A program made the position numbers and the translations under genes. 38,437 bases of DNA from Actinospica acidithermotolerans. Its GTDB lineage: Bacteria > Actinomycetota > Actinomycetes > Streptomycetales > Catenulisporaceae. The notes below the pieces were generated by a model, which was not told the DNA's origin, searched no databases, and saw only the letters and a program-made list of their open reading frames with translations. This document shows, in pieces, positions 1 to 38,437 of this stretch. The stretch's first letter is position 1. Each line of letters begins with the position of its first letter. The stretch lies in contig NZ_JAGSOH010000075.1 of the NCBI RefSeq assembly GCF_018139625.1, positions 1 to 38,437 on the forward strand, given 5' to 3'.

Positions 1-350
1 GTCCGGGCCAGGGCGGCCAGGGCGGCGGGGATGAGGGCGCGGGCGGCGGTCGGGTAGCTTCCGATGCGGACCGGGCCGGCCGGCCCGGTGCGTGCGCGGG
101 CCAGCTCGGCTTCGGCGCGGGCGAGGTGTTCGAGGACCGCTTCGGTGTGTTCGACGAGGTTCACCCCGGCGGGAGTGAGTGTGACGCGGCGTCCGGTGCG
201 GGTCAGTAGCGGCACACCGGCCTCGCGTTCGAGGGTGGACAGCTGCTGCGATACCGCCGAAGGGGTGAACGCCAGCGCCTTGGCGACAGCGGCGATCGTG
301 CCGCGGTGGGATAGTTCGCGAAGCAGCCGCAGGCGGTTCACATCGAGCAT
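1..350 (-). CDS. LysR-family transcriptional regulator (partial, N-terminal part)
   Basis: The minus strand from an ATG at 350 runs open to the window edge and gives about 116 residues. It begins MLDVNRLRLLRELSHRGTIA and continues with a textbook LysR winged helix-turn-helix: the segments TIAAVAKALAFTPSAVSQQ and LEREAGVPLLTR, then TPAG. The segment after this should be the linker helix and the start of the effector domain, with the rest lost at the edge. LysR proteins are usually about 300 aa dimeric DNA-binding regulators whose C-terminal domain senses a small ligand. It is divergent from the DapA-like gene with only 72 bp between the starts. That is the usual LysR arrangement, so the aldolase gene is its likely target. 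The ligand cannot be inferred. Confidence 0.9.
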   Translation of the reverse strand, partial: MLDVNRLRLLRELSHRGTIAAVAKALAFTPSAVSQQLSTLEREAGVPLLTRTGRRVTLTPAGVNLVEHTEAVLEHLARAEAELARARTGPAGPVRIGSYPTAARALIPAALAALAR

Positions 351-352
351 CA

Positions 353-372
353 GCTCAGCTTACGCTCAGCGT
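353..372. promoter_or_regulatory. candidate LysR operator between divergent genes
   Basis: The 72-bp divergent gap contains two direct GCTCAGC repeats at 353-359 and 364-370, 11 bp (one helical turn) apart. The second lies within ACGCTCAGCGT at 362-372, a 5+5 bp palindrome around one central base. Repeats in phase with the helix in a LysR divergent spacer are typical binding-site structure. Assignment to this LysR protein is inference. Confidence 0.4.
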
Positions 373-422
373 CGGAAATGCGAGATAGACCTGATGCTCG
401 ACGGGCCGTCATCCTCAGAGCC

Positions 423-1343
423 ATGAGGATGCACGGGATCTACGTACCGCTGGTCACGCCGTTCGAGCAGGACGGATCGGTCGCGGTGGCCGCGTTGGAG
501 GAACTGGCGCGCGCGGTGCTGGCGGAGGGAGCGGCGGGACTGGTCGCGCTCGGCACGACCGGGGAACCGGCGCTGCTGACCGCGCCGGAGAAGAGCGACG
601 TGCTGGCGGTGTGCGGCCGCGTGTGTCGGGAGCTTGGGGCGCCGCTGATCGTGGGGGCGGGAGGCGGCGCCACGGAGGCGAGTGCGCGCGAGCTTGAGGA
701 GTTGGCGGGGCTCGCGGACGCGGCGCTGGTTCCGACTCCGCCGTTCGTGCGACCGTCGCCGGAAGGCGTGTTGGCGCACTTCACTCATCTGGCCGAACGC
801 AGTCCGGTACCGCTGATCGTGTACGACGTCCCGTATCGCACGGCGTGCGCGCTCGATGCGCAGACCCTGCACGCCGTCGGCCGGCTGCCTGCCGTCATCG
901 GCGCGAAGCTCGCGCGCGGGGCGGTGGATCAGGACGCGGTCGAACTCCTCAACGACCCGCCGCCCGGATTCGCCGTGCTGGCCGGCGACGACGTGTTCCT
1001 CGGCCCCCTGCTCAGCTTGGGAGCCGCCGGCGGCATCCTGGCTTCCGCGCATCTGGCCATGGCACGTTTCGTCGAGTTCTTCCAAGCCTGGGAGAACGGG
1101 GATCTGGCGCGGGCGCGAGTGCTCGGCCGCGCTTTGACGCGCGTGTCTGGGGCCGCTTTCGCCGAGCCGAATCCGGCGGTGGTCAAGGCGGTGCTGGCCG
1201 CGCAGGGACGTATCCCGTCGGCATCGGTCCGGCTTCCGCTGATGGCCGCGAGCGAGGTCGCCCTCGGGAACGCGCTCGCCGCGTTGAGCGCGCCCGTTCT
1301 CGCGGCGGACGCGGCGCCGCCGTACGCCGCCGCGGCCAGCTGA
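423..1343 (+). CDS. dihydrodipicolinate synthase (DapA)/N-acetylneuraminate lyase family aldolase
   Basis: A 306-aa class I aldolase of the DHDPS/NAL superfamily, the usual length for a single TIM barrel. The N-terminus IYVPLVTPF, the pyruvate-binding loop GTTGEP (near residue 45), a tyrosine in LIVYDVPYRT (near residue 130) and the Schiff-base lysine in VIGAKLARG (near residue 160) are all visible. The family condenses pyruvate with, or cleaves it from, aldehydes: DHDPS makes a lysine precursor, and relatives degrade sugar acids or hydroxyproline. Spacing of the active-site residues is normal, but substrate cannot be read from sequence. Start choice: an upstream ATG at 378 is in frame but adds non-conserved residues; ATG 423 or 429 fits the family N-terminus. 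No strong Shine-Dalgarno is seen. It may be LysR-controlled and could supply an intermediate to the cluster downstream, but the 300-bp gap argues for separate transcription. Confidence 0.85.
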   Translation: MRMHGIYVPLVTPFEQDGSVAVAALEELARAVLAEGAAGLVALGTTGEPALLTAPEKSDVLAVCGRVCRELGAPLIVGAGGGATEASARELEELAGLADAALVPTPPFVRPSPEGVLAHFTHLAERSPVPLIVYDVPYRTACALDAQTLHAVGRLPAVIGAKLARGAVDQDAVELLNDPPPGFAVLAGDDVFLGPLLSLGAAGGILASAHLAMARFVEFFQAWENGDLARARVLGRALTRVSGAAFAEPNPAVVKAVLAAQGRIPSASVRLPLMAASEVALGNALAALSAPVLAADAAPPYAAAAS

Positions 1344-1412
1344 GGATCGTCCGAAACCCGCCTGGGACCGCGGGGCCGGCGTGGCGGTTTCCGGCCTGTG
1401 GGGCCGGAGGGG

Positions 1413-1447
1413 TTGACACGGCCATGTGGTCTAGTCCACTTTGGAGG
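1413..1447 (+). promoter_or_regulatory. promoter-like TTGACA with DasR/GntR-type operator (dre-like box)
   Basis: TTGACA at 1413-1418 is followed by GTGGTCTAGTCCAC at 1426-1439, an imperfect palindrome (12 of 14 positions symmetric). It closely resembles the DasR-responsive element consensus (core TGGTCTAGACCA) of streptomycetes. A sequence like CACTTT at 1437-1442 could be a weak -10 at 18-bp spacing, which would put the operator between -35 and -10. GGAGG follows at 1443-1447 with an ATG at 1456. DasR is a GntR-family repressor released by phosphorylated amino sugars such as GlcNAc-6-P. Operator identity comes from consensus recall; control of the downstream dioxygenase gene is inferred. 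Confidence 0.55.
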
Positions 1448-1483
1448 TGCGGCCGATGACGTATGAGGGCACGAATGCACTCG

Positions 1484-1505
1484 CGTCGACGGCCGGCCGT
1501 CGACG
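1484..1505. repeat. 22-bp perfect palindrome in the leader of the dioxygenase operon
   Basis: A perfect palindrome made of CGTCGAC, GGCCGGCC and GTCGACG, with its axis between 1494 and 1495. A second GGCCGGCC occurs at 1511-1518. It lies between the dre-like box and the dioxygenase start. It could be an operator or form a leader hairpin; no family is recognised. The rest of the roughly 300-bp gap (1344-1643) holds no convincing gene. Confidence 0.6.
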
Positions 1506-1643
1506 GTGCCGGCCGGCCGTTCCCGGCTGCCCGAACATTCATATCCTGATAGCAATTCCGGGGCCTCCCACCTGGGACGCCGTCGCGAGGCGTCACTCGG
1601 CCCCCTTTCCAATCCCGCGGCAAACCACCGCGAGAAAGGGATC

Positions 1644-2747
1644 ATGCCCGAAAACGCTCCGCACCTGTACCGCGCCTCCGGCGATCTGCCCTACTTCAGC
1701 AGGGATGGAGATACATACCTTGCCGAGTTCCCACTGCGTGATCTGCGCAAGAGGCTGCCGCTGCGCGTGCTGTCCGAAACCGACTTCGAGTCCTGGCAGG
1801 AGCGCGGCTACGCCGTGGTGCGCTCGGCGATCGCGCCCGAGGCGGCGGCCGCGCTGCACGAGTTCGCCTGGGAGTTCCAGGGCCTGGACCCGCACGATCC
1901 CGAGACCTGGTACCGGGATCGGCCCTACCGCAGCGACATCGACCGCGAGCTGCACATCTACGGCTTCGTCGAGGCCTACCACCACCAGCTGCTCTGGGAC
2001 AGCCGGCAGACGCAGCGGGTGTACGACGCGTTCGTCGACGTCTGGGACTGCGAGGAGCTGTGGGTCACCCTGGACCGGCTCAACCTGAACCCGCCGAACG
2101 TGCGCAACCGCGACCGCAAGCTGATCGCGCCCACCGAGACCGGATTCGACATCGAGCTGCACTGGGACGTCGACTCGACCCGCAGCGTGCCGCAGCAGCG
2201 TGTGCAGGGGATCATCGCGCTCACCGACACGGAGGCGGAGGTCGGCGGGTTCCAGTGCTCGCCCGAGCTCTTCCGCCGGTTCGACCGCTGGAAGGCGGAG
2301 CAGCCCGCGGACCGCGACCCGGTGCGTCCGGCGGTCTCCTGGGACGAGTTCCCGGTGGTGCGTCCGGAGCTGAAGGCGGGCGACCTGCTGATCTGGAACG
2401 GGCTGCTGGCCCACGGCGTCGCCGGCAACCGGTCGGAGAAGGGCGTGCGCGCGGTCCAGTACCTCTCGATGATGCCCGCGCTCGAGTCCCACCTCGAGCT
2501 CAAGCGCTCGCGCATCGAATCCTGGCGCACGCTGAGCACGCCAACGTGGAACGGCACGCTGCTCGGCGACGTGCACCGGCCCGAGTCCCTGCGCTACGGC
2601 CCGGCGAAGCTGACCGAGCTCGGCGAGAAGCTGCTCGGGTCACGCTCGTGGCACGGCGCCGCGGAACAGGGCACGGAGCTCGGCGCCGCAGAGCACGGCG
2701 CCGCGGAGCGGGGCACGGAGCTCGGCGGACGGGAGGGCGCGGCGTGA
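1644..2747 (+). CDS. phytanoyl-CoA dioxygenase (PhyH)-family Fe(II)/2-oxoglutarate dioxygenase
   Basis: A 367-aa non-haem iron oxygenase. The metal triad is visible as HWD (His173, Asp175) and a distal His257 in LLAHGVAGNRSE, followed about 11 residues later by an arginine (VRAVQY) expected to hold 2-oxoglutarate. GDLLIWNG before the distal His is typical of PhyH proteins. The family hydroxylates or otherwise oxidises small molecules, coupled to 2-oxoglutarate decarboxylation, and is frequent in natural-product clusters. ATG 1644 was chosen because an AAAGGG sequence ends 3 bases before it and MPENAPHLY looks like a true N-terminus; the frame stays open to 1506 but that part is unlike the family. 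The C-terminus carries two degenerate 14-residue repeats (AAEQGTELG-like), probably a DNA-level duplication. It is the first gene of a tight four-gene unit; its stop overlaps the next start. The substrate may be the basic amino acid or amine handled downstream. Confidence 0.85.
   Translation: MPENAPHLYRASGDLPYFSRDGDTYLAEFPLRDLRKRLPLRVLSETDFESWQERGYAVVRSAIAPEAAAALHEFAWEFQGLDPHDPETWYRDRPYRSDIDRELHIYGFVEAYHHQLLWDSRQTQRVYDAFVDVWDCEELWVTLDRLNLNPPNVRNRDRKLIAPTETGFDIELHWDVDSTRSVPQQRVQGIIALTDTEAEVGGFQCSPELFRRFDRWKAEQPADRDPVRPAVSWDEFPVVRPELKAGDLLIWNGLLAHGVAGNRSEKGVRAVQYLSMMPALESHLELKRSRIESWRTLSTPTWNGTLLGDVHRPESLRYGPAKLTELGEKLLGSRSWHGAAEQGTELGAAEHGAAERGTELGGREGAA
2652..2735. repeat. two tandem 42-bp copies at the 3' end of the dioxygenase gene
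   Basis: Copies at 2652-2693 and 2694-2735 share the segments CACGGCGCCGCGGA and GGGCACGGAGCTCGGCG at 42-bp period (14 codons), so the reading frame is kept. They encode the Ala/Glu/Gly-rich tail just before the stop at 2745. Confidence 0.85.
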
Positions 2748-4087
2748 GGCGGATCTGCCTGGCCCTGCCGACGAACCGGGCCTGTCCGGAGGCGATCGCA
2801 GGCCTCTACGACGAGGCCGCGTACGCCGCGCGCGAGTTCGGCGTGGAGGTCCACATGGTCGTCCTCGACTCCTCCGCTCCCCCGGTCCGGGCGCGGCACC
2901 GCGCCACCGTCGACGGCCTGCCGCCGACGCCGAACGTCGTCGTCAGCCTGCTCGACGAGGACGCGCAGCGGGCGTTCCTGACCGAGGCCATCGCGATATC
3001 AGGGCTCGCCGACGGTGACCGGCTGCTGGACCTCATGCTCCCACGGGGCGTTTCGTACGGCGCGGTCACGAACCGGATCTTCCTGATCGCGGCGGCTCTC
3101 GGCTGCGAGTCCGTGCACCGGCGGGACTCCGACAGCCGCTACCAGAGTCTCGGCGGCGAGCCGATGTTCCCGATCCACCACGAGGCCGGTGCACTCGGCC
3201 GGGTCGCGGGCGACCTCGCCGACTCCGTGAGCGAGAGCACGCTCGACCGCGATCAGGCTGGTAGGACGGTCGCGATCGCCGGGGCGTCGTTCGTCGGCGA
3301 GCTCTCCGTGGACATCAGCGAGATCGAACAGCTCGACCCCGAGGTCTACCGCGAGGTCGTGAGTCTGTGGGCGCCGTCGGACTGGACCGAGGAGCAGAAG
3401 CGCGAGCTGGTGGATGAGTCGTTCCGGGGCGCCGGGACCGAGCCGTTCGTCAGCGACCACGCCACGCTCGGCCTGGTCGACCCGATGCGGATCGACATGT
3501 GCAACATCGCGTTCCACCGCGGCGCGTATGAGCGCGTGCCGGTGCTTCCCGCGCTCGACACCATCGGCAGCGACTACTTCCTCATGCACGCCGTCCACTC
3601 AGCCGGGCTCCCGGGCGTGCTGCACAACCGGCACATCGTCAACTACTACACGCCGGAGCGCCGGACCGACGAGGGATTCGCCGCATACCAGCTGCGCTTC
3701 GCAAAGTTCTTTCTCTCCATGCTCTATCTCAACGACATCTATGAGCGCATGGACGAAGCCGGGTCGTCGCTCCTGGACGAGGGCGGCCGACTGCGGTCGG
3801 AGACGATCGCCGCGATGGCCCGTGACAGCACCCTGCTGGACACGTCCGAGAACCGGTGGCGGCTCGATGTGATCGGCCGCGGCTACCGCAAGCTCGGCGG
3901 TCGGTACGCGCGGTTTACGGAAACGTTGACGGAGCGCGGTGACGGGCTGCTCGAGCAGGCGCGCACCGATATCGAGGAGTTCGCGATGCTCGTCGAGGCC
4001 TGGCAGCCGCTGGTGGAGGCGAGCCGCAAGGCCGCCGGCGCGCTCCGCGTGCAGCACGGTGATCGGGGAAGCACGTCATGGAACTGA
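2744..4087 (+). CDS. DUF6271-like protein with glycosyltransferase (GT-A)-like motifs
   Basis: A 447-aa protein starting at GTG 2744, which overlaps the previous TGA in a GTGA junction, so translation is probably coupled. RRICLALPTNR followed by a beta-alpha pattern ending in VVLDSS looks like the nucleotide-binding start of a GT-A fold. HRRDSDSRY gives a DxD-type motif (Asp128, Asp130). NIAFHRGAYERVPVLPALD (near residues 255-275), then SDYFLMHAVHSAGLPGVLHN and a NYYTPERR tail, resembles the acceptor half of family-2-type glycosyltransferases. From memory it matches an uncharacterised Streptomyces family named DUF6271; I could not check this. No signal peptide or membrane segment is seen, so it should be cytosolic. 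Position between an oxygenase and a decarboxylase-acetyltransferase suggests a tailoring role, perhaps glycosyl or other nucleotide-sugar transfer. The enzyme activity is inference. Confidence 0.55.
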   Translation: MRRICLALPTNRACPEAIAGLYDEAAYAAREFGVEVHMVVLDSSAPPVRARHRATVDGLPPTPNVVVSLLDEDAQRAFLTEAIAISGLADGDRLLDLMLPRGVSYGAVTNRIFLIAAALGCESVHRRDSDSRYQSLGGEPMFPIHHEAGALGRVAGDLADSVSESTLDRDQAGRTVAIAGASFVGELSVDISEIEQLDPEVYREVVSLWAPSDWTEEQKRELVDESFRGAGTEPFVSDHATLGLVDPMRIDMCNIAFHRGAYERVPVLPALDTIGSDYFLMHAVHSAGLPGVLHNRHIVNYYTPERRTDEGFAAYQLRFAKFFLSMLYLNDIYERMDEAGSSLLDEGGRLRSETIAAMARDSTLLDTSENRWRLDVIGRGYRKLGGRYARFTETLTERGDGLLEQARTDIEEFAMLVEAWQPLVEASRKAAGALRVQHGDRGSTSWN

Positions 4088-5799
4088 GTCACGGATTGCG
4101 CGCGGCGCTGGCGGCGGCGGACTCGGATCGGCTCGTCTTCGATCTCAGCGGCATCGAGGACCGGCACGACGAGCTCGTGCGGCAACTGCCCGGCGTGGCC
4201 GTCCGCTTCGCCGTCAAAGCGTGCCCGGCCGACGAGGTGATCGCCGCTCTCGCCGCACGCGGCGCGGGCTGCGACGCGGCGAGCCCGAACGAGATCGCCC
4301 AGGCCCTGCGCGCGGGCGTGCCGGTCGAGCGCATCCACTACGGCAACACCAGCAAATCAGACGTCAACATCGCCGAGGCTTTCCGGCTCGGCGTGCGCGA
4401 CTTCGCCACGGACAGCCTCCAGGACATGGCCGCGATCGCCGAGCACGCACCCGGCTCACGGGTCTTCTGCCGGCTCGCGACATCCGGCGAGGGAGCGCTC
4501 TGGGGCCTGACCGGTAAGTTCGGCTGCTCGCCGTCCGACGCCATGGCCGTGATGGCGGCGGCTCGCGAGCTCGGCCTGACGCCCGCTGGCCTGTCCGTGC
4601 ACGTCGGCTCGCAGCAGATGCGCCCCGAGGCCTGGCGCACGGCGTTCGACGACCTGGCCCAGGTCATCGAAGGGCTCAAGGAACAGCGCATCCGCGTGAG
4701 CTACGTCAACCTCGGCGGCGGACTGCCCGCACTCGGCTATCTGGACCGGCGCGGCGTGCCGCTGGATCCGCCGCTCGACAAGATCTTCGCCACGATCCGC
4801 GACGGCATGCAGCACCTGTCCGGTCTTGCGTCGGGCACGCTCGACTTCATCGCCGAGCCCGGCCGCTACCTCGTTGCGGACCTCGGCGCGATCCGGGCGC
4901 ACGTGCAGCGTCTGTCGTCCCGCGAACTCGTCGACGGCGGCGAGCGGGAGAACTGGCTCTACCTCAGCGTCGGCAAGTACAACGGCCTCTACGAGATGGA
5001 CGAGTTGCAGTACCGCCTCGTCTTCCCGCGCCACGAGTCCGATGCTGCGGCGGCCGGAGAGCGGCTCCCGGCCGTGGTCGCCGGGCCGACCTGCGACAGC
5101 GACGACGCGTACGCGCACGAAGACAACCTCGTGCCGGTACCCGCGTCGCTCGAATCGGGCGAGCCGGTGTGGATCCTGTCCTGCGGGGCGTATGCGACGA
5201 GCTACACGACGCGGGGCTTCAACGGAATCGATCCGCTGCCCGTGCACTGGGTCCGCGGCCCGCGCGTGCGCCCGATCGCGGAGGCGGACTGGGACGCCAT
5301 CGCAGCACTCGAACACGACACGTACGCCGCATGCGGCCTGTCCGAGGACCGCGAGACGCTGGAGTCGCGTGCCCGGATCTCCCCGGCGACGTGCTTCGTC
5401 GTGGAGGTCGAGGGCCGGGTCGCCGGATACGTGCTGTCCCTGCCGTATCCACCGGGAAGCCACCCCGACCTGAGCGTTCGCGAACGCGGCATGGCCGAGC
5501 ACACTGTCGGCGATCCGGCGGCGGAGCACGCCAACCTGCACCTGCACGACCTGGTCGTCGCGGCGGACCAGCGCGGCCGGGGCTACGCGAAGCTGCTCCT
5601 GCGCCATCTCGAATCGGCGGCCTGTGCCGCTATGTACGAACGCATATCCCTCGTCTCGGTCGAGGGCAGCGAGAGCTTCTGGGCGGCGGCGGGCTTCCAC
5701 GCCGAACCCGCCGCACACCCGCCGGCCGGCTACGGCGATCGCGCGGTCTACATGTCGAAATCTGTGGAGGTCGATCGCCTTGCTCCGTATCCGAGATGA
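4078..5799 (+). CDS. fold-III ornithine/lysine-type PLP decarboxylase fused to a GNAT N-acetyltransferase
   Basis: A 573-aa two-domain enzyme. Residues 1 to about 390 match bacterial alanine-racemase-fold ornithine/lysine/diaminobutyrate decarboxylases. The PLP lysine is Lys47 in RFAVKACP; KFGCSPSDA and HVGSQQ follow, then the glycine loop in VNLGGGLPA, EPGRY for phosphate binding, LYLSVGKYNGL, the catalytic Cys339 in GPTCDSDD and GAYATSYTTRGFNG. Residues from about 394 form a GNAT domain with LHLHDLVV and the acetyl-CoA loop QRGRGYAKLLL near residue 500. Free decarboxylases of this type are about 380-400 aa, so the acetyltransferase is a real C-terminal addition. A basic amino acid would be decarboxylated to a diamine and could be N-acetylated by the same chain. 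ATG 4078 overlaps the preceding gene by 10 bp. Which amino acid is used, and whether the acetyl acceptor is the diamine or a downstream product, is unknown. Confidence 0.85.
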   Translation: MELSHGLRAALAAADSDRLVFDLSGIEDRHDELVRQLPGVAVRFAVKACPADEVIAALAARGAGCDAASPNEIAQALRAGVPVERIHYGNTSKSDVNIAEAFRLGVRDFATDSLQDMAAIAEHAPGSRVFCRLATSGEGALWGLTGKFGCSPSDAMAVMAAARELGLTPAGLSVHVGSQQMRPEAWRTAFDDLAQVIEGLKEQRIRVSYVNLGGGLPALGYLDRRGVPLDPPLDKIFATIRDGMQHLSGLASGTLDFIAEPGRYLVADLGAIRAHVQRLSSRELVDGGERENWLYLSVGKYNGLYEMDELQYRLVFPRHESDAAAAGERLPAVVAGPTCDSDDAYAHEDNLVPVPASLESGEPVWILSCGAYATSYTTRGFNGIDPLPVHWVRGPRVRPIAEADWDAIAALEHDTYAACGLSEDRETLESRARISPATCFVVEVEGRVAGYVLSLPYPPGSHPDLSVRERGMAEHTVGDPAAEHANLHLHDLVVAADQRGRGYAKLLLRHLESAACAAMYERISLVSVEGSESFWAAAGFHAEPAAHPPAGYGDRAVYMSKSVEVDRLAPYPR

Positions 5800-7027
5800 G
5801 TTCCGCCGCGGGCAGGTTGCGGTCGGTTCCCTGTTCCTGCTCCTCGGCTTCCAGTACGCCACCTGGGTCTCGCGGCTTCCCGCGATCAAGGCGCGGCTCG
5901 GCCTCTCGGACGCCGAGGTGGGCCTGCTGCTGATGGTGTGCGGCGTGGGCGCGGCCGCGTCGTTCCCGCTGGTGGCAGCGCTGATGAAATGGCTCGGCTC
6001 GCGCGGGCTGTGCGTGGCGTCGGCGGCGCTGCTCGGCCTGCTGCCGCTCGCGCTCGGCGTGGCGCCGGACTACGCGGTGGCGCTGATCATCGTGTGCTGC
6101 GACGGCGTCGGCGTGGCCTGCCTCGATGTGGCGATGAACGCACAGGGCACGGAGCTCGAAGAGCGCTTCGACCGCAAGGCCATGGGCAAGCTGCACGCCA
6201 CGTTCAGCGCCGGGTCGCTATGCGGCGCGCTGCTCGCCTCCGCCGTGAACGCGGCCACGTCCGACGTCAGCGTGCACTTCGGCGTCGCCGCGATTCTGAT
6301 CCTCGCGCTGCTCGCCTACGCCCAGCGCGACCTGCTCACGCCGCTCCCGCAGGCCGAGCCCATGCCGGAGGCTGCGGCGCCCGAGGTCGCCGAGAACGCG
6401 CCGTCGAGCCCGAAGAAGCGCGCCTTCGGCATTCCGCTGCCGACCCGGCTGACTCTCTGGCTGGGCCTGGCCATGGCCTTCGGGACGATCGTCGAGGGTG
6501 CGATGAACGACTGGTCGGCGCTGTACCTCAAGAACGTCGCCAAGGCCGCGGCCGGCCTCACTCCCATGGGCATCGCAGTGTTCTCCATAGCGATGGTGCT
6601 CGCTCGCGTGTTCTCCGACTCCTGGCGCAAGCGCTGGGGCGACGGCCCGGTAGTCGTGCTCGGCAGCGCCTTCGCAGGGCTCGGTCTCGCGACCGGAGTG
6701 CTGGTCGGCGGCGTGTTCCCGGCGCTGCTTGGGTTCGCGTGCGTGGGCCTCGGGATCGCCGCGGTCACGCCGTGCGTGTACGTCGCGGCGGCGGGAGCCG
6801 GCACCGACGCACTGGCGCTGGTGGCCGCGATGGGCACCGTCGGCCTGCTCGCCGGTCCTGGCCTGATCGGCCTGATCGCGAGCGGCGCCGGTCTCGCGTG
6901 GGGCATGGGAGCCGTGGCCCTGGCCGCAGCCGCCGTCGCAGCCTGCACCACGCGCATCGCCTGGACCCCGCGCCCCACGGCGGTGCCGACGTCACCCGTA
7001 CTCGCCGTCGTCGACATCGAGTCATAA
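5780..7027 (+). CDS. MFS transporter, probable exporter of the cluster product
   Basis: A 415-aa major facilitator protein with about 12 hydrophobic helices. It shows the cytoplasmic loop between helices 2 and 3 (MKWLGSRG), a CCDGVGVACLDVAMNAQ helix and a charged central loop (residues about 190-215). It resembles the YbjJ/fucose-permease-like branch. I chose the TTG start at 5780 because GGAGG at 5766-5770 lies 9 nt upstream and the first residues (LLRIRDEFRRGQ) fit a cytosolic N-terminus; the frame is open further upstream but inside the previous gene. It overlaps the decarboxylase-acetyltransferase gene by 20 bp and ends the four-gene unit, so export of, or self-resistance to, the product is the natural role. 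Import cannot be excluded. Confidence 0.85.
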   Translation: MLRIRDEFRRGQVAVGSLFLLLGFQYATWVSRLPAIKARLGLSDAEVGLLLMVCGVGAAASFPLVAALMKWLGSRGLCVASAALLGLLPLALGVAPDYAVALIIVCCDGVGVACLDVAMNAQGTELEERFDRKAMGKLHATFSAGSLCGALLASAVNAATSDVSVHFGVAAILILALLAYAQRDLLTPLPQAEPMPEAAAPEVAENAPSSPKKRAFGIPLPTRLTLWLGLAMAFGTIVEGAMNDWSALYLKNVAKAAAGLTPMGIAVFSIAMVLARVFSDSWRKRWGDGPVVVLGSAFAGLGLATGVLVGGVFPALLGFACVGLGIAAVTPCVYVAAAGAGTDALALVAAMGTVGLLAGPGLIGLIASGAGLAWGMGAVALAAAAVAACTTRIAWTPRPTAVPTSPVLAVVDIES

Positions 7028-7043
7028 CCGGCGGTGGGGCTTC

Positions 7044-7068
7044 GCGTACGACGGGCGATTTCGGGTAA
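7044..7068 (+). promoter_or_regulatory. candidate SigB-type promoter of the Vms1-like gene
   Basis: GCGT at 7044-7047, 15 bp, then GGGTAA at 7063-7068. The -10 matches the SigB/SigF-type GGGTA element; the -35 is a weak GNNT. The start codon is 36 nt beyond, with its own ribosome-binding site. Confidence 0.45.
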
Positions 7069-7104
7069 CCGCGTCGAACCCGACCACGCGAGAGGAGCCG
7101 AAGA

Positions 7105-8196
7105 ATGGACGCGAAGCCCTTCAAGCCGCTCTACGACGGGGACGGCCCGTTCACCTCCGTCTACCTGCCCACTCCCGGGAACGAGGCCGACGCCGCGCAC
7201 CGGATCGAGCTGACCTGGCGGGAGTTGCGCGAGGATCTCGCCGGGCAGGGCGCGCCCGAGGCGGACCTGCGGGCGATCGACGACGCGGTCGGACAGCCGC
7301 TCGCGTCGTCGTCGGCCGCGCAGCCGGCGGGACACGGCTCGCCGCCCGGACTGGCGGTCTTCGCCTCGCAGGGCACCGTCGTGCTCGATCGCGAGCTGTC
7401 CGCGCACCCCGTCGCGCCGCGTGCCGCCTTCGGGGACCTGCCGGACGCCGTCACGCTGCTGGCCCAGCTGCCGGATCTGGGCAACTACCTGGTCGTACAC
7501 ACCGACCGGGAGGGCGCCCAGATCGAGCTGCACGCGCGCGGCCGCCGCGAGCCCGAGCAGACCGAGCAGGTCAAGGGGCGTACGTACCCGGTCTCGAAGA
7601 ACAGCTCGGGCGACTGGCGGCAGGACCGCCGACAGCGGACGGTGCAGAACACATGGCGCGCCAACGCCCGCGACATCGCGTGGCGCGTCGGCGAGATCGC
7701 GGCCCGGCACGACGTGGACCTGGTCGCGGTCGACGGCGATGTACGTGCCCGCACATTGTTGCGCGACGAGCTCGGCGCCTCCTGGCAGGACCGCGTCGTG
7801 GACGCCGCCGACGGTGCCGAACGCATCGCCGCGGAGTTCGAGTGCGCCTGGCGAGCCGATGTGGTCGACCACTTCGCCCGAGGCCTGGCGAACGGCACTG
7901 CCGTCGACGGACTGGCCGCGACCGTCGACGCGCTGCGCACCGGCGAGGTCGCCACGCTTTTGCTGCGTCACGACGCGCCCGACGCCGGCGCCCCGGTGTG
8001 GTGGGGCTCCGAGCCGGGCCAACTGACGCTGCAACCGCGCGAACTGGAAGACCTGCGCGCGAACCTGATCAAGCGCGGCCGCGCGGCGGACGTGCTCATT
8101 CGTGCGCTGGTTCAGATGGACGGCGAACTTCTGCTGTGCTCCGGCGCCGAACCCGGCCCGAACGGCGTCGCCGGAGCGATCCTCCGCCGCGGCTGA
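7105..8196 (+). CDS. Vms1/Ankzf1-type (Rv2629-like) peptidyl-tRNA hydrolase family protein
   Basis: A 363-aa soluble protein with the opening FKPLYDGDGPFTSVYLPTP and the central segment DWRQDRRQRTVQNTW that I recognise from the actinobacterial Rv2629-like family. This family is related to eukaryotic release factor 1 and to Vms1, which releases peptide chains from tRNA on stalled ribosomes. Gln173 in the DWRQ segment sits where the family has its catalytic-loop glutamine. The later segment DVDLVAVDGDVRARTLL and the C-terminal DVLIRALVQMDGELLL match the two eRF1-like alpha/beta domains. GAGGAG at 7092-7097 supports ATG 7105. In mycobacteria relatives are stress- or dormancy-linked, which agrees with the SigB-like promoter. 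Molecular activity in bacteria is established only for some members. Confidence 0.75.
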   Translation: MDAKPFKPLYDGDGPFTSVYLPTPGNEADAAHRIELTWRELREDLAGQGAPEADLRAIDDAVGQPLASSSAAQPAGHGSPPGLAVFASQGTVVLDRELSAHPVAPRAAFGDLPDAVTLLAQLPDLGNYLVVHTDREGAQIELHARGRREPEQTEQVKGRTYPVSKNSSGDWRQDRRQRTVQNTWRANARDIAWRVGEIAARHDVDLVAVDGDVRARTLLRDELGASWQDRVVDAADGAERIAAEFECAWRADVVDHFARGLANGTAVDGLAATVDALRTGEVATLLLRHDAPDAGAPVWWGSEPGQLTLQPRELEDLRANLIKRGRAADVLIRALVQMDGELLLCSGAEPGPNGVAGAILRRG

Positions 8197-8244
8197 GCGG
8201 CCTGCGCATCCGGCCGCGCCGTCGGCGGATCAGCTGATCAGCGT

Positions 8245-8321
8245 CAGTACTCAGTGCCCAGTGCTCAGTGCTCAGTACTCAGTACTCAGTGCCCGGTGCC
8301 CGGTGCCCAGTGCTCAGTAGA
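8245..8321. repeat. 7-bp minisatellite (about 11 copies of CAGTRCY-type units)
   Basis: Eleven consecutive heptamers from 8245: CAGTACT, CAGTGCC, CAGTGCT and close variants (two CGGTGCC), ending with a partial CAGTAGA. A direct repeat GATCAGCGT flanks the array (8236-8244 and 8320-8328). The array contains the stop codon of the minus-strand gene at 8314. Units differ only at the variable positions, so the array has diverged by substitution after expansion. Confidence 0.95.
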
Positions 8322-8523
8322 TCAGCGTGCGCTCATAGACGTAGACAGCCATCGTCGGGTACTCGTCGTCGAGATCCGCAGTCGGGCGATACACGTGCCG
8401 CACCTGGCCGGCGTACCGGACGACGGGTACCGCCGACGTCACGTGCACGCGCTCGCCGTCGAACGGGCCGCCGCGGAGAACGGCGTTCGGTGCTCCAGCG
8501 TCGTGGGACTGCTCAGCATCCAT
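8314..8523 (-). CDS. small conserved protein, DUF5988-like
   Basis: A 69-aa protein from ATG 8523. The segment VLRGGPFDGERVHV followed by VYRPTADLDDEYPTMAVYVYERT resembles short actinobacterial proteins that I recall as DUF5988; the match is from memory. No signal peptide or membrane helix is evident. It follows the acyl-CoA dehydrogenase gene on the same strand after 55 bp, so it may end that transcript. Its stop codon lies inside the heptamer array, so the last residues (about LIY) may have been set by the repeat. Function is unknown. Confidence 0.6.
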   Translation of the reverse strand: MDAEQSHDAGAPNAVLRGGPFDGERVHVTSAVPVVRYAGQVRHVYRPTADLDDEYPTMAVYVYERTLIY

Positions 8524-8578
8524 GACCCGAGCTCAACACGCTGCGGCGGCCCGCGCAACCAGAGGCGACCTTCGCGCA

Positions 8579-9622
8579 TTATTTCGCCACGTGCTCCCAC
8601 TCAAGGTCCGCGAGGCTGCGGCCGAGCGTCGCGTAGTCGCGCTCGGCGTGGTGCTGGCGGAGGTACAGCGTCAGGTCGGCCACGAGGCGCGCGTGACGTT
8701 CGTCGTGGGCCAGCGGACTCGCGCCCAGCGCACGTCCTACGCGGTCGATCACCTCGGCACACGTGCGCTCGGTCGCGGCACGGACCTGCTTGGACCGCAC
8801 CGCCGCGCCGCCGGCGACGTCGTCCGGATCCGCGTCGATCTCGATAGCCGCGACATCCAGCAGGGCACCGACCGCGCGGAGGCTGGAGGTGACGGCGCCG
8901 AGGTGGGCGAGAGCGTGCGGTCCGACGTCGTAACTGCGGGCGGCGGTGTGCAGGGTACGCGCGACCGCCCTCGCACCGCCGTACCAGCATGCTGCAACAC
9001 CGATTCCGCCGTGCTGGAACCCTGGTCGCTCCAGGTAGGCGCCGGGAGCGCCGACGGGAGTCGCCGGCACGTCGTCGAAGTCGATGTCGAGGGTGTCGGA
9101 GGCGGCCATCGCGTCCGCGGGCCAGCTGTCCGGCAGCGGGAGCAGACCGGGGTCCGAGCACTCGACGGCGAACAGTCGACGCTCGGTGCCGGAACGCGCG
9201 GTGACCAGTGCCCGGGTGCACGTCCGCGCCCCGGAGCAGTACGCCTTGCGGCCCTTCAGCCTCCATCGGCTCTCGCTGGTGCGCATCGCGGCGAGCCCGC
9301 TGCCGGGCGGCTCGGCCGCCCAGACTCCCCAGAGCTCGGGGGGAGCGGCCACGGCGTTGGCGGCGCGCGGCACGTCATCGGTGTGCGGCCTGTCGGGGTA
9401 TGGCCGGACGCCGAGTTCGTGCAGGATCGCGAGCGCGTCGGCATGCCCCTCGGCGAGGCGCGCCAGGGTCAGGTCCTCCTCGGCCACGGCGGTCAGCCGG
9501 GCCCAGCGGGCGCGCGTGCGGCCGGCACCGGGCGGCGGCAGCTCCAGCGTGCCGCGCGACACGAGCGTCGCGAACCGATCGGCGATCGCGAGCGTGCGGG
9601 GCGGTGTATCCGTGTTCAGCAA
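8579..9622 (-). CDS. acyl-CoA dehydrogenase family protein
   Basis: A 347-aa flavoprotein of the acyl-CoA dehydrogenase superfamily, slightly shorter than the usual 380-400 aa. WGVWAAEPPGSGL corresponds to the FAD-binding middle-domain entry, WRLKGRKAYCSGA to the conserved (K)xxCSGA strand, and the C-terminal helical bundle holds RALGASPLAHDERHARLVADL, which is like the family RAxGAxPLxxD signature. The catalytic base cannot be placed with confidence. Start: TTG 9622, overlapping the upstream TGA (TTGCTGA), with GAGGAG about 9 nt before it, so translation is probably coupled to the phosphoesterase gene. Family members with neighbouring PIG-L deacetylase, methyltransferase and GT2 genes are common in actinobacteria from memory; here those partners lie 3 kb away. 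Confidence 0.8.
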   Translation of the reverse strand: MLNTDTPPRTLAIADRFATLVSRGTLELPPPGAGRTRARWARLTAVAEEDLTLARLAEGHADALAILHELGVRPYPDRPHTDDVPRAANAVAAPPELWGVWAAEPPGSGLAAMRTSESRWRLKGRKAYCSGARTCTRALVTARSGTERRLFAVECSDPGLLPLPDSWPADAMAASDTLDIDFDDVPATPVGAPGAYLERPGFQHGGIGVAACWYGGARAVARTLHTAARSYDVGPHALAHLGAVTSSLRAVGALLDVAAIEIDADPDDVAGGAAVRSKQVRAATERTCAEVIDRVGRALGASPLAHDERHARLVADLTLYLRQHHAERDYATLGRSLADLEWEHVAK

Positions 9623-10245
9623 TTGTCGCTCTCCTCATCAGCGATCTGCCGCAGCGTGCGACCGCTGCGCGCCGAGCGCAGCCGTCGGGGGTCGAGCGTC
9701 TTGTCGGCGCCGGCGTGCCGGTCGGATTTCTTCACCAGCAGCCACGCTTCACGGCCGTTGTCGTCCGCGCGCATCCGGGTGAGCGCGAACGCGCCGTGCA
9801 GCTTGTGGCCGTCCAGCCAGAACGACGCGTGGCCCTTCTCCAGCGCCTCGCTCAACGGCACTTCGCGGCCGGACTTCTTGCTGAGGTTGCGGTAGGTGCC
9901 CTCGTCCCAGACCATGACCGTTCCGCCGCCGTACTCGCCTTTCGGAATGACGCCCTCGAACGACCGGTAGTCCATCGGGTGATCCTCCGTCGGGCTGGCG
10001 AGCCGCTTCGTCTGCGGGTCGCTCGACGGCCCCTTCGGCACGGCCCAGGACTTGAGCACGCCGTCGGCCTCGAGCCGGAAGTCGAAGTGCATCGTGCTCG
10101 CGTCGTGCAGTTGGACGACGAACACGGGCTCCCCGCCGTCCGCGGCGCCATCGCGCCCCGGTGGCTCCGGCGACCGCTTCGGATCGCGGCGCCGCCGGTA
10201 TTCGGCGAGCCGATCGGCCTGGTCCTGATCCTTGTGCGTTGTCAC
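9616..10245 (-). CDS. stand-alone LigD-type DNA 3'-phosphoesterase domain protein
   Basis: About 209 aa, one complete PE domain: FVVQLHDASTMHFDFRLE (family form is HDAxxxHxDFRLE), then GVLKSWAVPKGPS, PMDYRSFEGVIPKGEYG, GTVMVWDEGTY and LHGAFALTRM. The two histidines and the aspartate of HDASTMHFD are the manganese-binding residues known from LigD, where the domain trims 3' phosphates and ribonucleotides during non-homologous end joining. There is no polymerase or ligase domain, so it is a free-standing nuclease or helper. GTG 10245 (VTTHKDQDQADRLAEY) was chosen because homologues start near the DRLAEYRRRRD segment; the frame is open to 10329, but that region overlaps the divergent promoter. 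Co-transcribed with the acyl-CoA dehydrogenase gene. Confidence 0.85.
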   Translation of the reverse strand: MTTHKDQDQADRLAEYRRRRDPKRSPEPPGRDGAADGGEPVFVVQLHDASTMHFDFRLEADGVLKSWAVPKGPSSDPQTKRLASPTEDHPMDYRSFEGVIPKGEYGGGTVMVWDEGTYRNLSKKSGREVPLSEALEKGHASFWLDGHKLHGAFALTRMRADDNGREAWLLVKKSDRHAGADKTLDPRRLRSARSGRTLRQIADEESDNC

Positions 10246-10314
10246 GCGTGCCAGGTGACCGGCCCGCGGGCGGCGAAACCCGTCCCGGTCCATTCGCCGC
10301 ATAGCCGGGAGCGC

Positions 10315-10339
10315 GCATAGTCGGGACATCGTCGGGTAG
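10315..10339 (+). promoter_or_regulatory. SigB-type promoter, predicted leaderless start
   Basis: GCAT at 10315-10318, 15 bp, then GGGTAG at 10334-10339. Only 10 nt separate the -10 from ATG 10350, and no ribosome-binding site fits between them. Transcription should therefore start at or within a few bases of the ATG. Confidence 0.6.
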
Positions 10340-10349
10340 CCGCGCGACC

Positions 10350-11873
10350 ATGCTCACCACCGCCGAAGCCTCCCAGTCTGAGAAGCTGGACCGCCGGCCG
10401 GCCCTGTTCGTGTGCCTGGTCGGCGGATTCATGACGCTGCTCGACGTCAGCATCGTCAACGTCGCGCTGCCCTCGATCCGCTCAGGGCTCAACGCGTCCG
10501 CCGACGATCTGCAGTGGGTGCTGTCGGGTTACGCCCTGGCGTTCGGGCTGGTGCTGGTCCCGGCGGGCCGCCTCGGCGACGCACACGGCCGACGGCTGAT
10601 GTTCATGGTGGGACTCGCCTCGTTCACGCTGACCAGCGCCCTGGCCGGCGTGGCGACGGGAGCGCTGTGGCTGATCGCGGCGCGGTTCGCGCAGGGCCTG
10701 GCGAGCGGAACGCTCAGCCCGCAGGTCGCGGGCCTGATCCAGCAGCTGTACCGGGGAGCCGCGCGGGGACGTGCGTTCGGCCTGCTCGGAGCCGCCATCG
10801 GGATCTCGACCGCGGTCGGCCCGCTGCTCGGCGGGCTGCTGATCGCGGCGGGGGGCACGGCGGACGGCTGGCGCTGGGTCTTCTACGTGAACGTACCGAT
10901 CGGGCTGATCGCGCTGCCGGCCGCGTGGCGGCTGCTGCCCAGCCAGAGCGAGCGCGACGAGGACGAGGTGCGCGACGCGCCGAAGGGGCTCGACGCGGTG
11001 GGTATCGCGCTGCTCGGCAGCGCGGTCGTGCTGCTGCTGGTGCCGCTCGTCGAGGCGCAGCAGTGGTCCGGTTGGTTCAAGTGGCTGCTGATTCCTGTCG
11101 CGTTCCTGCTGTTCGCGGCCTTCACGGCCTGGGAGCGCCGGCAGCAGGAGCCGGCTGTGAACCTCAGGCTGTTCAGCCGCCGCTCCTTCTCCCTGGGCAC
11201 CGCGCTCGCCCTCGCCTACTTCGCCGGCTTCACGGCGCTGTTCTTCATCTTCACGCTGTACCTGCAGAACGGATTGGGCCGCAGCGCCCTGATCGCCGGC
11301 CTCGCGATCACACCGTTCGCCGTCGGATCGGCCGGCGCGGCGGCCGTGGGCGGCCGGCTCGTCGAGCGCGCCGGACGCCCCCTCGTCGCGATAGGACTGG
11401 TAGCCGTGGTCGTGGGCCTCGGCGGAACGCTCATCGCGGCGCGCGCGGTCGCCGGTCCCGACGTCGGCTGGGCCACGGCGGCGCCGCTGCTGCTCGCCGG
11501 CATCGGCAGCGGGCTGGTGATCGCGCCCAACCAGACCATCACCCTCTCCGAGGTCCCCGTCCGCGAGGCCAGCACCGCCGCGGGCGTGCTGCAGACATCG
11601 CAGCGCATCGGCTCCGCCATCGGCGTCGCGGCCGTCGGCGTCGTCTTCTTCGCCGCCCTCCCCGGAGGCGGGGCCTCCGCCGGGTCGAGCGGGTCAGGAA
11701 GCCGCCAGCCCGGCACGGGCGCCGCGCAGACCTGGTCGACGGCCTTCGAACGCGGCCTGACCGTCATCATCGTGCTGGTCGGCGTCGCGCTGCTGATCGC
11801 GCTCGCCGACGTGATCGCGGAACGCCGCGAGCACCCGCACCGATCCGAGAGCGATCGGCCGAACGGGCGGTGA
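10350..11873 (+). CDS. DHA2-family (EmrB/QacA-type) 14-TM MFS drug exporter
   Basis: A 507-aa proton-coupled exporter of the cytoplasmic membrane. FMTLLDVSIVNVALPSI is the DHA2 motif in helix 1; GRLGDAHGRR is the loop 2-3 motif; GPLLGGLL in helix 5 is the antiporter motif C region. About 14 hydrophobic helices are seen, with a Gly/Ser-rich loop near residues 450-465 before the last helix and a short charged tail. The family exports dyes, antiseptics and antibiotics. ATG 10350 is supported by the family N-terminus and by the -10 element directly upstream. It is divergent from the phosphoesterase gene and may be stress-induced. Confidence 0.9.
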   Translation: MLTTAEASQSEKLDRRPALFVCLVGGFMTLLDVSIVNVALPSIRSGLNASADDLQWVLSGYALAFGLVLVPAGRLGDAHGRRLMFMVGLASFTLTSALAGVATGALWLIAARFAQGLASGTLSPQVAGLIQQLYRGAARGRAFGLLGAAIGISTAVGPLLGGLLIAAGGTADGWRWVFYVNVPIGLIALPAAWRLLPSQSERDEDEVRDAPKGLDAVGIALLGSAVVLLLVPLVEAQQWSGWFKWLLIPVAFLLFAAFTAWERRQQEPAVNLRLFSRRSFSLGTALALAYFAGFTALFFIFTLYLQNGLGRSALIAGLAITPFAVGSAGAAAVGGRLVERAGRPLVAIGLVAVVVGLGGTLIAARAVAGPDVGWATAAPLLLAGIGSGLVIAPNQTITLSEVPVREASTAAGVLQTSQRIGSAIGVAAVGVVFFAALPGGGASAGSSGSGSRQPGTGAAQTWSTAFERGLTVIIVLVGVALLIALADVIAERREHPHRSESDRPNGR

Positions 11874-11875
11874 TC

Positions 11876-11900
11876 GTTTGACCGGGTGCTTAGCGGGTAG
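11876..11900 (+). promoter_or_regulatory. SigB-type promoter of udgX, predicted leaderless
   Basis: GTTT at 11876-11879, a 15-bp spacer and GGGTAG at 11895-11900: the best match to the SigB consensus in the window. ATG 11910 begins 9 nt after the -10, so the mRNA should lack a leader. It starts only 2 bases past the exporter stop, giving udgX its own promoter. Confidence 0.7.
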
Positions 11901-11909
11901 CCGGGCACG

Positions 11910-12569
11910 ATGTCGAACGAAGCTTCCCGGGCACGTCATCCCGGCGCCGAGCGCTTCATCCCGGACACCGACGACCTGGCCGAGATGGCCGAGGCCGCGC
12001 GGGAGTGCCGCGGATGCGACCTCTATCGCGGCGCCACGCAGACCGTGTTCGGCAATGGCGCGGAACGTGCGCGGGTGCTGATGCTCGGCGAGCAGCCGGG
12101 CGACCAGGAGGATCGGCAGGGCGAACCGTTCGTCGGGCCGGCGGGGGCGATTCTGCGGCGCGCGCTCGTCGACGCGGGCGTGGCGGAGCGGAGCGTCTAT
12201 CTGACGAACGCCGTCAAGCACTTCCGCTGGCGCCGCGACGAATCCCGCGGAAAGCGGCGCATTCACCAGCGCCCGGACGCCGGGCAGGTGGCGGCGTGCC
12301 GGCCGTGGTGGCTGGCCGAGGTGCGGGCGGTGCGGCCGGAGATCCTGGTCGCGCTCGGGGCGACGGCCGGGCAAGCGCTGTTCGGTTCGTCGTTCCGCGT
12401 CGGTTCGACGCGGGGAGCGATGCTCGAGTGGCAGGAGCCGGGGGGCCGGACGATCCCGGTCCTGGCGACGATCCATCCCTCGGCCGTGCTGAGGGCGACG
12501 GATCGGGAGGTCGCGTACGCCGGGTTCGTCGGTGACATGCGGAAGCTCGCCAAGCTGCTGAAGCAATGA
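11910..12569 (+). CDS. udgX: UdgX-family uracil-DNA binding/glycosylase protein
   Basis: A 219-aa protein of the family-4-like uracil-DNA glycosylase superfamily. [16 protein letters not shown] carries a CxxC iron-sulfur ligand pair. [20 protein letters not shown] is motif A. The insertion KRRIHQ (Lys115-Gln120) is diagnostic of UdgX: its histidine (His119) becomes covalently joined to the abasic sugar after uracil is removed, leaving a DNA-protein crosslink. The final motif is TIHPSAVLR. The remaining cluster cysteines are in ACRPWW and further upstream, as in the family. A SigB-type promoter with no leader suggests induction in stress, next to other DNA-repair functions. The stop lies in a 15-bp tandem repeat. 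Confidence 0.9.
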
Positions 12570-12601
12570 GCGCTGAAGCAATGACCGCTGAAGCAGCGAC
12601 C
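12557..12601. repeat. 15-bp tandem repeat across the udgX stop codon
   Basis: GCTGAAGCA recurs at 12557, 12572 and 12587 (period 15). The first two units include an in-frame TGA (12567-12569 and 12582-12584), so the last codons and the stop of udgX have been duplicated together. Confidence 0.85.
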
Positions 12602-12622
12602 GGCAGCGACCGATTACGCCAG

Positions 12623-13267
12623 TTACACCAGGCCTTCCAGGGCCGCGACCGATAGGGCGGCGCCGTTGGTCCCGGCGTCGGTCGAGGTCTCGTGGCGGCC
12701 CATGACGTCGAGGAGGAAGTCGTCCTCTTCGTGCCGGGCCAAGGGCGTCAGGCCGGGCTGCGCGCGCACGTCCGCGTGCACGGTCTCCGCGTCAGCGGCG
12801 TGCTCGGGCACGTGGTGACGCCAGTGCACTGCTACGACGTGGCCGCCCTCGGCCAGCGAGCGGACGGCCTCGGACAGCAGCCAGGCCCGGTCCTCCGCAT
12901 CGAAGTAGTAGAGCAGTTCGGAGAACACGATCAGGTCGAATTCGCCGTCGGGCCATTGCTCGGGGACGACGCCGTGCACGGCCTCGGCGCCGTCGAACGA
13001 GGCCAGGCGCTTCGCGGCGACCGCCACGGCTTCCGGCCGGCGGTCCCAGGACAGGAGCCGGTCGCAGCGCTCGGCCAGCAGGGCGCTCAGCACGCCGACC
13101 GAGCAGCCGGGCTCGAAGGCGCGGCGGTAGCGGCGGACGGGGAGCGAGGCCATCGTCAGGGCGTATTTGCGCTGTTCGTACCAGCGCTCGGCCAAGTGCC
13201 AAGGGTCCGCTCGGCCGCGGTACATCTCGGCGAAGTAGGTCCCGGGAACGCTCGGCCGGTTCATCAT
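12623..13267 (-). CDS. class I SAM-dependent methyltransferase (NodS-like)
   Basis: A 214-aa cytosolic methyltransferase. The N-terminal FAEMYRGRADPWHLAERWYEQRKY is characteristic of NodS-like small-molecule N-methyltransferases. FEPGCSVGVLSALLAERC is the SAM-binding motif I (near residue 50), LLSWDRRPEAV the acidic strand 2 region, and FDLIVFSELLYYF motif II. ATG 13267 overlaps the stop of the deacetylase gene in ATGA, so the two are translationally coupled. NodS methylates de-N-acetylated chitooligosaccharides; pairing with a PIG-L deacetylase therefore suggests deacetylation of an N-acyl sugar followed by N-methylation. That pathway is inferred from domain logic only. Confidence 0.85.
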   Translation of the reverse strand: MMNRPSVPGTYFAEMYRGRADPWHLAERWYEQRKYALTMASLPVRRYRRAFEPGCSVGVLSALLAERCDRLLSWDRRPEAVAVAAKRLASFDGAEAVHGVVPEQWPDGEFDLIVFSELLYYFDAEDRAWLLSEAVRSLAEGGHVVAVHWRHHVPEHAADAETVHADVRAQPGLTPLARHEEDDFLLDVMGRHETSTDAGTNGAALSVAALEGLV

Positions 13268-14040
13268 CGCAGGACCACCTCTCCGCGGCGGCGGAAATGT
13301 TCGAGGTCGGATTCGGACAGCACCGCGGCGTCCTCGGGCGCCGGGCTCAGCGGGAGGATCTGGCTGCGGTGGCACGCGACGGCCTCCTGCTTCTCGACCC
13401 ACGCCCAGGCCGGGATCTCGACGCGCACGGCGCGGTGCCACGGCACGCGCGCGTCGCCGGGCGCGGCCCAGTGCCACATCCACACGGGGTACTGCCACAC
13501 CGTCCCGTCGCCCGATCCTTCGCGCGCGGCCAGCGCCGCGCGGCCGACCGCCTCGTGGTCGGGGTGCACGTCGCCGGTCCACGGCGCGACGCAGAGTTCG
13601 AAGCCGCTGACCAGTTCCCGTATCCGTGCCGTGAGAGTCCCGTCGTCCAGGTTGAGGCCGCCGTCCGGCAGTCCCAGCCGTACGACCTCCGCGTCGGCGG
13701 CGCCGAGGACGGCGAGCGAGTTCGCGTCCTCGGTGCGGCGCAGTTCGGCAAGGCGCTCCCGGGAGATCGCGGTGCTCATCGGGTGCGAGGCCTCTCCGTC
13801 GGTCGCGATCACGATTCGAAGCCTGGCACCGCGCTCGGCCAGCACTGCGATGCTTCCGCCGAAGCCGAGGATCTCGTCGTCGGGATGAGCGGCGAGAACC
13901 ACGGCCGACGTCACGCCGTCGAGCGATTGCGCCGGCAGCTTGCGCAGCCCGCCCCAATGCTGCCAGAGGCGCTCGGGGGTGCCGGGACGCTGGATCGGAT
14001 CGGCGCTCCGCTCGGGTGCCCGGGTCGGGTTCGCAGTCAT
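13264..14040 (-). CDS. PIG-L (LmbE) family zinc N-deacetylase
   Basis: A 258-aa deacetylase. VLAAHPDDEILGFGG (His52, Asp54, Asp55) is the zinc and catalytic motif, and DVHPDHEAVGRAAL supplies the third zinc histidine. The size fits MshB/GlcNAc-PI-type enzymes, which remove acetyl groups from N-acetylglucosamine conjugates. ATG 14040 has AGAGGTGG at the right distance; the frame continues to 14205 but crosses the promoter. It is co-transcribed with the methyltransferase and divergent from a GT2 gene. The substrate is unknown; an N-acetylglucosamine-bearing glycoconjugate is the simplest guess. Confidence 0.88.
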   Translation of the reverse strand: MTANPTRAPERSADPIQRPGTPERLWQHWGGLRKLPAQSLDGVTSAVVLAAHPDDEILGFGGSIAVLAERGARLRIVIATDGEASHPMSTAISRERLAELRRTEDANSLAVLGAADAEVVRLGLPDGGLNLDDGTLTARIRELVSGFELCVAPWTGDVHPDHEAVGRAALAAREGSGDGTVWQYPVWMWHWAAPGDARVPWHRAVRVEIPAWAWVEKQEAVACHRSQILPLSPAPEDAAVLSESDLEHFRRRGEVVLR

Positions 14041-14066
14041 GTCCCACCTCTTTTCAGGCGCCTGGT

Positions 14067-14090
14067 TTACCCGGTTCACCGCCGCTAAAC
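14067..14090 (-). promoter_or_regulatory. SigB-type promoter of the deacetylase-methyltransferase operon
   Basis: On the minus strand, GTTT (14090-14087), a 14-bp spacer and GGGTAA (14072-14067). The start codon at 14040 is 26 nt further on, leaving room for the visible AGAGGTGG ribosome-binding site. Confidence 0.6.
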
Positions 14091-14189
14091 GGTCGCGGGC
14101 GCGGGGCGATGACACAGTCGCCTGGCGGTTTGGAGCACGTGATCGCGGCAACCCACCAGACACGACTGGTACCGAGAGGACGCGAGACG

Positions 14190-14915
14190 ATGGTCGATCG
14201 CTCACAGCGGACGTTTCGGCCCGAGCTCGGCGCCGTCGCCGTGATCGTGCCGGCGCACGACGAGCAGCGGCTGCTCGAGGGCTGTCTCAACGCCCTCGCC
14301 GCCGCAGCCTGGCATGCGCGGCGCGGCGGATTGCGCGTGTCCACACTCGTGGTCGCCGACGCCTGCACCGACGCGACCCGCGCCACTGCACGCGCGCATG
14401 GCGCCGTCAGCATCACCACGACCGTGAAGAACGTCGGTGCCGCCCGGGCAGCCGGCACCGAACGTGCGCTGGAGATGCTTGCGCGCGATGGATACCTGCC
14501 CCCGAATGTCTACCTGCTGCACACCGATGCCGACAGCGTCGTCCCGCCCGACTGGATCATCCGGCACCTGCGTCTCGCCGTTGACCACGACGCGGTACTC
14601 GGGCCTGTGGAGGTCAGCGATTGGGCCCCGCGCGGGCTCACCTGCGCGCGGCGGTTCGAGGAGGCCTCCGCCGCCGAGCCGGACGGCCATCGCGTGCACG
14701 GCGCCAATCTCGGCGTCCGCGCGGACGCCTATCTGCGCGTCGGCGGGTTCAGCGCGCTCCCGGTCGCCGAGGACCGCGCCCTCGTCGCGGCCCTGCGCGC
14801 CGCGGGGGAATCCGTCGTCTTCCGCCGTGATCTGGTCGTGAGCACGTCGGCCCGGGTCAGCCGGCGCGTGCGCGGCGGCTTCTCCGACTACCTCACCCGG
14901 CTCGCCGCCGGTTAG
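14190..14915 (+). CDS. family 2 glycosyltransferase
   Basis: A 241-aa inverting GT-A enzyme. AVIVPAHDEQRLLEGCL is the GT2 opening strand, VVADACTDATRATA the nucleotide region, NVGAARAAG the ribose/phosphate segment, and HTDADSVVPPDWI holds the DxD metal motif (Asp113, Asp115). Near the C-terminus VAEDRALVAALRAAG resembles the ED catalytic-base motif. No membrane helices, so it is cytosolic or peripheral. AGAGGA about 10 nt upstream supports ATG 14190; earlier in-frame starts (from 14016) lie in the divergent promoter. It pairs with the divergent deacetylase and methyltransferase, as expected for a sugar-transfer, deacetylation and methylation sequence. Confidence 0.87.
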   Translation: MVDRSQRTFRPELGAVAVIVPAHDEQRLLEGCLNALAAAAWHARRGGLRVSTLVVADACTDATRATARAHGAVSITTTVKNVGAARAAGTERALEMLARDGYLPPNVYLLHTDADSVVPPDWIIRHLRLAVDHDAVLGPVEVSDWAPRGLTCARRFEEASAAEPDGHRVHGANLGVRADAYLRVGGFSALPVAEDRALVAALRAAGESVVFRRDLVVSTSARVSRRVRGGFSDYLTRLAAG

Positions 14916-15010
14916 CGTCAGCCGGCGAGCAGCCCGACCACGGATTCGTACTCGGCCTCCTCGGCCTCGACGAGCAGCGACCCGGAACGGCCCGGCCGAC
15001 CGCGCGAAGT

Positions 15011-15079
15011 CCTCCGCGCGGTCGGGGACCTCAACCGGTCGCGAACCTCAGTCGGTCACGGACCTCAGTCGGTCGGGGA
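15011..15079. repeat. 17-bp tandem repeat across the stop of an F420 oxidoreductase gene
   Basis: CCTCARYCGGTC-type units start at 15029, 15046 and 15063 (period 17), with a related 18-bp unit at 15011. The last unit contains the stop codon (15065-15067) of the minus-strand oxidoreductase. Otherwise 14916-15064 shows no gene that I trust. Confidence 0.8.
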
Positions 15080-16033
15080 CTCGACCGCGGGCAGGATCTC
15101 CTTGGCGTAGAAGTCGAAGAAACCCCTCTGCTCCGGGCCGATCTGGTTGACGAACACCTCGTCGTATCCGGCGCCGAAATAGCCCGAAAGCCGCCCGAGG
15201 TGCTCGTCCACGTCGTCGCCGCAGACGAAGTGGTCGGCCACGGCCTGCTCGGTCACCAGCGCGGCGGCCTGCTCGAAGTGCGCCGGCTGCGGCAGCACCT
15301 GGGCCAGCTCGCCGGGCAGGAGCTCGGTGTTCCACAGCCGGTAGGCGGTCTTCTCGGCCTGCGCGCGGTCGCGGCTCCAGCAGACCTTGAACCCGCCCTG
15401 CGCCGGCTTTCCCGCGCCGCCGCTCTCCCGGAAGGCGCCGACCAGGCCGGCGTCCGGGAACACCGACACGTATCCGTCGCCGATCCGCCCGGCCAGCCGC
15501 GCCGAGCGGGGGCCGAACCCGGAGACGTAGATCTCCGGCGGCTGCTCGGGCAGCGTGTAGATGCGCGCGCCCTCGACCGTGTAGTGGCTGCCGTGGTGGG
15601 TGACGACCTCCCCGGTCCACAGCTTCCTGATGACCTCGACGGCCTCTTCGAGCATCTCGATCCGCTTGCCGGTCGAGGCGGGCCAGCCGTCGCCGAGGAT
15701 GTGCTCGTTGAGCGCCTCGCCCGAGCCGACGCCGAGGGTGAACCGCCCTCCGGTCTGCACCGCCGCGCTCGCCGCCGCCTGGGCGATGATCGCCGGGTGC
15801 AGCCGGACGGTCGGGCAGGTCACGGCCGTGGTGATCGGCAGGTCCACGGCCTGGGAGATCGCCCCGATGGTGCCCCAGACGAACCCGCTCTCGCCCTGCT
15901 CCTCGTTCCAGGGATGGAAGTGGTCGGAGATCCACAGGGCGTGGAACCCCGCGTCCTCGGCCATCTTCGCCTGCTCGACCAGTTCCGGCGGGCTGAACTC
16001 CTCGCTGGAGAGGAAGTATCCGACGCGTGCCAC
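15065..16033 (-). CDS. LLM-class F420-dependent oxidoreductase (TIGR03557-like)
   Basis: A 322-aa luciferase-like barrel protein. RVGYFLSSEEFSPPELVEQA, ISDHFHPWNEEQGESGFVW and LGVGSGEALNEHILG are the hallmark segments of the F420-dependent G6PDH-like/TIGR03557 group. The histidine of SDHFHPW is the conserved catalytic-site residue in that group, and GSGEALNE lies where F420 phosphate is bound. Such enzymes transfer hydride between F420 and a small alcohol, sugar or quinone-like substrate; the substrate is unknown here. GTG 16033 has GAGGAGGA upstream. It follows the catalase gene by 16 bp and ends a four-gene redox operon. A second family member lies at 25699. Confidence 0.88.
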   Translation of the reverse strand: MARVGYFLSSEEFSPPELVEQAKMAEDAGFHALWISDHFHPWNEEQGESGFVWGTIGAISQAVDLPITTAVTCPTVRLHPAIIAQAAASAAVQTGGRFTLGVGSGEALNEHILGDGWPASTGKRIEMLEEAVEVIRKLWTGEVVTHHGSHYTVEGARIYTLPEQPPEIYVSGFGPRSARLAGRIGDGYVSVFPDAGLVGAFRESGGAGKPAQGGFKVCWSRDRAQAEKTAYRLWNTELLPGELAQVLPQPAHFEQAAALVTEQAVADHFVCGDDVDEHLGRLSGYFGAGYDEVFVNQIGPEQRGFFDFYAKEILPAVESPTD

Positions 16034-16049
16034 GCTGTCCTCCTCGTTC

Positions 16050-18284
16050 TCAGACCGTCTTCGCCGGCAGGGTGCGATCCCAGGCGCGGTGCCGGCCCAC
16101 GGCGGCGCCGAACGCCGCGGTGAACTCCGACAGTGCCGCGTCCTCGGCCGCGCTGCCGTCCGCGACCAGCACGCCCTCCTCGGCGGGCGTCCCGGCTCCG
16201 TGGCCGACCGCCGCGTCGCGCTGCTCGCCGTTCAGGCGCGCGGCGGCGAGCACGTCTCGGCCGCTGCCCCAGACGCCGATCGCCTTGCCGTGCCGGTAGG
16301 CCTGCCGCAGGAACTCGGCCACGTCCGGGCGGGCCCGCAGCACGTCCGTGCTCCGCCGGCCGTCCGCGACGAGCACCGCGTCGAAGATCACTGATTTGGC
16401 CGTCAGCAGGCTGTGCGCGGCGGTCAGCGGCTTCGCGGGCCCGGCCGAGTCCTCGCTGCTCACCTCGCCGGCGTGCGGCGCGACGATCTCGACGTCGGCG
16501 CCGAGCTCGGCGAGCTCTCGTCGGACGTGCTCGAACGAGGCGCCCGAGAGTCCGTCCGCGGCGAGCACCGCGATCTTCCGCGCGCACAGCGAGCCGTCTC
16601 CCGGGCGGTGCCGCTGGCTCAGCGCCCGCGACGCCGTGAGCGGGCCGACGGGCTCGGCCTCCGGCGGCTTGAGGCCGATCCACGAGCCGACGCGCTCGGC
16701 GAGGCCGGTGTCGACGCGGGCGATGTGCTCGAGCACACCCTCGCGGATCTCGACGCGGCCGACCTTCCCGAGCTCGAAGCCGAACGCGGCGGCGATGTGC
16801 TCCTGCTCGACCTCGGACATGCTCCGCCAGAACAGCGCGGCCTGCGTGTAGTGGTCGGAGAACGAACCGGCCCGGCGACGCAGCTTCGTCCCCTCGACGT
16901 TCACCGGCGCCGAGTCGTAGCCGACCGACGGATCGGCCTGCGCGGGCCGGCCGCCGCCGACCGTGTTGCGCTCGTAGCTGGATTCGCCCTGGTGCACGCG
17001 CATCTGGTGGTAGCCGTCGCGCTGGTTGTTATGCACGTCCGCGACCGGGCGGTTCACCGGGATCTGCGCGAAGTTCGGGCCGCCGAGCCGGATCAGCTGC
17101 GTGTCCAGGTAGGAGAACAGGCGCGCCTGCAGCAGCGGGTCCTCGCTCACGTCGATGCCGGGCACCAGGTTGCCGAGGTGGAAGGCCGCCTGCTCGGTCT
17201 CGGCGAAGAAGTTCTCCGGGTTGCGGTCGAGCACCATGCGCCCGACGATCCGCAGCGGCACCCGCTCCTCCGGGACCAGCTTCGTCGGGTCCAGCAGGTC
17301 CACGTCGAGCGCGCGCGCCTCGTCCTCGGAGATCAGCTGCAGCCCGAGCTCCCACTCCGGGAAGTGCCCGGCCTCGATCGAGTCCCACAGGTCGCGCCGG
17401 TTGAAGTCGGGGTCGGCGCCGGCGACCTGCTGCGCCTCGTCCCAGGCCAGGCTGTGCACGCCGAGCCGCGGGAGCCAGTGGAACTTCACGAACGTCGCCC
17501 GACCCTGCGCGTCGACGAGGCGGAACGTGTGCACGCCGAAGCCCTGCATCATCCGGAAGCTGCGCGGGACCGCGCGGTCGGACATCAGCCACATCATCAT
17601 GTGCATCGTCTCGGGCTGCTGCCACACGAAGTCCCAGAGCGTGTCGTGCGCGGAGGAGGCCTGCGGGATCTCGTTGTGCGGCTCGGGCTTGACCGCGTGC
17701 ACGAAGTCGGGGAACTTCATCCCGTCCTGGATGAAGAACACCGGCATGTTGTTGCCGACGAGGTCGAAGTTGCCCTCGTCGGTGTAGAACTTCACCGCGA
17801 AGCCGCGCACGTCGCGCACGGTGTCCGCCGAGCCGCGCGAGCCGCCGACGGTCGAGAAGCGGACGAACACCGGCGTGCGCACGCCGGTCTTGGTGAAGAG
17901 CGAGGCGCGGGTGTACTCGGCGAGCGAGTCGTAGAGCTCGAAGTAGCCGTACGCGCCGGCGCCGCGCGCGTGCACGACCCGCTCGGGGATCCGCTCGTGG
18001 TCGAAGTGGGTGAGCTTCTCGCGCAGCTGGAAGTCCTCCATCAGCGTCGGACCGCGCTCCCCCGCCTTGAGCGAGTCGTCGTCGTGCGCGACCGGCACGC
18101 CCTGGTCGGTGGTCAGCGTGGCGCCCTCGGCGCCCACCCGGAACCCGTCGAGCTGGCGCTGCTTGTCGTCCTCGCGTGCCGTCCCGTCCCGCTGGTCGGC
18201 GTGCACGTGGGCCGGCGCGCGGTGCGGCCCGGTGTCCGTCTTCCGCTGGCCGGTGGTCTCGTGCTGTTCGGTGGTCTCGGTCAT
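16050..18284 (-). CDS. katE: large-subunit haem catalase, HPII type
   Basis: A 744-aa clade 2 catalase, close in length to E. coli HPII. It disproportionates hydrogen peroxide in the cytosol. The distal histidine is His105 in RVVHARGAGAYG and the distal asparagine is Asn178 in VGNNMPVFF, 73 residues apart as in HPII. The proximal haem tyrosine is in LFSYLDTQLIRLGGPNF. The C-terminus from about residue 570 carries the flavodoxin/DJ-1-like domain (KIAVLAADGLSG, VSEFLRQAYRHGKAIGVWG-like strand order) that distinguishes large catalases. The N-terminal 60 residues are charged and histidine-rich. ATG 18284 has GGAGGG upstream. It is third in the minus-strand redox operon, an oxidative-stress setting. 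Confidence 0.95.
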   Translation of the reverse strand: MTETTEQHETTGQRKTDTGPHRAPAHVHADQRDGTAREDDKQRQLDGFRVGAEGATLTTDQGVPVAHDDDSLKAGERGPTLMEDFQLREKLTHFDHERIPERVVHARGAGAYGYFELYDSLAEYTRASLFTKTGVRTPVFVRFSTVGGSRGSADTVRDVRGFAVKFYTDEGNFDLVGNNMPVFFIQDGMKFPDFVHAVKPEPHNEIPQASSAHDTLWDFVWQQPETMHMMMWLMSDRAVPRSFRMMQGFGVHTFRLVDAQGRATFVKFHWLPRLGVHSLAWDEAQQVAGADPDFNRRDLWDSIEAGHFPEWELGLQLISEDEARALDVDLLDPTKLVPEERVPLRIVGRMVLDRNPENFFAETEQAAFHLGNLVPGIDVSEDPLLQARLFSYLDTQLIRLGGPNFAQIPVNRPVADVHNNQRDGYHQMRVHQGESSYERNTVGGGRPAQADPSVGYDSAPVNVEGTKLRRRAGSFSDHYTQAALFWRSMSEVEQEHIAAAFGFELGKVGRVEIREGVLEHIARVDTGLAERVGSWIGLKPPEAEPVGPLTASRALSQRHRPGDGSLCARKIAVLAADGLSGASFEHVRRELAELGADVEIVAPHAGEVSSEDSAGPAKPLTAAHSLLTAKSVIFDAVLVADGRRSTDVLRARPDVAEFLRQAYRHGKAIGVWGSGRDVLAAARLNGEQRDAAVGHGAGTPAEEGVLVADGSAAEDAALSEFTAAFGAAVGRHRAWDRTLPAKTV

Positions 18285-18319
18285 GCGTGAATTCCCTCCT
18301 GGTCGAGCTCTGGCGGCCC

Positions 18320-18961
18320 TCACGGATGCTTAGGGGCGCTTTCGAGCTGCTCGCGTAGCTGCTGCGCGTTCAGGTCGACGGTGTAGACGGCGGTGCCGGG
18401 CTGGTGGCGCCGCCCTCCCTCGGCCAGCGTCCCGACGTCGACCGGCTCGAAGCCGATCTGGTCGATCAGCGCGCCGACCACGGTCTTGGCCTCGGCGTCG
18501 TCGCCCGAGACGGGGATCGCGCGGCGTCCCTGCGCTCCGTCGCGCCGGGCCTGCTCGCGCAGGTCGTCGAATCTGATCGCGTTGAACGCCTTGACCACCC
18601 GGGAGCCGGGAAGGACCTCCTGGAGCAGTTCGCTCGAGGTCGTGGCGTCCCGGTCGAGGTCGGCGCGATGCCCGTCGCGGTCCGGATAGTAGTTGCAGGT
18701 GTCGATGACGATCTGGCCGTCGAACGCCCCGGACGGCAGGTCCGTGTAGCGGCCGAACGGGATGGCGACGACGGTCACCTCGCCGAACTCCGCCGCCTCG
18801 CGGGCGGTCACGGCGTGCACGTGGCCGCCGAGTTCCGCTTCGAGTTCGCGCAGTGTCTCCGGGCCGCGCGAGTTGGCGATCGCGACTTCGTGGCCTGCCG
18901 TCGCGAAGTGCGCCGCCAGGGTACCGCCGATCTTCCCGCTGCCGATGATTCCGATGTGCAT
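18320..18961 (-). CDS. NADP/F420-dependent oxidoreductase (Fno-like Rossmann protein)
   Basis: A 213-aa single Rossmann domain protein. MHIGIIGSGKIGGTLAAHF holds the GxGxxG dinucleotide loop; VAIANSRGPETL has the Ser-Arg pair typical of NADP phosphate binding in F420:NADP reductase relatives; VVKAFNAIRFDDL is a family motif near residue 120. Related enzymes move hydride between NADPH and F420, although many members of this size act on other substrates. It lies between a HIBADH-like dehydrogenase and the catalase gene, upstream of an F420-using oxidoreductase, so a role in supplying reduced F420 is attractive but inferred. Confidence 0.8.
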   Translation of the reverse strand: MHIGIIGSGKIGGTLAAHFATAGHEVAIANSRGPETLRELEAELGGHVHAVTAREAAEFGEVTVVAIPFGRYTDLPSGAFDGQIVIDTCNYYPDRDGHRADLDRDATTSSELLQEVLPGSRVVKAFNAIRFDDLREQARRDGAQGRRAIPVSGDDAEAKTVVGALIDQIGFEPVDVGTLAEGGRRHQPGTAVYTVDLNAQQLREQLESAPKHP

Positions 18962-19013
18962 CGATGTTCCCCGCTTCGTTTTCGTGTGCTGCTACAACGC
19001 GGGCGGGCACCGC

Positions 19014-19871
19014 TCACGTGAAAGCCCGCACGACCGCGGCCATGTCCTCGTTCGCCGCGTCACCGCCGCGTACGGCCGACTCGAAGCAGGCGTGCAGCGC
19101 CCGCATCAGCGAGCCGTCGGATCCGGCCGAGGTCGCGGCGTCGCCGATCAGCGCGCTGTCCTTGATGGCTCCGCCGAGGCTGAACGACGGCGCGAAGTCG
19201 TGGCGGATCATCGCCTCGCCCTTCATCTGCGCGTAGGCGCAGTCGAGCGGGCCGCCGGAGATGGCCTCCAGGAACATCCGGGGATCGATGCCGAAGCGCT
19301 CGGCCAGGCCCACGCTCTGCGCGGTGGCGCCGGTCACGGACAGGACCCAGGCGTTGGCGACCAGCTTGAGCCGGTGCCCGCTGCCGGGCTTCTCGCCGAC
19401 CCAGACGGTGCGCGAGCCGATCGCGTCGAAAACCGGCGCGACCCGTTCGCGTGCCGAGGAGGGGCCGCCGGCCAGCACGGTCAGCTCGCCCTTCTCGGCC
19501 GGCGCGCGGGTGCCGAGGACCGGCGAGTCCACGTAGGCGACCCCGTGCTCCCCGGCCAGCTCGGCCAGCCGCTCGGCGGCGTCGAGACCGACGGTCGCGC
19601 ACTGCGCCCAGACCGCCCGGTCCGGCATGTCGTCCAGCACCTGCCGCATCACGGCTTCGACGGAATCGGCGTCGAAGAGCATGGTCACGACCACGTCCGC
19701 GCCGGCCACCGCGGACCGCGGCTCGTCGGCGACGGCGATCCCCTCCTCCCGCAGCGGCAGCGCCTTCTCCTTCGTGCGGTTCCACACGGTCGTCTCCAGC
19801 CCGGCGCGTGCCAGGCTCCGGGCCATTCCCGCTCCCATCAGGCCGGTGCCGAGCACCGCTACCGCCGTCAT
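19014..19871 (-). CDS. beta-hydroxyacid dehydrogenase (HIBADH/GLYR family)
   Basis: A 285-aa NAD(P)-dependent dehydrogenase. AVLGTGLMGAGMARSLARAG is the GxGxxG nucleotide motif; VWNRTKEKA suggests NADP preference through the Arg-Thr pair. YVDSPVLGTRAPAEKGELTVLAGG is the substrate-binding signature, with Thr in place of the more usual Ser-Gly-Gly. GSGHRLKLVANAWVL carries the catalytic lysine (K in LKLVANAW). Members oxidise 3-hydroxyisobutyrate, tartronate semialdehyde or glyoxylate-type substrates. ATG 19871 is chosen because it has GAGGAG upstream and begins the Rossmann strand directly. First gene of the minus-strand redox operon. Confidence 0.88.
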   Translation of the reverse strand: MTAVAVLGTGLMGAGMARSLARAGLETTVWNRTKEKALPLREEGIAVADEPRSAVAGADVVVTMLFDADSVEAVMRQVLDDMPDRAVWAQCATVGLDAAERLAELAGEHGVAYVDSPVLGTRAPAEKGELTVLAGGPSSARERVAPVFDAIGSRTVWVGEKPGSGHRLKLVANAWVLSVTGATAQSVGLAERFGIDPRMFLEAISGGPLDCAYAQMKGEAMIRHDFAPSFSLGGAIKDSALIGDAATSAGSDGSLMRALHACFESAVRGGDAANEDMAAVVRAFT

Positions 19872-20052
19872 CGCGACCTCGTCTCCTCGTGCGCGTTCGC
19901 GCGTGATCTTCCCGGACGTTCCGGCGCGGTGCCCCGAAAACGCCGAGAAATTCATCTCAACCCGGATGGATTGCCGAGATTCGGACACAGGGATCCGGAC
20001 GTGCGCGGTGACCTGGGCGTGCGCGGACTCTGCGAAGCGAGGGCGTGGGAAC

Positions 20053-20796
20053 ATGGAGCACGGGTCGGGCAATGACGGCCGCGGTCAGGCGGCCGTGCTT
20101 TTCGACGTCGACGGAACCCTGGTGGACAGCGCCTATATCCATGCGCTCACCTGGTGGGAAGCGTTCCGGCAGTACGGGTACACGGTGTCGACGGCGCTCG
20201 CGCACCGGTCGGTGGGGATGGGCGGCGAGGAGCTGCTCGACCACGTCCTCGGCGAGGACCGGGACGCGGATGAGAGCGCCGCGATCTCGGCGGCGCACAA
20301 GGCGCTGGCCGCGCGGTTCTGGCCGAGCCTGGCGGCGTTCTCCGGCGCCGGTGACCTGGTCCGGACGTGCGCGGCGCGCGGCTGGTCGACGGTGCTCGCC
20401 ACGTCGGCGTCGGCGCGCGAGGCGAAGGTGCTGCGCAGGGTCCTGGAGGTGGACGACGTGCTGACGGCGATGACCGACGCGGACGACGTGGAACGCGCGA
20501 AGCCGGCGCCGGACCTGGTGAGCGTCGCGCTCGCGAAGGCGGGCGCCGACGCCGAGCGCTCGATCATGGTCGGGGACGCGGTCTGGGACGTACTGGCGGC
20601 GGAGCGCGCCGGCGTCCGCTGCATCGGCGTGCTGAGCGGCGGATTCAGCAGGCAGGAGCTGCTCGACGCCGGCGCCCTGGAGGTGCACGAGGATCCCGCC
20701 GCGCTGCTCGCGGCACTCGATCGGAGCGTGCTCGGCTCACCCGATCGGCTGCTCAACGGCTGGAGCTACCCGGCGGACACCGGTTCGGTCCGCTGA
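20053..20796 (+). CDS. HAD-superfamily hydrolase (phosphoglycolate phosphatase-like)
   Basis: A 247-aa phosphatase. VLFDVDGTLVDSAYIHALTWW gives motif I with the nucleophile Asp and the DxDGT signature; VLATSASAREAKV is motif II; the lysine in ERAKPAPDLV is motif III; MVGDAVWDVLAA is motif IV. The helical C1 cap between motifs I and II fits the beta-phosphoglucomutase/phosphoglycolate phosphatase branch. Substrate unknown, probably a small phosphorylated metabolite. ATG 20053 follows a modest purine-rich stretch. It is divergent from the redox operon (180 bp gap, no clear operator), and the next gene has its own promoter. Confidence 0.88.
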   Translation: MEHGSGNDGRGQAAVLFDVDGTLVDSAYIHALTWWEAFRQYGYTVSTALAHRSVGMGGEELLDHVLGEDRDADESAAISAAHKALAARFWPSLAAFSGAGDLVRTCAARGWSTVLATSASAREAKVLRRVLEVDDVLTAMTDADDVERAKPAPDLVSVALAKAGADAERSIMVGDAVWDVLAAERAGVRCIGVLSGGFSRQELLDAGALEVHEDPAALLAALDRSVLGSPDRLLNGWSYPADTGSVR

Positions 20797-20805
20797 TTTC
20801 GGACG

Positions 20806-20829
20806 GTTTGTTCGCTCGGTCGCGGGTAC
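20806..20829 (+). promoter_or_regulatory. SigB-type promoter of the hemerythrin gene
   Basis: GTTT at 20806-20809, a 14-bp spacer and GGGTAC at 20824-20829. It is followed by a leader of about 60 nt with AAGGACGAG before ATG 20899. Confidence 0.65.
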
Positions 20830-20898
20830 CCGGCGCGGGTTCCACGCACGCGAAAGCGATCGACGGCGAGCAGCCGTGACCGGGAAGGACGAGATTCC

Positions 20899-21480
20899 AT
20901 GAGCTTGATGGGCGAGGCGGACAACGAGCGGGCGCGCGCGGAGCGGCTCCCGGAGGGCAGCGTCATCGCCGTCCTGCTGGCGCAGCACGCCAGGATCCGT
21001 GAGCAGTTCGCGGCGGTGCAGGTGGCGCCGCCGGCGCAGCGGCAGGAGCCGTTCGACCGGCTGCGCGAGATGCTGGCGGTGCACGAGGCGGCCGAGGAGA
21101 TCGTGGTGCGGCCCGTCTCCCGCAAGGACGCCGGCGCGCAGATCGCCGCGGCACGCAACGACGAGGAGAAGCAGGCCGCCAAGGTGCTGGCCGAGATGGA
21201 GGGCATGGACTCGTCCAGCGACGAGTTCGCGGCGCGGCTGAACGCGCTGGCCGCGGCGGTCTCCGAACACGCCGAGCACGAGGAGACCGAGGAGTTTCCA
21301 GCCCTGCAGAACGCGCACACCGATCAGGAGCTCGCGGCCCTGGGCGAGAAGCTGCTGAAGGCGGAGCGCACGGCCCCGACGCATCCGCACCCGTCCACGG
21401 CCGGCTCGCCGATGGCGCAGCGCGTGGCCGGGCCGTTCGCGGCGATGCTGGACCGGGCCCGCGACTCGTACCGGAGCTGA
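20899..21480 (+). CDS. hemerythrin domain-containing protein
   Basis: A 193-aa helical protein. Candidate di-iron ligands are spread as in bacterial hemerythrin-like domains: QHARIREQF (first helix), VHEAAEEIVVRP (second), and HAEHEETEEFPAL (late helix, two His and Glu). Members bind O2 or NO, or sense iron or redox state. In actinobacteria several are SigF/SigB-linked and affect peroxide and NO response. The C-terminal PTHPHPSTAGSPMAQRVAGP tail is likely flexible. ATG 20899 has a good ribosome-binding site. It is convergent with the sigma factor gene across a strong terminator, and its SigB-type promoter suggests control by that sigma factor. Confidence 0.85.
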   Translation: MSLMGEADNERARAERLPEGSVIAVLLAQHARIREQFAAVQVAPPAQRQEPFDRLREMLAVHEAAEEIVVRPVSRKDAGAQIAAARNDEEKQAAKVLAEMEGMDSSSDEFAARLNALAAAVSEHAEHEETEEFPALQNAHTDQELAALGEKLLKAERTAPTHPHPSTAGSPMAQRVAGPFAAMLDRARDSYRS

Positions 21481-21509
21481 CGGGCCGGAACGGCGAAGGC
21501 CGAGAGAAC

Positions 21510-21553
21510 GCGGGCTGCCGGCGGACGGAGGGTTCCGTCCGTCGGCAGCCCGC
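21510..21553. terminator. bidirectional terminator between hemerythrin and sigma genes
   Basis: A 20-bp stem (21510-21529 with 21534-21553, one G-U pair) and a GGGT loop. No long T-run follows, as is usual in high-GC actinobacteria. It lies between two converging genes. Confidence 0.85.
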
Positions 21554-21581
21554 TCTCACGCCGGCCGCGCCGCACCGCGGA

Positions 21582-22448
21582 TCACGTCTCGAAGCCGGCT
21601 CGCAGCCCGCTGAGGATCTTCGTGATAAGGCGGGAGACCTGCATCTGGGAGACTCCCAGCTTCTCGCCGATCTCGGACTGCGTCATGCCGTGGAAGTAGC
21701 GCATCAGCAGAATGCGCCGGTCCCGCTCGCCCAATTCCCGCACCAGGCCGCGCAGCACCTCGCGGTCCACGGCCAGCTCGTAGCCGGGGTCGTCCTCGCC
21801 GATCATCTCCCCGAGGCTGGCGCCGTTCTCGGCGCCGTCGTGGCTCATCGGCTGGTCGAGCGACGCGGTGCTGTACGCCGAGGACGCGTCCATCGCCTCC
21901 ACCAGCTCGTCGATCCCGACCCCGAGCCTTTCGGCCAGTTCGCGGACCGTCGGCGCGCGGCCGAGTTCGGCGGTCATCACGTCAGTGGTCTTGTGCAGCG
22001 CGCCGGTCAGCTCCTGCATCCGGCGCGGCACGTGCACCGACCAGGTCGAGTCGCGGAAGTACCGCTTGATCTCGCCGAGGATCATCGGGGTCGCGTAGCC
22101 GAGGAACGCGGTGCCGTGCTCGGGGTCGAAGTTGTCCACGGCCTTGACCAGCCCCATAAAGGCGACCTGCTCGAAGTCCTCGCTGGTCGAGCCGTGGCTG
22201 CCGTAGCGGCGCGCGATGTGCCTGGCGTACGGCATGTGGTCCTCGATCACCGCCGCGCGGATCCGCTCCCGCTCCGGATCGCCCGCCGGCAGAGCGGCCA
22301 GGCGCCGCAGCTGGCGCATGGTCTCCGCGCGCTGCGCCGAGCGTTCGGCGGCGTACGGGCGCGCGCGAGGGGTGTTGGGCGCGGGAGGAGCGGGCGCGCG
22401 ATGAGCATGGGTGACGGTCGGAACGTCGTACACGGCAGCGGTCGTCAC
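21582..22448 (-). CDS. SigB/SigF/SigG-family RNA polymerase sigma factor
   Basis: A 288-aa stress sigma factor. Region 2 includes VIEDHMPYARHIARRYGSHG, EDFEQVAFMGLVKAVDNFDPE and FLGYATPMILGEIKRYFRDSTW (2.1-2.4); region 3 is VPRRMQELTGALHKTTDVM with LGRAPTVRELAERLGV; region 4.2 is the helix-turn-helix MTQSEIGEKLGVSQMQVSRL. The disordered N-terminal 30 residues are Pro/Ala-rich. GTG 22448 has GGAGGG upstream. Its own promoter region carries GTTT-N15-GGTTAA, suggesting auto-activation, and several nearby genes have related promoters. The adjacent upstream gene encodes an RsbW-like anti-sigma factor. The family is clear; the exact paralogue (sigB, sigF and others) is not. Confidence 0.95.
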   Translation of the reverse strand: MTTAAVYDVPTVTHAHRAPAPPAPNTPRARPYAAERSAQRAETMRQLRRLAALPAGDPERERIRAAVIEDHMPYARHIARRYGSHGSTSEDFEQVAFMGLVKAVDNFDPEHGTAFLGYATPMILGEIKRYFRDSTWSVHVPRRMQELTGALHKTTDVMTAELGRAPTVRELAERLGVGIDELVEAMDASSAYSTASLDQPMSHDGAENGASLGEMIGEDDPGYELAVDREVLRGLVRELGERDRRILLMRYFHGMTQSEIGEKLGVSQMQVSRLITKILSGLRAGFET

Positions 22449-22506
22449 GACTCAGCCCTCCGAGCGTGGCATCAAGCCTCCGCGGATCTCGCGGCGGTGC
22501 TGCCTG

Positions 22507-22531
22507 TTAACCGCTCCGGCGCACTTTAAAC
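22507..22531 (-). promoter_or_regulatory. SigB-type promoter upstream of the sigma factor gene
   Basis: On the minus strand GTTT (22531-22528), 15 bp, then GGTTAA (22512-22507), about 58 nt before GTG 22448. It lies in the 112-bp gap after the anti-sigma gene, so the sigma gene can be transcribed alone. Confidence 0.6.
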
Positions 22532-22560
22532 GGGTCGACCGGTTCCGCGCCCCTTACGGG

Positions 22561-22944
22561 TCAGTTCGGCAGCGGCATCACCAGGGTGAGGATGCCGATG
22601 CCGTCGACCACGTCGGCGCGCACCTGGCCGACCGCCGCGCGCAGGACCTCCCAGCCGATCTCGTACTGCGCCGGCCACATCGGCGGCGCCTCGCTGCGCA
22701 CGACGACCTCCAGTCGATCGGGGTAGCGGTCGTAGCACAGCCGCAGTTTCGCCCCGGTCACCTCGGCCGGCTCGATCCGCCGCCCGGGCGCCGCGACCAG
22801 GAACGACGTGCACGCCTCGTCGACGGCGAGCCTGAGGTCGGCGACCTCGGGCAGCGGCAGGTCGAGCAGCGTGGCCACCTGCATCGCGGACGTTCGGGCG
22901 AGCGCCAGGTAGTCCTTGTCCGCGAGTACGATCAGCTCGGCCAT
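22561..22944 (-). CDS. RsbW/UsfX-like anti-sigma factor (GHKL ATPase-type fold)
   Basis: A 127-aa protein immediately upstream of the sigma gene on the same strand. DLPLPEVADLRLAVDEACTSFLV matches the N-box helix of RsbW/UsfX (family form: ADLRLAVDEACT), and GIGILTLVMPLP is the C-terminal G2-like strand. Such proteins bind and silence SigB/SigF and are released by anti-anti-sigma (STAS) partners. The N-box asparagine that normally holds magnesium-ATP is replaced by serine, as it is altered in the mycobacterial SigF partner from memory, so kinase activity may be weak or absent. ATG 22944 follows GAGGAG. No STAS protein is encoded in the window, so the release switch is elsewhere. Confidence 0.85.
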   Translation of the reverse strand: MAELIVLADKDYLALARTSAMQVATLLDLPLPEVADLRLAVDEACTSFLVAAPGRRIEPAEVTGAKLRLCYDRYPDRLEVVVRSEAPPMWPAQYEIGWEVLRAAVGQVRADVVDGIGILTLVMPLPN

Positions 22945-23063
22945 CCGCACGAACTCCTCGCGGCGCGCCACCACCCACCTCCGACCTCTCCACCGTTCGA
23001 CGCCACTCCGGCTTTCCAGCGCCGGTGGACCGCAAACCTCCGACCGGGCACGAACCCGCCGCC

Positions 23064-23534
23064 TCAGTCGCCGGCCTCGTCCCCCGGCTCGTCCGCGACC
23101 TCGTCCGCACCGTCGTACGCGGCCGTCCACGCGGTACGCAGCCGCCGCAGCTCGAGCTCGCAGCGCCGGGCCCGCTCCAGCCCGGCCCGGCAGACCGCGG
23201 CGAGTTCGGCGTCGACCGCCGCGACCAGGGCGTCGGCGTGCGCGAGACCGCTCGCCGACTCCGCTTCGACCGCGGCGAACCGGGTGTGCGCGCGGGCGAG
23301 ATCGCGCGGTCGGCCGGCCACCTGCGCCTCGCGCAGCGACTCTCGCGCCATCCGCTCGGCCACCCGCACGGCCATCGCCAGCCGCAGCCCCTTCCGGCGC
23401 ATGTCGTCGAGCTCCGCGATCCAGGCGCGCGCGACGACTTCTTCGGCCTCGTCCACGGCGAGGCGCTCGGCCACCTCGTGCAAGGCGAGCTGGTACGCCC
23501 GAACCGCCGACGCTTCGCTCCCGGTCTCCGACAT
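23064..23534 (-). CDS. hypothetical helical protein upstream of the anti-sigma gene
   Basis: A 156-aa protein from ATG 23534 (AGAGGACG upstream). It is almost entirely Ala/Glu/Arg/Leu-rich helix: AYQLALHEVAERLAVDEAEE, then DDMRRKGLRLAMAVRVAERM, and later DALVAAVDAELAAVCRAGLE with an acidic tail ending EPGDEAGD. No signal peptide, membrane segment or enzyme motif is seen. It precedes the anti-sigma and sigma genes on the same strand with a 119-bp gap, so it may be a stress-operon component or a scaffold for the switch. I do not recognise a named family. Confidence 0.65.
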   Translation of the reverse strand: MSETGSEASAVRAYQLALHEVAERLAVDEAEEVVARAWIAELDDMRRKGLRLAMAVRVAERMARESLREAQVAGRPRDLARAHTRFAAVEAESASGLAHADALVAAVDAELAAVCRAGLERARRCELELRRLRTAWTAAYDGADEVADEPGDEAGD

Positions 23535-23657
23535 CCCAGCCGTCCTCTCGATCTCTGCGCGCACGGTTCAGGCCGCGCACGAGTGCCCCGAAACCGGCTG
23601 AGGCAAACCGTTGAGTAGCAAGGGAACCCATGCCGCATCCCGTCCGGGAGCCACCCC

Positions 23658-23681
23658 GTTTGAACCGGCGGGAGCGGGCAA
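23658..23681 (+). promoter_or_regulatory. SigB-like promoter of the small hydrophobic protein gene
   Basis: GTTT at 23658-23661, 14 bp and GGGCAA at 23676-23681. The -35 is perfect but the -10 has C for the expected T, so it is a weaker match. The rest of 23535-23657 shows no gene. Confidence 0.45.
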
Positions 23682-23769
23682 CCCGTGGAGCAGGGTTCGA
23701 ACTGATCTTCGTCCCCGCCATTGCGGCCGTCCGCCTCCTGCGGGCGGCCCGAGGAAGAAGGGTTTCCAG

Positions 23770-23946
23770 ATGGGTGTCATCCTGCTCGTTCTGCTGCTGG
23801 CGCTGATCCTCGGCGGCCTCGGATTCGCCGCGCACGTGCTGTGGTGGATCGCGCTGGTCGTCTTCGTGGCCTGGCTGATCGGCTTCGGCATCAGCCGCGG
23901 AGAGGGCGCCGGCGCCGGCCGCCGCCGCTGGTACGGCCGGTGGTGA
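23770..23946 (+). CDS. small hydrophobic membrane protein
   Basis: A 58-aa protein: MGVILLVLLLALILGGLGFA and HVLWWIALVVFVAWLIGFG form two membrane helices, followed by a basic Gly/Arg tail ending RRRWYGRW. Very similar short proteins, usually annotated only as hydrophobic protein, are common in Streptomyces and in general-stress regulons of Gram-positive bacteria. AAGAAGGG lies about 6 nt before ATG 23770. A strong terminator follows, so it is a single-gene transcript. A role in envelope stress is plausible, but nothing in the sequence fixes it. Confidence 0.8.
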   Translation: MGVILLVLLLALILGGLGFAAHVLWWIALVVFVAWLIGFGISRGEGAGAGRRRWYGRW

Positions 23947-23967
23947 CGCCTCACCGAGCCGGTAGCG

Positions 23968-24012
23968 ACCGCCCGGCCGGTCCCGACTTCCCGTCGGGAC
24001 CGGCCGGGCGGT
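23968..24012. terminator. strong intrinsic terminator
   Basis: A perfect 20-bp stem (23968-23987 pairing with 23993-24012) with a TTCCC loop, 22 bp after the stop of the small membrane protein gene. Confidence 0.9.
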
Positions 24013-24022
24013 TCCTCATCGT

Positions 24023-24047
24023 GCATGCCGCATCGAACCGCGGGTAG
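24023..24047 (+). promoter_or_regulatory. SigB-type promoter, predicted leaderless
   Basis: GCAT at 24023-24026, 15 bp, GGGTAG at 24042-24047, then 9 nt to ATG 24057. The -10 and following bases (GGGTAGCCG) are identical to those before the exporter and udgX genes. Confidence 0.6.
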
Positions 24048-24056
24048 CCGGGGTCC

Positions 24057-24428
24057 ATGACTGGACACACGCGACACACCACGGGGCCGCTGCGCAACAA
24101 GGCTCAGGAAGAGCGAGCCGTGGAGGGCAGCGAGATCAAGAAGATCGCCGACACCCCTTCCCTCGCCGATCAGGAGACCTGGGACGCGCCGTTGGGCCAC
24201 AGCGGCACGCGCCGCGCGTGGGCCCTGTCCCTGTCCATGCTGGCGGCGTTCATCCTCGGCGCGATCGGCCTGACCGTCGGACCGCGCGTGCTGCTGTGGA
24301 TCGGCGTCGCCGCGTTCGTGCTGCTGGGCGCGTTCAGCCTCGCGACCCGGACGTGGACGGACTACGTGGGCGCGAAGAGGGAGAAGCAGGAGGAGGAGGC
24401 CGAGGAGAATCGCGGCGCCGCGCCGTGA
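24057..24428 (+). CDS. two-helix membrane protein of unknown function
   Basis: A 123-aa protein. The first 55 residues are polar (HTTGPLRNKAQEERAVEGSE and following) and probably cytosolic. Two helices follow: ALSLSMLAAFILGAIGL and VLLWIGVAAFVLLGAFSLA. The C-terminus is a highly charged Lys/Glu stretch (KREKQEEEAEENRG). The layout resembles small actinobacterial membrane proteins of unknown role. ATG 24057 directly follows a SigB-type -10, so the message is probably leaderless. It likely belongs to the envelope part of the local stress regulon. Confidence 0.75.
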   Translation: MTGHTRHTTGPLRNKAQEERAVEGSEIKKIADTPSLADQETWDAPLGHSGTRRAWALSLSMLAAFILGAIGLTVGPRVLLWIGVAAFVLLGAFSLATRTWTDYVGAKREKQEEEAEENRGAAP

Positions 24429-24457
24429 TCAGGCAGGGCTCTGAGCTGTTGGGTACA

Positions 24458-24499
24458 CGCTGAGCTGCCCGGTTCACTCAGGGACCGGGCAGCTCGGCG
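24458..24499. terminator. bidirectional terminator
   Basis: GAGCTGCCCGGT (24462-24473) pairs with ACCGGGCAGCTC (24484-24495); four further pairs, one G-U, extend the stem to 16 bp around a 10-nt loop. It separates convergent genes ending at 24428 and 24520. Confidence 0.75.
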
Positions 24500-24519
24500 A
24501 TGCACGAACGCGAGGGCCG

Positions 24520-25662
24520 CTAGGCGGCCGCGGGGTGGAGCAGCACCTTCGTCCAGCCGTCGATCCGCTTGTCGAACTGGTCGTAGGCGCGGGCGGCCTC
24601 CTCCAAGGGCAGCTCATGGGAGACGATCGCGCCGGGGCGGGCCCGGCCGGCGACGATCAGGTCCCGCAGATGCCGGTTGTAGCGCTTGACCGGGCACTGG
24701 CCGTGGCCCATGGCGATGTTCTTGTCGAACACGCTGCCGTAGTCGAAGCCGATGCGGCCCTTCTTGGCGCCCTCCGTCGCCGCGCCCGGGTCCTCGGGGT
24801 TGTACACCCCGACCACGCCGATCCGGCCGGTCGAGCGCACGGCCTCGACCAGCTTGTCCAGCACCATCTCCGGGTGCTCGTGGCCGGCGGCGTCGTGCGC
24901 CTGGTATCCGACCGCCTCGATGCCGCAGTCCGCGCCGAGGCCGCCGGTCGCCTCCAGGATCGCCTCGGTCGGGTCGGTCTGCGCGAAGTTGATCGGGCTG
25001 GCCTCGAACTTCTCGGCGAGGGCGAGCCGGTCGGCCTCCTTGTCCACGACGAACACCTGGGCGGCGCCGCGCAGCATCGCGCTGTGCGCGGCCATCAGTC
25101 CCACGGGTCCGGCGCCGTAGACCGCGACGGTGTCGCCCGGCCTCACTCCGGCGAGTTCGGTGCCGTGGTAACCGGTGGGGAAGATGTCGGAGAGCATGGT
25201 GAAGTCGTTCTCGTACTCCGTGCCCGGCGGCAGCTTGAGCAGGTTGAATTCGGCCCACGGCACGCGCAGGTACTCCGCCTGGCCGCCGCGGTACGGGCCC
25301 ATCATCGGGTAGCCGTAGCCGGCGGTCGGCTTGCCGGAGGGGTTCGCCCGCAGGCAGGCGTTGGTCCAGCCGGCGTCGCAGTTGCGGCAGGTGCCGCAGG
25401 CGATGTTGAACGGCACCGACACCCGGTCGCCGACCTTGACGCGCTCGACGGCGGCGCCGACCTCGACGACCACGCCCATGTTCTCGTGGCCGAGCACCAT
25501 CCCCGCGTCCAGCGGCGCGCGCCCCTCGTACGGGTGAAGGTCGGAGCCGCAGATATTGGCGGTCGTGACCTTGATGACGGCGTCGGACGGCTTCTCGATC
25601 CGCGGGTCCTCGACCTCCTCGGTCGCGATCTCGAACGGACCGCGGTACACCACAGCCTTCAT
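24520..25662 (-). CDS. zinc-dependent, glutathione-independent formaldehyde dehydrogenase-type MDR protein
   Basis: A 380-aa medium-chain dehydrogenase. ICGSDLHPYEG provides the catalytic zinc Cys, and GHENMGVVVEVG the next zinc ligand region. CGTCRNCDAGWTNAC carries the four cysteines of the structural zinc. VAVYGAGPVGLMAAHSAML is the NAD-binding loop with VVDKEADR after it. The long insert around GAKKGRIGFDYGSVFDKNIAMGHGQ is typical of the glutathione-independent formaldehyde dehydrogenase branch, which oxidises formaldehyde and other aldehydes or alcohols with NAD. ATG 25662 has GAAGAGGCAGG upstream. It follows the second F420 oxidoreductase gene by 36 bp, forming a two-gene unit. Confidence 0.88.
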   Translation of the reverse strand: MKAVVYRGPFEIATEEVEDPRIEKPSDAVIKVTTANICGSDLHPYEGRAPLDAGMVLGHENMGVVVEVGAAVERVKVGDRVSVPFNIACGTCRNCDAGWTNACLRANPSGKPTAGYGYPMMGPYRGGQAEYLRVPWAEFNLLKLPPGTEYENDFTMLSDIFPTGYHGTELAGVRPGDTVAVYGAGPVGLMAAHSAMLRGAAQVFVVDKEADRLALAEKFEASPINFAQTDPTEAILEATGGLGADCGIEAVGYQAHDAAGHEHPEMVLDKLVEAVRSTGRIGVVGVYNPEDPGAATEGAKKGRIGFDYGSVFDKNIAMGHGQCPVKRYNRHLRDLIVAGRARPGAIVSHELPLEEAARAYDQFDKRIDGWTKVLLHPAAA

Positions 25663-25698
25663 AACCTGCCTCTTCTCTCTGTCAGGTGACGTAACTCT

Positions 25699-26667
25699 TC
25701 ACGGCAGCTCGCGCAGCGCCGGCAGCAGCTCCTTCTCGGCCCACTCGAGGAAGGGGCGCTGATGCTCGCCGCCGATCTGGACCAGGGCGATCTCGGTGAA
25801 GCCGGCGTCCGCGTACTCCCGCACGGCCTTGACGAAAGGTTCGACGTCGGGGCCGCAGGGGATCGACTCGGCCACGTTCTGCGGGGTCACGAACTGGCTG
25901 GCCGCGTCGAACGCGGCGGGACCGGGCAGCTCGGCGTTGACCTTCCAGCCGCCGCCGAACCAGCGGAACTGCGCGTGCGCGCGGGCCACGGCCGCCTCCC
26001 GATCCGTGTCGAAGCACACCGGCAGCTGGCCGACCCGCGGTTTTCCGGCCCCGCCGCGCCGGTCGAAGTCCTCGAGCAGCCCGCGCTCGGGCTCGACCGC
26101 GATGGCGAAGTCCGCGTGCTGCCCGGCCAGGCGGCTCGAGCGCGGGCCGGAGACGGCCATGCCGATCGGGACCCGCTTCTCAGGCAGGTCCCACAGGCGC
26201 GCGGAGCCGACCTGGAAATGGCGGCCGCGGTGGTTGACGTAGCCGCCGTCGAACAGCGCGCCGATGATCTCCACCGCCTCGGCGAGCATGTCCTGGCGGG
26301 TCGCGGCGGACGGCCACTCGGCCGCCGCCACGTGCTCGTTCAGGTTCTCGCCTGAGCCGAGGCCGAGCCGGAACCTGCCCTCGGACAGGAGCTGGACGGT
26401 GGCCGCCTTCTGCGCGACCACGGCCGGGTGGTAGCGCATCGTCGGGCAGGTCACGTACGTCATCAGCGGGATCCGCTCGGTGGCCTGCGCGGCCGCGCCG
26501 AGCACGCTCCACACGTACGGCGAGTGCCCCTGCTCCTCGAGCCACGGGAAGTAGTGGTCCGAGGCCACCGAGAAGTCGAATCCGGCCTTCTCCGCGCCGA
26601 CCAGGTCGTTCACCAGAGCGCGCGGGCCCGACTGCTCGCACATCATCGTGTATCCGATTCGAGTCAT
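25699..26667 (-). CDS. LLM-class F420-dependent oxidoreductase (TIGR03557-like), second copy
   Basis: A 322-aa paralogue of the protein at 15065. It has RIGYTMMCEQSGPRALVNDL, VASDHYFPWLEEQGHSPYVW and LGLGSGENLNEHV, the cofactor-binding and active-site segments of this F420 group; the SDH histidine is kept. ATG 26667 gives the family N-terminus but lacks a ribosome-binding site. A TTG at 26700 with GGGAGG 7 nt upstream, and TATGAT as a possible -10 at 26725-26720, would add 11 residues and may be the true start. Co-transcribed with the formaldehyde dehydrogenase-type gene, suggesting alcohol or aldehyde oxidation shared between NAD and F420. Confidence 0.88.
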   Translation of the reverse strand: MTRIGYTMMCEQSGPRALVNDLVGAEKAGFDFSVASDHYFPWLEEQGHSPYVWSVLGAAAQATERIPLMTYVTCPTMRYHPAVVAQKAATVQLLSEGRFRLGLGSGENLNEHVAAAEWPSAATRQDMLAEAVEIIGALFDGGYVNHRGRHFQVGSARLWDLPEKRVPIGMAVSGPRSSRLAGQHADFAIAVEPERGLLEDFDRRGGAGKPRVGQLPVCFDTDREAAVARAHAQFRWFGGGWKVNAELPGPAAFDAASQFVTPQNVAESIPCGPDVEPFVKAVREYADAGFTEIALVQIGGEHQRPFLEWAEKELLPALRELP

Positions 26668-26758
26668 GGCGTCGCTGCTGACCCGGATCGCGCCGATCAA
26701 ACCGCTTCCTCCCGGATTAATCATACGAGTCGGTGTTCGAATGATGAGATCTGATCGC

Positions 26759-26779
26759 CTATCGTCGTTCTGACGATAG
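26759..26779. promoter_or_regulatory. perfect 8-bp inverted repeat, candidate operator
   Basis: CTATCGTC (26759-26766), 5 nt, GACGATAG (26772-26779), ending 12 bp before the start of the DUF1906 gene. The position near the expected transcription start suggests a repressor site; the regulator is unknown. Confidence 0.55.
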
Positions 26780-26791
26780 AAGGATGTGCAT

Positions 26792-28810
26792 ATGCGAATC
26801 AGACCTTTCGGCAGGGTGCTGACGACCGCGCTCCTGGTCGCGGGCCCGTCCGCGGTGCTCCTGCCTGCTCAGGCGACCGTCGGCGGCCCGGCCGACGCGT
26901 CGGGCACCAAGAGCGTGTCCTACCTCGGGCACAGCTTCACCGTCCCCGCGTCCTGGCCTGTCATCAGCCTGACGGCCGGCTCCGACACCTGCGTGCAGTA
27001 CGACCGGCACGCGGTCTACCTCGGCACGCCCCCGGCGGACGAGGACTGCCCGGCCGGGACGATGGGCAGAACGGACGCGCTCGTCGTCCAGCCGGCGTCG
27101 ACGGGCGGTTCGGGGTCCGGCCCCGCGCGGGCGACCGAGGACGCGGTCAGCCACGAGATCGACTCGTACGCGGCCGGGATCTCGGTGACCGCCACGTACT
27201 TCTCCAGTCCGGACGAGGTCAGATCGATCCTCGCCTCCGCCGGGCTGCCGCTGCCGACCTCGGCCGCCGCCGCCCCGGCCAACCCGACGCCGCAGACGCG
27301 CACGGCGCCCGCGGCCGCCACTGTTTCGGCCGCCGCCTCGCGCTACACGGGTCGGGCCTTCGACCCGTGCACGGCGCCGAGCTCCAGCACGATGAACGCC
27401 TGGAAGAACAGCTCCCCCTACGGCGCGATCGGCGTCTACCTCGGCGGAGTCAACATGGGCTGCAGCCAGCCCAACCTGACGGCCAGTTGGGTGTCCGCCC
27501 AGGTCTCGGCGGGCTGGCGCTTCTTCCTTCTCTACGTCGGCCCCCAGGCGCCCGGCTCCTCGTGCACGTCGTGCAGCACCATCACCTCGGCCTCCAGCCA
27601 GGGCGCCAGTGCCGCGCAGGACGCCGCGTCGCACGCCGCGAGCCTCGGCTTCGGCGCGGGCACGCCGATCATCTACGACATGGAGGACTACGCGCCGCGC
27701 GGCACCCCGGCCGTGCTCTCGTTCATGTCGTCGTGGGCGAACGAACTGCACGCGCTCGGATACAGCGCCGGCGAGTACAGCAGCCTCTCCTCCGGCATCA
27801 GCGACCTGATCGCGAACCCCGGCTCCACGACGCCGGACCTCATCGACTTCGCCGCCTGGGACGGCAACGCCTTCACCGGCGACTCCTCGATCCCTGACGC
27901 CGACTGGGCGAACCACGAGCGCATTCACCAGTACAGCGGCGGGGTGACCCAGACCTTCGGCGGCTACTCGATCAACGTCGACCAGGACTACCTCGACGTG
28001 CAGGGATCGTTCAACACGCCCGTCGGCGGCGTGCTCGGCGACGTCACCGGCGACGGCAGACCCGACATCCTCGCGATCGCGCCGAACGGCAACCTGGTGG
28101 TGTATCCGAACACCGGCGGCGCCGGCGTGCACACGTTCGGGCAGGCCATGCAGGTCGGCAGCGGATGGAACGGCTACACGATCGTCGCGGTGGCCAACCC
28201 GTACGCGTCCGGACGCGCGGGCCTCATCGCCGTCTCCCCGGACGGCACGCTGTACTACTACCCCAACACCGGCGGCAGCGGGATGAATACCTTCGGTGGG
28301 CCCATCCAGATCGGCAGCGGATGGAACGGATTCACGATCGTGGCATCCGCCGACGTGTACGGCGTCGGCAGACCCGGCCTGCTCGCCGTCGCCGCCGACG
28401 GCACGCTGGACTACTACCCGAACACCGGCGGCACCGCGACCGGCACCTTCGGCGCGCCGATCCAGCTCGGCAGCGGTTGGAACGGCTGGACCGTGGACGT
28501 GGCCGACATCGACGGCGACGGCAGGCCCGACCTGCTCGCGGTCGACAGCACCGGCGCGCTGTACGTGTACCCGAACACCGGCCAGGCCACGGGCGCCACC
28601 TTCGGCGCGCCGACCCAGGTCGGCAGCGGATGGAGCGGCTGGCAGGCGATCGACGTCGGCACGCTGGCCGGATCCGCGCCGGCCGAGATCCTGGGAATCG
28701 ACTCGTCCGGCGCCTTGTACGAGTACCCGAACACCAGCGTCGGCGGAAGCGTCTCATTCGGCCCGCCCACGCAGGTCGGCAGCGGGTGGAGCGGCTACGC
28801 CATGGACTGA
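26792..28810 (+). CDS. secreted DUF1906 (Rv2525c-like) glycoside-hydrolase-like protein with C-terminal FG-GAP/VCBS repeats
   Basis: A 672-aa exported protein. MRIRPFGRVLTTALLVAG then LLPAQA is a Sec signal peptide. Residues about 35-185 form an N-terminal region ending in a Pro/Ala-rich linker. Residues about 188-408 are DUF1906: GRAFDPCTAPSSSTMNAWK, IGVYLGGVNMGCSQPNL, PIIYDMEDY, GYSAGEYSS and VDQDYLDVQG, the lysozyme-like TIM barrel of Rv2525c relatives; Asp and Glu of YDMEDY may be catalytic. From about 410 come five beta-propeller-type repeats of about 52 aa, each with GRPDLLAV-like and YPNTGG-like strands followed by VGSGWNG. AGAAGG 8 nt upstream favours ATG 26792 over GTG 26786. It is probably a cell-wall or polysaccharide-active enzyme with a binding propeller; the substrate is unknown. 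Confidence 0.85.
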   Translation: MRIRPFGRVLTTALLVAGPSAVLLPAQATVGGPADASGTKSVSYLGHSFTVPASWPVISLTAGSDTCVQYDRHAVYLGTPPADEDCPAGTMGRTDALVVQPASTGGSGSGPARATEDAVSHEIDSYAAGISVTATYFSSPDEVRSILASAGLPLPTSAAAAPANPTPQTRTAPAAATVSAAASRYTGRAFDPCTAPSSSTMNAWKNSSPYGAIGVYLGGVNMGCSQPNLTASWVSAQVSAGWRFFLLYVGPQAPGSSCTSCSTITSASSQGASAAQDAASHAASLGFGAGTPIIYDMEDYAPRGTPAVLSFMSSWANELHALGYSAGEYSSLSSGISDLIANPGSTTPDLIDFAAWDGNAFTGDSSIPDADWANHERIHQYSGGVTQTFGGYSINVDQDYLDVQGSFNTPVGGVLGDVTGDGRPDILAIAPNGNLVVYPNTGGAGVHTFGQAMQVGSGWNGYTIVAVANPYASGRAGLIAVSPDGTLYYYPNTGGSGMNTFGGPIQIGSGWNGFTIVASADVYGVGRPGLLAVAADGTLDYYPNTGGTATGTFGAPIQLGSGWNGWTVDVADIDGDGRPDLLAVDSTGALYVYPNTGQATGATFGAPTQVGSGWSGWQAIDVGTLAGSAPAEILGIDSSGALYEYPNTSVGGSVSFGPPTQVGSGWSGYAMD

Positions 28811-28830
28811 CCGGCCCTCGGGCGGTCGAG

Positions 28831-28872
28831 CGCGGAACGGCGCACCGGTGGAATCCGGTGCGCCGTTCCGCG
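28831..28872. terminator. intrinsic terminator after the DUF1906 gene
   Basis: A perfect 18-bp stem (28831-28848 with 28855-28872) and TGGAAT loop, 20 bp past the stop codon. Confidence 0.9.
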
Positions 28873-28936
28873 TGTCGGTTCACCTGAATGGCCCGGACAC
28901 ACGCCGATTCCCGGCGTACGGACGCACTGTTGAACC

Positions 28937-29206
28937 ATGACGTCTTCAGAAGAAACAGCCGAGCTCGTCCTCGACACGACAATGATCAAGGTCGGCGCCA
29001 TCCTCACCGGCGCGGGGATGCTGCTGGCGACCGTCGGCGTGGGACTCGCCGGCGCCGCCGTGGCCCGCGTCGCGCGCGACTGGATGCGGCAGAACGACTT
29101 CTCCCCCGCCGCCACCGCCTCCGCGAAACTGCACCAGGCTAAGCACGCGACGCTGGCCGGTGCCCGCGCCTGGCAGGCGAACGGCGCCGTCGCGGGCTCG
29201 CACTGA
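28937..29206 (+). CDS. small membrane-associated protein of unknown function
   Basis: An 89-aa protein. After a polar start (TSSEETAELVLDTTMIK) comes one long hydrophobic helix, VGAILTGAGMLLATVGVGLAGAAVARVA, then an amphipathic segment with KLHQAKHATLAGARAW. I recall similar unnamed proteins in other actinobacteria; no function is known. No clear Shine-Dalgarno precedes ATG 28937, and the upstream terminator makes it an independent unit. It converges on the cellulase gene. Codon bias and the composed topology argue that it is real. Confidence 0.65.
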   Translation: MTSSEETAELVLDTTMIKVGAILTGAGMLLATVGVGLAGAAVARVARDWMRQNDFSPAATASAKLHQAKHATLAGARAWQANGAVAGSH

Positions 29207-29288
29207 CTGCACTCCTTATGACGGCCTGACGATCACCGCGCTTGATCCACCGCACAGTGCGCGCTTACTGCCCGGTCACGGCCGGGCA

Positions 29289-30644
29289 TCACGACACCGA
29301 CTGGTTCGCCTTCTGTACGAGCTGGAGGGCCTGCTGGGGGAACCAGGCACCGGCGGCCGGGTCGTCGACGCCCCACAGCGGGTCGAACACTGACTGGTCG
29401 GCGGAGGTGGTTGGCCAACCGGGCTGGGTGTAGGCGGTGTAGTCCCAGGCGCGCACGCCGCCGGCGGCGTCACACTGGCCGTCCGACTGGCCCGGCGTCT
29501 TGATCCACAGGTATGCGTCCAGGAGTGCGATGCCGGTGTTCGCGGTCGGTCGCACGCCGAGTCCGGCGTCGGTGGGGTTGCACCAGTTGCCGGCGAAGAG
29601 GGTGGACACGACGGAAGCCGGCTGGTTGTACGGCGCCGCCGCGTACACCTGCATGGAGTTCGGGCCCTGGCCGTTGCGGCTGGTGTCGACGACGAAGTGC
29701 GTCGAGGCGACGGCGCCGCCCATGTTCTGCTGGTACCAGGCCGTCGTCAGCGCCCACGTGGACGGGTCGTCGACGGTCGCCGGGTAGTACTGGCTCGCGC
29801 AGTCCGCCTCCTTGCCGTAGGCCCAGTTCGCGGGGTCGGTCGCCATGGCGATGCAGTCCGAGACCCAGGTGCCGTAGGTGGTCGAGGCGGTGTCGGTCTG
29901 GTAGTTGGAGACGTTGAGGAAGAAGCCCTGGGCGTTCTGCACTCCAGCCTCGAGCAGCCGGGTGCTGATCGTGCCGACGGACTGCCAGTGGCTGTTCGTG
30001 CCGTCCAGGTAGACGTCGGTGCCGGGGTCCTGCTCCAGCGCGGTCACGGCGTCGGAGACCTCCGCGATGCGGTCCTGGTCGGTGAACGGGTAGGCGGCCG
30101 TGCCGTATACGGCGCAGTCGCTGGGGAGGTTGCCCAGCGCATCGGGCTCGACGACGACCACCGCCTTGCCGCCGCCGATCCCGGCGGCGAACGCGGATAT
30201 CCAGGCCTGGTACGCGGCTTCGTCGGCCGCGCCGCCCGCGGAGTACTCGGAGCAGTCGCGGCCGGGGATGTCGTAGGCGACCAGGATCGGGACGGCGTGC
30301 TCGAGTGCCGCCTCGTCCATGGTCTGGCGGACCTGCGCGCGCACCTGGGCCGGGGTGCCGCCGGTGAACCAGACGGCCTGCGGTGTCGCCTCCATCCTCG
30401 CGATGCCGGCCGCGTCGGTCAGATCGCCCTGCTCGGCGAGCTGGAGGGCCTGCGCGGCGGAACCTTCGGCGGGAGGCGGGGTGAAGAAGCGGGTGGATGC
30501 CGACAGTACGCGGGTGGCCGCGGCGCCGCTCTGGCTCGCGGTCGCGGCGGTCGCTGTGAGCGGAGTGCCGACGATGGCCGCGGCCGCCATCGCACCTGCG
30601 ATGACGACGCGTCGACGGCTGGACGCTCCTGACAACGTGGGCAA
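29289..30644 (-). CDS. secreted glycoside hydrolase family 6 cellulase, Tat-exported, without binding module
   Basis: A 451-aa protein. The start has SSRRRVVIAGAMAAAAIVG, a twin-arginine-type signal, with TATAATA before the mature part. The GH6 domain shows VAYDIPGRDCSEYSAGG (Asp130 in the GRDCS motif), VVVEPDALG (Asp168, the catalytic acid), a VYLDGTNSHW strand, FVVDTSRNGQGP and WIKTPGQSDGQC. GH6 enzymes are inverting endoglucanases or non-reducing-end cellobiohydrolases. There is no carbohydrate-binding module or linker. TTG 30644 was chosen because AGAGAGG lies 7 nt before it. An 18-bp perfect palindrome 59 bp upstream, shared in sequence with a second near the divergent LacI gene, marks it as a LacI/CebR-type target. 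Confidence 0.88.
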   Translation of the reverse strand: MPTLSGASSRRRVVIAGAMAAAAIVGTPLTATAATASQSGAAATRVLSASTRFFTPPPAEGSAAQALQLAEQGDLTDAAGIARMEATPQAVWFTGGTPAQVRAQVRQTMDEAALEHAVPILVAYDIPGRDCSEYSAGGAADEAAYQAWISAFAAGIGGGKAVVVVEPDALGNLPSDCAVYGTAAYPFTDQDRIAEVSDAVTALEQDPGTDVYLDGTNSHWQSVGTISTRLLEAGVQNAQGFFLNVSNYQTDTASTTYGTWVSDCIAMATDPANWAYGKEADCASQYYPATVDDPSTWALTTAWYQQNMGGAVASTHFVVDTSRNGQGPNSMQVYAAAPYNQPASVVSTLFAGNWCNPTDAGLGVRPTANTGIALLDAYLWIKTPGQSDGQCDAAGGVRAWDYTAYTQPGWPTTSADQSVFDPLWGVDDPAAGAWFPQQALQLVQKANQSVS

Positions 30645-30702
30645 CGTGGTTCCTCTCTGCTGGTTCGCTCAGTAGCCGTACACGCGGTGGATCGGTCGGC
30701 TG

Positions 30703-30720
30703 ACTGGAAGCGCTTCCAGT
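30703..30720. promoter_or_regulatory. operator O1: 18-bp perfect palindrome (LacI/CebR-like)
   Basis: Perfect palindrome ACTGGAAGCGCTTCCAGT. The core GGAAGCGCTTCC is close to the CebR box TGGGAGCGCTCCCA known for cellulase genes of streptomycetes. It lies upstream of the GH6 start. Confidence 0.8.
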
Positions 30721-30845
30721 AGTTCCCGGTCCCGAATAGGCTGCAGCGGATGCTGGACCCTTCGGCGTCAGCTGTCAATACCCCGGGGTCCGGACGAACC
30801 GAATCCGGTGGTCAACGTCGGGAGCGGCCGTGAATCTTTCACAAA

Positions 30846-30863
30846 ACCGGGAGCGCTTCCAGT
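30846..30863. promoter_or_regulatory. operator O2: second LacI/CebR-like palindrome
   Basis: ACCGGGAGCGCTTCCAGT, 16 of 18 bases identical to O1 and centred 143 bp from it. It lies 73 bp before the LacI-family gene. Its left half GGGAGC is the CebR-like variant. Confidence 0.75.
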
Positions 30864-30936
30864 CATGCCCACCGGGCGGTAGCATGAGCCGGGCCGGATT
30901 CCGGCCCCGCCTCCCCAGGAAGGAGCCGAGCCGCCG

Positions 30937-31950
30937 ATGGGCGCCCAGGCCAACCGCCGTCCGACCCTCGACGAGGTCGCGCTGCGGGCAGGTGTCTCAC
31001 GCTCGGTCGCCTCGCGCGTGATCAACAACACCCGGGACGTGAGCAGCACCGCCCGCGCGGCGGTCCAGAAGGCGGTCAAGGAGCTGGGATACGTCCCCAA
31101 CCCCTCGGCCAGGGCGCTGGCCACCGCGCAGTCGGGCTCCGTGCTGCTGGCCGTCTCCCACGACGACCCGAACCTGTTCGCAGACCCCTTCTTCGGCCAC
31201 GTCATCGTCGGCGTCAACGCCGCGCTCGAGCGCACGGACCTGGTCCTGATGCTGCTGCTGGCCGACACCGAGCGCGGGAAGGAGCGCCTCGAGCGGGTCC
31301 TGCGCTCCCGGCGGGCCGACGGGATCATGCTCCTCGCGCTGCACGGGGAGGACCCGCTCTACGACCTCGCGCAGAGCCTCGAACTCCCGGTCGTCGTCGG
31401 CGGCCGGCCGCTGCACGGCGAGCCGGCCTGGTATGTCGACGCCGACAACCGCGGCGGCGGCAGAACGGCCACCGAGCACCTCATCGCGTCCGGCCGACGC
31501 CGGATCGCCGCGATCTCCGGGCGGCAGGACACGCAGGTGGGCGTGGCCAGGCACCAGGGCTTCCGCGAGGCGATGGCCGTCGCCGGGCTCGAACCGGTCC
31601 GCAGCGAGACCGCCGACTTCACCGAGGCGGGCGGCGCCGCGGCCATGACGCGCCTGCTCGGGCGCCACCCGGACCTCGACGCGGTCTTCGCCGAGTCCGA
31701 CACCATGGCCGCGGGCGCGCTGCGCGCGCTGAAGGCCGCCGGCCGATCGGTGCCCGGCGATGTGGCGGTCGTCGGCTTCGACGACCTGCCGATCGCGCAG
31801 GGCACGGATCCCGCGCTCACCACGATCCACCAACCCGTGCAGGCCCTCGGCCGGGAGATGGCCAAGATGCTGGTCGGCCTGATCGAGGGGGAACGGCCCA
31901 GCCCGCTGATCCTCCCGACCCATCTCGTCATCCGCGAATCAGCACCCTAA
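30937..31950 (+). CDS. LacI-family transcriptional repressor, probable cellulase regulator
   Basis: A 337-aa LacI/GalR protein. RPTLDEVALRAGVSRSVASRVINN is the DNA-binding helix-turn-helix, followed by the hinge helix NPSARALATAQSG (family form LxRxLA). The periplasmic-binding-like core has ADGIMLLAL, VVVGGRPL, DNRGGGRTATEHLIASG, AAISGRQDTQVGVARHQGF, ESDTMAAGALRALKAAGR, VVGFDDLPIA and a TTIHQPVQALGREM tail, so sugar-binding and dimer surfaces are intact. AGGAAGGAG upstream supports ATG 30937. Two shared operators in the divergent spacer predict repression of itself and of the GH6 gene. The ligand is probably cello-oligosaccharide if it works like CebR, but the gene lacks the ABC transporter partner that CebR normally has. 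Confidence 0.9.
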   Translation: MGAQANRRPTLDEVALRAGVSRSVASRVINNTRDVSSTARAAVQKAVKELGYVPNPSARALATAQSGSVLLAVSHDDPNLFADPFFGHVIVGVNAALERTDLVLMLLLADTERGKERLERVLRSRRADGIMLLALHGEDPLYDLAQSLELPVVVGGRPLHGEPAWYVDADNRGGGRTATEHLIASGRRRIAAISGRQDTQVGVARHQGFREAMAVAGLEPVRSETADFTEAGGAAAMTRLLGRHPDLDAVFAESDTMAAGALRALKAAGRSVPGDVAVVGFDDLPIAQGTDPALTTIHQPVQALGREMAKMLVGLIEGERPSPLILPTHLVIRESAP

Positions 31951-32090
31951 GCCCCACCTCCCCGCGCGTCGGCCCTCGCCCCCGCTCCTCGTCACGTACC
32001 GCGACGCCGCGGTCGCCGGAGCCGGAAACGCCGAGGCCGACGCATGAAACTGATATCCGTCCCGGCGTGCTGAGCGGTAGAGTTATCAGA

Positions 32091-33113
32091 ATGCGCATGG
32101 GCATTCTGGACATCGGGTCTCAAGGCACACATCTCGACGTGCTGAGTCTGCGCGCCGGGAGGCCGGTCCGGGTGCTCGCCGTCTCGAAGCGGCCGAACCG
32201 GCTGGCCGCCTCGATCCGGCCGGACGGAACGATCGAGGCGGACGGCACGGAGCGGCTCGTCGCCTCGATCCGCAGTGCGCTGCGCGCGGCGCAGCGCGAG
32301 GGGCTGACCGAGCTGATCGCGTTCGGCACCTCGTCGATCCGCGACGCGCCCAACCGGGCCGAGGTGCGGGCCCGCATCGCCAAGACCTGCCGGATCGACC
32401 TCGGGTTCATCTCCGGCGAGCACGACGCGCTGCTGACCTACCGGGCCGCGCGGGAATGGGCGGGGAGCGAGGCCACGGACCTGTTCGTCGCGGACATCGG
32501 CGGCGGCACGCTCGAGCTGGCCGCCGGCGACGCGCGCAGGCCGCACTGGGCCGCCTCGCTGCCGCTGGGGGCCCGGCGGCTGACCCGCACCTGCCTGCCG
32601 GACGACCCGCCCAAGTCGAAGCACGTCGAACGGCTGCGCAGCAGGCTCTCCCAGGACCTGGCCGAGCTGCGCGACGACCACGCCGGCAGCCTGCCGCCGG
32701 ACGCGCTCGTGCTGGCCACCTCGAAGACCCTCGCGCAGCTCGCCGTGCTCACAGGCGGACGCGACGCGCACGGCCGTCCCGCGATCACGCGGCGCGCGCT
32801 GCGCCGGCAGGTGCCGCGGCTGGCCGGCATGCGCTGGGCCGAGCGCGCCGACCTGCACGGGATCTCCGAGGGCCGGGCGCCGCAGATCCTGGCCGGCGCG
32901 CTGGTGGCCGAGGCGGTCATGGACACGTTCGATCTGCGCTGCCTGACCGTGTGCCCGTGGGCGCTGCGCGAGGGCATCGCGCTGACCCGCCGCCTGCGCC
33001 TGGACGCCGAGAGCGGCGACCGGGCCGCGCGCGCCGCGCTCGAACGGAATCAGGTCGCCGACCTGCTCGAGGCCGTGGAGCGGCTGCGCGCGCCGCTGAG
33101 CCGGACCGCGTGA
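32091..33113 (+). CDS. Ppx/GppA-family exopolyphosphatase-like phosphatase
   Basis: A 340-aa protein of the actin/hexokinase-fold Ppx/GppA group. MGILDIGSQGTHLDVLSL is phosphate-1 loop; AFGTSSIRDAPN, GFISGEHDALLTY (catalytic Glu region) and FVADIGGGTLELAAG (phosphate-2) follow in order. The protein is short, lacking the extra C-terminal domains of E. coli Ppx, like the actinobacterial short types. They hydrolyse inorganic polyphosphate or (p)ppGpp-type compounds. ATG 32091 or 32097 could be used. TAGAGT at 32078-32083 sits 7 nt before the ATG and could be the -10 of a leaderless promoter. The 140-bp gap before it (31951-32090) has no gene. Confidence 0.87.
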   Translation: MRMGILDIGSQGTHLDVLSLRAGRPVRVLAVSKRPNRLAASIRPDGTIEADGTERLVASIRSALRAAQREGLTELIAFGTSSIRDAPNRAEVRARIAKTCRIDLGFISGEHDALLTYRAAREWAGSEATDLFVADIGGGTLELAAGDARRPHWAASLPLGARRLTRTCLPDDPPKSKHVERLRSRLSQDLAELRDDHAGSLPPDALVLATSKTLAQLAVLTGGRDAHGRPAITRRALRRQVPRLAGMRWAERADLHGISEGRAPQILAGALVAEAVMDTFDLRCLTVCPWALREGIALTRRLRLDAESGDRAARAALERNQVADLLEAVERLRAPLSRTA

Positions 33114-33244
33114 GCGCGCAGACCGTACCGAAGCTTGACCCTCCGCTTCGCCCGACTCCGCACAGGCGTTCGCACGCTCGGGTACGGTGTGCGGGGTAGT
33201 GGTCGTGGCGCCGAACCGGTCGCCGGGAACTTGGAGGTCATGGG

Positions 33245-34765
33245 ATGTCGGCGCGGCTCGGCGGGCGTTACGAGCTCGGGATGGTGCTCGGGGCCGGAGG
33301 AATGGCCCGGGTGTACGCCGCCACCGACCTCGCGCTCGGTCGCCAGGTCGCGGTCAAGGTCCTCGACCCGGGCCTGGCCAGGGACCCGGAGTTCATCGGG
33401 CGATTCGCCCGCGAGGCGCGCACCGCCGCGATGCTCCCGCCGCACGCCGGCATCGTGACGATCTTCGACTCGGGGCAGGACGCGGAGAGCGTCTACCTGG
33501 TGATGGAGCTGGTCAGCGGCCGCACGCTGGCCCAGACGATCGACGCGAGCGGCCGGATCGACCCGGCGAGCGCGTGCCGGATCGCGATCGAGGTCTGCCA
33601 GGCCCTGTCGGTGGCGCACGGCGCGGGCCTGGTGCACCGGGACATCAAGCCCGCGAACATCATGATCACCGACTCGGGCACGGTGAAGGTGGTGGACTTC
33701 GGCATCGCCCGCGCCCAGGCCGGCGACGCGCTCACCCGGACCGGCGCGGTGCTCGGCAGCCCGGCGTACATGTCGCCGGAGCAGATCACCGGCGGCGCCG
33801 CCGACGCCCGCTCCGACCTGTACGCGCTCGGCGCCGTCCTGCACGAGATGCTCACCGGCTCCGTGCCGTTCCCGGGCGAAGACCAGTTCACGGTCCTCAC
33901 CCGCCACCTGAACGAGGTCCCGACGCCGCCCTCCGCGCTCGTCCCCGGCATCCCGCCGGAGCTGGACCACGTCGTCGCGACGCTGATGGCCAAGAACCCG
34001 AACCAGCGCCCGGCCACCGCCGACCAGGCCGCGCAGCTGCTCGCGGCCGCGGCCCAGGCCTTCGCCCCGGCGGCGCACCGCTCGACCGTCGCGCTCACCG
34101 CGCACGATCCGCACCCGACCCGGCCGACCACCGCCCTGCCGCCCGAGCCCGCCGGACACCGCTCCGCACCCGCCGACCGGGACGAGCGACCGCGCACGGG
34201 GCTGATCGCGGGCGTCGTGGTCGGCGCGGTGGCCGTGGTGGGGATCGCGATCTGGGCGCTCTCCTCCGGCTCCACTCCCGCCCCGTCCGCCGACAGCGCC
34301 GCGACCAGGACCGCGACCACGGCCGCCGCGGCGAGCACCGCGCCGGCGCAGATCGACATCCCCACGACCGCCGCGGCCGCGACCACGGCGACCACGACCA
34401 GCAGCAGCCCGGCCGCCACGACGGCATCGGCGTCGCCGCTCGCCAACGTCAAGCAGGCGCTGACCGCGCTCCAGCAGACCGTCACCGCGCAGGCGGAGTC
34501 GGGCGGCCTCGGCGCGACCGCCCGCCGCGCGCTGAACGCCCAGCTCCAGAACATGCGCCAGTCCCTCTCGCAGGCGCAGACCCAGGTGGATCAGAACCCG
34601 CAGAACCAGACCCAGGTCGTGAAGAACCTGCAGCAGCAGTTCGACGGCCAGATCAAGAACATGCGCCAGGAGCTGACCGCCTTCGTCGAGCACAACGAGG
34701 TCACCGCCGCGGCGAAGAGCGCGATCGGCTCGGCCCTCGACGGACTCCAGCAGAGCTTCGGCTGA
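33245..34765 (+). CDS. membrane Ser/Thr protein kinase (PknB/Hanks type) with non-PASTA extracellular domain
   Basis: A 506-aa kinase. The catalytic domain (about residues 9-265) has GAGGMARVY (glycine loop), VAVKVLD with Lys38, HRDIKPANI with catalytic Asp133, DFGIARA, a TRTGAVLGSPAYMSPEQ activation loop with phosphorylatable threonines and a SDLYALGAVL helix. A Pro/Ala/Thr-rich juxtamembrane follows, then one transmembrane helix (GLIAGVVVGAVAVVGIAIWA, near residues 320-340). The outside part is a Thr/Ala-rich stalk followed by about 100 residues of Gln-rich helix (QQTVTAQAESG, QNMRQSLSQAQTQVDQ), predicted coiled coil, rather than PASTA repeats. GGAGG at 33233-33237 supports ATG 33245. Downstream APC permease is separated by a terminator. 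Confidence 0.92.
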   Translation: MSARLGGRYELGMVLGAGGMARVYAATDLALGRQVAVKVLDPGLARDPEFIGRFAREARTAAMLPPHAGIVTIFDSGQDAESVYLVMELVSGRTLAQTIDASGRIDPASACRIAIEVCQALSVAHGAGLVHRDIKPANIMITDSGTVKVVDFGIARAQAGDALTRTGAVLGSPAYMSPEQITGGAADARSDLYALGAVLHEMLTGSVPFPGEDQFTVLTRHLNEVPTPPSALVPGIPPELDHVVATLMAKNPNQRPATADQAAQLLAAAAQAFAPAAHRSTVALTAHDPHPTRPTTALPPEPAGHRSAPADRDERPRTGLIAGVVVGAVAVVGIAIWALSSGSTPAPSADSAATRTATTAAAASTAPAQIDIPTTAAAATTATTTSSSPAATTASASPLANVKQALTALQQTVTAQAESGGLGATARRALNAQLQNMRQSLSQAQTQVDQNPQNQTQVVKNLQQQFDGQIKNMRQELTAFVEHNEVTAAAKSAIGSALDGLQQSFG

Positions 34766-34775
34766 GCGCAGTCCC

Positions 34776-34816
34776 GGGCGCGTCCCCGGACGCGCCCCCT
34801 CCGCCCTGATCAGGGC
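34776..34816. terminator. terminator after the kinase gene with adjacent palindrome
   Basis: GGGCGCGTCC (34776-34785) can pair with GGACGCGCCC (34788-34797), in practice as an 8-bp stem with 6-nt loop. A separate 14-bp palindrome, GCCCTGATCAGGGC, follows at 34803-34816. Confidence 0.6.
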
Positions 34817-34941
34817 ACTGGCTCACCCGACGGTGTGTAAGAAATCCAGTGCTCTGCTGAACGAGGTCGGCAGTCCCCGTGCGCTGCGTCGCACCCCCAA
34901 GCTGGTGACCCGCGCACCTCAGGTCCGAAGGGGAGCACCAC

Positions 34942-36495
34942 ATGTCACAAGACCTCGCCGCCGCACCCGGCGATCCGACGACGCAGTCCGGCTCACTCAA
35001 GCGCGGCGCGCTGGGGTTGAGCGGCGCCGTGATCATGTCCGCGGCGCTCATGGGTCCTGCGGTCTCAGTGTATTTCAACCCGCAGCTCGTGGCCGCGCAG
35101 GCGGGTGCCGCGACGCCGTTCGTGTTCGCACTCTCCATGGTCGCCTCGCTGATCGTCGCCAACGGCATCATGCAGATGGCCCGCGAACTGCCGAGCGCCG
35201 GAGCGTTCTACACGTACGTGGCGCGCGGTATCGGCGCCCGCACCGCGTTCGTCACCGGCGGACTGATGTTCGTCGCCTACGCACTGCTGGTGCCCGCCGA
35301 GCTCGCGCTGATCGGCAGCTACACGCACGATCTGCTCGCCCAGCACGGCGTGCAGATCCCGTGGGTGATCATCTCGCTGGTGGCCGGCGCACTGATGACC
35401 CTGCTCGCCGTGCGCGGAATCAGCGGCTCGATCCGCGTCGCGCTGGTGATGTTCTCGTGTGAAGTTGCCGTCATCCTGGTGATCAGCGTCATCGTCCTCG
35501 CCAAGGGCGGAGCGCACGGCCTGACCGCGGCACCGTTCAACCCGAGCGAATCGCCCAAGGGCCTGAGCGGCATCGCGCTCGGCATGGTCTACGGCGTGCT
35601 CTCGTTCGTCGGCTTCGAGGCCGCGGCCACCCTCGGCGAGGAGACCCGCGACCCGAAGCGCAACGTGCCGCGCGGCCTGGTCTACTCCCTGCTGCTCGTG
35701 GGCGCGATCTATGTCTTCTGCACGTATGCCGAGACCATCGGATTCGGCACCGACTCCACCGGCATCGGCAAGCTCGCCGCCGACGCCGCGCCGTTCACCA
35801 CGCTCGGCCAGACCTACGCGCCCTGGATGAACCTGCTGATCAGCCTGGCCGGTATCTCCAGCATCTTCGCGGTCACGGTCAACTCCAACAACGGCATCGT
35901 GCGCATCCTGTTCGCGATGGGCCGCGAGGGCATGCTGCCGCGCCGCTTCGGCACCGTGCACCCGCGCCTGGGCACGCCCGCGTTCGCAGTGCTGGCGCAG
36001 TCCGGCTTCGCGCTCGTGGTGACCGTGATCGTGGGGTTCTGGGTCGGCCCTTTCAACGCCTACGCGTACCTCGGCGCCGTGCTCACCTTCGGCATCATCC
36101 CCGTGTACTGGCTGACGAACATCGCCTGCATGCGCTTCTTCCGCAAGTACCGGCCGGATCAGTTCAATGTGCTGCGACACGTGGTGCTGCCGGTGCTCGG
36201 CATCCTGCTGATGGTGATCCCGATCTACGGCAGCGTCTGGCCGGTGCCCGCGGCGCCGTACAACTGGTTCCCGTACGCGGTACTGGCCTACGCGATCGTC
36301 ATGGCCCTGATCGCGACCGTCCTCGGCCGACGCCGCCCCGAGTTCCTCGCCCGCGCCGGCGGCGTCCTCGCGGGCGTCGAGTCGGACGCGGAGGCGGCGG
36401 GCATGGACGAAGTCTCGGACACTGTCGCCGTCCCGGGCTCCCGCGCCGACGCCGCCGACCCCGCCGACCCCGCCGCGGCGCCGGAGCCCGCGTGA
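34942..36495 (+). CDS. APC-superfamily amino acid/amine permease
   Basis: A 517-aa transporter with about 12 membrane helices. KRGALGLSGAVIMSAALMGPAVSVYF is helix 1 with the unwound GA/GP region used for substrate binding; ARELPSAGAFYTYVARG and SFVGFEAAATLGEETRDPKRNVPRG are standard APC loops. The segment NNGIVRILFAMGREGMLP is also conserved. The C-terminal roughly 60 residues are acidic and cytosolic, ending in a 9-bp-repeat-encoded ADADPADP stretch. The family imports amino acids, ethanolamine or polyamines. GAAGGGGAG about 7 nt upstream supports ATG 34942. Its stop overlaps the GTG of the heme-binding-like gene (GTGA), so the two are coupled. The 175-bp leader is unexplained. Confidence 0.88.
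   Translation: MSQDLAAAPGDPTTQSGSLKRGALGLSGAVIMSAALMGPAVSVYFNPQLVAAQAGAATPFVFALSMVASLIVANGIMQMARELPSAGAFYTYVARGIGARTAFVTGGLMFVAYALLVPAELALIGSYTHDLLAQHGVQIPWVIISLVAGALMTLLAVRGISGSIRVALVMFSCEVAVILVISVIVLAKGGAHGLTAAPFNPSESPKGLSGIALGMVYGVLSFVGFEAAATLGEETRDPKRNVPRGLVYSLLLVGAIYVFCTYAETIGFGTDSTGIGKLAADAAPFTTLGQTYAPWMNLLISLAGISSIFAVTVNSNNGIVRILFAMGREGMLPRRFGTVHPRLGTPAFAVLAQSGFALVVTVIVGFWVGPFNAYAYLGAVLTFGIIPVYWLTNIACMRFFRKYRPDQFNVLRHVVLPVLGILLMVIPIYGSVWPVPAAPYNWFPYAVLAYAIVMALIATVLGRRRPEFLARAGGVLAGVESDAEAAGMDEVSDTVAVPGSRADAADPADPAAAPEPA
36445..36480. repeat. 9-bp tandem repeat at the 3' end of the permease gene
   Basis: GCCGACGCC, GCCGACCCC, GCCGACCCC and GCCGCGGCG in succession (period 9), encoding ADA-ADP-ADP-AAA 12 bp before the stop. 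Confidence 0.8.
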
Positions 36496-36944
36496 GCGCC
36501 CGGCAACTCGACCTCGCCGCCGCCGCGTCCCTGTGCGCGGCCGCGGTCGAGGCCGCCGAGGCCCGCGGCCTGCCGGTCTCCGTCGCAGTGGTGGACGCGG
36601 GCGGCAACCTGGTCAGCTTCGCGCGCATGGACGGGGCGGAGATCGCCGGCACCGTCCTCGCCCCGGACAAGGCGTACACCGCCGTCGCCAACAGCACGGC
36701 CACGCACGAACTCGCCGAGGCGGCGGCCCCCGGCGGACCGCTGTTCGGCCTGCACGCGGCGGCCGGCGGCCGCTTCGTCATCTTCGGCGGCGGCATCCCG
36801 CTGCGCGAAGGCGGCCGGGCGACCGGCCGCATCGTCGGCGCGGTAGGCGTGAGCGGCGCTCCTGATCCCGCCGACGACGTCGCCTGCGCCGAAGCCGCCG
36901 TGGCCCGCTGGCGTCGCCGCGCCGGCGATGCTCCGTCCGGCTGA
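36492..36944 (+). CDS. GlcG/HbpS-family heme-binding-type protein
   Basis: A 150-aa single-domain protein. LDLAAAASLCAAAVEAAEARGLPVSVAVVDAGGNLVSF is the family opening, RMDGAEIAGTVLAPDKAYTA the second conserved segment, and FGGGIPLREGGRATGRIVGAVGVSG the third. HbpS of streptomycetes binds and senses heme outside the cell; others act with glycolate- or diol-utilisation enzymes. No signal peptide is present here, so a cytosolic role is likelier. GTG 36492 overlaps the permease TGA, indicating coupled translation. The pairing suggests that it assists in metabolism of the imported compound rather than heme sensing; this is inference. Confidence 0.88.
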   Translation: MSARQLDLAAAASLCAAAVEAAEARGLPVSVAVVDAGGNLVSFARMDGAEIAGTVLAPDKAYTAVANSTATHELAEAAAPGGPLFGLHAAAGGRFVIFGGGIPLREGGRATGRIVGAVGVSGAPDPADDVACAEAAVARWRRRAGDAPSG

Positions 36945-36953
36945 CGGCCGGCC

Positions 36954-36984
36954 GCCGATCGCCGGAGGGATATCGGCGATCGGC
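36954..36984. promoter_or_regulatory. 11-bp perfect inverted repeat before the aminotransferase-like gene
   Basis: GCCGATCGCCG (36954-36964) and CGGCGATCGGC (36974-36984) flank a 9-nt loop. It sits just after the upstream stop and just before a possible -10, TAGTCT at 36988-36993, which is 6 nt from ATG 37000. It may serve as terminator, operator, or both. The ATG would then be at or near the transcription start. Confidence 0.6.
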
Positions 36985-36999
36985 GACTAGTCTCGAGAC

Positions 37000-38220
37000 A
37001 TGACGATGAAAACCTCTTCAGGGGATTCGCCGACATCGGTCTTCGACGAGGTCGTCGACCGGAAGCATTCGAACTCGATGAAGTGGGCGTACGCTGCGGA
37101 CTACCTCACGCCGGACGAGGTCGCGGCCGATCCGCTGCCGATGTGGGTCGCGGACACCGACTTCAAGGCCCCGCAGGTGGTGCTCGACGCGCTGCACCGG
37201 GCGGTGGACCACGGCGTCTTCGGGTATCCCGGAGGCGCCGAGGCCGGTTACGTCGACACGGTCGTCGGCTGGCAGGCGCGGCGGTTCGGCTGGGACGTGC
37301 CGCGCGAGTGGATCATGCAGACCGCCGGCATCATCACCACGCTGAAGACCGCGGTCCAGGCGTTCTCCGCGCCCGGCGACTCGATCCTGATCCAGCCGCC
37401 GGTCTACGCGCACTTCCACGACGACGTGCGGCTCAACGGACGCCACCTCGCCCTCGCTCCCCTCACCCGGACCGAGGCCGGCTACCGGTTCGACCCACGG
37501 GTCTTCGAGGCCGCGATCCGGCCGGACACCAAGCTGTTCATCCTCAGCCACCCGCACAATCCGACCGGCAACGTCTGGTCCGAGGACGATCTGCGGACGA
37601 TGGGCGAGATCTGCGCACGGCACGGCGTCATCGTGGTCTCCGACGAGGTCCACCAGGACTTGATCATCAACCCCGAGAAGCGACACGTGCCCTTCGCCTC
37701 CCTCGGCACCGAGTTCGCGCAGAACAGCATCACGTGCACGTCGCCCAGCAAGACGTTCAACCTACCCGGCCTGCAGAGCGCCAACGTGTTCGTCCCCGAC
37801 CGCCGGATGCGCGAGGAGCTGGCCCGGCAGTACGAGCGCAACATCTTCCCGTACGTAAACGTGCTGGGCATGGTCGCCGCCGAGGCGGCATACACCGGCG
37901 GAGAGCCCTGGCTTGAGGAGCAACTCACCTACCTGCGCGGCAACCACGCCCGCTTCGCCGCCGCCGTCAACGCCGCGACGGACCGAATCCGGGTACTGCC
38001 GGCGGACTCGCTCTACCTGGCCTGGATGGACTGCCGGGGCCTCGACCTGGACGCCGAAGCCCTCGACAAGTTCATGCTGACCCGCGCCCGCCTCTGGCTC
38101 GACAAGGGCCAGAAGTTCGGCCTCGCCGGCCACGGCTACATGCGCGTGAACCTCGGCTGCCCGCGCTCGACCGTCGACGAGGCGATCCGCCGACTCACCG
38201 CCGCCGTCAATACCCTGTAG
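37000..38220 (+). CDS. MalY/PatB-family PLP C-S lyase (cystathionine beta-lyase-like)
   Basis: A 406-aa fold-type I PLP enzyme. FDEVVDRKHSNSMKWAY and DPLPMWVADTDFKAPQVVLDAL are the MalY/PatB signature N-terminus. QTAGIITTLKTAVQAFSAPGD binds the cofactor phosphate; SHPHNPTGNVW is the substrate-side NPTG motif; VVSDEVHQDL holds the PLP-binding aspartate; TSPSKTFNLPGLQ carries the Schiff-base lysine. The arginine of RVNLGCPRSTV binds the substrate carboxylate. Length is normal. The family cleaves C-S bonds of cystathionine or cysteine conjugates to pyruvate, ammonia and a thiol. Two possible starts, ATG 37000 and 37006, are close together. The inverted repeat and -10-like TAGTCT upstream suggest its own promoter. 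Confidence 0.9.
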   Translation: MTMKTSSGDSPTSVFDEVVDRKHSNSMKWAYAADYLTPDEVAADPLPMWVADTDFKAPQVVLDALHRAVDHGVFGYPGGAEAGYVDTVVGWQARRFGWDVPREWIMQTAGIITTLKTAVQAFSAPGDSILIQPPVYAHFHDDVRLNGRHLALAPLTRTEAGYRFDPRVFEAAIRPDTKLFILSHPHNPTGNVWSEDDLRTMGEICARHGVIVVSDEVHQDLIINPEKRHVPFASLGTEFAQNSITCTSPSKTFNLPGLQSANVFVPDRRMREELARQYERNIFPYVNVLGMVAAEAAYTGGEPWLEEQLTYLRGNHARFAAAVNAATDRIRVLPADSLYLAWMDCRGLDLDAEALDKFMLTRARLWLDKGQKFGLAGHGYMRVNLGCPRSTVDEAIRRLTAAVNTL

Positions 38221-38265
38221 CCCGGGCGGCACCCGGGACCGGCTGTCAGCGCCAGATGAGTGTCG

Positions 38266-38437
38266 CTAGATATCGCGCATTCCATCGACCTGGGCCAGGT
38301 AGGCGCGCCAGCCGCCGTGGTCGGTGACGTCCGGTGCGTCGGGCGGGATGGGGCCGGTGGCCACGAAGCCGGGGACGGCGGTGCCGTCGGCCAGGCGGAC
38401 GGGGGCGAAGCCCAGGGGGTTCGGGAGTGACGTGAGG
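38266..38437 (-). CDS. allophanate hydrolase-type C-terminal domain protein (partial)
   Basis: The minus strand is open from the window edge to a TAG at 38268-38266, giving the last 56 residues of a protein. LTSLPNPLGFAPVRLADG, then VPGFVATG, and DVTDHGGWRAYL near the end resemble the C-terminal, gamma-glutamylcyclotransferase-like domain of allophanate hydrolases (family form: L.DG..V.GF, then DIT..GGWRAYL). Allophanate hydrolase splits allophanate to ammonia and carbon dioxide after urea carboxylase. The amidase domain lies outside the window, so a full enzyme cannot be confirmed. It converges on the MalY-type gene; CCCGGG-CGGCA-CCCGGG at 38221-38237 may be a weak terminator. Confidence 0.6.
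   Translation of the reverse strand, partial: LTSLPNPLGFAPVRLADGTAVPGFVATGPIPPDAPDVTDHGGWRAYLAQVDGMRDI

Follow-up and report, generated by a model that had tools for sequence, protein, structure and literature searches.

A fold-III decarboxylase fused to a GNAT acetyltransferase in a PhyH-DUF6271 operon of Actinospica acidithermotolerans and its relatives

We observed that a gene of Actinospica acidithermotolerans encodes a fold-III, PLP-dependent decarboxylase (ODC) and a GNAT N-acetyltransferase in one chain. We propose that the two halves form a two-step module, decarboxylation followed by acylation, within a small specialised-metabolite operon to which a PhyH-family oxygenase, a DUF6271 protein and an MFS transporter contribute, and we give this reading a probability of roughly 0.55. 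Judging by the fusion, ODC and GNAT are likely to catalyse consecutive steps of a pathway with DUF6271 as its core gene, and a single bifunctional protein offers a simple handle for finding what the whole cassette uses as substrate and, through this, what it makes. The widespread cassette is the more interesting object than the fusion itself. All coordinates refer to the window, the whole stretch of 38,437 nucleotides of contig NZ_JAGSOH010000075.1 that was analysed (Table 1).

Results

One open frame encodes a decarboxylase and a GNAT domain

The sequence-only reading had placed both enzymes in a single polypeptide, and this was confirmed by one open frame and by Pfam domains above their cut-offs. 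PF02784 (Orn_Arg_deC_N) covers residues 25-267 (E 3e-42), PF00278 residues 289-370 (E 4e-5; 24.2 bits against a cut-off of 23) and PF00583 (Acetyltransf_1) residues 405-540 (E 1e-11; 45.1 bits against a cut-off of 20.7). The closest solved sequence is the lysine/ornithine decarboxylase 2plj, with E 2e-36 over residues 5-382. No ATG for a separate GNAT start lies at the junction, where GTG codons are present. Because a second locus (L033) carries the same fusion, the junction is no sequencing slip private to the genome of the window. As a domain arrangement, the fusion of these known enzymes is new, if modestly so.

A single-chain prediction of the fusion (mean pLDDT 88.8, pTM 0.85) matches human ODC (7s3f) with Z 41.9 and 2.6 Å over 376 residues. 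Its low-confidence blocks, 301-310, 341-350 and 371-380, hold or adjoin D308, C339-D340 and Y372. The VIA and Foldseek lists for this model are taken up by one domain and show entries of the decarboxylase family. ODC functions as a dimer.

Table 1 Features of the fusion gene and its operon in the window
Feature	Position	Strand	Remarks
PhyH-family Fe(II)/2-oxoglutarate oxygenase	1644..2747	+	first operon gene; PF05721 E 2e-12; start chosen by homology
DUF6271 protein, predicted GT-A/GT75-like nucleotide-sugar enzyme	2744..4087	+	GTG start; PF19787 E 5e-211; invariant HRRDSD
Decarboxylase-GNAT fusion	4078-5799	+	single uninterrupted frame, 573 codons + stop, 573 aa
Decarboxylase domain	4078..5250	+	fusion residues ~1-391; Lys47, Cys339
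Linker/junction	5251..5289	+	fusion residues 392-404; from Pfam domain edges and junction codons
GNAT domain	5290..5697	+	fusion residues 405-540; CoA loop RGRGYA 499-504; PF00583 above cut-off
MFS transporter, probable exporter	5780..7027	+	PF07690 E 3e-20; TTG start inferred; overlaps fusion end; conserved fifth cassette member

Both halves retain the residues of their families

Fifteen PLP-binding and catalytic positions of human ODC were placed on the fusion by phmmer alignment. K69, D88, E94, R154, H197 and S200 of the human enzyme correspond to K47, D66, E72, R132, H175 and S178; G235-237, E274 and R277 to G213-215, E260 and R263; and C360, D361, Y389 and F397 to C339, D340, Y372 and F381. 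All 15 positions carry the same letter in 59/59 family rows, window included. In human ODC we take them to comprise the Schiff-base lysine, the residues that hold the PLP phosphate and ring, the proton-donor cysteine, and Asp361, Tyr389 and Phe397. The retention of fold-III decarboxylase residues, Lys47 and Cys339 among them, thus stood as had been claimed, with the equivalent of Asp332 unplaced. This specificity residue, which binds the distal amine, falls on Q311 in the phmmer alignment, its flanks 331 and 333 being without an identical partner, and the loop that carries it in human ODC differs here (EMDEL). D308, three residues before Q311, is invariant and matches the FDD of the Vibrio enzyme by eye, a manual choice.

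The decarboxylase half shares the fold, the PLP and catalytic residues, the GPTCD motif and the C-terminal FNG with human ODC, the Vibrio vulnificus enzyme (2plj) and the Selenomonas LDC (5gjm), at an identity of only ~24-30% over structural alignments; unlike these three proteins, it is followed by a C-terminal GNAT. Two other identities were rejected, namely diaminopimelate decarboxylase (TIGR01048 lysA; 127 bits against a curated cut-off of 297.9) and D-Orn/Lys decarboxylase, for which the score is far under the curated cut-off.

In the GNAT half, the acetyl-CoA loop Q/RxxGxG/A reads R499-x-x-G502-x-A504 (RGRGYA, 499-504). We checked the alignment for loss of the acetyl-CoA-binding residues and saw none: R499 is conserved in 57/58 rows, G502 in 56/58, and A or G stands at position 504 in 54/58. 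The RxxGxA loop and the PF00583 domain above cut-off liken this half to GNAT N-acetyltransferases at large, from which it differs by an invariant set of its own, N-x-H-x-H-D, Y552-G553 and Y558, kept in 58/58 GNAT rows. A phmmer search of the domain against solved structures gave no relative at E 0.1. The best solved match of the GNAT profile is 2ae6 (E 4e-6); solved polyamine and agmatine acetyltransferases match it weakly (E 5e-4 to 7e-3), below or among other GNATs.

The operon includes a DUF6271 protein with a predicted GT75-like fold

The operon order is PhyH - DUF6271 - ODC-GNAT - MFS. The PhyH stop overlaps the DUF6271 start (GTGA), and the fused gene overlaps both of its neighbours. 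PhyH is 66-76% identical in relatives. A DHDPS-like gene at 420-1343 was considered as a pathway member and rejected, as tblastn at 1e-6 matched it in none of the relative loci. Rfam gave no match over positions 1-12000 of the window.

Sequence searches found no relatives of DUF6271 in the PDB, the profile search yielding only matches at E 0.01 and above that we took for chance, and no sequence relation to MtdL was detectable. The DUF6271 model (mean pLDDT 91.7) is closest in fold to the GT75 NDP-pyranose mutase MtdL (Foldseek E 3e-8; Z 23.9, 3.5 Å, 315 residues), followed by rice UAM2 (Z 21.3) and then by mannosyl-3-phosphoglycerate synthases (Z ~17). The motif HRRDSD (D128-S129-D130) and H294 are invariant in 34 rows; N295 and R296 are nearly invariant in these rows and invariant in the 30 closer ones. 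According to excerpts of the MtdL report, that enzyme relies on a DDD motif and on the residues His287 and Arg289, and the arginine glycosylated in plant relatives is matched by its Arg159 (PMC9937993). DUF6271 is like the GT75 enzymes MtdL and rice UAM2 in its predicted fold and in a DxD-type motif, D128-S-D130, and unlike them in that no sequence similarity was found and in carrying DSD in place of the GT75 DDD motif. The residues H294-N-R296 resemble the His287/Arg289 pair named in those excerpts, a residue match of our own reading. We infer that DUF6271 is a nucleotide-sugar enzyme, either a mutase or a transferase. In several genomes DUF6271 shows an in-frame TGA. One such case (L096) was read, and recoding was rejected there, as this TGA is the stop of the gene and lies just within the profile match.

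The cassette is common in streptomycetes, mostly with separate ODC and GNAT genes

DUF6271 is present in 4/296 genomes of a phylum sample and in 123/391 genomes of an order sample, the window's own genome being counted in both. It was found in 0/13 genomes of the same family (G001-G013), three of which are <91% complete, and it is present in L033, a named Streptosporangiaceae record. Lateral gain by the lineage of the window is likely. Nearly all DUF6271 genomes of the order sample belong to a single genus, which we took to be Streptomyces since the ODC of one of these genomes (G365, locus L160) is identical to that of a Streptomyces violascens record (L054).

Genome contigs were scanned with peptides from both fusion halves, which gave 30 loci; 29 were counted, and L062, a 75-residue match, was omitted here and from the trees. 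Among the 29, ODC and GNAT are split in 19, fused in 4, and set apart in another 4 with ODC before PhyH and away from GNAT; one locus has PhyH and ODC only (L047) and one is cut by a contig end (L058). DUF6271 occurs in 28/29 of these loci, PhyH in 28/29 and MFS in 27/29; the fused locus L044 is without a PhyH match. The order sample contributed 120 further loci around DUF6271 hits in 119 genomes (G555 twice), so that DUF6271 is present by construction. They comprise 66 split loci, one of which (L155, on a 3.9-kb contig) is without MFS, 10 fused loci, and 39 loci where a condensation-domain protein occurs and both ODC and GNAT are absent. The remainder are an ODC fragment with an intact GNAT (L214), a GNAT without ODC nearby (L135), two loci with PhyH and DUF6271 only (L212, L213) and one distant DUF6271 alone (L216). 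Over both sets, ODC and GNAT are split in 85, fused in 14 and apart in 4 of 149 relative loci, with 46 loci in none of these states; at least two loci are common to both sets, as seen from the identical ODC rows L055/L107 and L054/L160. Streptomycetes carry the five-function cassette widely, in most cases with ODC and GNAT encoded by two adjacent genes, and the fusion is the exception.

Repeated changes between split and fused ODC and GNAT

A careful tree of the ODC domain (59 rows, 10 fused) requires five changes between the split and fused states, at least three of them forced by starred, well-supported branches. A second tree, built quickly from 102 rows of which 15 are fused, again requires five changes, at least three on starred branches, and its fused groups are the window with L033, L039 with L042, a nine-row clade, L044 and L179. 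L044 sits on a long branch and its placement is unsure. One change in the 59-row tree depends on L058, whose contig ends just past the ODC match and which was scored unfused; one in the 102-row tree depends on L179, where the ODC tail diverges directly after GFNG in a frameshift-like manner and the fusion is doubtful. L058 and L047 were left out of the 102-row tree. Rows with an ODC of <=300 residues (L014, 59-row tree) and identical rows (one in the 59-row tree, two in the 102-row tree) were removed. Some of the changes could be losses instead of gains. The join in L039 and L042 looks like the loss of an ODC stop, because both keep a Met at the position of the GNAT start in L043, a close split relative.

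The two halves occur together and are exchanged together

An ODC match was found in 77 order-sample loci (76 full, 1 fragment), and GNAT accompanies it in 77/77. The condensation-domain-protein loci have ODC or GNAT in 0/39 cases within the stretch fetched, and searches of two whole genomes of this type (G016 and G035) gave no close ODC, the best matches being <=34% identical. In the DUF6271 tree one branch with support 99 (FastTree) separates the ODC/GNAT type from the condensation type. PhyH and DUF6271 remain while ODC and GNAT are exchanged as a block for the condensation-domain protein. On sequence comparison, the two halves most likely act on one molecule, and not obligatorily as one chain. 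The suggestion that the fusion couples diamine production directly to acetylation was borne out in part. Co-occurrence, joint replacement and repeated fusion support the coupling, indirectly; the notion that it is direct, through one chain, fared less well, since most relatives use two proteins and the genes are non-adjacent in 4 loci, so that the fusion itself is not essential.

The sequence-only reading had also allowed that the GNAT acts on another cluster intermediate. In this case its target might be what PhyH or DUF6271 produces, or an amino-sugar, and the GNAT would be fused to ODC only as a gene neighbour. Several loci are consistent with this. In G019 (L214) the GNAT is intact although only a remnant of ODC lies next to it, the four loci set apart have ODC before PhyH and away from GNAT, and in G513 (L135) the GNAT adjoins DUF6271 and is separated from the ODC by 21 kb of one contig. 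L047 has PhyH and ODC without GNAT or DUF6271 within 17 kb, and a simple stop-codon loss can fuse neighbouring genes. However, it is this pair that has fused repeatedly, and ODC and GNAT are replaced jointly while PhyH and DUF6271 stay, and we regard a GNAT that acts on a different intermediate as somewhat unlikely.

Discussion

In the two-step module that we favour, the ODC half would form a PLP aldimine on Lys47 and decarboxylate a basic amino acid with a side-chain amine, which may be L-lysine or L-ornithine, either as such or after hydroxylation or glycosylation, with Cys339 as the putative proton donor. The GNAT half would then move an acetyl or other acyl group from CoA onto the amine formed. 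PhyH would add a hydroxyl, DUF6271 would draw on a nucleotide-sugar to supply or attach a sugar, and export of the product would fall to the MFS protein. Joining the halves would fix their stoichiometry and proximity and would be dispensable. Substrates, the order of steps, product, export and any channelling are given here as we infer them. The probable role of the cassette is to make a small modified amine and to export it. The presence of PhyH and DUF6271 in the same operon suggests an amine more elaborate than a plain N-acetyl diamine, and the predicted GT75-like fold of DUF6271 suggests that it may be glycosylated, hydroxylated and N-acetylated, which would be the simplest reading of an oxygenase, a sugar-enzyme-like protein, a decarboxylase, an acetyltransferase and a transporter side by side.

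The retained ODC-type residues and the weak profile matches to polyamine and agmatine acetyltransferases would also agree with a module for polyamine turnover whose product is plain N-acetylputrescine or N-acetylcadaverine, with PhyH and DUF6271 as bystanders, but this is improbable given DUF6271 and PhyH in 28 each, and MFS in 27, of the 29 fusion-query loci. GNAT proteins are known to confer resistance by acetylating amine antibiotics, and a transporter is present, yet self-protection, in which the GNAT would inactivate a toxic amine product inside the producer, is more improbable still: the earlier idea of protection from a reactive amine found no specific support, nothing points to toxicity of the product, and joint loss or gain with ODC fits biosynthesis equally well or better.

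Pathways to siderophores of the desferrioxamine and bisucaberin type likewise decarboxylate a diamino acid and then N-acylate it, as we propose here. They use a decarboxylase of another fold, together with an N-hydroxylase and an NIS synthetase, none of which belongs to the conserved cassette. An ODC fused to a second enzyme is also found in the Fusobacterium ODC-arginase; its ODC is of another fold than the decarboxylase described here, and, as excerpts of the report on it have it, its second domain was judged unlikely to be active (PMC8503589), whereas the GNAT of our fusion keeps its signature residues. In the literature searched, with subscription journals mostly outside it, no title or abstract opening among those listed describes an ODC-GNAT fusion or the PhyH-DUF6271-ODC-GNAT-MFS cassette, and DUF6271 did not appear by name.

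Tentatively, the cassette may represent an undescribed and very widespread actinomycete metabolite family, that of hydroxylated and glycosylated, possibly furanosyl, amines made via PhyH and the GT75-like DUF6271, which one lineage would finish with ODC and GNAT, repeatedly fused, and the other with a stand-alone condensation-domain protein. In G513, the surroundings of the DUF6271-GNAT pair and of the ODC hold AMP-binding enzymes, carrier proteins (one on each side), a transketolase, a glyoxalase-family protein, an FMN-dehydrogenase protein and a PhyH-family protein. In Streptomyces clavuligerus, PhyH-DUF6271 stands with a condensation-domain protein, MFS and transketolase halves. Both surroundings are typical of specialised metabolism.

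Predicted fold of DUF6271

Structure prediction points to a GT75 NDP-sugar mutase fold, as in MtdL and UAM2, for the DUF6271 protein, and this predicted likeness hints at what a so far uncharacterized domain might do. A search for sequence similarity between DUF6271 and these GT75 mutases detected none. A distant DUF6271 relative (20.6% identity) is encoded on a plasmid of the honeybee lactobacillus Apilactobacillus kunkeei (L066), where its neighbors are transketolase halves, an aminotransferase and ATP-grasp-type (ddl) genes. PMC9648514 describes an A. kunkeei plasmid of similar size for a putative polyketide, which may or may not be the plasmid considered here.

Surroundings of the cassette and a second cassette type

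Immediately downstream of the MFS gene, the window encodes a relative of Rv2629-type ribosome hibernation factors, which scored 197.6 bits against that profile, below the cut-off of 320. Across the 237 residues of a further window protein, a Pfam search matched nothing besides PF13298, the DNA-ligase-D 3'-phosphoesterase domain.

One conserved gene frequently adjoins the cassette (14/31 sequences compared, including L035 and L039). By eye, it resembles a GH3/NagZ-type glucosaminidase; some of these loci also carry apparent transporter genes and a nagB-like gene.

In G513, DUF6271-GNAT lies ~20 kb from a PhyH-family protein-transketolase-ODC stretch, and AMP-binding, carrier-protein, glyoxalase-family and FMN-dehydrogenase genes are also present. 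Both stretches look to be inside one larger natural-product cluster.

A second cassette type, seen in 39 of the 120 order-sample loci (e.g. L117-L123) and in L063, lacks ODC, GNAT and the first MFS; in their place it has a stand-alone condensation-domain protein and, in 37 of the 39, a different MFS. In the condensation-domain protein of L063, SHAVTDG occupies the position of the expected HHxxxDG.

Coordinates of the features described
Feature	Sequence	Position	Strand
DUF6271	window	2744-4087	
Rv2629-type relative	window	7105-8196	
DNA-ligase-D 3'-phosphoesterase domain protein	window	9616-10329	-
Cassette-adjoining gene	L035	3592-5100	
Second cassette type	L063	12001-16787	
DUF6271 relative	L066	12019-13254	
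Both G513 stretches (L222/L223)	G513, contig C34	332000-369900
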